A stretch of 64,000 bases of DNA from Beijerinckiaceae bacterium (GTDB lineage Bacteria; Pseudomonadota; Alphaproteobacteria; Rhizobiales; Beijerinckiaceae). Under the pieces are notes generated by a model. That model had not been told where the DNA came from and did no database searches. It saw only the letters and a list, made by a program, of their open reading frames with translations. Numbering within the stretch: the stretch's first letter is position 1; the number at the start of each line of letters is the position of its first letter. Position numbers and translations under genes: made by a program. This document shows, piece after piece, positions 1-64,000 of this stretch. The stretch spans positions 1 through 64,000 of the forward strand of contig JAIELD010000023.1 of the NCBI GenBank assembly GCA_019753285.1. The letters run 5' to 3'.

Positions 1-76
1 GACTGACGCGACCCGCCGGAGCGTTTGGGCCCGCCACCATTTGCACTGGCGCAGAAGGTATGGCATGGGCGAGCTC

Positions 77-610
77 ATGTCCGATTATCTGCGCTCCATC
101 ATCCGAAACATTCCCGATTATCCGAAGCCCGGCATCATGTTCCGGGATATCACGACGCTCCTCAATGATGCGCGATCCTTCCGCCGCGCCATCGATGAGC
201 TGGTCCATCCCTATGCCGGGATGAAGATCGACAAGATCGCCGGCATCGAGGCGCGGGGCTTCATTCTGGGCGGAGCGATCGCGCACCAGCTTTCGGCCGG
301 CTTCGTGCCGGTGCGCAAGAAGGGCAAGCTGCCGCATGCGACGGTCAGCATCGCCTACAGCCTCGAATATGGCGTCGACGAGATGGAGGTCCATAAGGAC
401 TCGATCGTGGCCGGCGAACGTATTTTGCTGGTCGACGACTTGATCGCCACCGGCGGCACGGCATGCGCGGCGGCGAAGCTGCTGCGCTCGATCGGTGCCG
501 ACATCGTCGCGGCCTGCTTCATCATCGATCTGCCCGAGCTCGAAGGCGCCGCGAAGCTGCGGGCGCTGGACATTCCTGTGCGCACGCTCGTCGAGTTCGA
601 GGGGCACTGA
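77..610 (+). CDS. apt: Adenine phosphoribosyltransferase
   Basis: Converts adenine and PRPP to AMP in cytosolic purine salvage. The 177-residue product has the usual Apt length, opens with the family-typical [18 protein letters not shown] stretch and carries the PRPP-binding loop [11 protein letters not shown] at about residues 118-128. I chose ATG 77, not the in-frame ATGs at 41 or 65, because homologues begin a few residues before [11 protein letters not shown]; no strong Shine-Dalgarno is visible. It is convergent with the MaoC gene 30 bp downstream. In relatives apt commonly lies near petABC-mtnP (from memory); here it is separated from mtnP and on the opposite strand. Confidence 0.96.
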
Positions 611-640
611 AGCGGAGCCCGTGGCGGCGTCCGATGATGC

Positions 641-1723
641 CTAGCCGATCTGCCAGAAAACATTGCCCTTGAACTCGAACACCAGCTCATCGCGCTGGTT
701 GAAGGCCTGGTTGAGGTGGCTGACCATGCCCCAGCCCGGGCGCGACTGGGATGGGCGCTTCTCCCGAAGCGTCGAAGAGTAGGTCAGCCGGTCGCCGGCA
801 TAGACGGGCTTCAGCCAGCGCAGATCCGTGAAGCCGGGCGAGGGGCCGAGCGTCGGCGGCTCTAGCCCCTTCTGCCGCATCATTCGCCCGCGTCGTTCGC
901 GGTTCTCGATCATCAGATGCATCCACACGCCGGCCGTCTGCCAGCCCGATGCGATCAGCCCGCCGAAATGGCTCGCCTTTGCTGCCTCCTCGTCGATATG
1001 GAACGGCTGCGGATCAAAGGCGCGGGCGAAGAGGATGATGTCCTCGGTGCTGAAGGTGCAGGCACCGATCTCCGTCCGCTTGCCGATCTCCATGTCGTGG
1101 AAGCCGGTGAGGTCGTCATCGGGTCCAACCTTAGCCGGTTCGAAGCCGCACTGGATGCGGCCATCAGCGCCATAAAAGGTGCTCAGCGGCAGCGGGTCCA
1201 TGCGTGTCGCGGGCAGTGGCGGCGTGAGCGCCCCTTCCGGCCTGCGGCCGAACATGACGGGATTGATCTGCTCCATCACGACCTCGCCGCGCTGGTTGAG
1301 GCACTCGATCTTCATGGTGACGAAGCCGCGATCCGGCTTGGTGATCGAGACCTTCTTGTCGGTCGCCGTGAAGCGCGAGGAGAGCGTGTCGCCCGGCAGC
1401 ACCGGCTTCAGCCACTTCATCGAAGTGACGCCGGGCGCGCCCATGCTGGCGCTTTCGAGCAGTACGCCGTCGACGATCATGCGCATGTTGAGGCTGATCG
1501 TGTGCCAGCCGGAAGCGATCAGTCGCCCGACGAAGGAGGATTTGGCGGCATCTTCGTCGACATGCATGGGCTGCTGGTCGAAGACCTTTGCGAAAGCGAC
1601 GATCTCTTCCTTGCTGATCGTGCGCTCGCCGAAGCTGACGGTTTCACCGATGACGAAATCGTCGAAATATCGGAAAGGCACGGCTCTCACCTGGGGCTGG
1701 TCAACGCGGCGGGATGTCACCAT
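641..1723 (-). CDS. Tandem MaoC (double hot-dog) dehydratase-like protein
   Basis: A 360-residue protein built of two MaoC-like hot-dog units (about 17-165 and 205-350). Each unit keeps the hydratase-type Asp...His pair: D49/H54 in FDQQPMH and D237/H242 in FDPQPFH, each followed by the same LIASGW stretch. MaoC proteins hydrate enoyl-CoA or related thioesters; the substrate here cannot be read from the sequence. It lies 53 bp downstream of ychF on the same strand, an arrangement I know from other Rhizobiales and probably one transcript. The start is the ATG overlapping a GTG; no other Met lies near the N-terminus. Confidence 0.88.
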   Translation of the reverse strand: MVTSRRVDQPQVRAVPFRYFDDFVIGETVSFGERTISKEEIVAFAKVFDQQPMHVDEDAAKSSFVGRLIASGWHTISLNMRMIVDGVLLESASMGAPGVTSMKWLKPVLPGDTLSSRFTATDKKVSITKPDRGFVTMKIECLNQRGEVVMEQINPVMFGRRPEGALTPPLPATRMDPLPLSTFYGADGRIQCGFEPAKVGPDDDLTGFHDMEIGKRTEIGACTFSTEDIILFARAFDPQPFHIDEEAAKASHFGGLIASGWQTAGVWMHLMIENRERRGRMMRQKGLEPPTLGPSPGFTDLRWLKPVYAGDRLTYSSTLREKRPSQSRPGWGMVSHLNQAFNQRDELVFEFKGNVFWQIG

Positions 1724-1776
1724 GGCGGCAATCGGCAGTCAATCGAGAATGGTATAGGTATAAACGATAGCCGCGA

Positions 1777-2874
1777 TCAATTCGCGAAGCGGAAATGCAG
1801 CACGTCGCCATCGGCGACGACATACTCCTTGCCTTCGAGGCGGAACTTGCCTGCATCGCGCGCGCCGGCCTCGCCCTTCAGCGCGACGTAATCGTCATAG
1901 GCGATCGTCTCTGAGCGGATGAAGCCCTTCTCGAAATCTGTGTGGATGACGCCGGCCGCCTGGGGCGCCTTCGTTCCTTTGGTGATCGTCCAGGCGCGGG
2001 CCTCCTTGGGGCCGACGGTGAAGTAGGTGACGAGGCCGAGAAGCGCGTAGCCTTCGCGGATCACGCGGTTGAGGCCGGGTTCGGCGAGGCCAATCGCATC
2101 GAGATATTCGGTCTGCTCGTCTGGCGGCAGGACGGCGACCTCGCTTTCGATCTTGGCGGACACGACCACCGAGCGAGCATTCTGCGCCTTGGCGAAGGCT
2201 GCGACGCGGTCGGAAAAGGCGTTGCCCTTGTCGGCGGAGGCTTCCTCGACATTGCAGACATAGAGGACGGGCTTCGACGACAGGAGACCGAGGCCCTGAA
2301 ACGCCTTCTCCTCGTCTTTCGAGCGCTCGACGACGCGAGCGGGCTTGCCGTCTGCGAGCAACTTCAAGGCACGCTGCATGAGGTCGAGCAGCTCCTTCGC
2401 CTCCTTGTCGCCGCCCTTCGCCTTTTTCTCCATCGCCAGAATGCGTTTCTCCAGGCTTTCGAGATCGGCCAGCATCAACTCGGTCTCGATCGTCTCGATG
2501 TCGGCGAGCGGGTCGATCTTGCCCTCGACATGGGTGATGTCGCCATCCTCGAAGCAGCGCACCACATGGGCGATCGCGTCCGTCTCGCGGATGTTGGCGA
2601 GGAACTGGTTGCCGAGACCTTCGCCCTTCGATGCGCCGCGCACGAGGCCGGCGATATCGACGAAGGTGAGGCGCGTCGGGATGATCTCCTTGGAGCCGGC
2701 GATCGAGGCAAGCGAGGTGAGGCGCTCGTCAGGCACGGCGACATCGCCGACATTGGGCTCGATCGTGCAGAACGGATAATTGGCCGCCTGGGCCGCCGCC
2801 GTCTGCGTCAGCGCGTTGAACAGCGTCGACTTGCCGACATTCGGCAAGCCGACGATACCGCATTTGAAACCCAT
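1777..2874 (-). CDS. ychF: Redox-regulated ATPase YchF (Obg/OLA1 family)
   Basis: Ribosome-associated P-loop ATPase. The 365 residues match the family length. Visible are the Walker A loop GLPNVGKST (9-17), the G3-type DIAGLVRGAS, and NVEE where GTPases carry NKxD, the substitution that gives YchF its ATP preference. The C-terminus contains the TGS domain. The frame stays open 76 codons further upstream, but that part lacks family resemblance, so I place the start at ATG 2874. It is probably cotranscribed with the MaoC gene and divergent from phhA. Confidence 0.97.
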   Translation of the reverse strand: MGFKCGIVGLPNVGKSTLFNALTQTAAAQAANYPFCTIEPNVGDVAVPDERLTSLASIAGSKEIIPTRLTFVDIAGLVRGASKGEGLGNQFLANIRETDAIAHVVRCFEDGDITHVEGKIDPLADIETIETELMLADLESLEKRILAMEKKAKGGDKEAKELLDLMQRALKLLADGKPARVVERSKDEEKAFQGLGLLSSKPVLYVCNVEEASADKGNAFSDRVAAFAKAQNARSVVVSAKIESEVAVLPPDEQTEYLDAIGLAEPGLNRVIREGYALLGLVTYFTVGPKEARAWTITKGTKAPQAAGVIHTDFEKGFIRSETIAYDDYVALKGEAGARDAGKFRLEGKEYVVADGDVLHFRFAN

Positions 2875-3032
2875 TCCGTTTATCCCTGAAAATGCCGTTG
2901 GGCGGGCCTGCCGCTCGATCTGAAGGGTGACGTACAGCAATAGGCGGCAGGTGAAAAGGCTTCGCGGCCCGGCCGCCGATGAACAAATGAGCCGCGAGCG
3001 CGCTTTACAAACCGGGCCGGACGGAGCGAATA

Positions 3033-3050
3033 TAGGTGCAATTGCAACTA
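3033..3050. promoter_or_regulatory. Palindromic operator candidate upstream of phhA
   Basis: TAGgTGCAATTGCAaCTA is an 18-bp near-perfect palindrome around a perfect TGCAATTGCA core (3037-3046). It ends 4 bp before the GGAGG ribosome-binding site of phhA. Position and symmetry suggest a binding site for a dimeric regulator; no regulator gene is adjacent. Confidence 0.45.
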
Positions 3051-3064
3051 ATCTGGAGGTCGTC

Positions 3065-3952
3065 ATGTCCAGTGCGTCCATCGCTTCCCCATCGACGAGC
3101 AAGGAGCGCTACACGACGGCGAAGCGCAACGCCGACCATACGATCGATCAGGATTGGGCATCCTACACGGCGGAGGAGCATTCGCGCTGGGATCGTCTGT
3201 TCCGGCGCGCGCAGGAGGTGCTGCCTGGCCGGGCCTGCGTCGAGTTCATGGAGGCGATGAACAGGCTACAGCTTTCGCAATCCGGCATCCCTGACATGGA
3301 AAAGCTCAGCGACCGGCTGGAAACGCTCACCGGCTGGCGCGTCGTGCCGGTGCATGGCCTTGTGCCGGACGACGTCTTCTTCGATCATCTGGCCAACAAG
3401 CGCTTCCCGGCAGGGGCGTTCATCCGCTCCGAGGCGGAGATGGATTACCTCGAAGAGCCGGACATCTTCCACGACATTTTCGGCCATGTGCCGCTGCTTG
3501 CGAACCCTGCCTATTCGGACTTCATCCAGGCTTATGGCAAGGGCGGGCAGCGGGCGCTCTCGATGGGCCGTCTCGCCAACCTCGCGCGGCTGTATTGGTA
3601 CACGGTGGAGTTCGGCCTGATCCGCAGCGACGAAGGCCTGCGCATTTTCGGCGCGGGCATCATGTCATCCGCTGCCGAAAGCGTCTTTTGCCTTGAGGAC
3701 CCTTCGCCCAACCGCATCGGTTTCAACCTCGAGCGCGTCATGCGGACGAACTACATCATCGACGATTTCCAGCAGACCTATTTCGTGATCGACAGCTTCG
3801 AGAGGCTGCTCGACGATTGCTATGGCGATTTCACCACGCTTTATGGCCGGCTCGCCGCGGCAAGCGATATCGAGGCGCATGATATCGTCGCCGGAGATGC
3901 AGTGCTCAATCGCGGCACCATGAAGTATTTCAGGGACAAGGCGGCGGCTTGA
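3065..3952 (+). CDS. phhA: Phenylalanine 4-monooxygenase
   Basis: Hydroxylates phenylalanine to tyrosine with a reduced pterin cofactor and non-haem iron. The 295-residue product shows the iron-binding facial triad H136 and H141 (in FHDIFGHVPLL) and E182 (in YWYTVEFGL), within the aromatic amino acid hydroxylase core of about 90-270. The start is set by the good Shine-Dalgarno ctGGAGGtcgtcATG. It is divergent from ychF and converges on mtnP. Neither a pterin-4a-carbinolamine dehydratase nor an Lrp-type regulator is beside it. Confidence 0.96.
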   Translation: MSSASIASPSTSKERYTTAKRNADHTIDQDWASYTAEEHSRWDRLFRRAQEVLPGRACVEFMEAMNRLQLSQSGIPDMEKLSDRLETLTGWRVVPVHGLVPDDVFFDHLANKRFPAGAFIRSEAEMDYLEEPDIFHDIFGHVPLLANPAYSDFIQAYGKGGQRALSMGRLANLARLYWYTVEFGLIRSDEGLRIFGAGIMSSAAESVFCLEDPSPNRIGFNLERVMRTNYIIDDFQQTYFVIDSFERLLDDCYGDFTTLYGRLAAASDIEAHDIVAGDAVLNRGTMKYFRDKAAA

Positions 3953-3982
3953 TTGTCGTTCCCGACGGCAGTCAGGCAAGTC

Positions 3983-4864
3983 TCAAAGCACGCGTCCTGC
4001 AATGGCGTCGAGCTTCGCCATCAAGGCCGGGTCGCGATGGTCCGGCGGCGTGGCGATGGCGCCGTCGAGCGCGCGGTCCGAGCCAATGGGGCAGGGTTCG
4101 TGCTCTTTCGGAAAGTCGGCGGCGAGGCGCGCGACGAGCTTGCGGGCGTTCTCCGTGTTGCCGCGCATCACCTCCATCACGCCTTCCATGGTCACGGAGC
4201 CGTGCTGGTCGTGCCAGCAATCATAATCCGTCACCATGGCGACGATGGCGTAGGACATCTCTGCCTCGCGCGCGAGGCGCGCTTCCGGCATCGCCGTCAT
4301 GCCGATCACGTCCCAGCCCTGGGCCTTGTAGTAGAGCGACTCGGCATAGGACGAGAATTGCGGGCCCTCGATCGTGACATGCGTGCCGCCCTTGACGACA
4401 GCAATGCCTTCGGCGTTCGCCGCCTCGAACAGCCTCGTCTGCAGCAGCGGGGCGATTGGATGCGCCATCGAGACATGGGCGACGCAGCCGTTCAGGAAAT
4501 AGGACGGTTTGCGCATATAGGTCCGGTCCACCATCTGGTCGCACAGGACGAACAGGCCGGGGTAAAGCTCGGCCTTGAACGAGCCGCAGGCTGAGAGCGA
4601 AACGAGATCGGTGACCCCGGCGCGTTTCAGAATGTCGATATTGGCGTGATAGTTGATGTCGGAGGGCGCGAGGGCGTGCGCCCGGCCGTGGCGTGGCAGG
4701 AACACGATGTCCGTCTCGCCGATGCGCCCGAAGCGCAGCGTATCGGATGGCTCACCCCACGGGCTTTCGACCTTTTCCTCGCGCGTATCGACCATGCCCG
4801 GCAGATGGTAGACACCCGACCCGCCAATAATTCCGAGCACGGCTTTCTGCACAGCCTTGTTCAT
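3983..4864 (-). CDS. mtnP: S-methyl-5'-thioadenosine phosphorylase
   Basis: Cleaves methylthioadenosine with phosphate to adenine and methylthioribose-1-phosphate, a methionine-salvage step whose adenine can feed Apt. The N-terminal IIGGSGVYHLPG and the internal NGCVAHVSMAHPIAP and GGTHVTIEGPQFS segments are typical of the MTAP subgroup of purine nucleoside phosphorylases. ATG 4864 sits 6 nt after AAGGA; an in-frame TTG at 4870 is less likely. The product has 293 residues. The MAPEG gene ends 9 bp upstream, so the two probably share a transcript. Confidence 0.95.
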   Translation of the reverse strand: MNKAVQKAVLGIIGGSGVYHLPGMVDTREEKVESPWGEPSDTLRFGRIGETDIVFLPRHGRAHALAPSDINYHANIDILKRAGVTDLVSLSACGSFKAELYPGLFVLCDQMVDRTYMRKPSYFLNGCVAHVSMAHPIAPLLQTRLFEAANAEGIAVVKGGTHVTIEGPQFSSYAESLYYKAQGWDVIGMTAMPEARLAREAEMSYAIVAMVTDYDCWHDQHGSVTMEGVMEVMRGNTENARKLVARLAADFPKEHEPCPIGSDRALDGAIATPPDHRDPALMAKLDAIAGRVL

Positions 4865-4873
4865 GATCAATCC

Positions 4874-5272
4874 TTAGCGAGATAGTTGAATTGCGGCACT
4901 GTTCAGAAGGCAAACAAGCGAAGTGCAGATCAGCATGGTCAGCGTCAGACCCATGCCGGTGACGCGAAACACGAAGGTTTCGTTGGCCCGTGAGACGCCA
5001 TAGGCATGCGAGAGGCGGCCGCACAGGAGCATGAGGCCAAGCGCATGCAACACGAATGGATTGGTGTGCAAGCTTTCCGCCAGACCCAGCATTAGCAATC
5101 CAAGGGGCACGTATTCGGCAAAATTGCCTTGAACGCGCATCGCTCGCAGCAGCGTCGCATCACCGCCATCGCCCAGCGACGTGTTGGAGCCACGCCGCAC
5201 GCGGATAACGCCCACGGAAAGCACGACGAACAAGAGCGCCAAAAGCGACGCGTAAAAACTGGTAATTGCCAA
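4874..5272 (-). CDS. MAPEG family membrane protein
   Basis: Small integral membrane protein of the eicosanoid/glutathione-metabolism (MAPEG) family, with four predicted hydrophobic helices and the conserved RVQGNFAEYVPLGLL segment that lines the glutathione site in family members. I place the start at TTG 5272 because a run of G residues precedes it by 5 nt and homologues begin just before the first helix; TTG 5293 or 5290 would add seven or six residues. It lies directly upstream of mtnP and downstream of petC. The substrate is unknown. Confidence 0.8.
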   Translation of the reverse strand: MAITSFYASLLALLFVVLSVGVIRVRRGSNTSLGDGGDATLLRAMRVQGNFAEYVPLGLLMLGLAESLHTNPFVLHALGLMLLCGRLSHAYGVSRANETFVFRVTGMGLTLTMLICTSLVCLLNSAAIQLSR

Positions 5273-5334
5273 GGCGACCCCCCGAAACAACAAACTCGAG
5301 ATGTGCGAGGAGCGCTGGCAACTCCCTTTTGGCG

Positions 5335-6189
5335 TCAGTGGGCTGGGATGCCCACCCGGGCGTCATACTCGGACCAGAGCTTCTTCTTCACATACAGCAG
5401 CAATACGAAGAAGACACCGAGGAAGATCATGACGCGAAGGCCGATGCGCTTGCGCTCTTCCAGCGTCGGGTCGGCCGCCCAGGAGAGAAACGAGACGACG
5501 TCGCGGGCATATTGATCGACCGTCTGCGGCGATCCATCGGCATAGGTCACCTGATCGTCGCTGAGCGGCTTCGCCATGGCGATCTTATGGCCTGGCATGT
5601 ATTTGTTGTAGTTGAGGCCGGGATCGATCGTCACGCCAGCTGGTGGTTCCTCATAGCCGTTGAGAATGGCGTAGATGTAGTCCTGGCCCTGCTCCTGATA
5701 CTGGGTGACGATATCCCACAGGAACAGCGGAAAGCCGCGCTCATAAGTGCGGGCCTTCGCCAGAACGCGCATCGGAGGCGGGTATGCGCCGATCGCGGCG
5801 GCGGCGGCCTGAGGATTGTCGAAGGCGTAGGGGATCTTGTCGGACGGCAGAGCCGGACGTTCGAACATCTCGCCCGCGTCGTTCGGACCGTCCTTCACCT
5901 TGTATTCGGCCGCGAGCGCCTTGACCTGCGCCTGCGTGAATTCAGGCCCACCCGGCTCCGCCAGCGTGCGGAAGGGGATGCTCAGGCTGTGGCAGTTCGA
6001 GCAGACCTCGCGGTAGACCTGAAAGCCGCGCTGAAGCTGTGCGCGATCGAAGGTTCCGAACGGGCCGGAAAAGCTCCACTTCTGCTCGGGCGGCTTCGGC
6101 GTTTCATGCGCGTCCTCGGCTCGGCTTAGGCCTGCGGCCGCCAGCGAGAGCGCCGCCGCCAGACCGAGCGAAGCAATCTGTTTGATCAT
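5335..6189 (-). CDS. petC: Cytochrome c1, bc1 complex
   Basis: Haem-c subunit that passes electrons from the Rieske protein to soluble cytochrome c. The 284-residue precursor has a Sec signal peptide ending near residue 24, the haem motif CSNCH (C63, C66, H67), a Met-containing axial-ligand region (GHKIAMAKPLS) and a single C-terminal membrane anchor ending in KKKLWSEYD. It is the last gene of petABC. It is a separate gene, unlike the fused cytochrome b/c1 fbcH of Bradyrhizobium. Confidence 0.97.
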   Translation of the reverse strand: MIKQIASLGLAAALSLAAAGLSRAEDAHETPKPPEQKWSFSGPFGTFDRAQLQRGFQVYREVCSNCHSLSIPFRTLAEPGGPEFTQAQVKALAAEYKVKDGPNDAGEMFERPALPSDKIPYAFDNPQAAAAAIGAYPPPMRVLAKARTYERGFPLFLWDIVTQYQEQGQDYIYAILNGYEEPPAGVTIDPGLNYNKYMPGHKIAMAKPLSDDQVTYADGSPQTVDQYARDVVSFLSWAADPTLEERKRIGLRVMIFLGVFFVLLLYVKKKLWSEYDARVGIPAH

Positions 6190-6267
6190 TGTTGAATTCC
6201 TCGTCGAATGGTTTGGCGGGGCTGAAGCCCCGTCAGCCGGCCGCGTGCGGCCGGCTCTGGTCAGCGG

Positions 6268-7596
6268 TCAGCCCTTGGTCTGGGGCTCTGCATGCGCGCC
6301 GGTCGGCAGGCCGTGGCCAGGGCGAATGCTGTCGAGCACGGAGTCTGCGATCGAGGCCGGCAGCTTCAACGGCTTCTCGAACAGGCCGAGGAGCGGCAGC
6401 ACGACGAGGAAGTGCAGGAAGTAGTAGGCCGTGAAGATCTGCGCGAGCCCGGTCATGTCGAGCACGACCTTGCTGCCTACCCGCAGTACTTCCTTGTCCG
6501 TCGGCTGGGAGCCGCAATAGCCAAGGATGAGGCAGGTGAGCACGAACAGCGCGAAGAAGATCTTGTACGCCGGACGATAGCTCGTGGAGCGCACCTTGGA
6601 GGTGTCGAGCCAGGGCAGGAAGGCGAGAATGGCAATCGAGCCGAACATCGCGATCAGGCCATAGAGCGTGGCGGGCAGGCCGAACAGCGTGAACGGAATG
6701 GCGCGCAGGATGGCGTAGAAGGGCAGGAAGTACCATTCAGGCTTGATGTGCGCGGGCGTCTTCAGCGAGTTGAACTCGACATAGTTGTCCGCCTCGCCGA
6801 AATAATCCGGCATGTAGAAGATGAACAGCGCGAAGAACAGTGCGAAGCCGACGAGGCCGACCGAGTCCTTCACCGTCATGTAGGGGTGGAACGGCACGGT
6901 GTCCTTGTCAGACTTCACCGAAACGCCGGTCGGATTGTTGTTGCCGACCGCGTGCAGCGCCCAGACGTGCAGCACCACGACGCCGAAGATCATGAACGGC
7001 AGGAGATAATGCAGCGAGAAGAAGCGGTTGAGCGTCGCCTGATCGATCGTGTAACCGCCACGCAGCCAGACGAGCAGGTCGGAACCGACGACGGGAATGG
7101 CGGTGAAGAAGTTGGTGATGACGGTAGCGCCCCAACCGCTCATCTGGCCGAAGGGCAGCACGTAGCCCATGAAGGCGGTCGCCATCATCAGGAGCAGGAT
7201 GATCACGCCCAAGATCCACAGAACTTCTCGCGGCTGCTTGTAGGAGCCGAAATAAAGGCCGCGGAACATGTGGATATAGACGGCGATGAAGAACATCGTC
7301 GCGCCGTTGGCATGCATGGTCTGGATCAGCCAGCCGAAATTCACGTCGCGCTTGATCGCCTGCACGGAGTCGAAGGCGAGCTTGGTGTCGGCGACATAGT
7401 GCATCGCGAGGATGATGCCGGTGATGATCTGCATCACCAGCATGACGGTAAGAATTCCGCCGAAGGTCCAGAAGTAGTTGAGGTTGCGCGGCGTCGGGAA
7501 GGTCAGGAACTCGTGCGCCATGCCAAGGATCGGCAGGCGATCGTTGAACCAGCGAGCGGCCTTGTTCGACGGAACGTAGGTGGTGTGACCGGACAT
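6268..7596 (-). CDS. petB: Cytochrome b, bc1 complex
   Basis: Membrane core of ubiquinol:cytochrome c reductase, holding haems bL and bH and both quinone sites. The 442 residues contain the two histidine pairs in helices B and D ([18 protein letters not shown] and SLHYLLPF...LHVWALH) and the Qo-site PEWY motif in [14 protein letters not shown]. Eight membrane segments are expected. It lies 22 bp after petA and 78 bp before petC, in the standard order. Confidence 0.98.
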
Positions 7597-7618
7597 CGTT
7601 TGATCCTTGTTCTTGCTA

Positions 7619-8182
7619 TCAGCCGCGTGTCGCTTCGCCGAAGATGTTGATCTTCTCGGCCGACACGAAGGAGTACTGAGGAACGCCCAGATTGTAAGGC
7701 GCCGGACCGCGCATCACGCGGCCGGCATTGTCGTATTGAGAGCCATGGCAGGGGCAGTACCAGCCGCCGAATTCGCCGGCGTTGGAGGTGGGAACGCAGC
7801 CGAGATGCGTGCAGTTAGCCGCAACGACGATCCACTGGTCCTGAAGCTTGTTCTCGAAGGGCTTCACGCGGGCGTCATCTTTACCAAGGTACTTGTCGAG
7901 AACGACCTTGGCGTCGTTCGCTTTCGCGGCCTTGATTTCATCGGCGGTGCGGTGGCGGATGAAGTAGGGCGCGCCACGCCATTTGATGACGATGACCTGG
8001 CCTTCGGCGATCTTCGAAAGGTCGAACTCGGCGGCAGCGCCGGCGGCGAGCGTCGATTTGTCGGGCGACATCTGCGAGATCAACGGCCATGCGAAGGATG
8101 CGACGCCCACAGCGCCCATCGCGCCGGTCGCGATGTAGATGAAATCACGACGGGTCGGTTGTTCCTGAGTCATTGTCGACAC
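7619..8182 (-). CDS. petA: Rieske iron-sulfur subunit, bc1 complex
   Basis: Carries the 2Fe-2S cluster that oxidises ubiquinol. A twin-arginine motif ([11 protein letters not shown]) doubles as the uncleaved N-terminal anchor. With the start used here (187 residues) the cluster boxes are C124-T-H126-L-G-C129 and C143-P-C145-H146-G-S. I chose GTG 8182 because AAGGTG lies 6 nt before it; ATG 8173 is three codons further in and 15 nt from that site, so it remains possible. First gene of petABC. Confidence 0.96.
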
Positions 8183-8415
8183 GTGCGGCACCTTTTGTTT
8201 CAATGGAGCGTGGCCCGGACCAAAGCCGGGGCAGTCTACGCTCGATTTTTCGCGATCAGGTATCCAACAGGTAGGCTCATGGCGCAGACGGCACAATGCG
8301 ACCCATCGTCACCAAATGAGCCATGAAAACGAGCTGAATATGCTTGCTCTTTGACATCGGCAACGCGTCTTGTCCATAGCTTGCGGCGCAGAGTCGGGCA
8401 GTGAATGTGAGCAAA

Positions 8416-8946
8416 ATGGCGTTGAACGAAAATGGGAAGACGGCGGAAGCGCCGATCGCGCCGCGCCTCCGCCTAGCGCTCTACCAGCCCGACATTCCGC
8501 AGAACACCGGCACCATGCTGAGGATGGCCGCCTGTCTCGGAATTGGCGCAGACATCATCGAGCCAGCCGGATTTCCGGTTTCCGACCGGGCCTTCCGCCG
8601 TGCGGGCATGGATTACCTCGATCGGCTGTCCATCGAGAGGCACCTGTCCTTCGCGCATTTCGCAGCCTCGCTCGCCGGGCGCGGCGCTCGACCCGTGCTG
8701 CTGACGACCAAAGCGACAACGCCGCACACGGAATTTGCCTTCCGCGAGGGAGACGTGCTCATCGTCGGGCGCGAGTCGGCGGGCGTGCCAGATGCGGTAC
8801 ACGAGGCCATTCCTCACCGCCTGCGCGTGCCGATGCGCGCCGGGCTGCGCTCGCTCAATGTTGCAATCGCCGCCGCGATCGTATGTGGTGAGGCGATGCG
8901 CCAGCTCGGCGCATGGCCCGATCCGCCTGAAGAGTTGACGACATGA
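8416..8946 (+). CDS. trmL: tRNA (cytidine(34)-2'-O)-methyltransferase
   Basis: SPOUT-fold methyltransferase that 2'-O-methylates the wobble base of certain leucine tRNAs. Conserved segments are the N-terminal [13 protein letters not shown], the central VGRESAGVP and the C-terminal knot [19 protein letters not shown] 8416 gives 176 residues; GTG 8401 is an upstream in-frame alternative. It is divergent from petA, and its stop overlaps the hemF start by 4 bp (ATGA), so the two are translationally coupled. Confidence 0.93.
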
Positions 8947-9869
8947 ACAAGCCCAGCCCCATATTCACTCCCTTGCCCGACGCCGCGACGCTCGAGATGC
9001 GCAAATCGCAAGCGCGGGCCTGGTTCGAAAGTCTGCGCGATCAGATCTGCGCGGCCTTCGAGACCCTGGAGGCCGAGGCGGAAGGACCATTCTTCCCGGA
9101 GGCGGGCGAAGTGGGAACGTTCCACCGCAAGCCTTGGCAGCGCACCAATCATGACGGCGCTGAAGGGGGCGGCGGCGTCATGTCGATGATGCATGGCCGC
9201 GTGTTCGAGAAGGTCGGTGTCCACACCTCGACGGTCTTCGGCACGTTCGCGCCGGAATTCGCCAAGCAGATGCCGGGCGCGGAGGACAATCCGCATTTTT
9301 GGGCGAGCGGCATCTCCCTCATCGCGCATCCCTGGAATCCGAATGCGCCGACAGTGCATATGAACACGCGCCATGTGGTGACGAGCCGGGCCTGGTTCGG
9401 CGGCGGCGCGGACCTGACGCCCGTGCTGATGCGCCGGCGGACGCAGGAGGATCCGGATACGGTCCTGTTCCATGACGCGATGCGCAAGGCCTGCGATGCG
9501 CACCAGGCGATCGCGTCCTATGACCGCTACAAAGCCTGGTGCGAGGAGTATTTCTTCCTGCCGCATCGCAACGAACCGCGCGGCATCGGCGGCATTTTCT
9601 TCGACTATCAGGACACTGGAAATTTCAACGCCGATCTCGCCTTCACGCAGGATGTGGGTCGCGCGTTTCTCGACGTGTATCCCGAGATCATGCGCCGCAA
9701 TATGAGCACGCCCTGGACGGAGGCAGACCGCGAGGAACAGCAGGTGCGCCGCGGCCGATACGTGGAGTTCAACCTGCTCTACGATCGCGGCACGCTGTTT
9801 GGCCTGCGCACCGGCGGCAACATCGAGAGCATCCTGTCCTCGATGCCGCCGAGCGTGAGATGGCCTTGA
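8943..9869 (+). CDS. hemF: Oxygen-dependent coproporphyrinogen III oxidase
   Basis: Oxidative decarboxylation of coproporphyrinogen III to protoporphyrinogen IX in haem synthesis, using O2. At 308 residues it has the family length and clear signatures: the GGGVMS loop, [25 protein letters not shown], the [10 protein letters not shown] stretch, and [11 protein letters not shown] near the C-terminus. It overlaps trmL by 4 bp and is followed after 26 bp by a secreted-protein gene on the same strand. Its position beside petABC, which needs haem, is suggestive only. Confidence 0.97.
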
Positions 9870-9895
9870 GAAACGAGAGCCTGCGGAGGACCCCG

Positions 9896-10594
9896 ATGAA
9901 GAAGCGTCACGCGATCATTCTGGCCATGGCGACCAGTCTTGCGCTGTCAGCCGCAGAGGCCCGCGCGGATGAAGCCGTCTCGATCGGCGGTTCGACGGCA
10001 GCCCTGATCAGGCCGAAAGCCCCCAAGGCGAGCGTGATCCTGATGCCGGGCGGCGACGGATCGATCTCGGTCGACAGCAATGGCGAGATCGGCAGCTTGC
10101 GCGGCAACCAGCTCGTGCGCACGCGCAGCGCCTATGCGGCGCGCGGGCTCGCCGTGCTCGTGATCGATGCCGACGCCAATCTCGGGGCCGCGATCGACTA
10201 CATGCGCAAGGTGAAATCGCCGGTCACCGTCATCGCCACCAGCCGGGGCACGCTGCGGGCTGCACGCGGCATCGCAAATGGCGCGCGGCCTGATGCGCTC
10301 GTGCTGACGTCCGGTTTTCTCAGTGCGCAATCCGGCAGCAGCGAGAACGTCGACGCGATCCTTGGCTCGCCTGCCGCGTTGCCGCGCACGCTCGTCATCC
10401 ACCACCGGCAGGATGGTTGCCGATACACGCAACCGGCCGGCGTCGATCCGTTCATCGCATGGTCGGGCGGCCGCGCGCGTGTCAAATGGCTCGATGGCGG
10501 CGAGGATGGCGGTAACCCCTGCCAGGCCGGAGGTCATCATGGTTTTGCGGGCCTCGATGGCCAGGTGGTCTCGCTGGCCGCCGGCTTCAGGTAG
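9896..10594 (+). CDS. Exported alpha/beta-hydrolase-like protein
   Basis: A 232-residue protein with a Sec signal peptide (cleavage near ARA at 22-24). The core looks like a reduced alpha/beta-hydrolase fold: strand VILMPGGDG, a nucleophile-elbow-like TSRG with S116, D173 in HHRQDGC and H214/H215 in GGHHGF could form a Ser-Asp-His triad. C175 and C209 may form a disulfide. The start is fixed by GGAGGA 6 nt before ATG 9896. Its end overlaps the convergent pth gene by 8 bp. I do not recognise a specific function. Confidence 0.75.
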
Positions 10595-11174
10595 CGTAAT
10601 GCCCGGCTGTTTCCATCGCCAGATGGACGCGGTTCGCGAAGCTTGAACCCTGCCCCTTGGCGAGCAGTTCGGCATCCTGCGCGCAGGCGCGGCACAGATC
10701 CTCGACCCATGGATGCTCGGCCTTTGCAAAATCGCTGAGCACATACTGATGAACCAGTGCCTTGTTGCCCGGGTGGCCGATACCCATCCGCACACGGACG
10801 TAATCATTGCCGATTTCGGCCGAGATCGAGCGCAGCCCGTTATGCCCGGCATTTCCGCCGCCGAGCTTGACGCGCAGCCGTGCCGGCGGAAGGTCGAGCT
10901 CGTCATGGAAGACGACGACGTCGGCCGGCTCGATCTTGTAGAACTGGCATGCGGCCTGAACGGCGCGGCCGCTGTCGTTCATGTAGGTCAGCGGTTTGAG
11001 AAGCAGCGTCCTCGCGCCGCCGATCGTCGCCTCGCTTGCCTCGCCCTGGAAGCGGCTGCGCCAGGGCGGGGCGCGGTGGATTTGCGCCATCACATCGAGC
11101 GCCATGAAGCCGATGTTGTGCCGGTTATGAGCGTATTTCGCGCCCGGATTGCCGAGGCCGACGAAGAGTTTCAT
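10587..11174 (-). CDS. pth: Peptidyl-tRNA hydrolase
   Basis: Recycles peptidyl-tRNA released from stalled ribosomes. The 195-residue product begins with the hallmark [20 protein letters not shown], which contains the catalytic His of HNIG, and has [10 protein letters not shown] and [12 protein letters not shown] further on. The start is at MKLFVGLG (ATG 11174); a seven-codon upstream extension lacks family similarity. It follows rplY after 83 bp, an association common in alphaproteobacteria, with an intervening hairpin. Confidence 0.97.
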
Positions 11175-11203
11175 GGCAAGCCCATCGAGTGACATGTCCT
11201 AAA

Positions 11204-11238
11204 CGTGAAAATGGCCGGAGCATGTCCGGCCATTCACG
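11204..11238 (-). terminator. Intergenic hairpin between rplY and pth
   Basis: Inverted repeat with a 9-bp perfect stem (AATGGCCGG / CCGGCCATT) and CGTGA/TCACG outer arms that are offset by two extra A residues. Read in the rplY direction it is followed only by a short TTT, so it may act as a partial terminator or mRNA-processing site that lowers pth relative to rplY. Confidence 0.5.
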
Positions 11239-11257
11239 GTTTTCCGTTCGAAAAGGA

Positions 11258-11911
11258 CTACTTCTTGGCCGCCGGCTTGGCTGCCGAAGCGGCTGCCGCA
11301 GGGGCCGCAGCAGCGTCGCCCTCGGCCGGAGCATCCTCGTCCATGCCGCCGGTCATCTGGATCGTCGCGACGGTGAAATCACGGTTCGTGATGGTGGGCT
11401 TGCAGTTCTCGGGCAGCTTGAAGGCGGAGATGTGGATCGAATCGCCGATGTCGAACGTTGCGAGGTCGCCTGTGATCGACTCCGGAATGGCATCGACCGG
11501 CACCATCATCTCGACCGCATGGCGGACGATGTTGAGCGCACCGCCGCGCTTCAGGCCGGGGCAGATGTCCTGGTTGATGAAGTGGACCGGGATTTCGACC
11601 TTGATGCGGGAATTTGCCTCGAGGCGCAGGAAATCCACATGCATCGGGAAGTCCTTGACGACGTCGAGCTGGTAGTCGCGCGGAATGGCGCGGATCTTCT
11701 CGCCCTCGACATCGATGTCGAACACGGTCGTCAGAAAATGACCGGCATAGATAAGCTTGGTCGTGGTGTTGAAATCGAGGGAGATCGTGACTGGCGGCTT
11801 GCCGGCACCGTAGATCACGGCCGGAACGCGGCCCTCACGACGGATTGCACGGGCGGCCCCCTTGCCTGTCCCCTCGCGGCCCATGGCGGCGAGTTGCTTG
11901 TTGGTTGACAT
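11258..11911 (-). CDS. rplY: 50S ribosomal protein L25/general stress protein Ctc
   Basis: Binds 5S rRNA in the large ribosomal subunit. At 217 residues it is the long Ctc-type form: an N-terminal L25 domain (about 1-95, with [22 protein letters not shown]), the TL5/Ctc C-terminal beta domain, and an Ala/Lys-rich tail from about residue 190. Upstream, the usual neighbour prs is separated from it by a toxin-antitoxin patch. Confidence 0.96.
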
Positions 11912-12091
11912 GGTTCAAGTCCTTCAAAAAGTAAAAAGCCCGCAGGCCTTGTGGCGTGCTGGCTGGCAAACGCGGCCTCCAGGGGTGTCGGACGCTGCCG
12001 CAGTGGCTATACGGGAGGGAGGCAGAATTTGCAAGGGTGGACGGAGTTAGGTGTTGTTCGCGTTTGCTTGCCCATGCGCCAGTGCGCTATA

Positions 12092-12120
12092 TGTTCTAGT
12101 CTAAAGTTTCGACCAGAACA
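12092..12120. promoter_or_regulatory. Inverted-repeat operator of the Phd-VapC module
   Basis: TGTTCTAGTC (12092-12101) and GACCAGAACA (12111-12120) form a 10-bp inverted repeat with one mismatch around a 9-nt spacer, ending 10 bp before the antitoxin ATG. A possible promoter, TTGCTT (12064) with TATATG (12088), would initiate within this repeat. This is the expected layout for autoregulation by the antitoxin or toxin-antitoxin complex. Confidence 0.6.
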
Positions 12121-12130
12121 GACCCCATCA

Positions 12131-12373
12131 ATGATAACCGTCGGCGCATTTGAAGCCAAGACTCACTTGTCGTCCCTGCTTGACAAGGTGGCTAGTGGAG
12201 AAGAGGTGGTGATCACCAGGCACGGAAAGCCCGTCGCGCGGCTGGTTGCGGCTGCCAGTGCGGATCGGACGCGAAGCATTGCTGCCATGGGAAAGCTTTT
12301 ACAGATGCGGGAGGGCCGCAGCCTTGGCGGGCTTTCATGGAAGGAACTGAGAGACGCGGGACGTAAATATTAA
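12131..12373 (+). CDS. Phd/YefM-type antitoxin
   Basis: An 80-residue antitoxin of the prevent-host-death family. The N-terminal DNA-binding half shows the typical VGAFEAKTHLSSLLDKVASGEEVVITRHGKPVARL pattern, and the C-terminal half (about 45-80) would wrap the toxin. It lies 18 bp before a PIN-domain toxin gene. ATG 12131 is the start because the family pattern begins right there; the short leader is occupied by the operator and has no evident Shine-Dalgarno. Confidence 0.9.
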   Translation: MITVGAFEAKTHLSSLLDKVASGEEVVITRHGKPVARLVAAASADRTRSIAAMGKLLQMREGRSLGGLSWKELRDAGRKY

Positions 12374-12391
12374 AGTGTCGGACAGACGTCA

Positions 12392-12778
12392 ATGAGCCTT
12401 GTTATTGACGCCTCGATAGCCCTCAGATGGTGCTTCGCCGATGAAGCCATGCCGGCCACCGATGCGATTAACCAGCGTGTCGCATCCGACGGCGCTTTTG
12501 TTCCGGCAATCTGGCGTCTTGAAGTCGCCAATACGCTGCTGCAGCCAGAGCGGCGCGGTCGCATCACCCAGCCGGAAATCGCCAAAAGCCTGACCATGCT
12601 CAGAGATCTCGCGATCGAAACGGATCAGGAGACGGTGGGACACGCCTTTCGCGAGACCTTGATGCTGGCTCGCGCACATCGCCTCACCGCTTCTGACGCC
12701 TGCTATCTCGAGCTTGCGCTCCGGCGCGGCCTGCCCCTAGCGACGCTGGACAACGAATTGGCGGCAGCGGGGAGCTAG
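12392..12778 (+). CDS. vapC: VapC-type PIN-domain toxin
   Basis: A 128-residue PIN-domain ribonuclease. The metal-binding acidic residues are in place: D6 (VIDASI), E44 (RLEVAN), D102 (ASDACYLELA) and D120 (TLDNEL), so it looks intact. VapC toxins usually cut tRNA or rRNA; the target cannot be read here. It forms a type II toxin-antitoxin operon with the upstream Phd gene. A Phd-family partner, in place of an AbrB/VapB one, is common for PIN toxins in alphaproteobacteria. Confidence 0.92.
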   Translation: MSLVIDASIALRWCFADEAMPATDAINQRVASDGAFVPAIWRLEVANTLLQPERRGRITQPEIAKSLTMLRDLAIETDQETVGHAFRETLMLARAHRLTASDACYLELALRRGLPLATLDNELAAAGS

Positions 12779-12834
12779 TTAGGTGTGGAGGTTTTGGGGC
12801 ATTAATCGCGCCGCGCCTTCAACGGGACACTGAC

Positions 12835-13260
12835 ATGCAGCGAAAAATCGTTCCGGAATTTGACGTCGAGGACTTGGAACGGTCTCTCGTTTTCTATGTT
12901 GATGTCATCGGATTCAACGTCATGTTTATGCGACCAGAGGACCAGTTCGCCTATCTCGATTTCGATGGTGCACAACTCATGCTGGAGCAGATTGGGGGTT
13001 CGGGGCGTCGTTTCAGCGATGCTGCGATGGAGCACCCATACGGCCGAGGCATAAATTTGCAGATCGAGGTCGCGGATGTCGATGCGGTGCACCGTCGAGT
13101 GCAAGGAGCCGGTTTACCGATCTTGATAGCGCTTGAGGAGCGCTGGTATCGGCAGGGTTCGCAGAGCTCCGGTAATCGGCAATTCGTGGTCGCCGATCCT
13201 GATGGATACTTGCTGAGGTTTTATTCGGACCTGGGGTTCAAAACAAATTTTGACAGCTAG
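12835..13260 (+). CDS. Glyoxalase/bleomycin resistance (VOC) superfamily protein
   Basis: A 141-residue vicinal-oxygen-chelate protein resembling bleomycin-binding resistance proteins: an N-terminal PEFDVEDLERSLVFYVDVIGF module and a C-terminal module with an aromatic-rich stretch and FVVADPDGYLLRFYSDLGF. Drug-binding members act as sequestering dimers; enzymatic members bind metal. I cannot tell which applies. It sits between two toxin-antitoxin pairs, which points to an acquired accessory patch. Confidence 0.82.
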   Translation: MQRKIVPEFDVEDLERSLVFYVDVIGFNVMFMRPEDQFAYLDFDGAQLMLEQIGGSGRRFSDAAMEHPYGRGINLQIEVADVDAVHRRVQGAGLPILIALEERWYRQGSQSSGNRQFVVADPDGYLLRFYSDLGFKTNFDS

Positions 13261-13274
13261 CATCCGCCCGCACT

Positions 13275-13523
13275 TCAGCTCGCCAGCGCCTTCTCCAACG
13301 CCATGCGGATGAAACGCTGGTAGGGCATGTCCTCCCTGGCGGCGCGATCGCGCACGGCGTTCAGTAGAGTTTCGGGCAGCCGGAGATTGACGGTCTTGTC
13401 CTTGCGCTTCAGCTCGAAGCGCATTGGCACCATTCCAGACAGATCATATTCGGTGAGATCGGCATTCGCGACGAAGTCCTCAGCCTTTTCATCGGTCTTC
13501 AGAGTCGGTAGTTTCTTTTTCAT
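13275..13523 (-). CDS. brnA: BrnA-type antitoxin
   Basis: An 82-residue antitoxin with a C-terminal ribbon-helix-helix (KDKTVNLRLPETLLNAVRDRAAREDMPYQRFIRMALEKAL). Such proteins neutralise BrnT and repress their own operon. ATG 13523 is preferred because AGAGG lies 9 nt upstream; ATG 13544 is possible. The gene overlaps the end of brnT by 35 bp, the toxin-first order typical of BrnTA. Confidence 0.88.
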   Translation of the reverse strand: MKKKLPTLKTDEKAEDFVANADLTEYDLSGMVPMRFELKRKDKTVNLRLPETLLNAVRDRAAREDMPYQRFIRMALEKALAS

Positions 13524-13797
13524 GATGGCGAACCTCTTTCGCATGCATGTAACGAGCGCTGACTGGCCTGATGAAAACCTCACCATCGCGAAGTCTCAGC
13601 GTAAACGCCACAAAGACTGCTCGCCCTTTCGAGGTTGAGCCGACCGCCTTGAATCGTTCCTCTTGGATGGAATGCCCAACATCGGGCGCAATCGAAATTA
13701 TGCCGGCAAACAGGCCCTCGATCTCTTCGATCGAGACACCGTGCTTCTGGCATTTGCCGATATTGCCTTGATCCCAGTCGAAGCCGTCGAACTGCAT
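13489..13797 (-). CDS. brnT: BrnT-type toxin
   Basis: A 102-residue RelE-fold toxin of the BrnT family, recognised by FDWDQGNIGKCQKHGVSIEEIEGLF, the central GHSIQEERFKAVGST and the C-terminal IRPVSARYMHAKEVRHHEK, which contains the Arg residues used for RNA cleavage. Known members block translation by cutting RNA. It is the first gene of a toxin-antitoxin operon and lies 17 bp downstream of a perfect palindrome. Confidence 0.88.
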   Translation of the reverse strand: MQFDGFDWDQGNIGKCQKHGVSIEEIEGLFAGIISIAPDVGHSIQEERFKAVGSTSKGRAVFVAFTLRLRDGEVFIRPVSARYMHAKEVRHHEKETTDSEDR

Positions 13798-13814
13798 CCG
13801 ACGCCATTCAAAGG

Positions 13815-13830
13815 ATAGACATTTGTCTAT
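13815..13830. promoter_or_regulatory. Palindromic operator of brnTA
   Basis: ATAGACA-TT-TGTCTAT is a perfect 16-bp palindrome centred 26 bp upstream of the brnT start. Read on the minus strand it contains a TATAGA -10-like hexamer. It is the likely site bound by the BrnA ribbon-helix-helix dimer. Confidence 0.6.
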
Positions 13831-13859
13831 ACAAAATCAATAGCGGCGGCATGACCCGC

Positions 13860-14804
13860 TCAATCAAACAGGCTCGACACGCTCGTCTCGCTCGCTGTGC
13901 GGCCGATCGCTTCGCCAAGCAGCGTGCCCACCGAGATCACGCGGATGTTGCGAGCCACCCGCACCGCTTCGGTCGGCTGGATCGAATCCGTGATCACCAG
14001 TTCCTTCAGCTTGGAGGCCGTGATGCGCGCCACCGCGCCGCCCGACAGCACGCCATGGCTGATATAGGCGTAGACTTCTCTTGCGCCCTTTTCGAGCAGT
14101 GCGTCGGCTGCGTTGCAGAGCGTCCCGCCCGAGTCCACGATATCGTCGACGAGGATGCAGCTCTTGCCTTCAACCTCGCCGATCACGTTCATCACCTCGC
14201 TCTCGCCCGGCCGCTCGCGGCGCTTGTCGACGATGGCGAGTTGCGCGTCGATGCGTTTCGCCAGTGCCCTCGCGCGCACCACGCCGCCGACGTCAGGCGA
14301 GACGACGACCGTGTTGGAGAGGTCCATCCGCTCCTTGATGTCGGCGACCATGGAGGGCTGCGCGAAGAGATTGTCGGTCGGGATGTCGAAGAAGCCCTGG
14401 ATCTGCCCGGCGTGGAGATCGAGCGTCATCACGCGGTCCGCGCCTGCCTGCGTGATCAGGTTGGCGACGAGCTTGGCGGAGATCGGCGTGCGCGGGCCGG
14501 GTTTGCGGTCCTGCCGAGCGTAGCCGAAATAAGGAATGACGGCGGTGATGCGCTTGGCGGATGAGCGGCGCAGCGCATCGGTGATGATCAGCAGCTCCAT
14601 CAGATGGTCATTGGTCGGAAAGGAGGTCGACTGGATGATGAAGACATCCTCGCCGCGCACGTTTTCCTGGATTTCGACGAAGACCTCCATGTCGGCGAAG
14701 CGCCGGACCTGGCATTTGGCAAGCGGGAGGCTGAGATAGGCGGCGATCGCTTCTGCGAGCGGGCGGTTCGAATTGCCCGCGACGAGCTTGATGCGATCTT
14801 TCAT
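13860..14804 (-). CDS. prs: Ribose-phosphate pyrophosphokinase
   Basis: Makes PRPP from ribose-5-phosphate and ATP for purine, pyrimidine, histidine and tryptophan synthesis, and for the Apt reaction. The 314-residue class I enzyme shows the catalytic flexible region ([21 protein letters not shown]), the [14 protein letters not shown] segment and the PRPP loop [14 protein letters not shown] 14804 with GAGGG 8 nt upstream is the start; TTG 14819 is less likely. In relatives it usually sits next to rplY; here two toxin-antitoxin modules intervene. Confidence 0.97.
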
Positions 14805-15042
14805 TTTGGAAACCCTCAACGCCTGTCGACATGCGCCCGCGCGTTGCCGTCGCGGACATCGGTGACGCTTCGTCTAAGGCAAGCCGCGCAAAAGTGAAAA
14901 CAGGTTTTGCGCCGTCGCCATCGACTTCGCGACAGATGATAATTGAGCTGTCGATAATCTCGGCATCGCTCTAGCAAGCGGGCAAAGCCGGAGCAACGTC
15001 CGGCGTGCAACAGTCGTGGCAAAATTACGGCTGCTGGACCGG

Positions 15043-15771
15043 TTATTGTGCGGCGAGGCCGAGCGTCGATGCGCCGAGGGACGGCCTTGCTCCACCAAGG
15101 CTTGATGCACCAAGGCCGGATGAGCCCGGCGAAAGGTCGAATGCGCTGACGAGGGACCGGGCAGGGCGAACGGGCGCAGGCTGAGCCGCGCGCGGCGGCG
15201 TGGCCGATGCCGTCTGCGCTGGAGCCACCGCTGCGGGGCGCTGTGCCGTCGCCGGGGCGGGTGTGGCGGGCGGCGCGCTGGTGAGGTAGCTCGCCACCTC
15301 GTTCATGCTGCTGGAGGCGGCGACCTGGAGAGCCGCATCGTCGACCACGGACCAGGGTTCTGGGCTGTTTCGCTTGACGAGCTGGGCGCCGTCGACGCGT
15401 TTCGCGCGGCGCTCGCTGGTGTCATACATGTCCCAGACCCAGGCAAGCGCGGTGCCGCCCTCGACATCATAGGCGGAAAGGTAGCCCTTCAGCTTGTAGC
15501 GCGGTGTCTCCGAGCCTTGCACGAGCGCGATCTCGCGGCGGGCCGCCTCGGAGCCGAGAGCGGTCTGGAATCGGCCTATCACCGTGTCGGGCGCGCCCTC
15601 GAGCGAGACGAGAGCGACCGGAACGCCGGGGGCGGCGACGAGCGGTTTGCGGGCGGAGGGTTCGAGCGTATCGACGCAGCCGGTCAATCCGATTGCGACA
15701 GAGGCGGCGAAAAATACCTTGAGAAAGCGGTGCACATGCGCATTTCCGGGCGTTTTCGGCTCTGCTCCCAT
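15043..15771 (-). CDS. Lipoprotein with a Pro/Ala-rich C-terminal half
   Basis: A 242-residue precursor with a lipobox (IGLTGC), so lipid-anchored after processing. The N-terminal domain (about 35-150) is conserved-looking: VSLEGAPDTVIGRFQTALGSEAARREIAL and YKLKGYLSAYDVEGGTALAWVWDMYDTSERRAKRVDG. After about residue 165 it is Ala/Pro-rich and then Ser/Leu/Gly-rich, probably disordered. ATG 15771 has AGGAG 10 nt upstream; GTG 15735 would give a shorter signal peptide. Lipoproteins of this type are frequent near prs in Rhizobiales (from memory); function unknown. Confidence 0.72.
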   Translation of the reverse strand: MGAEPKTPGNAHVHRFLKVFFAASVAIGLTGCVDTLEPSARKPLVAAPGVPVALVSLEGAPDTVIGRFQTALGSEAARREIALVQGSETPRYKLKGYLSAYDVEGGTALAWVWDMYDTSERRAKRVDGAQLVKRNSPEPWSVVDDAALQVAASSSMNEVASYLTSAPPATPAPATAQRPAAVAPAQTASATPPRAAQPAPVRPARSLVSAFDLSPGSSGLGASSLGGARPSLGASTLGLAAQ

Positions 15772-15895
15772 GACCGGTCTTCTCCTGTTGCTCGGCTTTG
15801 ACGGGGTCTTGCCTCCCCTGTCTAGCGACAACGTCATCCGTTGTCGAGATTGGTCGGAACGCAGCCGTATCGTTCGTTAACGGGCTCGCTCGAAT

Positions 15896-16648
15896 TTAAT
15901 CGATTTTCGCGAGGATCGGGTTCGGCGTCAGCACAAGCGCCTGATAGGTGCGAAAGTCCGCAGTCATCGGCCAGGTGGCCTGCGGAAAAGCCTCTCGTAA
16001 CGCCGCATCGTAAAACGGAACCATTTCCGTTCGGCACAGCACGAACTTCGGTGCGGCAACGATGTCCTCGCGATCGATGATCGCCACGACGCGCATGTCG
16101 GAATTCGCATCGAGAAACGTCTGCACCGTGAGGATGAGCGTCGGGTAGCCAGGGTGCAGCATATCGTCGAGCACGATGAGCCCGCGCTCGGCTGTCACAT
16201 CATGGGCGAGCTTGATGTCGCGGCTGAGATGATCGTCGGTGTGCTCGCCATCGACATGGATGAAGCGCAGCGGGCCGTTGGTGCGGGCGAGGATGTCGTC
16301 AGGCTTAAGGGTGCGGCTGTCGATCTTCAGCGTTTCAAAGCCATCGTTTGAAAGGCCATGCAGCGCGGCGTTGGCGAGAAACCGGCCCATGATGCCGTCA
16401 TCCGGCCAATCGAAACTGTCGATGCCGAGAAGCGGCTCGCCCTTGCGCATCGCCTTGGCGAGCGCGATGAAGAAGCGGCCCTCGAACGTGCCGATCTCGG
16501 CCGCACCTCCCGAAATGCCCGCCTCGCTCTGGATGGCGAGCAGCCTCGCGCAGATGGCGGCGGCGAAGCGGGACGACATGCCCCGCACGTCATGGAAGCC
16601 GTGGTCAAGATAGCGATCGACGGCGGGGAGGCCTGAATGGAACGTCAT
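15896..16648 (-). CDS. Class I SAM-dependent methyltransferase-like protein
   Basis: A 250-residue protein of the Methyltransferase_24 type. [21 protein letters not shown] (about 47-67) resembles the SAM-binding motif I, GIDSFDW the motif II acidic region, and [34 protein letters not shown] the later core typical of CmcI/macrocin-like O-methyltransferases. No metal site or substrate can be assigned with confidence. It is divergent from uvrC with 168 bp between the starts. Confidence 0.75.
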
Positions 16649-16816
16649 GTGGGTTCGATGTCCTCAAGCGTCATGGCCAACCTTGATCTGGCCATCGGCG
16701 TCCTTATCAGTACGCGGAGCGCCGCAGGTGCAAGCAGAAAATCATGGGTCGGCCGGATCACGCCCGGTCCTCACGCCTGTCAAAGCTGGGCTCGAGCACC
16801 TAAATTTCCTGAAGTC

Positions 16817-18823
16817 ATGACCAGCCGAATCACCACCAGCGAGTTGCCGCCCGAGGAAAGCTTCGATGACGAGGTCATCGAGGCCGTCGGCGATGTCGAG
16901 ATCGAGCCGGACGCCCCGCCCGCCGAGGAAGCCTCCGTGCGCCGCGGCGTCGATGTCATCAAGGCCGCCTGGAAGACGCTGCCCAACGCGCCGGGCGTCT
17001 ACCGCATGTTCGGCGACGGCGGCGACGTGCTCTATGTGGGCAAGGCGAAGAACCTCAAGAAGCGCGTCTCCAGCTACACGCGCGGCTTCGGGCATTCGAA
17101 TCGCATCTCGCGCATGATCGCCGAGACGCTGGCGATGGAATTCGTGACCACCGCCACCGAGACCGAAGCGTTGCTGCTCGAGACCAACTACATCAAGCAG
17201 CTTCGCCCGCGTTACAACGTGCTGATGCGGGACGACAAGTCGTTCCCCTATATCCTCATCACCGGCGACCACCCCTCGCCGCAGATCGTCAAGCATCGCG
17301 GCGCGCGCAACCGCAAGGGCGAGTATTACGGCCCGTTCGCGAGCGCGGGCGCGGTCGGGCGCACCATCAACACATTGCAGCGCGCCTTCCTGCTGCGCTC
17401 CTGCTCGGACAGCTATTACGAGAACCGCACGCGGCCCTGCCTGCTCTACCAGATCAAGCGCTGCTCCGGCCCCTGCACCGGTGAGGTCAGCCACACGGAC
17501 TATGCCGAGCTGGTGCGCGAGGCAAAGGGCTTCCTTTCCGGCAAGAGCCAGGCGATCAAGCAGCTCCTCCAGACGCAGATGCAGGCCGCTGCGGAGGAAA
17601 TGGAGTTCGAGACGGCGGCGCGGCTGCGCGACCGGCTCGCCTCGCTCTCGGCCATCCAGTCGAGCCAGGACATCAATCCGCAGAGCGTCGAGGAGGCGGA
17701 TGTCTTCGCCATCGACGAGCAGGCCGGGCAGTTCTGCATCCAGATCTTCTTCTTCCGCACCTATCAGAACTGGGGCAACCGGGCTTACTTTCCCAAGGCC
17801 GACAAATCGCTGACGCCGGCGGAGGTGCTTGGCGCCTTCATCACGCAATTCTATGGCGACAGGCCCGCGCCGAGGCTGGTGCTGCTCTCGCATCAGGTGG
17901 AGGACGAGGCGCTGATCGGCGATGCGCTCGGCTTCCAGGCGGGGCACAAGGTGGAGGTCTGCCGCCCGCAGCGCGGCGAGAAGAAGGACCTCGTCGAGCA
18001 TGCCCGCAAGAACGCGAAGGAGGCGCTGTCCCGCCGCCTCACCGAGACGGCGAGCCAGCAGAAGCTGCTTGATTCGCTCGGCGAAGCCTTCGGCCTGCCG
18101 CGCTCGCCGCGCCGGATCGACGTGTTCGACAACTCGCATATCATGGGCACCAATGCTGTGGGTGCGATGATCGTCGCCGGCGTCAACGGCTTCATGAAAA
18201 CCCATTACCGCACGTTCAACATCAAGTCCGACGAAACGACGCCGGGCGACGATTACGGCATGATGCGCGAGGTGCTGAAGCGCCGCTTCGCCCGGCTGAA
18301 GAAGGAGGGCGGGCGCGACATTGCGCCGGACGACACGAGCGAAGCGCCGCCGGCGGAAGCCGACGCCTTCCCCTCATGGCCGGACCTCGTGCTGATCGAT
18401 GGCGGTAGAGGCCAGTTGGAGGCTGCGCGCTCAGTGCTCGCCGAGCTTGGCGTGGAGGATGTGCCGCTCGTCGGCATCGCCAAGGGCGTCGATCGAAATG
18501 CGGGACGTGAGCAGTTCTTCATGCTGGGCAAGGAGCCTTTCAGATTGCCGCCGCGCGAGCCTGCGCTCTATTTCGTGCAGCGGCTGCGCGACGAGGCGCA
18601 TCGCTTCGCCATCGGCACGCACAGGGCCAAGCGCAAGCGCGAACTGACGAAGAACCCGCTCGACGAGATTCCCGGCATCGGCCCGACGCGGAAGCGCGCG
18701 CTGCTCTTACATTTCGGCACCGCGAAGGCGATCTCCCGTGCCTCGATGGAGGATCTGATCAGGACGCCGGGTGTGAACCAGTCTACGGCCAAGCTGGTGT
18801 ATGACTTTTTTCAGGCGGGGTGA
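16817..18823 (+). CDS. uvrC: Excinuclease ABC subunit C
   Basis: Dual-incision nuclease of nucleotide excision repair, acting with UvrB (also in this window). The 668-residue protein has an acidic N-terminal extension of about 50 residues, the GIY-YIG nuclease (G60-V-Y...Y73-V-G), a UVR motif that pairs with UvrB (about 250-285), the RNase H-like 3'-side... 5'-incision domain ([19 protein letters not shown]), and a C-terminal helix-hairpin-helix pair ending at [18 protein letters not shown] 16817 is chosen as the last Met before the conserved region; an open upstream extension of 60 codons has no similarity. Confidence 0.97.
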
Positions 18824-18832
18824 GGAACTCCG

Positions 18833-18867
18833 TGTCATCCCGGAATGCGCAGCATATCCGGGATCCA
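18833..18867. repeat. REP-like palindromic element, partial copy
   Basis: GTCATCCCGGAA, then GCGCAGC, then TATCCGGGATCCA: the same left half as the complete element at 52038-52135. The two halves of this copy (CCCGGA/TCCGGGA) can pair as a hairpin. It lies just after uvrC, in the 191 bp between uvrC and the convergent amidohydrolase gene. The following 120 bp contains GTCATTCTGAAAGCCGG, possibly a degenerate second half. Confidence 0.6.
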
Positions 18868-19014
18868 TCTTGAGCGTGGGACATGGGGAGCAAGGCTCAG
18901 CTCGCTTGCTCTGGAGCGTCATGGCTGGACCTTCGAGTCTGTCATTCTGAAAGCCGGATCGCGGCTATCCAAAACCCGTTCTTGCCTTACAGCGCGGTGG
19001 TTTGGATGCAGTTC

Positions 19015-20478
19015 TCAGCCGATCGTGTTCTTGTGGATCGTGCCATCCTTCATGATCACCAGAAAATTCCTGGCGGGGTCCTCGATCAGGCGGATGTTCG
19101 CGAGCGGGTTGCCGTCCATCAGCAGCAGGTCGGCCAGCGCGCCTACCTCCACCACCCCGAGCTTGCCTTCATAGGGGCTGCGCAGGCCAGACAGGGCGAG
19201 CAACTCCGCATTGTCGGCGGTAGCCATCTTCATGATCTCGAACGCGGTGTACCAGCGTGACAGTTTTGCCAGGATCGCGCCCTGTCGTGCGGCTGATTTG
19301 GGGTCGAAAAGCGTATCGGTGCCGAAGGCGGTCTTGATCTTGTATTTTTTTGCAAGCGCATAGGCGTTGTCCGTGCCCGCGAACATCTGCAACTGTTTCT
19401 TGCGGTTGGGCGAGCCTGCGGGGAACGGCGTCGCATCCTGATCGTCGAGGAAGGGCTGCAGGCACCACCATGCGCCCTTTTCTGCCATTTTCGCCGCCGT
19501 GGCATCGTCGAGAAGATTGCCGTGCTCGATGCATTTCACGCCGCCTTCGAGCGCCTGCGCCACCGCTCGCGGCGTGTAAGCGTGGACCATGACGTAGGTG
19601 CCCCAGTTTTCCGCCGCCTCCACCGCCGCGCGAATTTCCGGCACGGTGTATTGCGTCACATCGAGCGGATCGAACACCGAGGAGACGCCGCCGCCGGCCA
19701 TCAGTTTGATCTGCGACGCGCCGAGCGCCAGCAGTTCGCGCGTCCGCTTGCGCACCGTGTCGGCATCATCCGCGATCGCCGCGCCGCCGACGCGCTCGCT
19801 GTAGCTATAGTCTCCCGGCCGGGCCGGAAGCTCGTTCGGCAGCCTGAAATCCCCGTGGCCGCCCGTCTGCGAAATGAACGCGCCGGATGGCCAGATGCGA
19901 GGCCCCGGCGTCAAGCCGGCGTCGATGCCGCGCTTCAAGCCGAAGGTCGGGCCCCCTGCGTCCCGGATCGAGGTGAAGCCGCGCATCAGCGTGTCTCTCG
20001 CGTCCTTCACGGCGGCTATGGTAACGAAGCTGATGTCGGTCGTCAGCACCGCGATCTGCGGTATGGTCGAGAACATGATGTGCGTATGCGCATCGATCAG
20101 GCCCGGGGTCAGCGTCTTTCCGCTTCCCTCGATCCTCGTCACGGAAACGTCCGCCGGAACAGCGATGGGAGCCGCCGAGATCGCCGCGATGACGTTGCCT
20201 CGGACGAGCACGTTGGACGGCGTGGATAATCCGTCGGATTTGCCGTTGAAGATCCTGACATTCTCGAACAACACGGCTTTGGCCTGGCTCGGCTGAGCCC
20301 CTACCGGCTCGGCGAGACCGGTGAGAGCGATGCCTGCAGCGCCAGCGCCGACCATGAAGCCGCGGCGGGACATATCCGCGTTCATCCGCCGGGTGAAATC
20401 GCCAAGCGCCGGGTCGCAACACTGGCAGAGCGAGCCGCGGAGCCGGTATTTGTGACCTGTGCCGTTCCTTGGACCCAT
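19015..20478 (-). CDS. Tat-exported metal-dependent amidohydrolase
   Basis: A 487-residue amidohydrolase-superfamily enzyme of the imidazolonepropionase/prolidase-like group. Metal and catalytic residues are visible in DAHTHIMFS, MVHAYTPRAVAQ, CIEHGNLLD and TAFGTDTLF. A twin-arginine signal (MSRRGFMVGAGAAGIAL) starts about 35 residues in, after a short Cys-containing segment (LCQCCDPALGDF). ATG 20478 has a long G-rich Shine-Dalgarno 8 nt upstream, supporting that extended N-terminus. The substrate is unknown; relatives hydrolyse dipeptides or cyclic amides. Confidence 0.88.
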   Translation of the reverse strand: MGPRNGTGHKYRLRGSLCQCCDPALGDFTRRMNADMSRRGFMVGAGAAGIALTGLAEPVGAQPSQAKAVLFENVRIFNGKSDGLSTPSNVLVRGNVIAAISAAPIAVPADVSVTRIEGSGKTLTPGLIDAHTHIMFSTIPQIAVLTTDISFVTIAAVKDARDTLMRGFTSIRDAGGPTFGLKRGIDAGLTPGPRIWPSGAFISQTGGHGDFRLPNELPARPGDYSYSERVGGAAIADDADTVRKRTRELLALGASQIKLMAGGGVSSVFDPLDVTQYTVPEIRAAVEAAENWGTYVMVHAYTPRAVAQALEGGVKCIEHGNLLDDATAAKMAEKGAWWCLQPFLDDQDATPFPAGSPNRKKQLQMFAGTDNAYALAKKYKIKTAFGTDTLFDPKSAARQGAILAKLSRWYTAFEIMKMATADNAELLALSGLRSPYEGKLGVVEVGALADLLLMDGNPLANIRLIEDPARNFLVIMKDGTIHKNTIG

Positions 20479-20697
20479 GCGAGCGCTCCCCCCCTTCAAT
20501 CGCGGCTTGCGAACGTGTATCTCGTGTTGAACCGACGCGAAATCGCGATCAGCCTGATGCTAACGCCTCGCAGACGACAAGTCAGCGTGAAACGCTGTCA
20601 CTATTCGCAGATCGGTAGCAGCCGGCCTCATTCAAATTCGCGCCAAACCCAACTGCTCCATTGACGCTCCACCCCCGCACATGGTTGTTCAGGGCGC

Positions 20698-21306
20698 ATG
20701 AGTACGTTGTCCTCAACCGCCCGCGGGCGGATCATGCTCTCGCTCCCCAACATGCTCACCTATGGGCGCATCGCGGCGGTCCCCGCCGTCGTCGCGTGCC
20801 TCTATTGGTATCAGATACCGGCCATGCGCTGGCTGGCGCTCGGCTTCTTCGTCGCGGCCGCCATCACCGATTATTTCGATGGCTATCTCGCGCGCATCTG
20901 GGGCGAGCAGTCGAACTGGGGCCGCATGCTCGACCCCATCGCCGACAAGCTGCTGGTGGCTGCCTGCCTTCTCATGCTGGCGGCGATCGGCACCATCACC
21001 TCCTTCTCGCTCTGGGCAGCGATCATCATCCTGTCGCGCGAGATCCTCGTCTCTGGCCTGCGCGAGTTCCTTGCGGAGCTTCGCGTCAGCGTGCCGGTGT
21101 CGAAGCTCGCAAAGTGGAAGACGACGGTGCAGCTCATCGCCATGGGTTTCCTCATTGCCGGTCCCGCCGGGGATGCGGTCCTGCCTGCAGGCTGGACGAT
21201 GGTGCTCGGCCTCGCGCTTCTCTGGATCGCGGCGGTGCTGACGCTCTTCACCGGCTGGGACTACCTGAAAGCCGGCATCAGCAACATCGTGGATACCGAG
21301 CGATGA
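20698..21306 (+). CDS. pgsA: CDP-diacylglycerol-glycerol-3-phosphate 3-phosphatidyltransferase
   Basis: Commits CDP-diacylglycerol to phosphatidylglycerol synthesis. The 202-residue membrane protein has the CDP-alcohol phosphotransferase signature as DYFDGYLARIWGEQSNWGRMLDP, matching DG-x2-AR-x8-G-x3-D-x3-D, and about five hydrophobic segments. An internal ATG at 20734 is a possible start. Its TGA overlaps the moaD ATG, so it heads a coupled run pgsA-moaD-moaE-phosphodiester glycosidase-like, an order I know from several Rhizobiales. Confidence 0.95.
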   Translation: MSTLSSTARGRIMLSLPNMLTYGRIAAVPAVVACLYWYQIPAMRWLALGFFVAAAITDYFDGYLARIWGEQSNWGRMLDPIADKLLVAACLLMLAAIGTITSFSLWAAIIILSREILVSGLREFLAELRVSVPVSKLAKWKTTVQLIAMGFLIAGPAGDAVLPAGWTMVLGLALLWIAAVLTLFTGWDYLKAGISNIVDTER

Positions 21307-21554
21307 AGCTGCGCTACTTCGCCTGGGTGCGCGAGCGGATCGGGCTTGCCGAGGAAGAGGCAGATCCGCCTGCGGAGATCCTGACCATCGCGGACCTCAT
21401 CGGCTGGCTGACAACGCGCGGCGAGGCCTATGCCCATGCCTTCGAGAACGCCGCCACCATCCGCGCCTCGATCGACAAGGCGCATGCGAGGCACGACGCT
21501 GCAATCGCCGGAGCGCGCGAGATCGGCTTCTTCCCGCCCATGACCGGCGGCTGA
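21303..21554 (+). CDS. moaD: Molybdopterin synthase sulfur-carrier subunit
   Basis: Ubiquitin-like 83-residue protein whose C-terminal Gly-Gly (MTGG) is thiocarboxylated and donates sulfur to precursor Z in molybdenum-cofactor synthesis. It begins KLRYFAWVRERIG, as usual. The ATG overlaps the pgsA stop codon (ATGA), and moaE starts 2 bp after its own stop. Confidence 0.95.
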   Translation: MKLRYFAWVRERIGLAEEEADPPAEILTIADLIGWLTTRGEAYAHAFENAATIRASIDKAHARHDAAIAGAREIGFFPPMTGG

Positions 21555-21556
21555 CC

Positions 21557-22039
21557 GTGACGCCGGTCATCTCCATCCAGCGCGAGCCGTTCGACGTCGC
21601 GGCGGAGATCGCCTATCTCACCGCAGGCCGCAGCGATATCGGCGCGGTCGTCACCTTCAGCGGTCTCTGCCGCTCGGAGGAGGACCGGCTCGCGGCCCTC
21701 GAACTCGAGCATTATCCCGGCATGGCGGAGGAGGAACTCGGCCGCGTCGCCGCCATGGCGGCCGAGCGCTGGCCGCTGAAGGGGCTGACGGTGATCCACC
21801 GCCACGGGCTGATCAAGCCCGGCGAGGACATCGTGCTGGTGATCGCCTGTTCCAGCCATCGTCGCGCCGCCTTCGAGGCTGCCGACTTCCTGATGGATTT
21901 CCTGAAGACCAGCGCGCCGTTCTGGAAGAAAGAGCATCTCGTCGACGGCTCCAGCGGCGCGTGGGTGGAGGCGAAGGAGGCGGACGACGAAGCCGCCGCG
22001 CGCTGGATTGCAACCGGCGCCGTGAAGGCCGCGGACTGA
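21557..22039 (+). CDS. moaE: Molybdopterin synthase catalytic subunit
   Basis: Large subunit that inserts the MoaD-borne sulfurs into cyclic pyranopterin monophosphate. The 160 residues include GAVVTFSGLCR, LELEHYPGMAE, VIHRHGLIKPGEDIVLVIACSSHRR and the catalytic-lysine region APFWKKEHL. GTG 21557 is the start, since no ATG occurs before the conserved part and moaD ends 2 bp upstream. The stop shares one base with the ATG of the next gene (TGATG). Confidence 0.96.
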   Translation: MTPVISIQREPFDVAAEIAYLTAGRSDIGAVVTFSGLCRSEEDRLAALELEHYPGMAEEELGRVAAMAAERWPLKGLTVIHRHGLIKPGEDIVLVIACSSHRRAAFEAADFLMDFLKTSAPFWKKEHLVDGSSGAWVEAKEADDEAAARWIATGAVKAAD

Positions 22040-22800
22040 TGCCCGTCGGCCGGCTATGCGGCATCGCGCTCGCCGGCGGCATCGCCTTGCTTGCCGGGCC
22101 GGGCCGCGCGGCGGAGCCAGCGCCCTGCGCGCCGCTGGACCATGAGGGCGCGCGCTACACGGTCTGCACGGTCGATCTCGATAAGGATCGGCTACAGCTC
22201 TTTTGGGCTGGCAAGGATGGTGCTCCGCTTGGTTCGCTGCGCGGGCTTGCCGCTGAGCTTTCGAACCGGGGCCAGCGACTGCGGTTCGGCATGAATGCCG
22301 GCATGTATGATTTTCGGCTCGCGCCTGTAGGGCTTTACGTCGAGAACGGCCGCGAGCTGAAGCCGCTCAACCGGGCCGACGGCGCGGGCAACTTTCATCT
22401 GAAGCCGAACGGTGTCTTCTATGTGCGGGGCCGCCTGGCTGGCGTGATGGAGAGCGAGCGGTATGTGCGGGCCAATCTCCAGCCGGATTTCGCAACACAG
22501 TCCGGCCCGATGCTTGTCGTCAACGGCCGTATCCATCCAAAATTCGGCGGCTATGGCAAATCGGCCAAGTATCGCAACGGCGTGGGCGTCGTGAACGGAC
22601 ACACGCTGGTCTTCGCCATCTCGACGACGCCGGTGACGTTCCCCCAATTCGCAGGCCTGTTCAAGGATGCGCTCAAATGTGCGAGCGCGCTCTATCTTGA
22701 CGGCACGGTGTCGAGCCTCCGCGCCGAAGGCGGCTCGGCCGCGCTTGGACAGGGGGATTTCTGGCCGATCGGCCCGATGATCGGCATCATCGGGCGCTAA
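22039..22800 (+). CDS. Phosphodiester glycosidase (NAGPA/DUF2233) family protein
   Basis: A 253-residue exported protein: signal peptide to about residue 24 (GPGRAAEP), then a DUF2233/NAGPA-like fold with GMNAGMYDFRLAPVGLYVENGRELKPLN, FHLKPNGVFYV, SGPMLVVNGRIHPKF and ALYLDGTVSSLR near the end. Family members hydrolyse GlcNAc-phosphodiester bonds or act in cell-envelope metabolism; the substrate here is unknown. Its ATG overlaps the moaE stop, so it is in the pgsA-moaDE transcript. Confidence 0.85.
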   Translation: MPVGRLCGIALAGGIALLAGPGRAAEPAPCAPLDHEGARYTVCTVDLDKDRLQLFWAGKDGAPLGSLRGLAAELSNRGQRLRFGMNAGMYDFRLAPVGLYVENGRELKPLNRADGAGNFHLKPNGVFYVRGRLAGVMESERYVRANLQPDFATQSGPMLVVNGRIHPKFGGYGKSAKYRNGVGVVNGHTLVFAISTTPVTFPQFAGLFKDALKCASALYLDGTVSSLRAEGGSAALGQGDFWPIGPMIGIIGR

Positions 22801-22829
22801 AATTTTGAAGGGCCGAGGACGCCCTGGCT

Positions 22830-23717
22830 TCAAGCAGCCTTGTTCTTGGGGCTGACCTCGGCGGTGTAATCCTCCATCAGCGTCCGCGACAGGTTGCCGG
22901 GCGTGAAGGTGTAGGGACCGATCTCCGATACGGGCGTCACCTCCGCGGCGCTGCCGGTGATGAAGCATTCCACGAAGGTCGGCAGTTCTTCCGGCATGAT
23001 GCGGCGCTCGATGACCTCGAAGCCGCGGCGGCGGGCGAGATCGATCGTCGTGCGGCGGGTGATGCCGTCGAGGAAGCAGTCGGCGATCGGGGTATGGATC
23101 GCGCCATCGCGGGTGAAGAAGATGTTCGCGCCGGTGCATTCGGCGACGCGGCCCTGCCAGTCGAGCATCATCGCATCTGCATAGCCCTTGCGCTCGGCCT
23201 TATGCTTCGAGATCGTGCAGATCATGTACAGGCCTGCGGCCTTGGCGTGGACCGGCGCGCACATCGGGTCCGGACGGCGGTATTCGGCGATGTCGAGCCG
23301 GACGCCCCGCATCTTGGTCTCGACGTCGAACATGCTCGGCCACTCCCAGGCGGCGATCGCCGTGTGGATCTTGTTGTTCATGCCGCTGACGGCCATCATC
23401 TCGCTGCCGCGCCAGGCGACCGGGCGGACATAGGCGTCCGTCAGCCCGCTGGTCTTGACGACGAGTGCCTTGGCGGCGTCAAGCTCGGCGACGCTGTACG
23501 GGATTTCGAAATCCATGATTTCGGCCGATTTTCGGAAGCGGACCGAATGTTCGGTGCTCTTGAAAATCTGGCCATTGTAAGCGCGCTCACCCTCGAAGAT
23601 AGCCGAGCCATAATGCAGGCCATGCGAGAGCACGTGCAGCTTCGCCTCTTTCCAGGGCACCATGTCGCCATTGACCCAGATGAAGCCGTCGCGCTGGTCG
23701 AAAGGGATCACTGACAT
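22830..23717 (-). CDS. ilvE: Branched-chain amino acid aminotransferase
   Basis: PLP enzyme for the last step of valine, leucine and isoleucine synthesis. The 295-residue class IV aminotransferase shows HGLHYGSAIFEGERAY, the likely Schiff-base lysine K159 in APVHAKAAGLYM, and the cofactor-phosphate segment GITRRTTIDLARRRGFEV. The start is set by GGAGG about 5 nt before ATG 23717. It is divergent from a MarR-type gene with a palindrome in the shared 211-bp region. A related D-amino-acid aminotransferase cannot be fully excluded. Confidence 0.92.
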   Translation of the reverse strand: MSVIPFDQRDGFIWVNGDMVPWKEAKLHVLSHGLHYGSAIFEGERAYNGQIFKSTEHSVRFRKSAEIMDFEIPYSVAELDAAKALVVKTSGLTDAYVRPVAWRGSEMMAVSGMNNKIHTAIAAWEWPSMFDVETKMRGVRLDIAEYRRPDPMCAPVHAKAAGLYMICTISKHKAERKGYADAMMLDWQGRVAECTGANIFFTRDGAIHTPIADCFLDGITRRTTIDLARRRGFEVIERRIMPEELPTFVECFITGSAAEVTPVSEIGPYTFTPGNLSRTLMEDYTAEVSPKNKAA

Positions 23718-23856
23718 GGGGTCCTCCGGAGGCTCGTCGTTTCTTGAATTTGGCCGAACCGGAAGGCAGCCGACGATGTCTGCCGCGTTTTTGGCTCGAA
23801 GCGTCGGTTTCCGATCGCTATAAACGCCTTGACGCGTAACAATCGGTCTGGAATAT

Positions 23857-23871
23857 GTCAACATCGTTGAC
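23857..23871. promoter_or_regulatory. GTCAAC-ATC-GTTGAC operator candidate
   Basis: Perfect 6-bp inverted repeat with a 3-nt centre, in the divergent ilvE/marR spacer. It lies 139 bp from the ilvE start and 57 bp from the marR start. Size and symmetry fit a winged-helix MarR dimer site. Confidence 0.5.
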
Positions 23872-23928
23872 GTATTTAGCGTTCTTCGTCATGCTCATGG
23901 CGCAGCAGGATTGGCATTTCCGAACACC

Positions 23929-24408
23929 ATGAATCGAGCCGCCGCCCGCTCTTTCCCCGTTGTCGCGCCGGACCATGCCGAGATCGAATTCGATCTCATC
24001 GAGGCGCTGTTCTTCGGTTATCGCGGCTTCGTCGCAGAGCCTGATCGCACCCTCTCCGCGCGTGGTTTCGGGCGCGCCCATCACCGCGTGCTCTATTTCG
24101 TCTATCGCAATCCGGGCCTCACCATCGCGGCGCTGCTGGACATCCTACAGATCACCAAGCAGTCGCTGGCGCGCGTGCTCAAGGACCTCGTCGATGGCGG
24201 CCTCATCGAGCAGAAGGAGGGTGCCGACGATCGGCGCCAGCGCCTGCTCTTTGCGACCGAGGAGGGCAAGGCGCTCGCCTTCGCGCTCGCCAACGGGCAA
24301 TCCGAACGGCTTCGCATGGCGCTCATCGCGGCTGGTCCGCGCGGCAGGGAGGCGGTCGAACAATTCCTCAACGCGCTCGCCGAACCTTGGCCCGTCAAGC
24401 CTGCCTGA
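23929..24408 (+). CDS. MarR-family transcriptional regulator (PetP-like)
   Basis: A 159-residue winged-helix regulator. The DNA-binding part includes GRAHHRVLYFVYRNPGLTIAALLDILQITKQSLARVLKDLVDGGLIEQKEGADDRRQ, a classic MarR recognition helix and wing. It is followed after 110 bp by an OmpR-type response regulator and its kinase, the order of petP-petR in Rhodobacter capsulatus, so it may be the PetP equivalent. ATG 23929 lacks a clear ribosome-binding site; TTG 23911 is an alternative. Divergence from ilvE is a second possible regulatory link. Confidence 0.87.
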   Translation: MNRAAARSFPVVAPDHAEIEFDLIEALFFGYRGFVAEPDRTLSARGFGRAHHRVLYFVYRNPGLTIAALLDILQITKQSLARVLKDLVDGGLIEQKEGADDRRQRLLFATEEGKALAFALANGQSERLRMALIAAGPRGREAVEQFLNALAEPWPVKPA

Positions 24409-24518
24409 TCCTGTCTGTCGATGCTCCCGCTTTCCTGACAGGCCTTCGCCTGTTAAAACATTGCGCTTGGCCATCGTTGCCTGGACCGCAGGTCCAGCCC
24501 GCTCAAGGACACTGAGCT

Positions 24519-25229
24519 TTGCCTAAACCTATCACGGTGCTTGCCGACGACGCGGCACATGTGCTGATCGTCGACGACGACACCCGCATCCGCGAGCTAC
24601 TGTCGCGGTTCCTGCACGAGAACGGCTATCGCGTCACGGTCGCCGAGCACGCGGCCGATGCGCGCAACAAGCTCGCCAATTTCGCCTTCGACCTGCTCGT
24701 CCTCGATGTGATGATGCCGGGCGAGAACGGCTTCGATCTGATCAAGGCGCTGCGCACCGATTCGGACGTTCCCGTACTGATGCTGACGGCGCGCTCCGAC
24801 ATCGCGGACCGGCTGAAAGGTCTCGAACTCGGTGCGGATGATTATCTCGGCAAGCCGTTCGACCCCAAGGAGTTGCTGCTGCGCATCGGCAACATCCTGC
24901 GGCGGGCGGTGCCGGCCTCGGCGACACCGCCTCTCGAAGCGGTGAAATTCGGCCCGTTCACCTTCAGCCTCGGCAAGGGCGAGTTGCGCAGCGGCGCCGA
25001 GGCGATCCGCCTCACCGAGCGCGAGCGCGACATATTGAGGGTGCTGGCGGTCGCGCCTGAAGGCATCGTTCCGCGCGAGGCGCTCGCCGAGAGTGGCAGC
25101 GGCGCCAATGAGCGAACGGTCGATGTGCAGATCAACCGGCTGCGCCGCAAGCTGGAGGCCGACCCGAGCGACCCGCAATATCTGCAGACCGTGCGCGGCG
25201 TGGGCTATCGGCTGGCGATCAACGGATAG
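24519..25229 (+). CDS. OmpR-family response regulator (PetR-like)
   Basis: A 236-residue two-component regulator: receiver domain (about 14-128) with phospho-acceptor D63 (LLVLDVMMPGENGF), acidic pair D19-D20 and K in LGKPFDPKE, then an OmpR winged helix (about 142-236) ending in TVRGVGYRLAING. TTG 24519 is chosen because AAGGA precedes it by 9 nt and no ATG lies before the receiver core. It is followed after 6 bp by the sensor kinase, and it resembles PetR of Rhodobacter. Confidence 0.93.
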   Translation: MPKPITVLADDAAHVLIVDDDTRIRELLSRFLHENGYRVTVAEHAADARNKLANFAFDLLVLDVMMPGENGFDLIKALRTDSDVPVLMLTARSDIADRLKGLELGADDYLGKPFDPKELLLRIGNILRRAVPASATPPLEAVKFGPFTFSLGKGELRSGAEAIRLTERERDILRVLAVAPEGIVPREALAESGSGANERTVDVQINRLRRKLEADPSDPQYLQTVRGVGYRLAING

Positions 25230-25235
25230 CGCGCC

Positions 25236-26639
25236 ATGGTCGACCATCAGATCGTCAACCCGACGGTTCTTCACCAGAAGAAGGACCGCGCCGTCACGCG
25301 TCTGTCGCGGCGCTACACCTGGCTGCGGCAGCAGTTCAGCGGTCTTCTCCCCAAGGGCCTCTACGCCCGCTCGCTGATCATCATCATCGCGCCGATCATC
25401 GTGTTGCAGGCGGTGGTCGCCTATTTCTTCATGGAACGGCACTGGCGCAACGTCACCGGCCGCCTTTCGCAAGGGCTCGCCGGCGAGATCGCGATGATCA
25501 TCGATCTTCATCGCGCCGACCCGAGCCCGGAGGCGACCGACCGGCTGGTGCGGACGGTGAAGTGGCGGCTGGGACACGACATCAGCTTCACGCCGCCCGA
25601 AACGCTGCCGCCTGCCAACCAGCCGCATATCTTCCTGAGCTTTCTCGACAACGTGCTCGGCAAAGAGCTGATCCGTCAGATCCGCAAGCCGTTCTGGGTC
25701 GATTCAGTCAAGAATTCGAGCGAGATAGAGATCAGGATCGATCTTGGCGACGGCATTCTCAAAGTGGTCACGCGGCGCAGCCAGGCCTATGCCTCCAACG
25801 CGCATATCTTCCTGCTCTGGATGGTCGGTTCGTCGCTCGTCCTCATCGTGATCGCCGTGCTGTTCCTGCGCAACCAGATCCGGCCGATCCTGCGGCTGTC
25901 GGACGCGGCGGAAAGCTTCGGCAAGGGGCGTGACATCGATTTTCGCCCGCGCGGCGCGCGTGAGGTGCGGCAGGCCGGGCGTGCCTTCATCGAGATGAAG
26001 CGCCGCATCGAGCGGGCGATGGACCAGCGCACCGCCATGCTGAACGGCGTGAGCCATGACCTGCGCACGGTGCTGACCCGCTTCCGCCTTTCCGTCGAGA
26101 TGATGGAGGATGGTCCCGAAAAGGAGCCGATGCGCAAGGATGTCAACGAGATGGGCCGCATGCTGGAGGCATATCTCGCCTTCGCCCGGGGCGACGCCTC
26201 GGAAAGCGCGGTCGAACTCGATTTTTCCAGCATGCTCGACGATCTGAAGCGCGAGACCGAAGCAATCGGCACTCCGGTTTCGGTCGAGATGTCGGGCGAG
26301 CCGATCGTCAAGGTGCGGCCTGACGCGTTCAAGCGCATGCTATCGAACCTCGTCGCCAATGCGGCGCGCTTCGGCTCGATGATCGAGTTGCGGGCCTCGC
26401 ATGACGCCCGCTGGCTGACCGTGACGGTGGACGATGACGGGCCGGGCATTCCGGCTTCGAACCGCGACGAGGTGTTCAGGCCCTTCGTGCGGCTCGACGA
26501 GGCGCGCAATCAGGACGAGAGCGGCACCGGCCTCGGGCTGTCTATCGCCCGCGACATCGCGCGCAATCATGGCGGCGACATCGTGCTTGGCGAGAGCCCG
26601 ATGGGCGGCCTCAGGGCAATTGTGCGTGTTCCGGCCTGA
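25236..26639 (+). CDS. EnvZ-type sensor histidine kinase
   Basis: A 467-residue membrane kinase paired with the preceding regulator. Two membrane helices (about 46-66 and 190-212) flank a periplasmic sensor of roughly 120 residues, followed by a HAMP linker (RNQIRPILRLSDAAESF), the H-box LNGVSHDLRTVLTRF with H274, N-box SNLVANAARF, G1 DDDGPGIP and G2 GTGLGLSIARDIARNHGG. All catalytic boxes look intact. The stimulus is not evident from the sequence. Confidence 0.94.
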   Translation: MVDHQIVNPTVLHQKKDRAVTRLSRRYTWLRQQFSGLLPKGLYARSLIIIIAPIIVLQAVVAYFFMERHWRNVTGRLSQGLAGEIAMIIDLHRADPSPEATDRLVRTVKWRLGHDISFTPPETLPPANQPHIFLSFLDNVLGKELIRQIRKPFWVDSVKNSSEIEIRIDLGDGILKVVTRRSQAYASNAHIFLLWMVGSSLVLIVIAVLFLRNQIRPILRLSDAAESFGKGRDIDFRPRGAREVRQAGRAFIEMKRRIERAMDQRTAMLNGVSHDLRTVLTRFRLSVEMMEDGPEKEPMRKDVNEMGRMLEAYLAFARGDASESAVELDFSSMLDDLKRETEAIGTPVSVEMSGEPIVKVRPDAFKRMLSNLVANAARFGSMIELRASHDARWLTVTVDDDGPGIPASNRDEVFRPFVRLDEARNQDESGTGLGLSIARDIARNHGGDIVLGESPMGGLRAIVRVPA

Positions 26640-26648
26640 ACGCCGGGC

Positions 26649-27401
26649 TCAGAACTGCATTGGCGCTTCGTCAGGCTTCGGTGCGTCGCTGCCTGAAGAC
26701 CGCCGTTCGGCCCGGCGATTGGCGCGGCCCTCCATCACGGCGCGAGCGAAGCCCCGAAACGGCGCGGTCAGCCGATGGATGTCGTCGAAGCGGCGCATGA
26801 CGCCCTCGCCGCGCTTCAATTCCTTGTCGAGCACCGCCATGGTGCGGGTGAGGCCCTCGTCGTCCTCGTCGAGCCAGGTGTCGAGGGCGCGGTTGAACAC
26901 GATCGCTGCCCCTTGCACGCGCACCATGCCGAGATCGTCCTCGGTATCGATATCGGCGGCAGCCAGCATGTAGCGCCATGAATTGAGCGCAACCGAATTG
27001 AGCGCCACGAGGCTCAGGGGATCGCGCGACACATGCTTGCGAATGTTGCGGATGGCGTCGCGATAGGGGCGAAGCGCGTCGAAACGGCGGAGCATGACAT
27101 CGAGAAGCCGATCACGCACCGGCTCGTCGAGCATGTCCTGCTGCACCTGCTCCAGGATCTGCTGGTCGATCATCTTGGCGAAGCTGCCGAGCAGCGCGCC
27201 TTTCGAGGGCGCGATGTCGCGCAGCGCCGCGAGCGACAGTTCGGCCTTCGCCGCGATCATCGGCAGGGTGATCGCATCCCAGCGCTCCTCGGCGGCGAGA
27301 GCCATCAGCGCCTTGACCGCGCGGTCGCGCGGCGATGGTGTCGGCTCCGCGACGGGCTTCGCAGGCGTTTCGGCTGGTTTCTTGACCAAGGCAACCTCCA
27401 T
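26649..27401 (-). CDS. TetR/AcrR-family transcriptional regulator
   Basis: A 250-residue regulator. After a Pro/Lys-rich leader of about 24 residues comes the TetR helix-turn-helix (RAVKALMALAAEERWDAITLPMIAAKAELSLAALRDIAPSKGALLGSF). The larger C-terminal half has no obvious ligand clue; a basic, polar tail follows residue 220. It is on the same strand as proC, 54 bp downstream of it, and converges on the sensor kinase with 9 bp between the stops. Confidence 0.85.
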   Translation of the reverse strand: MEVALVKKPAETPAKPVAEPTPSPRDRAVKALMALAAEERWDAITLPMIAAKAELSLAALRDIAPSKGALLGSFAKMIDQQILEQVQQDMLDEPVRDRLLDVMLRRFDALRPYRDAIRNIRKHVSRDPLSLVALNSVALNSWRYMLAAADIDTEDDLGMVRVQGAAIVFNRALDTWLDEDDEGLTRTMAVLDKELKRGEGVMRRFDDIHRLTAPFRGFARAVMEGRANRRAERRSSGSDAPKPDEAPMQF

Positions 27402-27455
27402 CGTCTCAATGACGAGAAGAGAAATAGGCCGGACGGCGCTGCTTTGGAAGGCCGA

Positions 27456-28289
27456 TCAGCCGGCGAGTTCGGCCGCGCGGCGCTTGGCCGCGTCAACGGC
27501 GTGGCGCATCAGCGGCGCCAGCCCGTCATCCGCCATCAGAACGGCGAGCGCGGCGGCTGTGGTGCCGCCTGGCGATGTCACGTTCTCGCGCAATGTGGAC
27601 GCAGCCGCTGCGTCCTGATGCAGCAATTCGCCCGCGCCCTCGATCGTCGCGCGGGCCAGCCGCATGGCGAGATCGGGCTCGAGACCGGCCGCGGCTCCCG
27701 CCTTGGCGAGGCATTCGACGAGGTAGAAGACATAGGCCGGTCCGGAACCGGACACGGCGGTCACCATGTCGATTTCATGCTCGCCGCGCAGCCACTCGAC
27801 CTTGCCGATGCCGGACAGCAAGCGCGTCGCGACGGATCGCTCGACCGCCGAGACGGATTCGGACGCCGCCATCCCCGTGATCCCGCGCCCGACCGCCGCC
27901 GGCGTGTTGGGCATGGCGCGGATGAAGCGCTCGCATTGCGGCAGTCTCGACCGCATGTCGGCGATCGTCTTGCCGGCCATGACGGAGATGATGAGCGTGT
28001 TGCTGCTCGCAACCTGCCTCAGCATCCCGGCGGCGGCATCCAGCATCTGCGGCTTCACCGCAATCACCAGAACGTCCTGCGGGCCGATGGTGGCCGTGTC
28101 CGGGTTGACCGCGCAGCCATGCGCATCGGCGAGTGCCGTCACATGGTCGGATGGGCGCGGATCGATGATGGTGACCGATTTGCCGGGCAGGCCCGTCTTC
28201 AGCCAGCCTTGCAGCATGGCCGCGCCCATCTTGCCGGCCCCCATCAGCAGCAGCGCCGATGGCAGCGGCGTGTGCTGCGCTTCGCTCAC
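27456..28289 (-). CDS. proC: Pyrroline-5-carboxylate reductase
   Basis: Last step of proline synthesis, NAD(P)H-dependent. The 277-residue protein shows the Rossmann motif LLLMGAGKMGAAML, VIAVKPQML, RFIRAMPNTPAAVGRGITG and the C-terminal signature GSGPAYVFYLVECLAKAG ... ENVTSPGGTTAAAL. GTG 28289 is the start: it overlaps the TGA of the upstream YbjN gene (GTGA), and the next Met lies inside the Rossmann motif. The pair is translationally coupled. Confidence 0.95.
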   Translation of the reverse strand: MSEAQHTPLPSALLLMGAGKMGAAMLQGWLKTGLPGKSVTIIDPRPSDHVTALADAHGCAVNPDTATIGPQDVLVIAVKPQMLDAAAGMLRQVASSNTLIISVMAGKTIADMRSRLPQCERFIRAMPNTPAAVGRGITGMAASESVSAVERSVATRLLSGIGKVEWLRGEHEIDMVTAVSGSGPAYVFYLVECLAKAGAAAGLEPDLAMRLARATIEGAGELLHQDAAAASTLRENVTSPGGTTAAALAVLMADDGLAPLMRHAVDAAKRRAAELAG

Positions 28290-28786
28290 GCTTCGCCCAT
28301 CGTCTCGAACATGGCCGTCTCCATCGCCTCGCGCGCCGTCTTGCCGGCCCAGACGACGAACTGAAATGCCTGATAGTAGCGCTCGCAGCAATCTGTCGCA
28401 TGGCTAAGCATGGATTCGCATTGCGAGGCGCTCGCTTCCGCCCCGCCGGCGAGGATCAGCGAATGGCGGAACATCACGACGTTTTCCCGCGTCCAGTAGT
28501 CGAAATGTCCGATCCACATCTGCTCGTTGATCTGGCTGATGAGCTGCAGCATCTCGGCGCGGCGACGCTCCGGCACCTTCATGTCGAAGGCGGCGGCGAC
28601 ATGCAGCGCCTCGATGTCCTCCAGCCAGGTGAAGGCGACGTGGTACTCGGTCCACTTGCCCTCGACCGTGATCGAAATCTCGTCGTCGCCCTCGCGGTCG
28701 AACGCCCATTCGTTCAGGCTAGCGATGCGCTCGATCTTGTCGACCGGATGTTCGTTGCGCTCGCTCTCGAATTCGCTTGGCGACAT
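28286..28786 (-). CDS. YbjN domain-containing protein
   Basis: A 166-residue protein of the YbjN/bacterial type III secretion chaperone-like fold. It contains EWAFDREGDDEISITVEGKWTEYHVAFTWLEDIEALHVAAAFDMKVPERRRAEMLQLISQINEQMWIGHFD in a continuous domain and a helical C-terminal part. Function unproven; related proteins are tied to stress tolerance. ATG 28786 has AGGGG 7 nt upstream. It overlaps proC by 4 bp, an order kept in many alphaproteobacteria. Confidence 0.88.
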   Translation of the reverse strand: MSPSEFESERNEHPVDKIERIASLNEWAFDREGDDEISITVEGKWTEYHVAFTWLEDIEALHVAAAFDMKVPERRRAEMLQLISQINEQMWIGHFDYWTRENVVMFRHSLILAGGAEASASQCESMLSHATDCCERYYQAFQFVVWAGKTAREAMETAMFETMGEA

Positions 28787-29279
28787 GGATGCCCCTGGAC
28801 CTGATCTTGTCATGAACCGTTTGTCGTGGACGCGCTCTCCAAGCGCCCGCGCGACAAGCGCGGGTGATGCTTCAAACGCCGACAATGCTGAACTTGGAGT
28901 CTTCAACAATACGCACACGCAAACTCGAAAATCTGACTTGCCGTGAGCGGCCGGAGATCAACACCCGACTGTCTTTCCCCTGGCTTGAAACTTCCGGTCG
29001 ATACGGAAACCGGAAACGAATCAACCTCTTGTGAAACTATCACGTGCCCGCGCCGTCACAACGGGGCATGCGGATGGCTGGAGGCAAACTCTTTGATTTG
29101 CGGCCGTTCGGCAAGCGTTCTACCCGGCTGTTCCACAGGGTTGGGCCGAGTTATGCACCGCGATGCGGCCACCATGACAGCACCCGCTTCTCTCTCGCCG
29201 CGCTTGTTTCGATGCGGCAAGTGATTCATCCGACTCGCCTTTCCCGACCGGCTCGAGCGAAGGTTGCGGAGCCTTGGTT
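28787..29279. other. 493-bp spacer, no gene seen
   Basis: Lies between the ubiK stop and the ybjN start, both on the minus strand. Short frames occur on the plus strand, but none has a ribosome-binding site or a protein-like composition. I found no tRNA, terminator or strong palindrome. The part next to the ybjN start presumably contains the ybjN-proC promoter. Confidence 0.5.
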
Positions 29280-29543
29280 CTAGCTCTTGGAACTTGTCCC
29301 CAGCTTGGCTTCGAGCGCCAAAATGCGTGTGGATAATTTTTCGTTTTCCTCGCGAGCGAGGACGGCCATTTCGCGCACCGCTTCGAATTCCTCGCGCGTC
29401 ACCACGTCCGCGTCGCGAAGAAGGCGTTCGATCTGGGACTTGACCAGCGTGTCGACCTCACGCCGCGCGCTCGAGGCGACGCCTGCCGCATCGGTCATCA
29501 GGCGGGCGAGATTATCGAATAACGGGTTCGTATTCTGGGACAT
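29280..29543 (-). CDS. ubiK: Ubiquinone biosynthesis accessory factor UbiK (BMFP)
   Basis: An 87-residue membrane-fusogenic-protein family member. The C-terminal half (VTREEFEAVREMAVLAREENEKLSTRILALEAKL) is the family's trimeric coiled coil, and the amphipathic N-terminal half binds lipid. In Escherichia coli UbiK assists the UbiJ-containing complex in aerobic ubiquinone synthesis. It is divergent from lgt with 167 bp between, an arrangement often seen in Rhizobiales. Confidence 0.9.
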   Translation of the reverse strand: MSQNTNPLFDNLARLMTDAAGVASSARREVDTLVKSQIERLLRDADVVTREEFEAVREMAVLAREENEKLSTRILALEAKLGTSSKS

Positions 29544-29710
29544 GATCGGGTTCCTTTATCGTGTTTCTTCGGCGATGAGCTTTCGCGTCTTTTTATGGCA
29601 GGCCGATGCAGATGTCTCGACAATTTGGCCATGGGCGACGTACTTCAGGCAAGACAAAATGCCGGGGAGGCTGGTAGAAGCGGCTCACCAAAGCGAAGAG
29701 CCGTCCCAAG

Positions 29711-30580
29711 ATGAGTGCACCCATCCTGCCGTTTCCCGTCTTCGATCCTGTCGCGCTCCGCCTCGGACCGCTTGAAGTGCGGTGGTATGCGCTTGCCTAT
29801 ATCGGAGGTCTGCTGATCGGCTGGTGGTATGCGACGCGGCTCGTCGGAGCCGAACGGCTCTGGGCGAAGGGGCAGAAGCGCCCGAGCGTCCAACATTTCG
29901 ACGATGTGATCGTCTACGCGACGCTCGGCGTCGTGCTCGGCGGCAGACTCGCCTATGTCCTGTTTTATGATCCCATGCGCTTCCTGCGCGAACCTTGGGA
30001 AATCCCGGCGATTTGGCATGGCGGCATGTCGTTCCATGGCGGCTTTTTGGGCGCGATGGCCGCCCTCATCTATTATGCGCGCCGGCAAGGCGTTCCGGTG
30101 CTGTCGATGCTCGACGTCGCAGCCGTGGTGACGCCTGTCGGGCTGTTTCTCGGACGCATCGCCAATTTCATCAAGCCGGAGCTGTGGGGCCGGCCGACGG
30201 ACGTGCCCTGGGCCATGGTGTTTCCCGGCAGTGACGGCCTGCCGCGCCATCCGAGCCAGCTTTATGAAGCGGCGCTCGAAGGGCTGGTGCTGTTCGTTAT
30301 GCTCGGCCTTGTCGCCCGCGCCGGCGGTTTTCGAAGGCCTGGGTTGATCGGCGGGCTGTTCGTCGCGGGCTACGCCGTCGCGCGCATCGTCTCCGAGTTC
30401 TTCCGCGAGCCGGACCCGCAGCTCGGCTTCATCGCGGGCGGCTTTGCCACCATGGGCATGCTTCTCTCGCTGCCCATGCTCGCGGTCGGCATATGGGCGA
30501 TCAGCCGCGCCTATCGGCTGCCAGCGGAGCAAGACGTCGAGCCGACGCCGGGCGCGCTGCCGCGGCCCGAGATGGCGTGA
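29711..30580 (+). CDS. lgt: Prolipoprotein diacylglyceryl transferase
   Basis: Inner-membrane enzyme that attaches diacylglycerol to lipobox cysteines, needed for lipoproteins such as those at 15.0 and 39.4 kb. The 289-residue protein has about seven hydrophobic helices, HGGFLGAMAALIYYARRQ and the Lgt signature around GRIANFIKPELWGRPTD, followed by PRHPSQLYEA. The Shine-Dalgarno before ATG 29711 is weak. The stop overlaps the GTG of the next gene. Confidence 0.96.
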   Translation: MSAPILPFPVFDPVALRLGPLEVRWYALAYIGGLLIGWWYATRLVGAERLWAKGQKRPSVQHFDDVIVYATLGVVLGGRLAYVLFYDPMRFLREPWEIPAIWHGGMSFHGGFLGAMAALIYYARRQGVPVLSMLDVAAVVTPVGLFLGRIANFIKPELWGRPTDVPWAMVFPGSDGLPRHPSQLYEAALEGLVLFVMLGLVARAGGFRRPGLIGGLFVAGYAVARIVSEFFREPDPQLGFIAGGFATMGMLLSLPMLAVGIWAISRAYRLPAEQDVEPTPGALPRPEMA

Positions 30581-31671
30581 CGCCGCTCGCAGCCGAGCTG
30601 AAGCGCCTCATCGCGCTCGAAGGTCCGCTATCCGTCGAGCGCTTCATGGCGCTGTGCCTCTCTCATCCCGAGCATGGCTACTACATGCGGCGCGATCCGT
30701 TCGGCGCAGCCGGCGACTTCATCACGGCGCCCGAAATCAGCCAGATGTTCGGCGAGCTGATCGGCCTCTGGGCCGCTCATGTCTGGCAGATGTTGGGCGC
30801 GCCGGCCGAACTTCACCTCATCGAATGCGGCCCGGGGCGCGGTACGTTGATGGCCGATGCGCTGCGCGCCGCCGGCAGGGCGCCGGCCTTCAAGGCCGCG
30901 TTGCGCGTGCATCTCGTCGAAACGAGCCCCGTTCTGCGCGAGGCGCAGGCCGTGACGCTGGCAACGAGCGGTGCGCCGCCGTGCTGGCACTCTGCGATCG
31001 AATCCGTGCCGGACGGCCCGGCGATTATCATCGGCAACGAATTTCTCGATGCCTTGCCCATCCGGCAATTCGTGCGGACCGGACGGGCCTGGCATGAACG
31101 GCTTGTCGGCCTGGACGAGGCTGGCGACCTCTGCTTCGGGCTCGCGGCGGAGGCGACGTCCGGCCTGCCGCAGCAAGCGCTGGAGGGGAGCGTGATCGAG
31201 ATCGCGAGCGCGGCGCTCGGTTTCGTGGAGGGACTTTCCAGCCGACTCTTCACGCAGGGCGGCGCGGCCCTGCTGATCGACTATGGTCATGTGCGTTCGG
31301 CATTCGGCGATACGCTGCAGGCGATGAAAAGCCATCGGCATGTCGACCTGCTCGCCGAGCCAGGCGAGGCCGATGTGACGGCGCATGTCGATTTTGCCGC
31401 GCTGGCCCGCGTGGCGGCGGCGCAGGGGGCCGGAGTGCATGGCCCCGTCTCCCAGCGCGCGTTTCTGCTCGCTCTCGGTCTCCGGCAGCGAGCCGAAGCG
31501 CTCATGCATGCGGCGCGGGGCGCAGAGCAGCGGTTGGCTGTAGAAAGCGCTTTCGAGCGCCTGATCGATGACGCGCCCACCGGCATGGGCAGCCTGTTCA
31601 AGGTGGTGGCGCTCTCCCATCCTGCGCTCGGCGCGCTGCCCGGGTTCGACACGCAGAGCACCGGGCGATAG
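30577..31671 (+). CDS. SAM-dependent methyltransferase, MidA/NDUFAF7 family
   Basis: A 364-residue class I methyltransferase. GDFITAPEISQMFGELIGLW, the SAM motif LIECGPGRGTLMADALR, VETSPVLREAQ, IIIGNEFLDALPIRQFV and LLIDYGH are the family marks. The mitochondrial relative methylates an arginine of a complex I subunit; the bacterial target is unproven. GTG 30577 overlaps the lgt stop (GTGA) and supplies the natural start, with homologues beginning near LAAELKRLI. pgeF follows after 9 bp. Confidence 0.92.
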   Translation: MTPLAAELKRLIALEGPLSVERFMALCLSHPEHGYYMRRDPFGAAGDFITAPEISQMFGELIGLWAAHVWQMLGAPAELHLIECGPGRGTLMADALRAAGRAPAFKAALRVHLVETSPVLREAQAVTLATSGAPPCWHSAIESVPDGPAIIIGNEFLDALPIRQFVRTGRAWHERLVGLDEAGDLCFGLAAEATSGLPQQALEGSVIEIASAALGFVEGLSSRLFTQGGAALLIDYGHVRSAFGDTLQAMKSHRHVDLLAEPGEADVTAHVDFAALARVAAAQGAGVHGPVSQRAFLLALGLRQRAEALMHAARGAEQRLAVESAFERLIDDAPTGMGSLFKVVALSHPALGALPGFDTQSTGR

Positions 31672-31680
31672 GTTCGGCGG

Positions 31681-32460
31681 ATGCAGGAAGCCATGATTCG
31701 CTCTCCCCTCCTTTCGGCCGCTCGCGGCGTCCGGCACGCCTATTTCACGCGCGAAGGCGGCGTGTCCGGCGGCATCTACGCTTCGCTCAACGGCGGTCAG
31801 GGTTCAGCGGACGATGCCGATCACGTTACCGAAAACCGCAGGCGCATGGCGTCGGCGCTCGGCATCGAGCCGCAGCATCTTCTGTCCGCTTGGCAGATCC
31901 ATTCGGCCAAGGTGGCGGAGGTGACTGCTGCCTGGACGCGCGCCGACCGCCCGCAGGTGGATGCGATGGTGACGCGGACGCCGGGTCTCGCGCTCGGCAT
32001 ATCGACGGCGGATTGCGGGCCGATCCTGTTCGCCGATGCCGAGGCGCAGGTGATCGGCTGCTGCCATTCGGGCTGGAAGGGCGCGGTCGGCGGCGTCATC
32101 GAGGCGACGGTCGAGGCGATGGAGGCGCTCGGAGCGAAACGTGGTCGCATCGTCGCGGCGCTCGGAATGACGATATCGCAGGCGAATTACGAAGTGGGTC
32201 CGGAATTCGTCGAACGCCTCACGAGCCTGTCTGCCGGCAATGCGGCTTTCCTCGTCCCATCCGCGAAAGCGGGCCACGCGATGTTCGATCTGCCCGGATA
32301 CATCATGCAGCGGCTTGGCCGGCTCGGCCTCGGCGCGACGGACGACCTAGGTCTTTGCACCTATGCCGATGAACGCCGGTTCTTCAGTTTCCGCCGCACG
32401 ACGCATCGCGGCGAGCCGGATTATGGCAGGCACATTTCCGCGATCGTGCTCGAGGGCTAG
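31681..32460 (+). CDS. pgeF: Polyphenol oxidase/purine nucleoside phosphorylase PgeF (YfiH)
   Basis: Laccase-domain (DUF152/YfiH) protein of 259 residues. Metal ligands are visible as H74 (WQIHS), C112 (STADCGP) and H129 (CCHSGWKG). Members handle adenosine/inosine phosphorolysis and edit misincorporated L-Ser in peptidoglycan precursors. It is third in the lgt-MidA-pgeF run and ends 2 bp before the convergent SDR gene. Confidence 0.93.
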   Translation: MQEAMIRSPLLSAARGVRHAYFTREGGVSGGIYASLNGGQGSADDADHVTENRRRMASALGIEPQHLLSAWQIHSAKVAEVTAAWTRADRPQVDAMVTRTPGLALGISTADCGPILFADAEAQVIGCCHSGWKGAVGGVIEATVEAMEALGAKRGRIVAALGMTISQANYEVGPEFVERLTSLSAGNAAFLVPSAKAGHAMFDLPGYIMQRLGRLGLGATDDLGLCTYADERRFFSFRRTTHRGEPDYGRHISAIVLEG

Positions 32461-32462
32461 CC

Positions 32463-33230
32463 CTATTTCGAGACGATGTCCGGCGTCTGCCAGACAAGAT
32501 GCTGGCCTGAATCGACCGCTATCATCTGACCTGTCACCGCTTCGGCGGAAGCGAGGTAAAGCACCGCTTCCGCGATGGCTTCGGGCGAGGAAGCGCGCTG
32601 CAGCAGGGTCTGGCTCGCCTCCGATTGGAAGCCGTCCAGGCCTTCGTGGACATTGGCGAGGGTCGGGCCGGGGCCGATCCCGTTGACGCGGATGCGGGGC
32701 GCAAGCGCCTGCGCCAGCGTCTTCGTGGCCGTCCAGAGCGCGGATTTGCTGAGCATGTAGGAGAAGAACTGCGGATTGAGCTTCAGGACGCGTTGATCGA
32801 TGATGTTGACGATCGCGCCCCGCATATCCGCGGGCAGTTCGCGATCGAACTCCTGCGCGAGGATCAACGGCGCCTGAAGGTTGACGGCGAAATGGCGCTG
32901 GAGCGTGCCGACCTCGAATGTCTGCGCACGGTCGTCCTCGAAGATAGAGGCGTTGTTGACGAGCAGGGTCAGCGGACCCAAAGCCGCCTTGGCGGCATGG
33001 ACGAGGCCGCGGACCTGATCGGCGTCCGCAAGATCGGCCTGCACAACGGCTGCCCGGCCGCCACCCGCGACGAGCGATCCCATCAACATCTCGGCATCGC
33101 GCCGCGACTGATTGCAATGAAGCGCGACTGCGTAGCCTGCCTTGGACAGGTGCCTTGCGATCACGCTGCCGATGCGCTTGCCCGCGCCGGTGACGAGCGC
33201 CGCGCCCTTGGTTTTTTCTTCTGCGCTCAT
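32463..33230 (-). CDS. Short-chain dehydrogenase, pteridine-reductase-like
   Basis: A 255-residue Rossmann-fold oxidoreductase with ALVTGAGKRIGSVIARHL, LLVNNASIFEDD and YMLSK. The usual catalytic Ser is replaced by Asp: D145 (NIIDQRV) with Y158 and K162, the Asp-Tyr-Lys arrangement of trypanosomatid PTR1 and related FolM-type enzymes. HCNQSRRDA after the second strand suggests NADPH specificity. A role in pterin reduction is therefore plausible and would suit PhhA, which needs a reduced pterin, but this is inference. The start overlaps the upstream glycosyltransferase stop by 4 bp. Confidence 0.88.
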   Translation of the reverse strand: MSAEEKTKGAALVTGAGKRIGSVIARHLSKAGYAVALHCNQSRRDAEMLMGSLVAGGGRAAVVQADLADADQVRGLVHAAKAALGPLTLLVNNASIFEDDRAQTFEVGTLQRHFAVNLQAPLILAQEFDRELPADMRGAIVNIIDQRVLKLNPQFFSYMLSKSALWTATKTLAQALAPRIRVNGIGPGPTLANVHEGLDGFQSEASQTLLQRASSPEAIAEAVLYLASAEAVTGQMIAVDSGQHLVWQTPDIVSK

Positions 33231-34012
33231 GATTTTTCCCTGTCGCGTGTCATCAGCCGACGTTCGGCATCCTTGGCGACCCTCAGCCAGCGGTAAAAGG
33301 CGAAATTCATCGCCGTGATGAAGCCATAGCGCCCGCGAAGAGCATGGCGGCGGAAGAGATACGCTTTCAGGAAGGCGGCAGGAAACTCGACGAAAAGCCG
33401 CGCCGCCCCGAAATGCTTGCCGCGTGCCGCAAGATCGTCGACCTGCTGATCGGTATAGGCGTTGAGCTTGGCGATCTGGTCTCCGATGGAGCGGATCGAA
33501 AAATGATGGATGAGGCCTTCAAGCGCGCCGACCCTGGCGTCTGCGCTCAATTCGACCCGATCGTGCACCGGCGACTTCGAATATCGGCCGATCGATTTGC
33601 GATAGAGGCGCACCGGCTTAAGGGCGTAAGCGAGCGCGTGCGGTTCTTCTTCGCCCGGGAAGATCTCCGCGATGGCGATCGTGTAGGCGTCTGAGCCAGG
33701 CTCCTCTTGCGCGAACAGCGCGGCGATTTCGGCGGCGAGCGCCGGCGTGACGATTTCGTCCGCGTCGATATTAAGAAGCCAATCATGTCTGCATTGCTCT
33801 TCGGCGAAGCGCTTTTGCGGGCCGTAACCAGGCCAGTCATTGTGGATGATGCGGGCGCCGTGGCGGCGTGCCACATCCTGCGTGCCATCGGTCGAGCCTG
33901 AATCCACCACAACGATATCGTCGCTGAGCGCGCTCACCGCATCGAGCGCCCGGGCGATCCGATCCGCTTCGTTTTTGGCGATGATGAAGACGGAGAGTGG
34001 CGGTTTCGACAT
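33227..34012 (-). CDS. Family 2 glycosyltransferase
   Basis: A 261-residue GT-A enzyme: SVFIIAKNEADRIARALDAV, VVVDSGSTDGTQDVA and the divalent-metal DxD-type NIDADEIVT, followed by an acceptor region and a basic C-terminus. It resembles the KdtX/WaaE/LgtF group that adds sugars to the lipopolysaccharide inner core; the real acceptor is unknown. It precedes the SDR gene with a 4-bp overlap, so both come from one transcript. Confidence 0.9.
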   Translation of the reverse strand: MSKPPLSVFIIAKNEADRIARALDAVSALSDDIVVVDSGSTDGTQDVARRHGARIIHNDWPGYGPQKRFAEEQCRHDWLLNIDADEIVTPALAAEIAALFAQEEPGSDAYTIAIAEIFPGEEEPHALAYALKPVRLYRKSIGRYSKSPVHDRVELSADARVGALEGLIHHFSIRSIGDQIAKLNAYTDQQVDDLAARGKHFGAARLFVEFPAAFLKAYLFRRHALRGRYGFITAMNFAFYRWLRVAKDAERRLMTRDREKS

Positions 34013-34277
34013 CGGTTACTTGTGCAGTGACAGGAGATCGTCCGATTTCCTCGCATGAACCTCAAGGCAAGAGCAAGGTGGCCAAGAGCGCCACGCCTTA
34101 GTGACATGAAACGCCGGCCGGAGGCATCGTTAGCAGTTCATTAGTCTTAATCGGTCTTTGCGCCTTTTAATTACTTTTTAGTCTCGTTGAACCGTTTGGT
34201 TTTTCTTGTTGTTTACCATCAGATATAACAGCTCCAGAGATCAACGCCGCCCGAAATCCGGCAGGAGTTCTTTTGTC

Positions 34278-34910
34278 ATGCGTAAGGGTACAGTGTCGTT
34301 TTTGCTGCTGGTGGGCGCCATGGGTGTGCAGGGCGCGCATGCGGGAGATTTGCCGCGGCGCACCGCGCCCTCATCGCCCTATGTCGAGAACAGCTATGCG
34401 CCCCAGAAATCCTGGCAGGGATGCTATGCTGGCGCACATGCCGGCGGCGGCTTTGGCGGAGCGTCGCGCGCCAACACCTCGGGCGCGCTCATCGGCGGCC
34501 ATGGTGGCTGCAATGTGCAGCAAGGTCGCTTCGTCGCGGGTCTCGAGGGCGATGCGAGCTACACCGGCGTCAGCAATCGCAACGCTGCGAACAAGTTTCG
34601 CCAGAAATGGCTTGGCAGCGTGCGTGGCCGCGCCGGCTATCTGGTCGACGAAAAGATCCTCGCCTACGGCACGGTCGGCCTCGGCGTCGGCTCGGGCCAA
34701 TACACGGATGCGTCTGGCCGCAGCGACGACACGCAGGTCGGATGGGTTGCAGGCGCAGGCGTCGAATACAAGGTGACCGACAACATCTCAGCCCGCGCCG
34801 AATATCTGCATTACGATCTCGGTCGCGGCAAATACCGCACGATCGCCGGTCCCACCAATGTTTACACGACCACAAACGTGCTCAGGGTTGGCGGTAGCTA
34901 CCACTTCTGA
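34278..34910 (+). CDS. Outer membrane beta-barrel protein (Omp25/Omp31-like)
   Basis: A 210-residue precursor with a signal peptide ending at HAG and a mature end starting DLPRRTAP, the hallmark of small rhizobial porins. The rest is an eight-stranded-barrel-like series of alternating residues, including GRFVAGLEGDASYTGV, WLGSVRGRAGYLVDEKILAYGTVGLGVG and the C-terminal aromatic VGGSYHF. AGGAG lies about 10 nt before ATG 34278. A TATAAC -10-like box is at 34224-34229. A strong terminator follows. C-terminal Phe supports outer membrane insertion. Confidence 0.88.
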   Translation: MRKGTVSFLLLVGAMGVQGAHAGDLPRRTAPSSPYVENSYAPQKSWQGCYAGAHAGGGFGGASRANTSGALIGGHGGCNVQQGRFVAGLEGDASYTGVSNRNAANKFRQKWLGSVRGRAGYLVDEKILAYGTVGLGVGSGQYTDASGRSDDTQVGWVAGAGVEYKVTDNISARAEYLHYDLGRGKYRTIAGPTNVYTTTNVLRVGGSYHF

Positions 34911-34930
34911 TCGGGCGAAAAACCTTGGAT

Positions 34931-34958
34931 AAAAGCCGGCTTTCGGGCCGGCTTTTTT
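34931..34958 (+). terminator. Rho-independent terminator after the first porin gene
   Basis: AAAAGCCGGC, a 6-nt loop, then GCCGGCTTTTTT: a 10-bp perfect stem ending in a T run, 20 bp after the stop codon. Confidence 0.92.
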
Positions 34959-35429
34959 GTGCGCGGGTTCCCACAGTGCGCTGAACAAATTTCCATAAGG
35001 CATAAAACTCAAAAAACGCGGCTGAACTGGAAAAAGAAGAGCAGCGTTTTTCCAAAGCGAGGCGAAAGCCCCATTTTAGTCGACTGAAATTGCATATTTG
35101 CCGCAAAACCAGCGCTGATGCTTAACAAAACGTCTAGAAATTATATTCAATTTCTAGACATTAAACGAAATTATATGCGTCGTTTTCGTCTGAAAGCAAA
35201 ATTTCTGCAGCGCGTTATCATCAGGCTCATATTTCTGCAAAACGAGGGCCCAGATTCCGCCACAGTCGCCGATTGGGGTGTGTCGGGCGGGATACAGCCT
35301 TAACGAAGGCTCAAGCGTATAGAGAGCATCAGCAAGCACGGCCTCGAGCAATTTTGAGAGTGCGGCCTGGAACCAAGACTGAAACGGTGCGTTCGTGTTT
35401 TTGACGCACTACGTCCAACGGAGAGTTAA
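34959..35429. other. AT-rich spacer upstream of the second porin gene
   Basis: No convincing gene. By hand count 35101-35220 is 37% GC, far below the flanking genes. It contains the perfect inverted repeat at 35132-35159 and a second, weaker ACGAAA/TTTCGT pair (35165-35189). A 61-codon frame at 35118 has no ribosome-binding site. The long untranslated lead and the structure would suit a regulatory RNA or a complex promoter for the porin. Confidence 0.5.
35132..35159. promoter_or_regulatory. Perfect 11-bp inverted repeat
   Basis: GTCTAGAAATT, spacer ATATTC, AATTTCTAGAC. It can be a 28-bp protein-binding site or an RNA hairpin; no T run follows on either strand, so it is not a classical terminator. 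It lies about 270 bp upstream of the porin ATG. Confidence 0.55.
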
Positions 35430-36152
35430 ATGAAAAAGATCCTTCTCGCAGGTGTGGCTCTCGCCGCTCTGTCAACGGTTGCCACGGCAGCCGACCTCCC
35501 GCGCAAGACCGCGCCGATCCAGCCGATCGTGTATGCCCCCGTCTTCAGCTGGACCGGCTTCTACGTCGGTGGCAACGCCGGCTATGCATTCGGCACGAAC
35601 AGCTCGCGCAACACGTTCAACGGTCTCGCACCGGTCGGCGTGAACATCTTCGGTGATCCCGATGGCTTCGCCGGCGGTGGCCAGATCGGCTATAACTACC
35701 AGTTCGCCAACAACTTCGTCGTCGGTCTCGAAGCCGATATCCAGGGGACCACGCTGGAATCGCCTCGCGCTGCTGTGTTCGGCACGACCTCGAAGAGCTC
35801 GGTCGACTATTTCGGCACGGTTCGCGCTCGCGCTGGTTATGCCTTCTCAGGCACGAACTCGATGCTTGACCGCACGCTGCTTTATGTCACCGGCGGCTTT
35901 GCCTATGGCGACAACACGCTCGGCATCGCTGGCTACACCAGCCAGAGCAAGACGCAGTTCGGTTACGCAGCTGGCGCAGGCATCGAATACGCCTTCACCA
36001 ACAACTGGACCGTGAAGCTCGAAGGCCTCTACGTCGACCTCGGTCGCGATACGTACACCTTCCGCAACGCCAACCCGGTCGTTCCTGCGATCACGACCCG
36101 CAACCAGACCGAGTTCGCTGTCGTTCGCGCCGGCCTGAACTACAAGTTCTAA
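35430..36152 (+). CDS. Outer membrane beta-barrel porin (Omp25/Omp31-like)
   Basis: A 240-residue precursor: signal peptide ending ATAA, mature start DLPRKTAP, then WTGFYVGGNAGYAFG, GGQIGYNYQFANNFVVGLEADIQG, VRARAGYAFS, GYAAGAGIEYAFTNNWTVKLEGLYVDLG and a terminal Phe (VRAGLNYKF). These are the repeated strands of the porin-family small barrel. GGAGAG is 7 nt before the ATG. Codon use and its dedicated terminator suggest high expression. It is a paralogue of the gene at 34278. Confidence 0.93.
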   Translation: MKKILLAGVALAALSTVATAADLPRKTAPIQPIVYAPVFSWTGFYVGGNAGYAFGTNSSRNTFNGLAPVGVNIFGDPDGFAGGGQIGYNYQFANNFVVGLEADIQGTTLESPRAAVFGTTSKSSVDYFGTVRARAGYAFSGTNSMLDRTLLYVTGGFAYGDNTLGIAGYTSQSKTQFGYAAGAGIEYAFTNNWTVKLEGLYVDLGRDTYTFRNANPVVPAITTRNQTEFAVVRAGLNYKF

Positions 36153-36175
36153 TCCTGATCACAGGATTGACGGCG

Positions 36176-36210
36176 AATGCCCGGACATGGTCCGGGCATT
36201 TTGCGTTTTT
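36176..36210 (+). terminator. Rho-independent terminator after the second porin gene
   Basis: AATGCCCGGAC, loop ATG, GTCCGGGCATT: an 11-bp perfect stem followed by TTGCGTTTTT. A smaller AATCCT/AGGATT repeat sits between it and the stop codon. Confidence 0.9.
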
Positions 36211-36240
36211 CGCCTTGATCTGATTTCCGAGTTCGGTTCG

Positions 36241-36843
36241 TCAGGCGACGACCCGCGTCTGTTCAAAGATGGGATGGTGGCTTGCGAAATCGTCGAGCCA
36301 GGAGACGAGCGCCGGGTGTGCTGCCCGCCAGGCGCCGCCAAGCCGCAAATCAAGGTAGCCCAGCGCGCAGGCCGTGGCGATTTCACCGATCGCGGGATTG
36401 GCCCCCTTGGCCGGTGGAGCGTGTTCGAGCGCGGTCAGGGCGCGATCGATCTTGCCTTGCTGGAGCCTCACCCAGTTCGGGTTGTGCTGCTCGGGCGTGC
36501 GGTAGCGTCCCTCATAGACGATGAGCAGAGCGGCGTCGCAGATGCCGTCGGCGAGGGCCTGCAGGCGGAGCGCCGCAAATCGTGCATTCGCCTCGCTCGG
36601 AAAGAGCCGATTCCCGCCGGCCAGATGGTCGAGATACTCCGCGATCACCCTCGAGTCGAAATACGCGACGCCGTCATCGATGAGGGCTGGAATTTTACCG
36701 AGCGGATTTTCGTGCCGCAGCGGGCTCTCCACATCATTCGTGTCGGTCTGGATGATCTCGATCTTGTCGTCGAGCTTCAGGATGGCAGCGGCGATCCTGA
36801 CTTTGCGCGTATAGGGCGATGCTGGAGAAGCACGAAGATACAT
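36241..36843 (-). CDS. Glutathione S-transferase family protein
   Basis: A 200-residue two-domain GST: thioredoxin-like N-terminal domain with SPASPYTRKVRIAAAIL, NPLGKIPALIDDGVAYFDSRVIAEYLD, where the cis-Pro of KIPAL and D63-S64 contact glutathione, and an all-helical C-terminal domain from about residue 85. The Ser/Tyr near the N-terminus (SPYT) is the likely catalytic region. Substrate unknown. It converges on the porin gene and is followed upstream by rlmJ on the same strand, 105 bp away. Confidence 0.9.
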   Translation of the reverse strand: MYLRASPASPYTRKVRIAAAILKLDDKIEIIQTDTNDVESPLRHENPLGKIPALIDDGVAYFDSRVIAEYLDHLAGGNRLFPSEANARFAALRLQALADGICDAALLIVYEGRYRTPEQHNPNWVRLQQGKIDRALTALEHAPPAKGANPAIGEIATACALGYLDLRLGGAWRAAHPALVSWLDDFASHHPIFEQTRVVA

Positions 36844-36948
36844 GAAGCAGGTTCCTTGGCGTCCGTTTGATGAGCCCAGCCATCAAGCAAATATCGCGTG
36901 GTTTGGCAAAGCATTAGACCTGATGAACTGTTCACCCGCGCCGATTGC

Positions 36949-37788
36949 TCATTCGCCGACGAGCCAATCGACGCCGTATGATGCCCTGTCAGGCTCCCCA
37001 AGCGCCTGCGCGAGCGTGGCGAGCATGGCGCGCGCCTGATCGGCAAGCATCCATGGCGGATTGATCACGATCAGGCCGCAGCCATTGAGTTTCGCCTTGT
37101 CACGCCCATCGTCGATCATCAATTCGAGCCGGAGCGTCTTCGGCAGAGCGAGCGCCTGCATCCTCGCCGCGAACGCGCCGGTCTTCTCGATGTCCTTGAT
37201 CGGATACCAGATGGCGAAGATGCCGGTGGTCCATTTGCGGTAAGCGCCAGCGACCGCGGCGACGATCGTCGACCACTCATCCGCCTGCTCGAAAGGCGGA
37301 TCGATCAGCACCAGCCCCCTGCGCTCCGGCGGCGGCACATTCGCTTTCAAAACGGTCCAGCCATCCATCTCGAGCGTTCGGATGCGTTGGTCGGTTCCAA
37401 GATTGGCCCTCAACCGCCAGAAATCGTCCTGATGCAACTCGGCGAGCACAAGCCTGTCCTGCTGGCGCGCCATCTGCCGCACGATTTCGGGCGAGCCAGG
37501 ATAAAGCTTCCGGTCGCCTTCGCGCAGGCCTTTGACGCAGTCGAGATAGGGCGTGAAAAGGGAATCCTCCGGCATCGGCATCGCCTCGAGGATGCCGATG
37601 CCCCGCTGCCATTCGCCCGTGCGCAAAGCCTCGTCGGCCTCAAGATCATAGACGCCGATGCCCGCATGCGTGTCGATGTAGCGATAGGGTGTCTCCTTCG
37701 CATTGAGATGCAGGATGATGCGCGAGAGCAGCGCGTGCTTCATCACGTCTGCGAAATTTCCCGCGTGGAAAGCGTGGCGGTAATTCAT
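36949..37788 (-). CDS. rlmJ: 23S rRNA (adenine(2030)-N(6))-methyltransferase
   Basis: A 279-residue N6-adenine methyltransferase. MNYRHAFHAGNFADVMKHALLSRIILHLNAKE is the family N-terminus, YIDTHAGIGVYDL the SAM motif and LVLIDPPFEQADEW the catalytic DPPF motif. It modifies A2030 of 23S rRNA in E. coli. The open frame continues 24 codons upstream of ATG 37788, but homology starts at MNYRHAFHAG, so that Met is used. Confidence 0.95.
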   Translation of the reverse strand: MNYRHAFHAGNFADVMKHALLSRIILHLNAKETPYRYIDTHAGIGVYDLEADEALRTGEWQRGIGILEAMPMPEDSLFTPYLDCVKGLREGDRKLYPGSPEIVRQMARQQDRLVLAELHQDDFWRLRANLGTDQRIRTLEMDGWTVLKANVPPPERRGLVLIDPPFEQADEWSTIVAAVAGAYRKWTTGIFAIWYPIKDIEKTGAFAARMQALALPKTLRLELMIDDGRDKAKLNGCGLIVINPPWMLADQARAMLATLAQALGEPDRASYGVDWLVGE

Positions 37789-37929
37789 GAGGGTCTTTGG
37801 TTTGGCGCTGGCCGCATAGACCAGGGCATGCATGCGTGCGGTTTTGTTGGACCTTGGCAATGAAATAGCAAGAGAGCCGGTTTAACGTCAGGTTTGCGCG
37901 CCGTCCATGCGGCTGCCCGGGAGTCCGCG

Positions 37930-38160
37930 ATGCGTCTGCTGAAACGATTGACCGTGATCTGCTTCCTGCTCGCCCTGTTATGCTTGAAGCCGGTGACCGA
38001 CCGCATGCCGGAGCCCATGAAGACGGCGTTCTCGAACGTCCGGGAAAACGCGCTCGTCGTTGCTTCGGGCGAAGGCATCAGCATGCCCAACATACGTCTG
38101 CCGCGCGGCGCGTGGGAGTCGGGCCCAGCCGGCGGCGTCGAGAAGGTCGGCGGACGATGA
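37930..38160 (+). CDS. Small hypothetical exported or membrane-anchored protein
   Basis: A 76-residue frame with a basic start and one hydrophobic segment (MRLLKRLTVICFLLALLCL), followed by a polar tail. GGGAG lies 6 nt before ATG 37930. It is in a 386-bp space between divergent-side rlmJ and the RNase T2 gene, with no better use for that DNA. I recognise no family; it could be a chance frame in GC-rich sequence. Confidence 0.4.
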   Translation: MRLLKRLTVICFLLALLCLKPVTDRMPEPMKTAFSNVRENALVVASGEGISMPNIRLPRGAWESGPAGGVEKVGGR

Positions 38161-38174
38161 TCGGCCGATCGATT

Positions 38175-38858
38175 CTAGCGGATGGGTGGAACCGTGACTT
38201 CGCGCGTTCCGCAGCCGCGGCGCGCCACCTCGGGACATGAGATAAAGCCGCGCAAATCCTTGCCGAGGCAGATGCGCACTTCCTCCAGTACGCCGGACCG
38301 GCAGGCGATTCCGATCATGTCAGCCCTCAACCCGCCATTGGCGGCAACGAAGGCGCGCTTGATGTCGAGCGGCCCCCATGTCTGCGGGGTCGTCGGCTTC
38401 AGGAACGGGGTGGGAACTGTGACGCTGTCGCGCGCCTTGCGGACATCGTCGAAATAGTCGCTCGGGCTCTGGCCGGAACAGGTGCCGTGCTTGCGCCACT
38501 CATACCGTGCGAGATTTTCATCCGGAAACACGCCGCGCGTTTTCTGAAGCGCGATCTGCGAGGGGCTGCGCGCCGCCGGGCTGCATTCGGTCGGGAACCC
38601 GCGCTCGAATTGCGGCCAAAGGCCGTGAACCGTGAAGCCGAGCTGCGAGCCTGCGGCGCATTGGGCGCGGCCCTGGCTGTCTCCAGTATTCGTGCAAAAT
38701 CCGGACGACCAGGACAGTGCGAGCACATAGAAATCGAAGACGCCCGGCGCACCGTTTCTCGTCTCTCCCTGGGCCGCCGCAGGCCTGGAGGCGCTGAGGG
38801 TCGCAGCGGCGATGGTGGCGAGCAGAATGAGGCCGGCGAGGCGCATCCGCGATCTCAT
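38175..38858 (-). CDS. Secreted ribonuclease T2
   Basis: A 227-residue RNase T2-type endoribonuclease. The two catalytic segments are clear: GFTVHGLWPQ (H78) and YEWRKHGTC (E120, K123, H124). A signal peptide of about 29 residues (…RPAAAQ) sends it to the periplasm or medium, where it would degrade RNA for phosphate or nucleotides. Cysteines around C55, C67, C92, C127 and at the C-terminus can form the family's disulfides. ATG 38858 or 38846 is the start. Confidence 0.93.
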   Translation of the reverse strand: MRSRMRLAGLILLATIAAATLSASRPAAAQGETRNGAPGVFDFYVLALSWSSGFCTNTGDSQGRAQCAAGSQLGFTVHGLWPQFERGFPTECSPAARSPSQIALQKTRGVFPDENLARYEWRKHGTCSGQSPSDYFDDVRKARDSVTVPTPFLKPTTPQTWGPLDIKRAFVAANGGLRADMIGIACRSGVLEEVRICLGKDLRGFISCPEVARRGCGTREVTVPPIR

Positions 38859-38892
38859 CGACGCGCCTGCCAGGATCGTCCGGACGTCGGCA

Positions 38893-39345
38893 TCAGGGCC
38901 GTGCGCCCTTGCAGCGACCGCCATAGGTATGGCTGAAGTCGAGCCCGGAAACGCACCATTCGACGCCCCAGGTCCAGCCGATCACGCTGGCGTCCTCCAC
39001 CACGAAGTAATCGAGCCGGCGCTTGACGAGATCGGATGTGACGACCTGTGCAGTGCAGTAGCGGCGCGGAATGAGATCGGGCCCATTTGGACGGAACGCG
39101 ACGGGCCGGACATCGCGCACTTCGACGATCGACAGGTTTGAATTGCGGTAGTCGCGCTCGCGATCCTCGAAGCGGCCAACCACCTTCGAAATCACGCCGG
39201 TATCCTCGCAGGCGGGGATGTTGGCGGTGTATGGGTATTCGCGATCCTCTGCCCTGATGCGTTTGTTGAAAGCGAGCGCCGGGCTGCTGACGAGAAGGGC
39301 TGAAACCAACGCAAGGGCGACGCTTTTGCGACCATGCACGTTCAT
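38893..39345 (-). CDS. Conserved exported protein of unknown function
   Basis: A 150-residue protein with a Sec signal (cleavage near ALAF, about residue 25). The mature part YTANIPACEDTGVISKVVGRFEDRERDYRNSNLSIV, FRPNGPDLIPRRYCTAQV and GVEWCVSGLDFSHTYGGRCKGARP contains four cysteines and is a pattern I know from many Rhizobiales proteins without assigned function. GGAG lies 7 nt before the ATG. It is 34 bp upstream of the RNase T2 gene on the same strand. Confidence 0.78.
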   Translation of the reverse strand: MNVHGRKSVALALVSALLVSSPALAFNKRIRAEDREYPYTANIPACEDTGVISKVVGRFEDRERDYRNSNLSIVEVRDVRPVAFRPNGPDLIPRRYCTAQVVTSDLVKRRLDYFVVEDASVIGWTWGVEWCVSGLDFSHTYGGRCKGARP

Positions 39346-39430
39346 CGAGAGCTCCTGCAGCGAACGGAATTGGGCTGCCGAAGGTGTGCATGTGCCGGCA
39401 GTGCCGGTCAAGCGATTTGAAGGCCGCGCC

Positions 39431-40351
39431 TCAGGGAATGACGCGGCGTTTGATCGACGAGGTGAGATCGTATTGCGAGGGATCGAACTGCTCCTGCTCT
39501 TGCTCGATCGGCAGTTCGGTGACGCCCGGATCCGGCTTGTAGACCGGCAGCGATGCGGGCCTTGAAGGTGTCGTCTGGATGTGCGCCTGATTGGGATACT
39601 GGCTCGATGGATCGGGCACGAAGAACTCCGGCCTTGGCGGCACTTCGACGACCTTGCTGCAGTAATGGCCGTTGCGGGCATTGTGCCGCGCCATGTCGAG
39701 ATGGAAATGGTTGTAGTGCAGCGCGTTGGAGCCGGGGCCGAGCGTGGTGCCGAAGATGCCGCACGCACCCATCTGCACTTCGCGCAGGAACCCTTGCTCG
39801 TCCTCGGCACCCTTCCAGCCCTTGACGATGGTGACGACGCGGCCGTCGCCTAGAACGAACGCCGCGATGTCGACCGCGTTGGCAAAGCTGTGTTCCGAAA
39901 GTGGCGCGCCGGACTGGTTGTTGCGCCCCCGGCAGGAATAGGAGCCGAACGTCTTGATCTCGAGCACGCCCTGCCCGAAGCGGGCATAGGCTGCTGGCTG
40001 GACCACCTCATTCATCCAGCGCTCCATGGCCGCGACCATGGGACAGGCGAAGACCGCCGGCGGGGTCACATCCGTCACAGCCGCGCTGCGGGCTTCGGGC
40101 ACGCTGCCGGTGACGTCAGCCGTGAGCGCAGCGACCTTGATGGGATAATCGGCCCCGCAGATGCCGGGTCCCTCGATCGCGGTCACGCGCTTCATGTACG
40201 CGTTTTCTTGAACCGCGCCGGATTTGATGCAGGCAAGCTCGGCCTGCTTGCGCCATGCCGGACGTTCCGCACGGAAGAAGCCCGCACAGCCGGACAACGC
40301 GCCCGTGACAAAGAGGCAACAGAAGGAAAGATTGATCCAGCGCTTGACCAT
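39431..40351 (-). CDS. Extensin-family lipoprotein
   Basis: A 306-residue precursor with a lipobox (LSGC). The extensin-like domain (about 35-230) includes CIKSGAVQENAYMKRVTAIEGPGICGADYPIKVAAL, a SEHSFANAVDIA motif and HYNHFHLD, which resemble the zinc ligands of LAS/M15-type peptidases; the protein may act on cell wall peptides. After about residue 235 it is Pro/Gln-rich and probably disordered. Paired cysteines (C105, C142 and others) fit an extracytoplasmic location. Confidence 0.87.
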   Translation of the reverse strand: MVKRWINLSFCCLFVTGALSGCAGFFRAERPAWRKQAELACIKSGAVQENAYMKRVTAIEGPGICGADYPIKVAALTADVTGSVPEARSAAVTDVTPPAVFACPMVAAMERWMNEVVQPAAYARFGQGVLEIKTFGSYSCRGRNNQSGAPLSEHSFANAVDIAAFVLGDGRVVTIVKGWKGAEDEQGFLREVQMGACGIFGTTLGPGSNALHYNHFHLDMARHNARNGHYCSKVVEVPPRPEFFVPDPSSQYPNQAHIQTTPSRPASLPVYKPDPGVTELPIEQEQEQFDPSQYDLTSSIKRRVIP

Positions 40352-40440
40352 GATCAGCGATGAATCGATCGATCAGGGTAACGATCGCTTAAGAAGCTTG
40401 GTTAACCATTCATGGTGAAAAGAGAGGGTTAATTTTCTTC

Positions 40441-41535
<1,095 letters not shown>

Positions 41536-41555
41536 GAGCTACAAAATTCCGTCGA

Positions 41556-42404
41556 TCATTTTTCGGTTTCCACGAGCCCTTTGACGAAGAAGCGCTGCAT
41601 CAGCAGCACGATCGCGACGGGCGGCAGCATGGCGAGGATGGCGGTCGCCATGGCGACATCCCACTCCGTCAGCGCATCCTGCGTGACGATCATCTTGCGC
41701 AGACCGATGACGATCGTCTGCATGTTGTCGCTGGTGGTGATGAGCAGCGGCCAGAGATACTGGTTCCAGCCATAGATGAACTGGATGACGAACATCGCCG
41801 CAATGGAGGTGACGGATAGTGGAAGCAGCGTATCGACGAAGAAGCGCATCGGCCCGGCGCCGTCGATCTTCGATGCTTCGACGAGTTCATCCGGCACGGT
41901 CATGAAGAACTGCCGGAACAGCAGCGTGGCGGTGGCCGAGGCGATCAGCGGGATCGTCAGGCCGGCATAGGTGTTGAGCATGCCAAGGTCCGAGACGATC
42001 TTGTAGGTCGGGTAGATGCGCACCTCGACCGGCAGCATCAGCGTCACGAAGATGATCCAGAACGCCGTCTGCCGGAAGGGAAAGCGGAAATAGACGACGG
42101 CGAAGGCGGAGAGCAGCGAGATCGCGATCTTGCCGACCGCGATGGCCAGCGCCATGATGAGGCTGTTGCGCATCATCGTCCAGACGGGCTCCCGCGTCGT
42201 GCCGCTCGTGCCCGTGAACAAGGCTTTCTCGTAAGCGGCGACGAGGTTAGGGCCGGGCGTGAGAGGCATCTGACCGTTCGAGATCGTCGCTGCATCATGC
42301 GTCGAGCCAACGAAGGCGAGGTAGACGGGAAAGGCCAGGATGACGATGCCGATGATGAGCACGACATGCGCTATCCAGGCGCCGAGGCGGTCATTCTCGA
42401 CCAT
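41556..42404 (-). CDS. ugpE: sn-glycerol-3-phosphate ABC transporter, permease UgpE
   Basis: A 282-residue inner-membrane permease with about six helices and the EAA loop EASKIDGAGPMRFFVDTLLPLS that docks on the ATPase. It shares one base with the ugpA stop, so the two are coupled. The family resemblance (ELVEASKIDGA and FVGSTHDAATI near the N-terminus) fits UgpE. Confidence 0.93.
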   Translation of the reverse strand: MVENDRLGAWIAHVVLIIGIVILAFPVYLAFVGSTHDAATISNGQMPLTPGPNLVAAYEKALFTGTSGTTREPVWTMMRNSLIMALAIAVGKIAISLLSAFAVVYFRFPFRQTAFWIIFVTLMLPVEVRIYPTYKIVSDLGMLNTYAGLTIPLIASATATLLFRQFFMTVPDELVEASKIDGAGPMRFFVDTLLPLSVTSIAAMFVIQFIYGWNQYLWPLLITTSDNMQTIVIGLRKMIVTQDALTEWDVAMATAILAMLPPVAIVLLMQRFFVKGLVETEK

Positions 42405-43285
42405 CAGTAGTTCACCCTTCGCTCGACAAAGCGAAACTGGATCGCCGTGAGCCCGATGACGATCGCCATGAGGATCACCGACTGCGCCGCCGATCCGCCG
42501 AGGTCGCCGCCGAGCTTGCCATCCTGATAGACCTTGTAGACCAGCGTCGTCGTGGTGCGGGCCGGGCCGCCGCTTGTCATCGCATCGATGATGCCGAAGG
42601 TCTCGAAGAACACATAGACGATGTTGACGACGAGCAGATAGAAGGTCGTCGGCGACAGCAGCGGAAAGATGATCGTCCAGAAGCGCCGCATCGGCCGCGC
42701 GCCGTCGATCGCCGCAGCCTCAATCACCGAGCGGGGTATCGCCTGAAGGCCTGCGAGAAAGAACAGGAAATTATAGCTGATCTGCTTCCAGGTGGCGGCG
42801 AGCACGACCATGATGAGCGCATGGTTGCTGTTCAGAAGCGGGTTCCAGTCGACGCCGTTGGCGCGCAGCAGTTTGGACAGAACGCCGAGCGACGGCTGCA
42901 GCATGAACAGCCAGAGCACGCCGGCAAGCGCCGGCGCGACCGCATATGGCCAGACGAGCAGCGTGCGATACGCGTTGCGCCCTGAAATCTGCTTGTTCGC
43001 CATCGAAGCCAGCAGCAACGCGATCGCCATCGCCAGAAAGGTCACAACGGCCGAAAACCAGGCCGTCGTCAGCATGCTCGCGTAATAATCGGGCTTCGAG
43101 AGCAGATCGCGGTAATTGTCGAGCCAGACGAATTCGCTCGATGTCCCGAACGCGTCCTCGATCAGGAAGGACTGCCAGACAGCCTGGCTCGCGGGCCAAT
43201 AGAAAAAGACGAGCGTGATGAGGATCTGCGGCAACAGCAATGCGTAGGGCAGAAGCTTGTTGTCGAAGATCGCCCGCTTTTCCAT
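42404..43285 (-). CDS. ugpA: sn-glycerol-3-phosphate ABC transporter, permease UgpA
   Basis: A 293-residue permease partner of UgpE. It starts [20 protein letters not shown] and carries the EAA loop [25 protein letters not shown]. Six membrane helices are expected. It lies 18 bp downstream of ugpB and overlaps ugpE by one base. Confidence 0.94.
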
Positions 43286-43303
43286 GGCTCGCGGTCCGTT
43301 CGT

Positions 43304-44620
43304 CTAGCGGGCCGCGGTCTTCTCGAATTGACGCAGCATCTGGTTGCCACGCTCGACCGCGGCGTCGAGGGCTTCCTTCGCGGTCTTCTTGCCGGCTAGC
43401 GCCGCCTCGATCTCCTCCGACCACACATCGCGCATCTGCACCATGTTGCCGAAGCGCAGGCCCTTGGAGTTCTCGGTCGGCTCCTTGTTGGTCAATTCGA
43501 GCAGCGGTACTTCGAGCGCTGGCTTGTCCTTGTAGAAGCCGGACGCCTTGGTCTTCTCGTAAGCAGCCTTGGTGATCGGCAGATAGCCTGAGTCCTGGTG
43601 CAGCTTCGCCTGGCGGTCGGTGTCGGACAGGAAGGTGAAGAACTTTGCGACGCCCTTGTATTCGGCCGGCGTCTTGCCGCCGAGCACCCAGAGGGACGCG
43701 CCGCCGATGATCGAGTTCTGCGGCGCGCCCTGCACATCGGGATAGTAGGGCATCGGCGCGGCGGCATAATCGAATTTCGCATTCGCCTTCACATTGCCGT
43801 AGAAGGCGGAGGAGGTGAGAAACAGGCCGCATTCGCCGGAGGTGAAGCGACCCTCCGAAGCGTTGGTGCGGCCAGAATAATCGAAGGTCTTGTCCTTCTG
43901 GAGTTCGGCGAGCTTGGCGAGGTGACGCACCTGCAGCGGGCCGTTGATCTTCAATTCGGTGTCGAAGCCGTCCATGCCGTTGGAGCGGGTGCCGAGCGGC
44001 ACGTTATGCCAGGCGGAAAGCTGCTCGATGTTGGCCCAGGTCGTCCAGGCGGTGGAAAAGCCACAGGTCGGGCTGACAGTCTTCAATTTTGCAGCGGCCT
44101 CGAACACCTCCGGCCATGTCTTCGGCGGCTGGTCGGCGTTGAGCCCAGCCTTCTTCAGAAGGTCGCGGTTGACCCACATCACCATGCTGGATGAATTGAA
44201 CGGGAAGGACAGCATCTCGCCCTTTGTGGTCGAGTAGTAGCCGGTGATGGCGGGAAGGTAGATTTTCGGATCGAAGGTTTCGCCGGCATCCTTCATCACG
44301 TCCTGCACGGGCTTCACCGCGCCTTTCGCCGCCATCATGGTGGCTGTGCCGACCTCGAACACCTGGAGGATGTGCGGCGCGTTCCCTGAACGGTAGGCTG
44401 CGATGCCGGCATTCATCGTATCGGCGTAGGAACCCTTGAAGACCGGAACGACCTTGTAGTCCTGCTGGCTGGCGTTGAAGTCATTGGCGAGGCGCACGAC
44501 AACATCGTTGTTTGCGCCTGTCATGGCGTGCCACCACTGGATTTCGGTCTGCGCATTCGCCGGCGTCGCGGCGAAGGCGGCGGCTGCCGTCATGAAGGCA
44601 ATCAGCATCGAGTTTTTCAC
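43304..44620 (-). CDS. ugpB: sn-glycerol-3-phosphate-binding periplasmic protein
   Basis: A 438-residue periplasmic receptor. Signal peptide ends near ANAQ; then TEIQWWHAMTGANNDVVVRLANDFN, PFNSSSMVMWVNRDLLKKAGL and a long type I binding-protein body typical of UgpB. GTG 44620 with GGGAG 6 nt upstream is preferred to the upstream extension. It heads the ugp operon, which in relatives is induced by phosphate starvation through PhoB; I could not find a convincing Pho box. Confidence 0.94.
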   Translation of the reverse strand: MKNSMLIAFMTAAAAFAATPANAQTEIQWWHAMTGANNDVVVRLANDFNASQQDYKVVPVFKGSYADTMNAGIAAYRSGNAPHILQVFEVGTATMMAAKGAVKPVQDVMKDAGETFDPKIYLPAITGYYSTTKGEMLSFPFNSSSMVMWVNRDLLKKAGLNADQPPKTWPEVFEAAAKLKTVSPTCGFSTAWTTWANIEQLSAWHNVPLGTRSNGMDGFDTELKINGPLQVRHLAKLAELQKDKTFDYSGRTNASEGRFTSGECGLFLTSSAFYGNVKANAKFDYAAAPMPYYPDVQGAPQNSIIGGASLWVLGGKTPAEYKGVAKFFTFLSDTDRQAKLHQDSGYLPITKAAYEKTKASGFYKDKPALEVPLLELTNKEPTENSKGLRFGNMVQMRDVWSEEIEAALAGKKTAKEALDAAVERGNQMLRQFEKTAAR

Positions 44621-44961
44621 GGTCTTCTCCCTGAGCGTTCGGCGGCTTTCGGCAACCTGTGTCAGAATTCGCGCGGTCTGGCGCAGCGCGGCTGAGCGAT
44701 GCTGACGTTGCAATTTTCTGTGACGGTGACGTGACCGGTAGCCCCGATCCTTGTTATGGGCTCAAAGGTCCATACTTTGCGGCTTATGTCAAAATCGCCT
44801 GGAAAAATGGGCTTGCGCACCATGTGATAGTGTCGCTTTGCCGTTAGTTTCCAATCGGTTGGCTATCGAATAGCTGTTGATTTTTTGCAACGCAGCGACG
44901 AAATCGCTTTTATCCTTTAGTATTGCGATTTACGCTCTCCTTTTAGCAGGAGGTGCCGACC
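44621..44961. other. 341-bp divergent spacer between ugpB and a small ORF
   Basis: Contains the ugpB promoter side and the leader of the 27-codon ORF. A cluster of GTGAC repeats at about 44720-44740 looks like phosphate-box halves but lacks the 11-bp phasing. A TTGCAA (44886) with TTTATC (44909) pair is a weak promoter candidate for the small ORF. No larger gene is visible. Confidence 0.4.
44901..44931. promoter_or_regulatory. AAATCGC...GCGATTT inverted repeat before the 27-codon ORF
   Basis: A perfect 7-bp inverted repeat with a 17-nt T-rich centre, ending 30 bp before the small-ORF ATG and overlapping the possible -10 region. Either a regulator site or chance. Confidence 0.35.
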
Positions 44962-45045
44962 ATGGGACTTGCGCTAAAGCTGGACATATTCGTCATCGGA
45001 GCCATGTTCTTGTTTCTGGCGTCGATCGTTATGGGAGCGTTCTGA
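44962..45045 (+). CDS. Predicted 27-residue membrane peptide
   Basis: ATG 44962 is preceded by AGGAGG with 8 nt spacing, one of the best ribosome-binding sites in the window. The frame encodes MGLALKLDIF followed by a continuous hydrophobic stretch to the end (VIGAMFLFLASIVMGAF), so a single membrane helix. A terminator hairpin follows 56 bp after the stop. The three together (strong Shine-Dalgarno, membrane-peptide composition, own terminator) argue for a real small gene. Function unknown. Confidence 0.6.
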   Translation: MGLALKLDIFVIGAMFLFLASIVMGAF

Positions 45046-45100
45046 CAGGCCGTTTCTGTCTCGCCCGCGTACTACTTCACGTAGGGCCAACACGAAAAAG

Positions 45101-45135
45101 AGGGCGTGCTCGCAACCGAGACGCCCTTTGTTTTT
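45101..45135 (+). terminator. Rho-independent terminator after the 27-codon ORF
   Basis: AGGGCGT, a 13-nt loop, ACGCCCT, then TTGTTTTTG. On the minus strand the A-rich lead (AAAAAG before the stem) would also give a short T run. Confidence 0.75.
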
Positions 45136-45255
45136 GTCCTTGCCTCTTTTCGAGCCTCGCCAGTCGCCGGGCTCGCCCCCCACAAAATGGGCCGGCTGAT
45201 ACGGACGCTGCGGTCCCGTCTGCGATACGCTGCGGCTATAGATCAAGTGTCGCCG

Positions 45256-45366
45256 TCAGCCGATGGCGAGACCCACCACGGCCATCGTCATCAGAGCGCA
45301 CCAGGACAGCACGCCCCCGACCTGCCTGACGAAGCTGGTTCCAGAATTCGGATGATCGAAGTCCAT
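45256..45366 (-). CDS. Predicted 36-residue membrane peptide
   Basis: ATG 45366 has AAGGAG 8 nt upstream; a second ATG two codons earlier (45372) is too close to that site. The product starts MDFDHPNSGTSFVRQVGG and ends in one hydrophobic helix (about 19-36, LSWCALMTMAVVGLAIG). No family is recognised. It is convergent with the 27-codon ORF and its terminator. The strong ribosome-binding site and the helix make it plausible. Confidence 0.5.
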   Translation of the reverse strand: MDFDHPNSGTSFVRQVGGVLSWCALMTMAVVGLAIG

Positions 45367-45441
45367 ATCCATCACTCCTTCGCGAGCAAAAGTCTCGGCG
45401 ACAGGAATTGTTCCGTTTTGCGCGGTGTCTGCCGCTGTTGC

Positions 45442-45753
45442 TCACACCGGCTTCGGGCAGGCCGCCGGCACGCTGGCGCGAGAGTGGCGCAGGAAATTCG
45501 TACCCTGTGAAACGTCGCAGCCCCTGTCCGAGAATCGCCAGTTGGTGACGTTCTGCGTCAGTTCACACATCGCCATGCGCGGTCCGTTCGGCGTGCTGAG
45601 GCAGATGTTCTCGCCGAGCTTGAAGTTGTGGCCATTCGCCCGGCAGGTGCATTCGGGCAGGGTGGGCGCTTCCTGAGCGAAGGCCGGTGGAGCCAGAGCA
45701 CCGCCAGCCAGCGTCAGGCAGGAAAACAGAAGCGAACGCGCGGTCTTCACCAT
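45442..45753 (-). CDS. Small Cys-rich exported protein
   Basis: A 103-residue precursor with a signal peptide ending at about residue 26 (PPAFAQ). The mature part has six cysteines (35, 37, 51, 63, 79, 99) in the pattern C-x-C...GHNFKLGENICLST...RMAMCELTQNVTNW...GC, which fits disulfide bonds in the periplasm. I know similar short proteins in Rhizobiales with no assigned role. It lies between the two tiny ORFs and a dienelactone hydrolase gene. Confidence 0.72.
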   Translation of the reverse strand: MVKTARSLLFSCLTLAGGALAPPAFAQEAPTLPECTCRANGHNFKLGENICLSTPNGPRMAMCELTQNVTNWRFSDRGCDVSQGTNFLRHSRASVPAACPKPV

Positions 45754-45846
45754 GGCTCGACCTTTCCGTCCGACCGGCTTCGCCGATCGTCACAGATGAA
45801 GTGTGCGCCCGCCTTTTGCTTTTGAAAAGAGCTTAATTGGCGCGTT

Positions 45847-46716
45847 TCAAACGCCGTTCGCCTTGAACCAGGCTTGCATCTTGGCCCAGCCGTCTTTCGC
45901 GGCCGCGTCGCGGTAGCTTGGTCGATAGTCGGCGTTGAAAGCGTGCGGCGTGTCCGGGTAGACGACGATCTCGACTTTCTTGCCTGCGGCGGTCGCCGCC
46001 TTCTTGATGTCCTCTGTCGTGGAAACCGGGATACCGGTGTCGGCCGCGCCGTAAAGGCCGAGCACAGGGCAGTTCAGCTTCGAGACGAGGTCGATCGGAT
46101 GCTGCGGCGTCATTTCGTTCTTGTCGCCCGTCACGCGGCCATACCATGCGACCGCTGCTTTCAGGCCGGGATTATGCTCGGCGTAGAGCCAGGTGATGCG
46201 CCCGCCCCAGCAAAATCCGGTGATGGCGAGCCGGTCTGTCGCGGCGCCTTCCGATTTCGCGAAGGCGACCGTCGCGTCGAGATCGCCGATGACCTGCGCA
46301 TCAGGCACCTTCGAGACGATGTCCTTGATGAGCGCGCCGACATCGGCGATCTTGGAGGCGTCGCCCTGCCGGAAATAGAGTTCGGTCGCAATCGCATAAT
46401 AGCCGAGCTTGGCGAGCCTGCGGCAGATGTCCTTGATGTGCTCGTGAACGCCGAAGATCTCCTGAACCACGAGCACGACCGGCGCGGCGGCGTTGCCAGC
46501 CGGCTTCGCGCGGTAGGCCGGGATCGTGGCGGAGCCGACCTTCACCTCGACCATTCCTGCGGTGAGACCTGCCGCGTCGGTCTGGATCGTCTGCGCCGAG
46601 ACCGGCTGCACGCTCAGCGCATAGCCCGCTCCGGCGATGGCGACGCCACCCTTGAGAACGGTTCTCCGTCCGACCGGCCCGGTGGTCTCGCCTGCCTTTT
46701 CCATGTTGATGTCCAT
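45847..46716 (-). CDS. Tat-exported dienelactone hydrolase family protein
   Basis: A 289-residue alpha/beta hydrolase. The catalytic triad is C169 (GFCWGG), D226 (GAADTGIP) and H258 (DTPHAF), with Cys as nucleophile as in dienelactone hydrolase. GRRTVLKGGVAIAGAG is a twin-arginine-type signal, so it acts in the periplasm. AAGGG is 9 nt before ATG 46716. Substrate unknown; the Tat-exported YghX-like subgroup is poorly characterised. Confidence 0.9.
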   Translation of the reverse strand: MDINMEKAGETTGPVGRRTVLKGGVAIAGAGYALSVQPVSAQTIQTDAAGLTAGMVEVKVGSATIPAYRAKPAGNAAAPVVLVVQEIFGVHEHIKDICRRLAKLGYYAIATELYFRQGDASKIADVGALIKDIVSKVPDAQVIGDLDATVAFAKSEGAATDRLAITGFCWGGRITWLYAEHNPGLKAAVAWYGRVTGDKNEMTPQHPIDLVSKLNCPVLGLYGAADTGIPVSTTEDIKKAATAAGKKVEIVVYPDTPHAFNADYRPSYRDAAAKDGWAKMQAWFKANGV

Positions 46717-46896
46717 CTGACGTTTCCCTTGCAGTTCTGATTGGCGACTGCCCCCTGCCAACAGCATTAACGCGGATTGAGGCCGCTTCAAAGCATTGAC
46801 CGTAAACCGCCTTTTTGCGCGCTTCTTTTATTTTTCGGCATTTCGCCCTATATTGTCACTGCCGGAGTGTTCCGGCGCGGGAGTTCAGGGAAGTTC

Positions 46897-47931
46897 ATGG
46901 CAAACGCAATCGTTTCGTCGTCTTCTGGCAGCCAAAACAACAAGAAGGGCCTGCGCAGGGCCAGCACGGTCATCGCAGCGGCCTTCATTGCCGCCACCAT
47001 CGGTTCCAGCTTCGCCGTCGCCAAGCCCGGCGGCGGAGGCAGCGTCGGCAGCCGAGGCTCGCGCACCTACAGCGCGCCGGCCGCCACGCCAACCGCGCCG
47101 ACAGGTGCGACGCCGTTCGCCCGCAGCACGACGCCGGCCGCCGCGCCGGCAGCGCAGCAGGCGCGTCCCGGCGGTTTCAATCCAGCCGCCGCTCCGGCAA
47201 GGCCCGCCAGCCGCTTCGGCACCGGCCTGATGGCCGGCTTGCTCGGCGCAGGTCTGTTCGGCGCTCTGCTCGGCTCCGGCTTCATGGGCGGGCTTGGCGG
47301 GCTTATGTCCTTCATCGGCCTCTTCCTGCAGGTCGCGCTCATCGGCATGCTCATCATGTTCGCGCTGCGCTGGTTCCGCGGCCGGTCGTCGGCCGGATCG
47401 ATGGCGATGGCCGGAGCCGGGAACGCCCCGACCCGCCAGCCGCTTGCCGGTGATCTCGCCAATCGCTCTGCGATGAGCGGCTCTCCCGCCGGCGCGTCGC
47501 GCCCGTTGCCACGCAATGTGCGGATCGAGCCCTCCGATTATCAGGCTTTCGAGCGTCTGCTTTCGGAAGTACAGGGCGCTTACAGCCAGGAAAACGTGAA
47601 TACGCTCAAGGCGATCGCGACCCCGGAAATGACCTCGTATTTCGAGGAGGAGTTGTCGGAAAACAGCCGTCGGGGCGTCGTCAACCGCGTCTCAAACGTC
47701 AAGCTTCTGCAGGGCGACCTGTCCGAAGCCTGGGGCGAGGCCAACGCCGAGTATGCGACCGTCGCCATGCGCTACGCTCTCGTCGACGAGACGCTCGATC
47801 GCTCGACCGGCAAGCCGACACCCGGCAGCCAGAACGGGCCGCAGGAAGCGACGGAATACTGGACCTTCGTCCGGCCCGCCAATGCGGCGAACGACGCCTG
47901 GAAACTGTCGGCGATCCAGCAGGCTGCCTGA
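46897..47931 (+). CDS. Tim44-like domain protein
   Basis: A 344-residue protein: N-terminal hydrophobic signal or anchor (about 22-40), a Gly/Ala/Pro-rich linker, two glycine-rich membrane segments (about 110-155: GLMAGLLGAGLFGALLGSGF and a following helix), and a C-terminal Tim44 domain (about 215-344) with DYQAFERLLSEVQGAYSQENVNTLKAIATPEMTSYFEEEL and TEYWTFVRP. Alphaproteobacterial Tim44-like proteins are membrane-associated; their function is not settled. AGGGAAG precedes the ATG. It ends before a terminator. Confidence 0.85.
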   Translation: MANAIVSSSSGSQNNKKGLRRASTVIAAAFIAATIGSSFAVAKPGGGGSVGSRGSRTYSAPAATPTAPTGATPFARSTTPAAAPAAQQARPGGFNPAAAPARPASRFGTGLMAGLLGAGLFGALLGSGFMGGLGGLMSFIGLFLQVALIGMLIMFALRWFRGRSSAGSMAMAGAGNAPTRQPLAGDLANRSAMSGSPAGASRPLPRNVRIEPSDYQAFERLLSEVQGAYSQENVNTLKAIATPEMTSYFEEELSENSRRGVVNRVSNVKLLQGDLSEAWGEANAEYATVAMRYALVDETLDRSTGKPTPGSQNGPQEATEYWTFVRPANAANDAWKLSAIQQAA

Positions 47932-47957
47932 CCAGCCAATCGCCAGAATCAAGACCG

Positions 47958-47980
47958 AGGCCGCCTCCGGGCGGCCTTTT
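47958..47980 (+). terminator. Rho-independent terminator after the Tim44-like gene
   Basis: AGGCCGCC, loop TCCG, GGCGGCCTTTT: an 8-bp perfect stem followed by a short T run, 26 bp after the stop codon. Confidence 0.8.
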
Positions 47981-48010
47981 CGTTGATCGCCCCGTCGAGG
48001 AGAGCCCGCC

Positions 48011-48355
48011 ATGACCGCGACCAAGGATATAGTGAGCTATCAGGAGTTCGATCGGATCGACATGCGCATCGGCCGCATCGTGGACGTCCAGCCATTTCCG
48101 CGTGCCCGAAACCCGTCTTATAAGCTCGCCATCGATATCGGGGCCGAGCGCCCCGTTTGGTCCAGCGCGCAGGTCACGCAGTATGCTTGCGAAGACCTAA
48201 TCGGCACGCTCGTCGTCTGCGTCTGTAATTTCGCCCCGAAAAACATTGCGGGCTTTCTCTCGGAAGTGCTGGTGCTTGGGGCTGCCGGGCCGGATGGCAA
48301 GGTCGTGCTGCTCAGCCCGCGGGGCGAAGTCAGCCCCGGGCAAGCCATCTATTGA
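48011..48355 (+). CDS. csaA: CsaA-like tRNA-binding domain protein
   Basis: A 114-residue OB-fold protein of the EMAP-II/CsaA type. FDRIDMRIGRIVDVQPFPRARNPSYKLAIDIG, SSAQVTQYACEDLIGTLVVCVCNFAPKNIAGFLSEVLVLG and the C-terminal VSPGQAIY match CsaA, a proposed export chaperone and tRNA-binding protein. GAGGAG lies 8 nt upstream of the ATG. Confidence 0.9.
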   Translation: MTATKDIVSYQEFDRIDMRIGRIVDVQPFPRARNPSYKLAIDIGAERPVWSSAQVTQYACEDLIGTLVVCVCNFAPKNIAGFLSEVLVLGAAGPDGKVVLLSPRGEVSPGQAIY

Positions 48356-48405
48356 ATGGTTCATCGGCAGCATGATCGCTTTGCGCGCCAGGTCCGAGGA
48401 CCAGG

Positions 48406-48720
48406 ATGCGTCGGCATCGACCGCACGAGGTGGATTGCAAGTTGGAACCGGACGCCAGCGATACGGCTGCCCACACCGAGCGAGCATCGGACCGCCGTCG
48501 CGTTTTGAAGGCTGGCCGGATCGAGCTCAAGAACAGGTCGGTGATCGATTGCACGGTTCGCAACATCAGCCGCACCGGCGCGCGTCTTCGCGTGGAAGAA
48601 AGCTATTGGATACCCGAACATTTCACGATCGACATTCCGAGCGAGGGATTGCGGCGAAGCTGCCGCGTCCAGTGGCGGAACGCTGTCGATCTCGGCGTCA
48701 AGTTCGACGAGCCGGAATGA
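48406..48720 (+). CDS. PilZ domain protein
   Basis: A 104-residue single-domain protein. RASDRRRVLKAGRIELKNRSVIDCTVRNISRTGARLRVEE contains the RxxxR (DRRRV) and N/DxSxxG (NISRTGA) c-di-GMP-binding motifs of PilZ, followed by the beta-barrel. The start is less certain because the first 28 residues are not conserved. It may act as a c-di-GMP receptor, but single-domain PilZ proteins in this order often lack proven binding. Confidence 0.8.
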   Translation: MRRHRPHEVDCKLEPDASDTAAHTERASDRRRVLKAGRIELKNRSVIDCTVRNISRTGARLRVEESYWIPEHFTIDIPSEGLRRSCRVQWRNAVDLGVKFDEPE

Positions 48721-48726
48721 GCAGGG

Positions 48727-49578
48727 TCAGGCCGCCATCTGGACAAAGCGGCTCGCGATCCAATCGATCACAAGGCGCGCTTCGGCATCGGTTTGGAGAT
48801 GAGGCTGCATCAGAAGCCATGCTTCGCGTCGCGCTTTGAGCGGCGTGGCGACGAACGCCGGATCGGTCTGAAGATCGCACGCAGCATGGCGCGGCAGCAC
48901 GCCCGATGCCTTGCCGGACTGGATGGCTGTTCGGATAAGGCTGATGCTCGATGTCTTCAGCCGCATGGTCGTCGGCAGGGCAAGCGCTGCGAGTTCGACC
49001 ATCTCAGGCGTACCTGCAAGCTCGGGCGGATAGCAGCAGCCGAACAGGGCATCGTGATCTGCCCCACGCTCCGCCGGCTGGAACAGGATGAAGCGAATAT
49101 CGCCGAGCTTGCGCATCTTGAAATTGCCGCGCTCCGGCTTGCCGAGCCGGATGGCGAGATCGGTCTGCCAGCGTGAGAAATCCATGTTGCGATCCGAGAG
49201 CTCGAATTCGAGCGCGATGTCCGGGTGCGCGGCGAGGAATGATGCGAGGTCGGGCGCAAGAACATGTTCGGCGATCGAGGCGGTGGCGGTGATCCGCAGC
49301 AGCCGCGCCGCAGCGCCAGATGTCCGTGCGATGGCCAATGCGCGCTGGGCAGCCTCGGCCATCTCCGCGATCGGTTCGAGCAAGGCGAGGCAGCGCGGAG
49401 TTGCGCGGCGAAGCCCGTCGACGGCATCGAACAGCACGAAGCCGAGCGCCTGTTCCGCTCTGGCGAGCCTGCGGGCGATCGTTGTTTCATCAATGCGGAG
49501 CGCCTTGGCCGCGCGCGCGAATGTGCCGTCGCGATGGACGGCCGCGACGATACGAAGATCATCCCAGTTGAGACGCAT
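48727..49578 (-). CDS. LysR-family transcriptional regulator
   Basis: A 283-residue regulator: N-terminal winged helix (MRLNWDDLRIVAAVHRDGTFARAAKALRIDETTIARRLARAEQALG) and a co-inducer domain from about residue 90. ATG 49578 starts directly at the family N-terminus; the frame extends five codons more. It is divergent from the isochorismatase gene, and the shared 109-bp region carries two palindromes, the standard layout for LysR control of the divergent target. Confidence 0.92.
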   Translation of the reverse strand: MRLNWDDLRIVAAVHRDGTFARAAKALRIDETTIARRLARAEQALGFVLFDAVDGLRRATPRCLALLEPIAEMAEAAQRALAIARTSGAAARLLRITATASIAEHVLAPDLASFLAAHPDIALEFELSDRNMDFSRWQTDLAIRLGKPERGNFKMRKLGDIRFILFQPAERGADHDALFGCCYPPELAGTPEMVELAALALPTTMRLKTSSISLIRTAIQSGKASGVLPRHAACDLQTDPAFVATPLKARREAWLLMQPHLQTDAEARLVIDWIASRFVQMAA

Positions 49579-49587
49579 GGGCCATTC

Positions 49588-49601
49588 CTGCAAAATTGCA
49601 G
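49588..49601. promoter_or_regulatory. LysR operator candidate, copy 1
   Basis: CTGCAAAATTGCAG, a perfect 14-bp palindrome (6-2-6), 9 bp from the LysR start codon. Confidence 0.6.
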
Positions 49602-49619
49602 CTATCAGTCGCGTTTTAT

Positions 49620-49633
49620 CTGCATGATTGCAG
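49620..49633. promoter_or_regulatory. LysR operator candidate, copy 2
   Basis: CTGCATGATTGCAG, matching copy 1 in 12 of 14 positions, starting exactly 32 bp (about three helical turns) further on and 55 bp before the isochorismatase start. Confidence 0.6.
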
Positions 49634-49687
49634 GTAATTCAAATGCTAGGACAATGTCCATCCAACCCTTTGACAAGGACTTCCTCC

Positions 49688-50296
49688 ATGAACGCCTCAT
49701 CAGACCTTCCAAAAACACTGTTGCAGATGTCCGGAGCCGACCTTGCGCCCCCTTCGCTGGCCGATGCAGCTTTGGTTCTCGTCGATCTGCAGAACGAATA
49801 TCTTTCCGGGCCTCTTCGCCTGCCCGATGCCGAGGCTGCGGTCGATGCTGCAAGCATTTTGCTCACGCAGGCGCGGGCAAACGGGGCCACCATCATTCAC
49901 ATCGCCCACAAGGGTGCGGCTGGTGGCGCGTTCGATCGGTCGGCGAAGCGCGGTGCGATCATCGACGCCGTCGAGCCCCTGCCGGGCGAGACGGTGATTG
50001 AAAAAGGCCTGCCGAACGCCTTCGCGGCGACGGCTCTAGACGAGACGCTCAAGACCATGGGACGCAAGCAGCTTATCCTCGCCGGTTTCATGACGCATAT
50101 GTGCATCAGCTCGACGGCGCGCGCGGCGCTCGATCTCAACTATCGCGTGACGATCGATGCCAATGCCTGCGCAACGCGAGACCTGCCGGATGGGCGCGGC
50201 GGATTGATCCGCGCCGCGGCGCTGCACGAGGCATCGCTGATAGCGTTGTCCGACCGCTTCGCGATCGTCGTGCGCGGGCACGACTGGACCGCCTGA
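49688..50296 (+). CDS. Isochorismatase-like cysteine hydrolase
   Basis: A 202-residue hydrolase with the family triad D33 (LVLVDLQNEY), K106 (IEKGLPNAF) and C139 (GFMTHMCISSTARA). Members hydrolyse isochorismate, nicotinamide or N-carbamoyl amides; the residues do not discriminate. AAGGA lies about 9 nt before the ATG. It is divergent from a LysR gene that probably controls it. Confidence 0.91.
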   Translation: MNASSDLPKTLLQMSGADLAPPSLADAALVLVDLQNEYLSGPLRLPDAEAAVDAASILLTQARANGATIIHIAHKGAAGGAFDRSAKRGAIIDAVEPLPGETVIEKGLPNAFAATALDETLKTMGRKQLILAGFMTHMCISSTARAALDLNYRVTIDANACATRDLPDGRGGLIRAAALHEASLIALSDRFAIVVRGHDWTA

Positions 50297-50320
50297 GCGG
50301 CGTGTCCGGCCGCTCCGGCA

Positions 50321-50905
50321 TCAGGCGCGCAGCTTCGCGATCTCCGCGCGGAACAGCAGCGGCAGAAAGCTCACGGTCATCACGGCGAGATAGACGTTGA
50401 AGGCGGTGCTCTCGAACGTGTAATCGCGGATCGAGAACAGCCCGAGTACGTTGCCTGCCGCCGCAAGCACATATGAGCGCCGATCCTCGGTCTCGGGGTG
50501 CGAAATGAACTTGCGGATCGTTGGCGTCGCGGCAAGCATGTCGCTGATCAGGCTGAAGACGATTGCGACGACCGGGTTGGCCGTCACTGCCCAGAGCAGG
50601 ACGGCCAGCAACGAGAAGACGCCGCAGGCGTAGTCGAACCTTTCGAGCTTCCAATAAGCGTTGCGGTTACTGAACGAGGCGATGAAAACGCAGAGCGGCA
50701 TGATTCCGCTGGCGAAGATCACCGCTGTCGAGACGCCGACGCCGCTGGCGAGCTGGGCAAAGGCCCCGATCATCGGCGCGATCGACCAGAGCAGCCAGGT
50801 CACCCGATTTGGCTTCGCTTCGCCGCGCAGCGTCGCCCGAATGTAGGACAGGCCGGAGAGAACGCTCAAGGCGACGCTGACCATGGCGATTGCGGTTTGA
50901 AGCAT
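50321..50905 (-). CDS. Multi-pass membrane protein of unknown function
   Basis: A 194-residue protein with about six hydrophobic helices. PNRVTWLLWSIAPMIGAFAQ after the second helix resembles the PQ-loop type 'P-x3-W' signature, and LISDMLAATPTIRKFISHPETEDRRSY is a second polar loop, so a transporter-like fold with two related halves is possible. No specific family is assigned. It converges on the isochorismatase gene, 24 bp apart. Confidence 0.72.
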   Translation of the reverse strand: MLQTAIAMVSVALSVLSGLSYIRATLRGEAKPNRVTWLLWSIAPMIGAFAQLASGVGVSTAVIFASGIMPLCVFIASFSNRNAYWKLERFDYACGVFSLLAVLLWAVTANPVVAIVFSLISDMLAATPTIRKFISHPETEDRRSYVLAAAGNVLGLFSIRDYTFESTAFNVYLAVMTVSFLPLLFRAEIAKLRA

Positions 50906-51038
50906 CGGCGCTGTCTATCAGCAGCCGCGCGCGAAGGACAGGTGGCCGCGCAGCAAACCGGCTGAAACACCTGATCGTCATGAACGGATAGGGAACAGAG
51001 CCGGTGCCCCAGCGTTACCGGACGCAAAGGAGCGCTCC

Positions 51039-51314
51039 ATGACCATCGCCAAAAAGACGGATATCGAAGAGACCGAGATGCGCAACACCAGCGTGCTCGG
51101 CGAAGACCCAAAGCGCCACCCTGATCCGCATTCGAATGCAGAGAAGGACCCTGAAGACTGGGTCAGCGGTGACGAGCCGATGACGGGCGCGCAGACATCC
51201 TATCTGAAGACGCTGTCGGAACAGGCGCACAAGCCGGAGATGTTCGAGGCTGGGCTCAGCAAGGCGGAGGCATCCAAGCGGATCGATGCTTTGAAGACGG
51301 AATTGTCGCTGTAG
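51039..51314 (+). CDS. DUF3072 domain protein
   Basis: A 91-residue hydrophilic protein. DPEDWVSGDEPMTGAQTSYLKTLSEQAHKPEMFEAGLSKAEASKRIDALK is the DUF3072 pattern, found in many soil alpha- and actinobacteria without a known function. AAAGGAG is 7 nt before the ATG. It stands alone between two minus-strand genes. Confidence 0.88.
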   Translation: MTIAKKTDIEETEMRNTSVLGEDPKRHPDPHSNAEKDPEDWVSGDEPMTGAQTSYLKTLSEQAHKPEMFEAGLSKAEASKRIDALKTELSL

Positions 51315-51339
51315 GGTCGCTATAAAAATTGGCGCCCGT

Positions 51340-51945
51340 CTACATCGGCGGGTTGACGCCATCCTTGCCCATCGTCACCGAGGCGGCGGTTACCGTGCCA
51401 TCCGGCTGGACCTGGCCGCCGATGAACACGACGGTCGACGGCGTGGCGTCCGTCTTTGCGCCCGGTTTGAACGTGACGATGGGGATGTCTTTCGAGACGT
51501 CGATCTTCGTCTCGCCGTCCTTGTATTTCATCGTGATGGTCTGGCCTTTGACGCTGGAGATCGCCTCGCTCAACGTGGCGTTGGTCATGGTGCTCTCGGG
51601 CTCCAGATCCCAGCCGCGATGGCCTTCGCCCGCGCCGCGCATGGCTTCCGGAAACACGACGACCTCCAGCGCTTTCTGCGGCGCGTCCTTTTGCGGCAGC
51701 GCAGCGATGCCGAGATAGGCGCCAGGCTTCACCTCCTCGAAGCTCGCTTTGATGACGATGGCATAGCGGGTCTTGTCGTCGACCAGCACTTTCACCATCT
51801 GCCCTTCGCGGGCTTTCACGGAGAGCGTGTTCCCATCGACCGCCTCGATGGTGCCGCGCACGCGAATGGGCTTGGTTTGGGCCAGGGCGTTCGTCGAAAG
51901 GATGGAAAGCGTAGCTATCGTCGCGAGGCGAAGGGCAAAATTCAT
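51340..51945 (-). CDS. Exported protein of unknown function
   Basis: A 201-residue precursor with a signal peptide ending at ALAQ (about 23). The first half, IRVRGTIEAVDGNTLSVKAREGQMVKVLVDDKTRYAI, resembles the small beta-barrel of DUF5666-type proteins, and the second half has ITMKYKDGETKIDVSKDIPIVTFKPGAK. Beyond a likely periplasmic location nothing can be assigned. It is followed on the minus strand by the DUF3072 gap; the REP-like element lies upstream of it. Confidence 0.7.
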   Translation of the reverse strand: MNFALRLATIATLSILSTNALAQTKPIRVRGTIEAVDGNTLSVKAREGQMVKVLVDDKTRYAIVIKASFEEVKPGAYLGIAALPQKDAPQKALEVVVFPEAMRGAGEGHRGWDLEPESTMTNATLSEAISSVKGQTITMKYKDGETKIDVSKDIPIVTFKPGAKTDATPSTVVFIGGQVQPDGTVTAASVTMGKDGVNPPM

Positions 51946-52037
51946 GTCATGGCTCCGGGTTGATTGGAGAGATACGCGGGGCTTGGCTGTAAGGTTCGAA
52001 AGCGTGCAATCACGATTGCGTGGGGGAGTGCTTTATT

Positions 52038-52135
52038 GTCATCCCGGAAGTCGCGCAGCGACTATCCGGGATCCAGTCTTTGATATTTGGGAAGGTCTGG
52101 ATCCCGGATATTTGCTACGCAAATTCCGGGATGAC
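52038..52135. repeat. REP-like palindromic element, complete copy
   Basis: A 98-bp nested palindrome: GTCATCCCGGAA ... TTCCGGGATGAC at the ends, and TATCCGGGATCCAG ... CTGGATCCCGGATA inside, with GCGCAGCGAC and TTTGCTACGC between. It is in the 201-bp spacer between the uvrB stop and the next gene. The left half recurs after uvrC at 18833. Similar dispersed palindromes occur in intergenic DNA of Bradyrhizobium-type genomes. Confidence 0.75.
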
Positions 52136-52146
52136 CAAGAAGGCGC

Positions 52147-54948
52147 TCACCGCGGCCCGCCGCGCCTGAACTTCGGTTTCTGCCCGGCGTAGCCTTGCGT
52201 CGAGCGCGGCGACGGACGAGCTGCGTAAGGCTGCTGCACCGGCACCGGCTGGTCGGTGAAGCCCATATCGTCCAGCGAGGGTTTGTGGGCGCGGGTCGGC
52301 GGCAGATTGGCGGCAGCGCCGTACTTGCCCTCTCCGGCATAGCTGCCGGCCTTTGACGCCACCTTGCCCTGACGCACGGTCGGATCGTCGACCACGGCGA
52401 GCGCCGTCGAGCGCAAGCGCTTCAACTCGTCGCGCAGGCGGGCTGCCTCCTCGAAGTTGAGGTCGGCGGCGGCGTCGCGCATCCGCTTTTCGAGATCGCC
52501 GATCACGGCCTCGAAGTTGTGGCCGATCGTTGCCGCCTCCTCTGACATCCCCTTGTCGACCGTCACATGGTCGCGCTCATAGACGCTGTTCATGATGTCG
52601 GCGATGCCGCGCCGGACGCTTTCGGGCGTGATGTTGTTCTCGACATTATAGGCGTGCTGCTTCTCGCGGCGGCGATTGGTCTCCGCAATGGCGCGCTCCA
52701 TCGAGCCCGTCATCTGGTCGGCATAGAGGATGACCCGGCCATCCACGTTGCGCGCGGCGCGGCCGATCGTCTGGATCAGCGCAGTTTCCGAGCGCAGGAA
52801 GCCTTCCTTGTCGGCATCGAGAATGGCGACGAGGCCGCATTCGGGAATGTCGAGCCCCTCGCGCAGCAGGTTGATGCCGATCAGCACGTCGAACGCGCCG
52901 AGGCGCAGATCGCGGATGATCTCGATGCGCTCCAATGTGTCCACGTCCGAGTGCATGTAGCGCACCCGGACATTCTGCTCGTGGAAATATTCGGTGAGGT
53001 CCTCGGCCATGCGCTTGGTGAGCGTCGTCACGAGCGTGCGGTAGCCGGCCTGCGCCACGGCGCGGACCTCGCCCAGCAGATCGTCGACCTGGCTGCGGGC
53101 AGGGCGGATGAAGACCTCAGGGTCTATGAGGCCGGTCGGGCGGATGACCTGCTCGCTGAAGACGCCGCCAGTCTGGTTCATCTCCCATTTGCCAGGCGTC
53201 GCCGAGACATGCACGGTCTGCGGGCGCATGGCCTCCCATTCCTCGAAGCGCATCGGCCGGTTGTCGAGGCAGGAGGGCAGGCGGAAGCCGAACTCGGCCA
53301 AGGTGGCCTTGCGCTTGAAGTCGCCGCGATACATGCCGCCGATCTGCGGCACGGTGACGTGGCTTTCATCGGTGAAGACGATCGCGTTGTCCGGCAGGTA
53401 TTCGAACAGCGTCGGCGGCGGCTCACCCGGCTTGCGGCCGGTCAGATAGCGCGAGTAATTCTCGATGCCCTGGCATGAGCCGGTCGCCTCCAGCATTTCG
53501 AGGTCGAACACGGTGCGCTGTTCGAGACGCTGCGCCTCGATCAGCCGGCCCATGCGGTTCAATTCCTCGAGCCGCCATTTCAGCTCTTCCTTGATGCCCT
53601 TGATCGCTTGCTGCAGGGTTGGCCGCGGCGTCACGTAATGGCTGTTGGCGTAGACCTTCACCATCTGGAGTTCGGCCTGCTTGTTTCCGGTCAGCGGATC
53701 GAACTCGGTGATGCTTTCGATCTCGTCGCCGAACAGCGAGACGCGCCACGCCCGGTCCTCGTAATGGGCGGGGAAGATTTCGATGACATCGCCACGCACG
53801 CGGAAGGTGCCACGCGTGAAGTCGCCCAACGAGCGCTTGTATTGCAGCGCCACGAGATCGGCGATGAGCTGGCGCTGGTCGACCTTCTCGCCGAGGCTGA
53901 TGGAGAAGGTCATGGCCGTGTAGGTCTCGACCGAGCCGATGCCGTAGATGCAGGAGACGGAGGCGACGATCACGACATCGTCGCGCTCCATCAGCGCGCG
54001 CGTCGCCGCATGGCGCATGCGGTCGATCTGTTCGTTGATCGAGCTTTCCTTGGCGATGTAGGTGTCCGAGCGCGGCACATAGGCTTCCGGCTGGTAATAA
54101 TCGTAATAAGAGACGAAATATTCCACCGCATTGTCTGGAAAGAAGCTCTTGAATTCGCTGTAAAGCTGCGCCGCCAGCGTCTTGTTCGGCGCGAGGATCA
54201 CCGCCGGGCGCTGCGTCTGCTGGATGATCTGCGCCATGGTGAAGGTCTTGCCGGAGCCGGTGACGCCGAGCAGCACCTGATCCCGCTCATGCGCCTTGAT
54301 GCCTTCGACGAGGCTGGCGATCGCCGTCGGCTGGTCGCCCTTGGGCTCAAAAGGCGCTTGCAGCTTGAATTTGATGCCGCCTTCCGACTTCTCCGGACGC
54401 GCGGGACGGTGCGGCGTCCACTCGATTTTGCCTTTAAAGCGCGGGTCGCCCTCCTGAAGCAGCTTCTGCAGCGCTTCCTGCGTCGCGTTGACTCCAGCGG
54501 TCGAGGCGAGTTCGAGGTCGTCATCCTCGGCATCGTCATCGGGAATTTCTGGCGCGACGTTGCCCTGGAGAACGCGGGTTGGCTTGGAAGAAAGCAATTC
54601 CTCGCGCGTGAAAGAGCCCTTGGCGCTGCCGAACTTTCGGGCTCCGGTGGGCGTGGCGGGCACCTCGTCCATGCTGCCGTGACGATCGCGTGGCGGCTTG
54701 ATGCGCGAGCCGGGCTGGCCTTTGGTTTCTGGCGCCGCAGGCGGCCTCGATTGAAGGCCGAGGCTCTCGACGAGTTTGGCGTCGAGCATCTCCACAGGTC
54801 CAGCGTCGAAGGATGCCTGCGGCGCCTCCGAAAAGCCGGATTGCGCCTGCGGAAGACCGGGATTCAGCAATTTTGCGAGGTGCTGGTCGAGGGGGATCAG
54901 CGGCAGTTTGCCGGCCTTGCCGGCTGTCGATTTGGGAGCACGCGTCAT
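52147..54948 (-). CDS. uvrB: Excinuclease ABC subunit B, N-terminally extended
   Basis: Damage-verifying helicase of excision repair. The UvrB core begins near [21 protein letters not shown] with Walker [19 protein letters not shown], the beta-hairpin and the helicase motifs [17 protein letters not shown] and [13 protein letters not shown], and ends with a UVR motif ([33 protein letters not shown]) plus a low-complexity tail. Ahead of the core lies about 195 residues of Pro/Ser/Asp-rich sequence. I use ATG 54948 (933 residues); ATG 54975 or 54999 and GTG 55026 are in-frame alternatives, none with a clear Shine-Dalgarno. Confidence 0.93.
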
Positions 54949-55144
54949 CTGTTCAATATAGAGACCGTTTCGCATAATGGGGAGGGCAGACGACCTCATT
55001 CTTCGGCGGTGCTGAAGCGCAAGCACAAAGGCAACGTATCCAAACGAACCGGAAGTCGTAAGTGAGTGGGTATTTATGCAATTTCAATGTTTGATGACAA
55101 AAATACGCTAGTCTCAAGTGTTTCGTTCCAATAAAAAGCGTAAT

Positions 55145-55729
55145 ATGTCTGTTCGCTCAAACGACTTCCAACTTGTCGGCATCTCCGAATTCGTCTCCAA
55201 GACCCAGACCGGGATGATTGTCTGGTTCACCGGCCTTTCCGGGGCTGGTAAGACCACGATCGCGCTGAAAATCAAGGAGAGGCTCGATGCCCTCAACCTG
55301 CGGTGCTGCCTTCTCGACGGCGATGACCTTCGCAGGGGTCTCAACAGCGATCTTGGATATTCGGATGAGGATCGCGTCGAAAACATGCGACGGACCGCCG
55401 AGGTGGCGGCCTTGATGGCGCGCGCGGGCCTGATCACGATCAGCAGCCTGATTTCGCCGTTCGCCAAGGAGCGCCGCATTGCTCGGGTCGTTGCGGGCGA
55501 CCTTCCCTTTTTCGAGGTGTTCATCGACGCGCCGCTGGCGCTGTGCGAGCAGCGCGACCCCAAGGGGCTTTACAAGCGCGCGCGCCAGGGCTCGATCAAG
55601 GACTTCACCGGCATTGGTTCGGCCTACGAACCGCCGGTTTCGCCTGATCTCCGCCTTGATACCGGGATGTCGAGCGCCGACGATCTTGCGGCCAAGGTGG
55701 TGGAACTCATCTTGGCGAAACAGGTCTAG
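55145..55729 (+). CDS. cysC: Adenylyl-sulfate (APS) kinase
   Basis: Phosphorylates APS to PAPS, the universal sulfate donor. The 194-residue protein has Walker A GLSGAGKTT (30-38), LDGDDLRRGLNSDLGYSDEDRVENMRR, ISPFAKERRIAR and FIDAPLALCEQRDPKGLYKRAR, the complete APS kinase signature. ATG 55145 is used; GTG 55118 would add nine residues. The leader is AT-rich. No sulfate adenylyltransferase (cysND) is adjacent. The next gene, 64 bp on, is a sulfotransferase, so PAPS is probably made here for that enzyme. Confidence 0.93.
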   Translation: MSVRSNDFQLVGISEFVSKTQTGMIVWFTGLSGAGKTTIALKIKERLDALNLRCCLLDGDDLRRGLNSDLGYSDEDRVENMRRTAEVAALMARAGLITISSLISPFAKERRIARVVAGDLPFFEVFIDAPLALCEQRDPKGLYKRARQGSIKDFTGIGSAYEPPVSPDLRLDTGMSSADDLAAKVVELILAKQV

Positions 55730-55793
55730 TGCAGCATGGTCGTAGCCCGGCTCCAGTCGACCGCCTGTCTTGCAGGGCTTTGTGGTCTTTCAA

Positions 55794-57464
55794 ATGTCTG
55801 ACCCGGTCCTGTCGCGAGTGACGCGCCGAATAGGGCTGAACAGATCAGGCGTCGATCTCTTGAAAGCCTATATCGACGAGCGTCTGGAGGCCATGCGCAG
55901 CGAATTGGCGCAACTGGTGGCTGTGCACGCCTCCAGCCGCGATGTGCTTGAACCCATCAACGCCGGCGTGGCGGAACTGGCTCGGGATTTGAGGCATCAC
56001 GCGCAGAAGGTCGATGAAGTCGAGCATTCGCTGAAGACCATCATTGCAGAGGCGTTCGCCAATGCGGCGTCCGCGCGAGCCTGGGATCGGGAACAACTTG
56101 ACGCGATCGGCAGCAAGGTCACCCAGATCGAGTTCGATCAACGAGAGATGGCCGGCAGTGTCGTCTCTACGCTCGAACATCTGAAGTCCGGGCGCGATTG
56201 GGATCGGCAGCTCCTCGAGGCCGTCGCCGTTCGCGTCACGGAAATCTTTTCTCAACTCTCCGAACAGTTTCAGGCCGTTCGTGCCATCGACGAAGCGGTC
56301 GCGGCCAAAATGCTTCCAGCGCTCGATGTAGCCGCCTCTGCCTGGACTTGGGATCGAGAGCCGATCGATGCGATTGCAGCGCGATTGACCGAGGTCGAAG
56401 CGGCACAGCGTTCATTTGCAGGGAGTGTTCTTTCAACGCTCGACCATCTGAAGTCGGGCCGCGAGTGGGATCGAAGCCAACTCGACGCGATCGGATCGGC
56501 GCTGACGCATGGTCAGGACAGGCTGGCGGACATTGCCGACAAGCTTGAGCGTCTGACGCTCCAGATCGCCACAGATCGAGTTGCCGGCGGGTCCGCAGTG
56601 GCGGCGGTCAGCTTTCCCGGCATATTCATCGTCGGGCATGCGCGCTCGGGGACGAGCATCTTGCTGGATGCACTCAATTCCTCGAAGGCCATCTTCATGT
56701 TCGGTGAAGCGAACTTTCATGAGACCCATCCCCGCACCGATTTTCGTCAATGGTACAACAGCATGCACGAAGGCTTCGGGAACTTGCGAGGAAAGGGCAC
56801 ATATTGCCCGGCTCTGCTAGGCGACGAGGCGAGCGGCTGGGACTATCTTCAGCAGATGAGCAAGTCGTTTCGACGCGTGGGAGACAAAGTCGCTTTCAGG
56901 GACGAGACGCTTGGTTACAATTTTCAACGTTTCTTCGACTTTCAAACACGTCATTTCTTCGATTCGTTTCACGTATGTATCATTCGACATCCGTATATGA
57001 CGTTGAAATCCAGCTTTCAGATGTTTGATCAAACAGATCATGTCATCTATGTCAGGTCATACATCAAAACGATACTGCAGATACTCGAACTCTATCAGAC
57101 TATGCCGAATGTCCCGATCCTGATTCATGAAATGATCGATGAAAGCACATTCAATTTGTTAAGCCAGTGGATGGATATAGATCTCTCTCACGGTATAAAA
57201 TTTTACGAAAAAGCCTATCAGGTTTTGCCTGCTGACGATTGGCAGTTGCCGGAACTATCCGATGATCATCATGCCATGCTTCGCGAAACGTGGGACGGCC
57301 TTCTAGCCATCCATGACCAATCGTCGCTGCAACTGGTGCCGGGTGGAGCCGTCAACGCGTACCATTGGCGATTGAGGGCGTTATGCAGCGAGTTGGAAAA
57401 GCCGATCCAACCTCGTGGCAGCCAGAAGAAAAGCACAAAGTCGCGTTCGTCGCGGTCAAGTTAA
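55794..57464 (+). CDS. Sulfotransferase with an internally repeated coiled-coil N-terminal domain
   Basis: A 556-residue protein. Residues about 1-265 are helical and carry a duplication of about 90 residues: WDR at 97, 136, 187 and 226 with AGSV-STL-HLKSGR between (118-135 and 208-223). The C-terminal domain is a PAPS-dependent sulfotransferase: GHARSGTSILLDAL (281-294) is the 5'-phosphosulfate loop and IIRHPYMTLKSSF (397-409) the 3'-phosphate segment. A basic Ser/Lys tail ends it. The catalytic part is AT-rich for this genome (37% GC in 56941-57000 by hand count), suggesting horizontal origin. The acceptor is unknown; a polysaccharide or lipid is plausible. Confidence 0.85.
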   Translation: MSDPVLSRVTRRIGLNRSGVDLLKAYIDERLEAMRSELAQLVAVHASSRDVLEPINAGVAELARDLRHHAQKVDEVEHSLKTIIAEAFANAASARAWDREQLDAIGSKVTQIEFDQREMAGSVVSTLEHLKSGRDWDRQLLEAVAVRVTEIFSQLSEQFQAVRAIDEAVAAKMLPALDVAASAWTWDREPIDAIAARLTEVEAAQRSFAGSVLSTLDHLKSGREWDRSQLDAIGSALTHGQDRLADIADKLERLTLQIATDRVAGGSAVAAVSFPGIFIVGHARSGTSILLDALNSSKAIFMFGEANFHETHPRTDFRQWYNSMHEGFGNLRGKGTYCPALLGDEASGWDYLQQMSKSFRRVGDKVAFRDETLGYNFQRFFDFQTRHFFDSFHVCIIRHPYMTLKSSFQMFDQTDHVIYVRSYIKTILQILELYQTMPNVPILIHEMIDESTFNLLSQWMDIDLSHGIKFYEKAYQVLPADDWQLPELSDDHHAMLRETWDGLLAIHDQSSLQLVPGGAVNAYHWRLRALCSELEKPIQPRGSQKKSTKSRSSRSS

Positions 57465-57895
57465 GCGTTTCCTACGGCCCTCGGTGTCCCGTCATCTTCC
57501 AGCGTGTCGCCATGCGCCGCGAGGCCTTCGTCGAGCAGGTCGCCAAGATTGGGAATGCCGAGCAGGTAGCTGGCGGTATCGCCGCCCGAGGCCTCATCGC
57601 GCTCGCGCGCCAGAGCGACGGCGTCATCCCACTCCTCGATGTCGAAATCGCCGCGACCGAGATAGACGAGCGCGATGACATCCGCGCGCTCGTCGTCGTT
57701 CATGCCGTCGATCATGCCACGAAATTCGATCTCGGTCGCATCCTCGCCCTCGTCCGCTTCGCTGGAGGTGAGCACGTCGGTCTCACCGTCGTCGATCGGA
57801 TTGGAGCCGGAATCGGGGTCGGTGTCGGCTTCCTTCACGTCGATCCTGCGAGCCTCGACGATGAGCGCCCGAATCTTGTCTATCGCGATGTCCAT
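57461..57895 (-). CDS. DUF3775 domain protein
   Basis: A 144-residue acidic protein. FRGMIDGMNDDERADVIALVYLGRGDFDIEEWDDAVALARER and TASYLLGIPNLGDLLDEGLAAHGDTLE form the DUF3775 domain, which is of unknown function and common in Hyphomicrobiales. It overlaps the end of the sulfotransferase gene by 4 bp in convergent orientation and is divergent from the helicase gene, 144 bp apart. Confidence 0.87.
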   Translation of the reverse strand: MDIAIDKIRALIVEARRIDVKEADTDPDSGSNPIDDGETDVLTSSEADEGEDATEIEFRGMIDGMNDDERADVIALVYLGRGDFDIEEWDDAVALARERDEASGGDTASYLLGIPNLGDLLDEGLAAHGDTLEDDGTPRAVGNA

Positions 57896-58039
57896 GAATA
57901 CGGTCTCCCAGCCGCGACTCAGCCGCGGTCGAGCGTTAACGCGGCTTGATCGCAAACGTTCAACCGCGCTCCTCCTTTCTTTATTTGATGCGAATCGACT
58001 AACACCGGGTGCGGCCATGCACGCCCGCCAAAGGACATC

Positions 58040-59137
58040 ATGACGGCTTTTTCCCCGCAGCAGGACGCCGCGCTCAAAGCCATCGCCGTCTGGCTGAAGA
58101 CCAAGGGCGGGGCGCAAGTCTTCCGCATGTTCGGCTATGCCGGCACAGGCAAGACGACGCTCGCCAAGCAGATCGCCGAGGATGTCGACGGCGACGTGCT
58201 GTTCGCGGCCTACACCGGCAAGGCGGCGCTCGTTCTGCGTTCCAAGGGCTGCGAGGGCGCGAGCACAATCCACAGCCTGATCTATCGCTCGCGCGGGACC
58301 GAGGAGGAAACGCCGGAATTCGTGATCAACCGGCAGAGCGACGCCAACAACGCCAAGCTGATCATCATCGACGAATGTTCGATGGTGGATGAAGAACTGG
58401 GGCGCGACCTTCTTTCCTTTGGCACGCGGGTGCTCGTGCTCGGCGATCCGGCGCAATTGCCGCCCGTGAAAGGCGGCGGCTTCTTCACCGAGGCCGAGCC
58501 TGACGTGATGCTGACAGAGGTCCATCGACAAGCGCGCGACAATCCCATCGTGGCGCTTTCCATGGCCGTGCGCGAGGGCGAGCGTCTTGCCAGGGGTAGC
58601 TATGGCGAAAGCCGCGTCATCGGGCGCGACGAGATTGACGCCTCGATGGTGCTCGCCGCCGATCAGGTGCTCGTCGGCATCAACAAGACGCGCAGGCTCT
58701 ACAACAACCGCATCCGCAACCTGATGGGCTATCGCGATCCGCTGCCGGCGGTGGGCGAGCGTCTCGTCTGCCTGCGCAACGACAAGAAGAAGGGTCTGCT
58801 GAATGGCGGCATGTGGAGCATTTCCGAACTGCGCACCTCGAAGAAGAATCTCGTCACGATGAACGTCAAGCCGATCGACGATCCGGACGCGAAGACGGTC
58901 AAGGTCTCGGTGCTGCCGGAATTCTTCACCGGCGGCGAGGACGCGATCCCGTACGCGCTGAGGCGATCATCGGACGAGTTCGACTATGGCTATGCACTGA
59001 CCGTCCACAAGGCGCAGGGTTCGCAATGGGACAATGTGATGCTGTTCGACGAGAGCTACGCCTTTCGCGAGCACCGCGCTCGCTGGCTCTACACCGGCCT
59101 GACGCGGGCGGCGGAGCGGATCACGGTCGTGGTGTGA
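58040..59137 (+). CDS. Dda/RecD-like superfamily 1B DNA helicase
   Basis: A 365-residue stand-alone helicase. Walker A GYAGTGKTT (32-40), Walker B IIIDECSMVD, motif III GDPAQLPPV, and the UvrD_C_2-type motifs ALTVHKAQGSQWDNVML and RWLYTGLTRAAERITVV are all present. It is much shorter than RecD (about 600 residues) and closer in size to phage T4 Dda, and there is no recB or recC nearby. It may act in replication-fork or repair processes. It is divergent from DUF3775. Confidence 0.9.
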   Translation: MTAFSPQQDAALKAIAVWLKTKGGAQVFRMFGYAGTGKTTLAKQIAEDVDGDVLFAAYTGKAALVLRSKGCEGASTIHSLIYRSRGTEEETPEFVINRQSDANNAKLIIIDECSMVDEELGRDLLSFGTRVLVLGDPAQLPPVKGGGFFTEAEPDVMLTEVHRQARDNPIVALSMAVREGERLARGSYGESRVIGRDEIDASMVLAADQVLVGINKTRRLYNNRIRNLMGYRDPLPAVGERLVCLRNDKKKGLLNGGMWSISELRTSKKNLVTMNVKPIDDPDAKTVKVSVLPEFFTGGEDAIPYALRRSSDEFDYGYALTVHKAQGSQWDNVMLFDESYAFREHRARWLYTGLTRAAERITVVV

Positions 59138-59175
59138 GCCCACCGCGATAGTCTTTTGCCCGATAACGCGTGAAG

Positions 59176-59709
59176 TCACCGTATCCGGGCGATCGCCGCG
59201 TCGCGCTCGGTCTCAGCGGCGGCGCGCGTCGGATATTCCTTGCCCTTGAACAGGTATTGCGTCGAGCCGATGATCTTGCGCTTCTCGATGATCGGAAACT
59301 CGGCGGTAAAGGCCTTGATGCGCTCGATCTTGCGCTTTTCCTCGCGCTCCTTGCGGGCGGACTCATAAGCCGTGAAAGCTTCCTCGGTCATCTCGACCCT
59401 GCGCTGGCAGAGGAAGATGATGCCGTCCGTGAACGCCGCGCCATAGCCCCAGCCTGCGCCGTAACTCTGTTCGACCTGCCGGTGGATCGTCGTGTGGGTG
59501 GCGTATTCCGAGGCGATCAGGGGGACCGTCGACTTGATCTCCCAGTTGCCTTCCTCGATCTCGGCCATCACGCCGGCAAGTTCATCCTCGGCCGACTTCC
59601 AGTTCGGCTCGATGACGCCGGTCTCGGTGTGCTTTCCGGCCTTCTGCTGTTCGCTGCGCGTAAAGCCCCAATGCGCGCGAAAAGTCATCGTCTCGTAAAC
59701 TGCGGGCAT
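59176..59709 (-). CDS. Conserved hypothetical protein
   Basis: A 177-residue soluble protein. The front part has FRAHWGFTRSEQQKAGKHTETGVIEPNWKSAEDELAGVMAEIEEGNW and QVEQSYGAGWGYGAAFTDGIIFLCQRR; the rear contains a charged helix (ARKEREEKRKIERI) and KYLFKGKEYPT-like strands. No catalytic motif or family is recognised. It converges on the helicase gene (38 bp between stops). An earlier in-frame start at 59718 would add three residues. Confidence 0.65.
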   Translation of the reverse strand: MPAVYETMTFRAHWGFTRSEQQKAGKHTETGVIEPNWKSAEDELAGVMAEIEEGNWEIKSTVPLIASEYATHTTIHRQVEQSYGAGWGYGAAFTDGIIFLCQRRVEMTEEAFTAYESARKEREEKRKIERIKAFTAEFPIIEKRKIIGSTQYLFKGKEYPTRAAAETERDAAIARIR

Positions 59710-59851
59710 GATCGACAATGGTTTCTATCAGAATTGTGGCCGGAAACGTCTTATGTGGCGGATCGACGCGTCTTTTAATCGATCCGCCCGATTTTGCAAC
59801 GGCGAGCGGCACGTCGAAGGACATTCCGTCGCCATGGGGCCGGCGCCGTTC

Positions 59852-61732
59852 TCACTCGGCCGCGACGGCGCGCTGGTCGGGCAGAAAGCCGCCTGACTGC
59901 CGCCGCCAGAGATCGGCGTAGAGGCCGCCCTTCTTGAGCAGGCTCGCATGGCTCCCTTCCTCGACGATCCGTCCGCGATCGAGCACCACCAGCCGGTCCA
60001 TGATCTGCAAGGTCGAGAGGCGATGGGCGATGGCGATTACGGTCTTCCCGTCCATCAGGCTGGAGAGGCTGTCCTGGATCGCCGCCTCGATCTCGCTGTC
60101 AAGCGCGGAGGTCGCTTCGTCGAGCACGAGGATCGGCGCATTTTTCAAAATGACGCGGGCGATGGCGATGCGCTGCCGCTGACCGCCGGAGAGCTTGACG
60201 CCGCGTTCGCCGACATGCGCGTCGTAGCCGCGCCGTCCGAAGCTGTCCTCGAGCTGCATGATGAAATCATGCGCCGCCGCCTCGCGGGCCGCCGCGATCA
60301 TCTCCTCCTCGCTGGCCGAGCGTCTTCCATAGATGATGTTCTCGCGGATCGAGCGGTGCAGCAGCGAGGTGTCCTGCGTCACGACAGAAATGGCATCTCG
60401 CAGGCTTTCCTGCGTCACGCCGCGAATGTCTTCGCCGTCGATGCTGATGCGGCCGCCCTCGACGTCGTGGAAGCGCAAGAGCAGACTGGTCAGCGTGGTT
60501 TTTCCCGCGCCTGAGCGACCGACCAGCCCGACCTTTTCGCCCGGCTGGATAGCAAGCGAGAAGCGGTCGATCACCGGGCCTTGCGCCACGCCGCCGCGGT
60601 TGTCGGATCGATCCTTGCGGCCATAGCTGAACGACACGCTCTCGAAGTCGATCCGCCCCCTGTCGACCTGCAGCTCCGGAGTGCCGGCCTCGTCCTGCAT
60701 CTGGAGGGGTTGAGCGATCGAGAGCATGCTTTCCTGCACGAGACCGATGTTCTCGAAGATGCCCTGCACCTCATAGGCGACCCAGCCCGACATCGCGATG
60801 ATCTGGCTCGTCAGCGGCAGAACCATCGCGAGCGTGCCGATCTCGACCATGGCGTTCTGCCAGAGGATCACGGCGAGCGCGCCTGTCGTCACCAGCAGCA
60901 TCGCATTGAGAAAATTGAGCAGCGCGATGAAGGTCGTGCTGAGCCGCTGCTGCGCGAGGAAGCTGCCGTTGAGCTCGGCCATGCTTTCGCGCACGTGACG
61001 GTCCTCGTCGCGCACTTTTGCAAACAGTTTGACGGTGAGGATGTTCGTGTAGCTGTCGACGACCCGACCGGTGACGGCCGAGCGCTTCTCCGATGCAGCG
61101 CGTGCGGCGTCGCGCTGACGCGGGATCATCCAGATCAGCAGCGTGACGTAGAGCGCGAACCAGACGACCATGGGGACGGCGAGCCGCCAGTCTTGCGCAA
61201 GAAGCAGTCCGACCGCGCCGAGCCCGTAGACGAGGATGTGCAGCACCGAGCGAATGAGCGCGATGACGGTCTCGCGCAGGGCGTGACCAGCCTGCATCAC
61301 CCGGTTAGCGATGCGGCCGGCAAAATCGCTCTGGAAGAAACCAACCGATTGACGCACGACGTGCCAATGGCTCTGCCAGCGGATCATGGTGTTCATGTTG
61401 GAGACGAGCGACTGGTTGGTGATCAGCCGCTGCAGCAGAATCGCGCCGGGCCGCGCGATGAGGACGACGAACACCATCGTCGCGAGCGTCGGGCCGGCGG
61501 TCTCCAGCAGCGTCTCACGCGGGGTTTTCGACAGGATGCCCACGAGCTGGCCGATGAAGAACGGCACCGTCGTCTCGAGCAGCGCGACGACGACGCTGAC
61601 GAGCACGAAGGCGAGCAGAACCCATTTCACCTGGCGGGCGAAATACCAGTAGAAGCGGAGGAGGCTGGGCGGCGGGCTGTCGGCCGGCGGCTGCTTCAGC
61701 CCGTCGACGAGGGTCTCGAAAAAACGATACAT
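59852..61732 (-). CDS. ABC exporter, fused permease/ATPase (MsbA-like half transporter)
   Basis: A 626-residue type I exporter: six-helix membrane domain (about 35-335) and nucleotide-binding domain (about 365-610) with Walker A GLVGRSGAGKTT, signature [16 protein letters not shown], Walker B ILVLDEATSALD and the switch His in IAIAHRLSTL. The first 25 residues are hydrophilic and Pro-rich. It works as a homodimer or with another half; the substrate (lipid, peptide or drug) cannot be read. It is divergent from the DUF1800 gene. Confidence 0.95.
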   Translation of the reverse strand: MYRFFETLVDGLKQPPADSPPPSLLRFYWYFARQVKWVLLAFVLVSVVVALLETTVPFFIGQLVGILSKTPRETLLETAGPTLATMVFVVLIARPGAILLQRLITNQSLVSNMNTMIRWQSHWHVVRQSVGFFQSDFAGRIANRVMQAGHALRETVIALIRSVLHILVYGLGAVGLLLAQDWRLAVPMVVWFALYVTLLIWMIPRQRDAARAASEKRSAVTGRVVDSYTNILTVKLFAKVRDEDRHVRESMAELNGSFLAQQRLSTTFIALLNFLNAMLLVTTGALAVILWQNAMVEIGTLAMVLPLTSQIIAMSGWVAYEVQGIFENIGLVQESMLSIAQPLQMQDEAGTPELQVDRGRIDFESVSFSYGRKDRSDNRGGVAQGPVIDRFSLAIQPGEKVGLVGRSGAGKTTLTSLLLRFHDVEGGRISIDGEDIRGVTQESLRDAISVVTQDTSLLHRSIRENIIYGRRSASEEEMIAAAREAAAHDFIMQLEDSFGRRGYDAHVGERGVKLSGGQRQRIAIARVILKNAPILVLDEATSALDSEIEAAIQDSLSSLMDGKTVIAIAHRLSTLQIMDRLVVLDRGRIVEEGSHASLLKKGGLYADLWRRQSGGFLPDQRAVAAE

Positions 61733-61986
61733 GAGGCGGGGCGTCCGGAAAGCGGATTACGGGAGAAGGGCGCAGCATCGATACGCGCGCCATCGTCGTC
61801 AGGGTCAACATAACGCTTCAATCGGACGGTAAAAAGACCCGGCGATGAAACTGTTCGCGAACGCGGGCGGCGCGGTCGCGGTTCTGAAAGCGATGGCGTC
61901 CCGGCGCGCCTGTTCACCAGCCAGCAAGGTTGGATATGGTCTCCTTGCGCCTCTCGCTTCGAGGCACAACGTCGGAAAGCACAGCC

Positions 61987-63432
61987 ATGGCGTCTGCAAA
62001 AGGCATTCAAGGAGCGTATCTCGCGCTGAACCGATTCGGGTTCGGCGCACGCCCCGGTGATCTTGCTCGGATCGCATCGGACCCGCTTGGCGCGGTGGAG
62101 GCGGAGATCGACGAACGCGCCGTCGCCCGGCCGGGCGGGCCGGATATCGTCCCGTCGCTCGCGGCCATTCAGGAGCTCGACGAATTCAAGACCACTCGGA
62201 AAGCGGCGCGGGACAAGCAGACGGATGCAGCAGCGCGCGCCGAAGCGGAAAGCAAGGTCGCCGTTGCGCCAGACTTCGTCGGTCCGCCTCAGGATGCTGA
62301 AAAAGCGTTTCCGAAACCGGAGCCGCCGCAGGCGCGGTTCTTCCGGGTTGAATCGATGGCGCGCACCGAGGCAGCCGTCGGCGCCCGGATCGGACTTGCC
62401 GAGCGCATGGTCTGGTTCTGGTCGAATCATTTCTGCGTATCGCTTCGCAAGGGCGGCATTACCGGCGTCTGCGCAGGCGCCTACGAGCGCGAGGCGATCA
62501 GGCCGCATGTGTTCGGCCGTTTCGAGGACATGCTTCTTGCTGTGGAAAAGCATCCGGCGATGCTCAACTACCTCGATAATCGGCAGTCGATCGGCCCCAA
62601 TTCGCGGGCAGGCGCTCGCCGGGACAAGGGCCTCAACGAAAATCTGGCGCGTGAGAATCTGGAACTGCACACGCTTGGTGTCGATGGAGGCTACAGCCAG
62701 GCGGACGTGACATCTCTTGCCAACATCATCACCGGCTGGACGATCATCGGCCGCAACGATGAGGAGGGCGAACTCGGCGAGTTCCGCTTCAACCCCAATC
62801 GCCACGAGCCCGGCGACCAGACCATCCTTGGTCGCGTCTTTCCGGCCGGCGGCATCGAGCAGGGCGAATCAGCGCTCCGCTTCATCGCCCGCCACCCTTC
62901 GACGGCGCGGCATCTGGCCATGAAGCTTGCACGGCATTTCGTCGCCGACGATCCGCCGCCCGCTCTCGTCAAGCGGCTGGCCGCCGTGTTCCTCGAAACC
63001 AATGGCGATCTTGCCCGCGTGACGCAGGCCCTGGTCGCGTCCGCCGAAGCCTGGACGCCGGAACTCAGGAAAATGCGGAGCCCTCAGGAGTTCGTCATCG
63101 CCGCGCTGCGTGCAACCGGCGTGCCGTTCAACCCCGGGCAGGTGAACGGGCCAATGCGCGCCATGGGGCAGGGGTTCTGGCAGGTCAGCGGACCGAATGG
63201 CTATCCAGATGGCGTCAGTGACTGGGCCTCGCCCGAGGGCCTTTCGACGAGGCTTGATTTCTCGCTGGCGCTGGCGCGGCGCATGCCGGGCACGGTCGAT
63301 CCGCTCGGCCTGCTCGACTCCATCGTCGGCGAGGCGACCTCGCAAGAGACCCGACAGGCCATCGCGCGCGCTGAGAGCAAGCCGCAGGGTGTCGCCATCC
63401 TGCTGATGTCGCCCGAATTCCAGCGTCGTTGA
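61987..63432 (+). CDS. DUF1800 domain protein
   Basis: A 481-residue protein with the DUF1800 layout: ALNRFGFGARPGDLARIASDP at the start, ERMVWFWSNHFCVS, YLDNRQSIGPNSRAG, NENLARENLELHTLGVDGGYSQADVTSLANIITGWTI and MKLARHFVADDPPP. Its function is unknown. It is followed after 13 bp by a DUF1501 gene, and DUF1800/DUF1501 pairs are widespread in bacteria as co-transcribed units. ATG 61987 is used; the open frame upstream to 61930 is not conserved. Confidence 0.9.
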   Translation: MASAKGIQGAYLALNRFGFGARPGDLARIASDPLGAVEAEIDERAVARPGGPDIVPSLAAIQELDEFKTTRKAARDKQTDAAARAEAESKVAVAPDFVGPPQDAEKAFPKPEPPQARFFRVESMARTEAAVGARIGLAERMVWFWSNHFCVSLRKGGITGVCAGAYEREAIRPHVFGRFEDMLLAVEKHPAMLNYLDNRQSIGPNSRAGARRDKGLNENLARENLELHTLGVDGGYSQADVTSLANIITGWTIIGRNDEEGELGEFRFNPNRHEPGDQTILGRVFPAGGIEQGESALRFIARHPSTARHLAMKLARHFVADDPPPALVKRLAAVFLETNGDLARVTQALVASAEAWTPELRKMRSPQEFVIAALRATGVPFNPGQVNGPMRAMGQGFWQVSGPNGYPDGVSDWASPEGLSTRLDFSLALARRMPGTVDPLGLLDSIVGEATSQETRQAIARAESKPQGVAILLMSPEFQRR

Positions 63433-63445
63433 AACGAGGTTCGTC

Positions 63446-64000
63446 ATGCTGTGTGAAACGCCTTCGTTCTCCCGCCGGCTGCTGCTGAAGGGCAGCGCCA
63501 GTTTCTTTGCCTGGAGCCATCTGCCGAGATTTGCGCGCGCCGCAGATCGCCGCGATCCGCGCTTCCTGACGATCATTCTGCGCGGTGCGCTCGACGGGCT
63601 CTCGGCTGTCGCGCCGATCGGCGATCCCGACTACGCCGCCCTGCGTGCGCAGATCGCGCTCTCGCGTGACGGCGACACCGCCGCCCTGCCGCTTGACGGC
63701 TTCTTTGCGCTGCATCCGGCGATGCCGAACCTGCTGCGGCTCTTCAAGGCCGGGCAGGCGACCGTCGTGCATGCTGTGGCCTCCCCCTATCGCGAGCGCT
63801 CGCATTTCGACGGGCAGGACGTGCTCGAAAGCGGGCTCGGCGGCGTGGCATCCGTTTCAAGCGGCTGGCTCAATCGGGCGCTCGGCGCGCTTCCGGCTGG
63901 CGATCGGGTGGTGCGCAAAGGCGCGCTCGGCATCGGGCCGGTGACGCCGTTGATCCTGCGCGGTTCTGCGCCGGTCATGGGCTGGGCGCCGCCGGCGCTG
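63446..64000 (+). CDS. DUF1501 family protein (partial, cut by window end)
   Basis: 185 codons are visible and the frame is open at the window edge. The N-terminus has a twin-arginine-type signal (SRRLLLKGSASFFAWSHLP), then DPRFLTIILRGALDGLSAVAPIGDPDYAALRAQIA, FALHPAMPNLLRLFKAGQATVVHAVASPYRERSHFDGQDVLESG, the DUF1501 pattern related to alkaline-phosphatase-like hydrolases. GAGG lies upstream of ATG 63446. With the preceding DUF1800 gene it forms a likely operon of exported or envelope function. Confidence 0.9.
   Translation, partial: MLCETPSFSRRLLLKGSASFFAWSHLPRFARAADRRDPRFLTIILRGALDGLSAVAPIGDPDYAALRAQIALSRDGDTAALPLDGFFALHPAMPNLLRLFKAGQATVVHAVASPYRERSHFDGQDVLESGLGGVASVSSGWLNRALGALPAGDRVVRKGALGIGPVTPLILRGSAPVMGWAPPAL

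Follow-up and report, generated by a model that had tools for sequence, protein, structure and literature searches.

Several described bacterial systems join the synthesis of PAPS to a sulfotransferase. NodPQ and NodH combine the two in the sulfation of rhizobial Nod factors. In Xanthomonas, PAPS synthesis by RaxP and RaxQ serves the sulfotransferase RaxST (available excerpt of PMC4216712), and the sulfated capsule locus of Vibrio sp. KMM 8419 contains second copies of cysC, cysN and cysD together with sulfotransferase genes (available excerpt of PMC11641403). The same excerpt regards PAPS genes and sulfotransferase genes in one place as a hallmark of sulfated polysaccharide loci. The locus described here, from a Beijerinckiaceae bacterium, is likewise made up of a gene for PAPS synthesis, cysC, and a gene for a putative sulfotransferase. 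A sequence-only reading had called it the best candidate in the window for an undescribed sulfation system, which is an overstatement because nodPQ/nodH, raxPQ/raxST and the Vibrio capsule locus were already known.

Gene order and surroundings of the module

The window, i.e. the whole stretch of 64,000 nucleotides that was analysed, is contig C7 of an assembly of 3.47 Mb which is 82% complete. The open reading frames, the family scores and the coordinates (Table 1) agree with the earlier description of a cysC gene followed after 64 bp by a PAPS-type sulfotransferase gene; the gap amounts to 64 bp if counted from the ATG of the second gene and to 40 bp if counted from its TTG. The two genes may be co-transcribed. 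Between 54900 and 57900, two promoter-like sites (1.2 expected from shuffles) and five terminator-like sites (2.3 expected) were found, four of the latter within cysC and one in the intergenic gap at 55764-55776. The stop codons of the sulfotransferase gene and of the DUF3775 gene on the other strand overlap tail to tail at 57461-57464 and, therefore, the module extends right up to its neighbour. The surrounding genes are uvrB, the DUF3775 gene, a helicase gene and an ABC exporter-type gene (59852-61732, PF00664 + PF00005) on the opposite strand, 2.4 kb from the module; no polysaccharide cluster is among them. The nearest glycosyltransferase gene noted in the window is located at 33230-34012, and no glycan gene adjoins the module.

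Table 1 Positions of the module, its sequence features and the flanking genes in the window
Feature	Position	Strand	Basis and remarks
cysC, stand-alone APS kinase	55145..55729 (ATG)	+	alternative GTG start 55118; TIGR00455 219.8 bits (cut-off 138.7), PF01583 203.5 bits (cut-off 21.1), motifs
Repeat-bearing putative PAPS sulfotransferase	55794..57464 (ATG, 556 aa)	+	alternative TTG start 55770 (564 aa); PF13469 30.1 bits
Duplication copy 1, approx. residues 100-155 (564-aa frame), WDR 105 and 144	56067..56234	+	DNA copy 56151-56226
Duplication copy 2, approx. residues 189-244 (564-aa frame), WDR 194 and 233	56334..56501	+	DNA copy 56418-56493
5'-phosphosulfate loop GHARSGTS, residues 289-296	56634..56657	+	alignments; RXG loop as in PF13469/NodH (excerpt of PMC11625862)
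3'-phosphate site R406...S414	56985..57011	+	alignment of five proteins
Lowest-GC 300-bp stretch of the window (39%), within the catalytic domain	56901..57200	.	GC scan
uvrB, left flank, outside the module	52147..54948 (chosen start 54948)	-	UvrB equivalog 1069.9 bits; 77% identity to uvrB of G039
DUF3775 gene, right flank, outside the module	57461..57895	-	PF12616 84.4 bits

The APS kinase and the supply of PAPS

CysC scored above the cut-offs of both APS kinase models (Table 1) and contains the motifs GLSGAGKT (P-loop), DGD, RVENMR, ISPF, RDPKGLY and FTG, which are common to the other APS kinases aligned. It is the sole APS kinase match in the 82%-complete assembly, and its neighbour is the sole match to PF13469. 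The earlier statement that the pair occurs without cysND is correct for the locus, but contig C17 of this assembly has a DUF934 gene, cysH, cysD and cysN in a row, unlinked to the module. CysN (C17, 2492-4165, plus strand) is C-terminally fused to DUF2061 (PF09834; 69.3 bits, cut-off 23.1) and has no CysC domain. DUF2061 occupies the place which the APS kinase domain has in the corresponding protein of Bosea lupini (see below); an open-access paper that pairs CysN with DUF2061 was not found.

CysH of this assembly carries the paired cysteines CC...CxxC, a pattern that marks APS reductases. It reached 231-232 bits with the APS-reductase model, just under the cut-off of 235.3, and 136.7-138 bits with the PAPS-reductase model, far under the cut-off of 254.2. 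If CysH used PAPS, cysC would serve assimilation and its place beside the sulfotransferase gene would be incidental. This is what one would expect from the sole CysH model that was passed, PRK02090 (243.5 bits, cut-off 154), which is named phosphoadenylyl-sulfate reductase, and CysNC fusions are indeed frequent in the family. Nevertheless, we consider an assimilatory role of cysC highly improbable, given the cysteines and the far higher score with the APS-reductase model, the separation of cysC from cysHDN, its position next to the only PF13469 gene and the fact that the Bosea homologue also adjoins PAPS synthesis genes. Since the only APS kinase match is encoded in the window, CysH has the cysteines of an APS reductase and the CysN-DUF2061 fusion lacks a CysC domain, PAPS appears to have no evident assimilatory use in this genome.

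APS kinases are frequent in the family: in a sample of 50 genomes, which included the genome studied here and four more that had been picked because of their sulfotransferase, 29 had a match at E < 1e-50 and 37 at E <= 0.001, mostly without a close homologue of the window sulfotransferase alongside. Open frames of at least 600 residues, as expected for CysNC, contain 29 of the 32 strong matches; the shorter frames are those of the window (205 residues), of G007 (293) and of G038 (181), the last of which starts 20 bases from a contig end.

The sulfotransferase domain and its donor site

Residues 283-426 of the 564-aa frame matched PF13469 (Sulfotransfer_3), for which the gathering cut-off is 27 bits. 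Its homologues in Bosea lupini and in the genomes G844 and G749 scored 28.1, 27.8 and 44.8 bits, the one in G124 stayed below the cut-off with 16.4 bits. Both the loop R292-S293-G294 and the site R406...S414 are present in the alignment, and the loss of PAPS-binding residues that the sequence-only reading had named as grounds against itself was not found. We assign the GHARSGTS loop and R406...S414 to the two sites at which PAPS sulfotransferases bind their donor. The arginine of the 3'-phosphate site was found in all five aligned proteins and the serine in four of them; the protein of G749 is the one that lacks both the loop glycine and this serine. PF13469 also detects NodH, by way of an RXG motif (excerpt of PMC11625862).

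A phmmer search with the single window protein retrieved no sulfotransferase from the PDB at E <= 10. With a profile built from five homologues, solved sulfotransferases ranked first: the CurM sulfotransferase had an E-value of 3.7e-5, tyrosylprotein sulfotransferases followed from 3.8e-5, and the entry named LPS sulfotransferase NodH was matched with 0.11. The second gene thus probably encodes a PAPS-dependent sulfotransferase, as judged from its family and its donor-site residues.

Homologues and the candidate acceptor

The sole close homologue found is a protein of 394 aa from Bosea lupini (NZ_FOAN01000003.1), which is 44-45% identical to the window sulfotransferase over approximately 300 residues, the last repeat motif included. 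Its gene begins 155 bp after cysD-cysNC. This recurrence of the pairing, together with the single APS kinase found in the assembly, bears out the earlier statement that donor synthesis and transfer are encoded together, and cysC and the sulfotransferase gene are likely a functional pair. With the genome studied here included, matches at E <= 1e-5 were obtained in 3 of 199 genomes of the family, 2 of 397 of the order and 3 of 385 of the class; at E <= 1e-4, 18 of 398 genomes of a phylum sample gave a match, again including the own genome, and the 22 matches outside it scored at most 34 bits. The four samples overlap. Plasmids yielded nothing by tblastn, neither with the full-length protein (E 1e-5) nor with residues 91-274 (E 0.01), and the same was true for phages searched with residues 211-564. 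Scans of contigs, which rely on short conserved peptide stretches and so may overlook relatives, gave 37 and 5 pattern matches in viral contigs and 9 in genome contigs with the full protein, none of them a relative; with an alignment, one of 34 pattern matches in genome contigs was a relative, that of Bosea lupini.

Three more distant homologues with 22-23% identity are located near glycan genes. The one in G844 is accompanied by sugar epimerases, a UDP-GlcNAc 2-epimerase, TylF, a glycosyltransferase and a GHMP kinase, the one in G124 by a glycosyltransferase fusion, and the one in G749 by WcbI and FkbH_N with transposase-type ORFs in between. A Methyltransf_24 (PF13578) protein is encoded in the window as well (15899-16648, minus strand); the gene beside the homologue in G844 is of the TylF/Methyltransf_24 type. 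The G844 homologue (L017:9933-11159) has C-terminal TPR-like matches, all below the cut-off, in place of an N-terminal repeat arm, and the family may, therefore, join different repeat arms to one catalytic domain.

The neighbourhoods of the distant homologues favour a surface glycan or glycolipid as the likeliest acceptor; since no glycan gene adjoins the module itself, we infer this from relatives at 22-23% identity. We regard it as probable that CysC and the sulfotransferase constitute a two-gene sulfation module directed at a hydroxyl group of such a glycan or glycolipid. ATP sulfurylase, formed by CysD and the CysN-DUF2061 fusion of contig C17, would make APS, the window CysC would phosphorylate APS to PAPS, and the adjacent enzyme would move the sulfuryl group from PAPS to the acceptor hydroxyl. 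Alternatively, a small molecule or a peptide could be sulfated, as by RaxST, with the arm as a docking or oligomerisation device. The best PDB profile matches, CurM and the tyrosylprotein sulfotransferases, and the lack of adjoining glycan genes are in line with this, but the distant homologues lie near glycan genes and an unsystematic look recognised no peptide-precursor gene beside the module, so that we consider an acceptor of this kind unlikely.

The N-terminal repeats and a probable helical arm

Residues 1-274 of the window sulfotransferase have no Pfam match above cut-off; the first 275 residues contain no cysteine and four prolines. The four WDR motifs of the TTG-started frame (Table 1) are found at 97, 136, 186 and 225 in the ATG-started frame. 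The earlier reading had the first pair right but placed the second, at 187 and 226, one residue too high. It had also described a duplication of about 90 residues; an offset of 89 residues was indeed found, but only some 50-60 residues are alike, with 60% identity over 50 and 57% over 60 residues. When this half was shuffled 100 times, the best 60-residue pair reached 21% identity on average and 27% at most. At the DNA level, a stretch of 76 nt is 75% identical between the copies, which indicates that the duplication is old enough for divergence.

The N-terminal half shows a hydrophobic periodicity of 3.56, a strength reached by none of 300 shuffles, and in a full-length AlphaFold2 model built from two rows (window and Bosea; pLDDT 38) long helices are interrupted near the WDR motifs. 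Based on the periodicity and the helices of this low-confidence model, the N-terminal half is likely a helical, coiled-coil-like arm. A model of the catalytic part from the same two rows had a pLDDT of 47.5. Searches with the poor model were treated as uninformative: of the 817 Foldseek matches at E <= 10 none reached E <= 0.001, of the 1000 chains compared by VIA-align 39 had Z >= 5 and none Z >= 8, and there was no sulfotransferase among the best 50 rows of either. In the Bosea homologue, which has one WDR-like motif (SGRAADREQLDAVGSMLT) where the window protein has four WDR motifs, the periodicity is not significant (48 of 300 shuffles equally strong). The helical repeats of the window protein would probably form an elongated, oligomeric arm, by which the catalytic domain could be held next to the membrane or a glycan-assembly complex. 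In the PDB and the open-access literature, these repeats were not found on any characterised sulfotransferase, in agreement with the sequence-only reading, which had not recognised the fusion from NodH, NoeE or other bacterial sulfotransferases, and a described sulfotransferase with a coiled-coil arm was not found in the open-access literature either.

The catalytic domain lies beyond the repeat arm, and this layout raises the question of whether the enzyme terminates a growing glycan. The arm, held in the membrane through its N-terminus, would then fix the distance between the catalytic domain and the polymerase, and the repeat number would set the chain length, as does the coiled coil of WbdD. 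The excerpt of PMC11231755 describes coiled-coil rulers that carry the terminating enzyme distally and determine glycan size by their length, and a variable repeat number as well as the strongly amphipathic N-terminus of the Bosea protein (moment 0.75 over residues 8-25) would suit such a device. On the other hand, the N-terminus of the window protein is less amphipathic (0.23-0.47 over the first 12 positions), the model at pLDDT 38 did not confirm a coiled coil, no glycan polymerase adjoins the module and nothing marks the ABC exporter-type gene, 2.4 kb off on the other strand, as a polysaccharide exporter. Further, the rulers in that excerpt carry kinase, methyltransferase or glycosyltransferase domains, and the word sulfotransferase is absent from that paper. 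We consider a length-setting arm quite unlikely. The more specific version, in which chains end by being sulfated and the count of WDR-type repeats, four here and one in Bosea lupini, would set the length of a sulfate-capped surface polysaccharide served by its own dedicated APS kinase, is very doubtful.

Origin of the module

In G039, the only other genome of the genus that was compared, uvrB and the DUF3775 gene are adjacent, 111 bp apart, whereas 2.5 kb with cysC and the sulfotransferase gene lie between the same two genes in the genome studied here. G039 gave no match to the window sulfotransferase and no APS kinase above cut-off (a partial match of 19.7 versus 21.1 bits). The module was, therefore, either gained here or lost in G039; the comparison of two genomes fits either course, and the narrow distribution favours gain. 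The sequence-only reading had pointed to transfer because of an AT-rich segment of the catalytic region with 37% GC. Its measurement holds: the GC content of 56941-57000 is 36.7%, and the segment belongs to the 300-bp stretch with the least GC when the window is scanned in 50-bp steps (mean 62.6%, SD 4.4; Table 1). The catalytic part as a whole has a GC content of 0.487, compared to 0.641 for uvrB and 0.632 for the helicase gene. As evidence of transfer, however, the low GC content is weak since the catalytic part of the Bosea gene has 0.437 within a locus of 0.632 and the feature is, thus, common to both homologues; acquisition is plausible given the absence of the module from G039 at a conserved junction and the lower GC content. 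A second low-GC stretch was seen at 34851-35400 (42-48%), where it overlaps the end of an OMP_b-brl gene (34206-34910) and the spacer that precedes a second one (35430-36152).

That the pair was gained and is now without function would agree with its absence from G039 and its deviating GC content. Both frames are open and the residues conserved in the family are kept, and we regard a loss of function as extremely improbable.

The window CysC is 52% identical to the Bosea APS kinase over 182 residues (BLAST). In a tree of 32 APS kinase sequences it did not join the Bosea sequence and sat on a long branch, its place being unsure. A joint transfer of cysC and the sulfotransferase gene from a Bosea-like donor is, on this tree, unsupported. 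A tRNA-borne island was rejected as well; neither the window nor 20 kb around the Bosea cluster contains a tRNA. An integrase gene of the phage type, whose product has an Arm DNA-binding domain (L009:4691-6043), lies approximately 3.7 kb upstream of the cysD-cysNC-sulfotransferase cluster of Bosea; no integrase was recognised beside the window module.

Comparison with known systems

If the acceptor is a surface polysaccharide, the organism would add to the few genera with sulfated polysaccharides, six of which are reported in the excerpt of PMC11625862. In the module, an orphan sulfotransferase is linked to the source of its donor, and assimilation in this genome seemingly needs no PAPS. The window protein and its Bosea counterpart are two natural homologues which differ mainly in the length of the repeat arm, and with this pair one can ask directly whether a sulfotransferase is able to end glycan chains and to set their length by its arm.

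The pairing of PAPS synthesis with a sulfotransferase is already well known, and the novelty lies in the repeat-bearing N-terminal arm; the interest of the find is in its architecture more than in any new pathway. We know of no repeat arm on NodH, and an unsystematic look recognised no nod genes here. In Xanthomonas, raxST forms an operon with the secretion genes raxA and raxB (excerpt of PMC4216712), whereas no such operon was recognised at the window module, and the Vibrio locus belongs to a polysaccharide cluster of 80 genes (excerpt of PMC11641403), whereas the window pair stands alone. The cluster of Bosea lupini shares with the window a sulfotransferase gene directly downstream of PAPS synthesis genes and a low-GC catalytic part, but cysD and cysN belong to it, the APS kinase there is part of a fusion and the sulfotransferase has 394 aa with a single WDR-like motif. 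WbdD and other coiled-coil glycan terminators resemble the window protein in that a long arm ends in a glycan-modifying domain (excerpts of PMC3482155 and PMC11231755); in the window protein this domain is a sulfotransferase, the arm is N-terminal and putatively coiled-coil, and a linked polymerase is absent.
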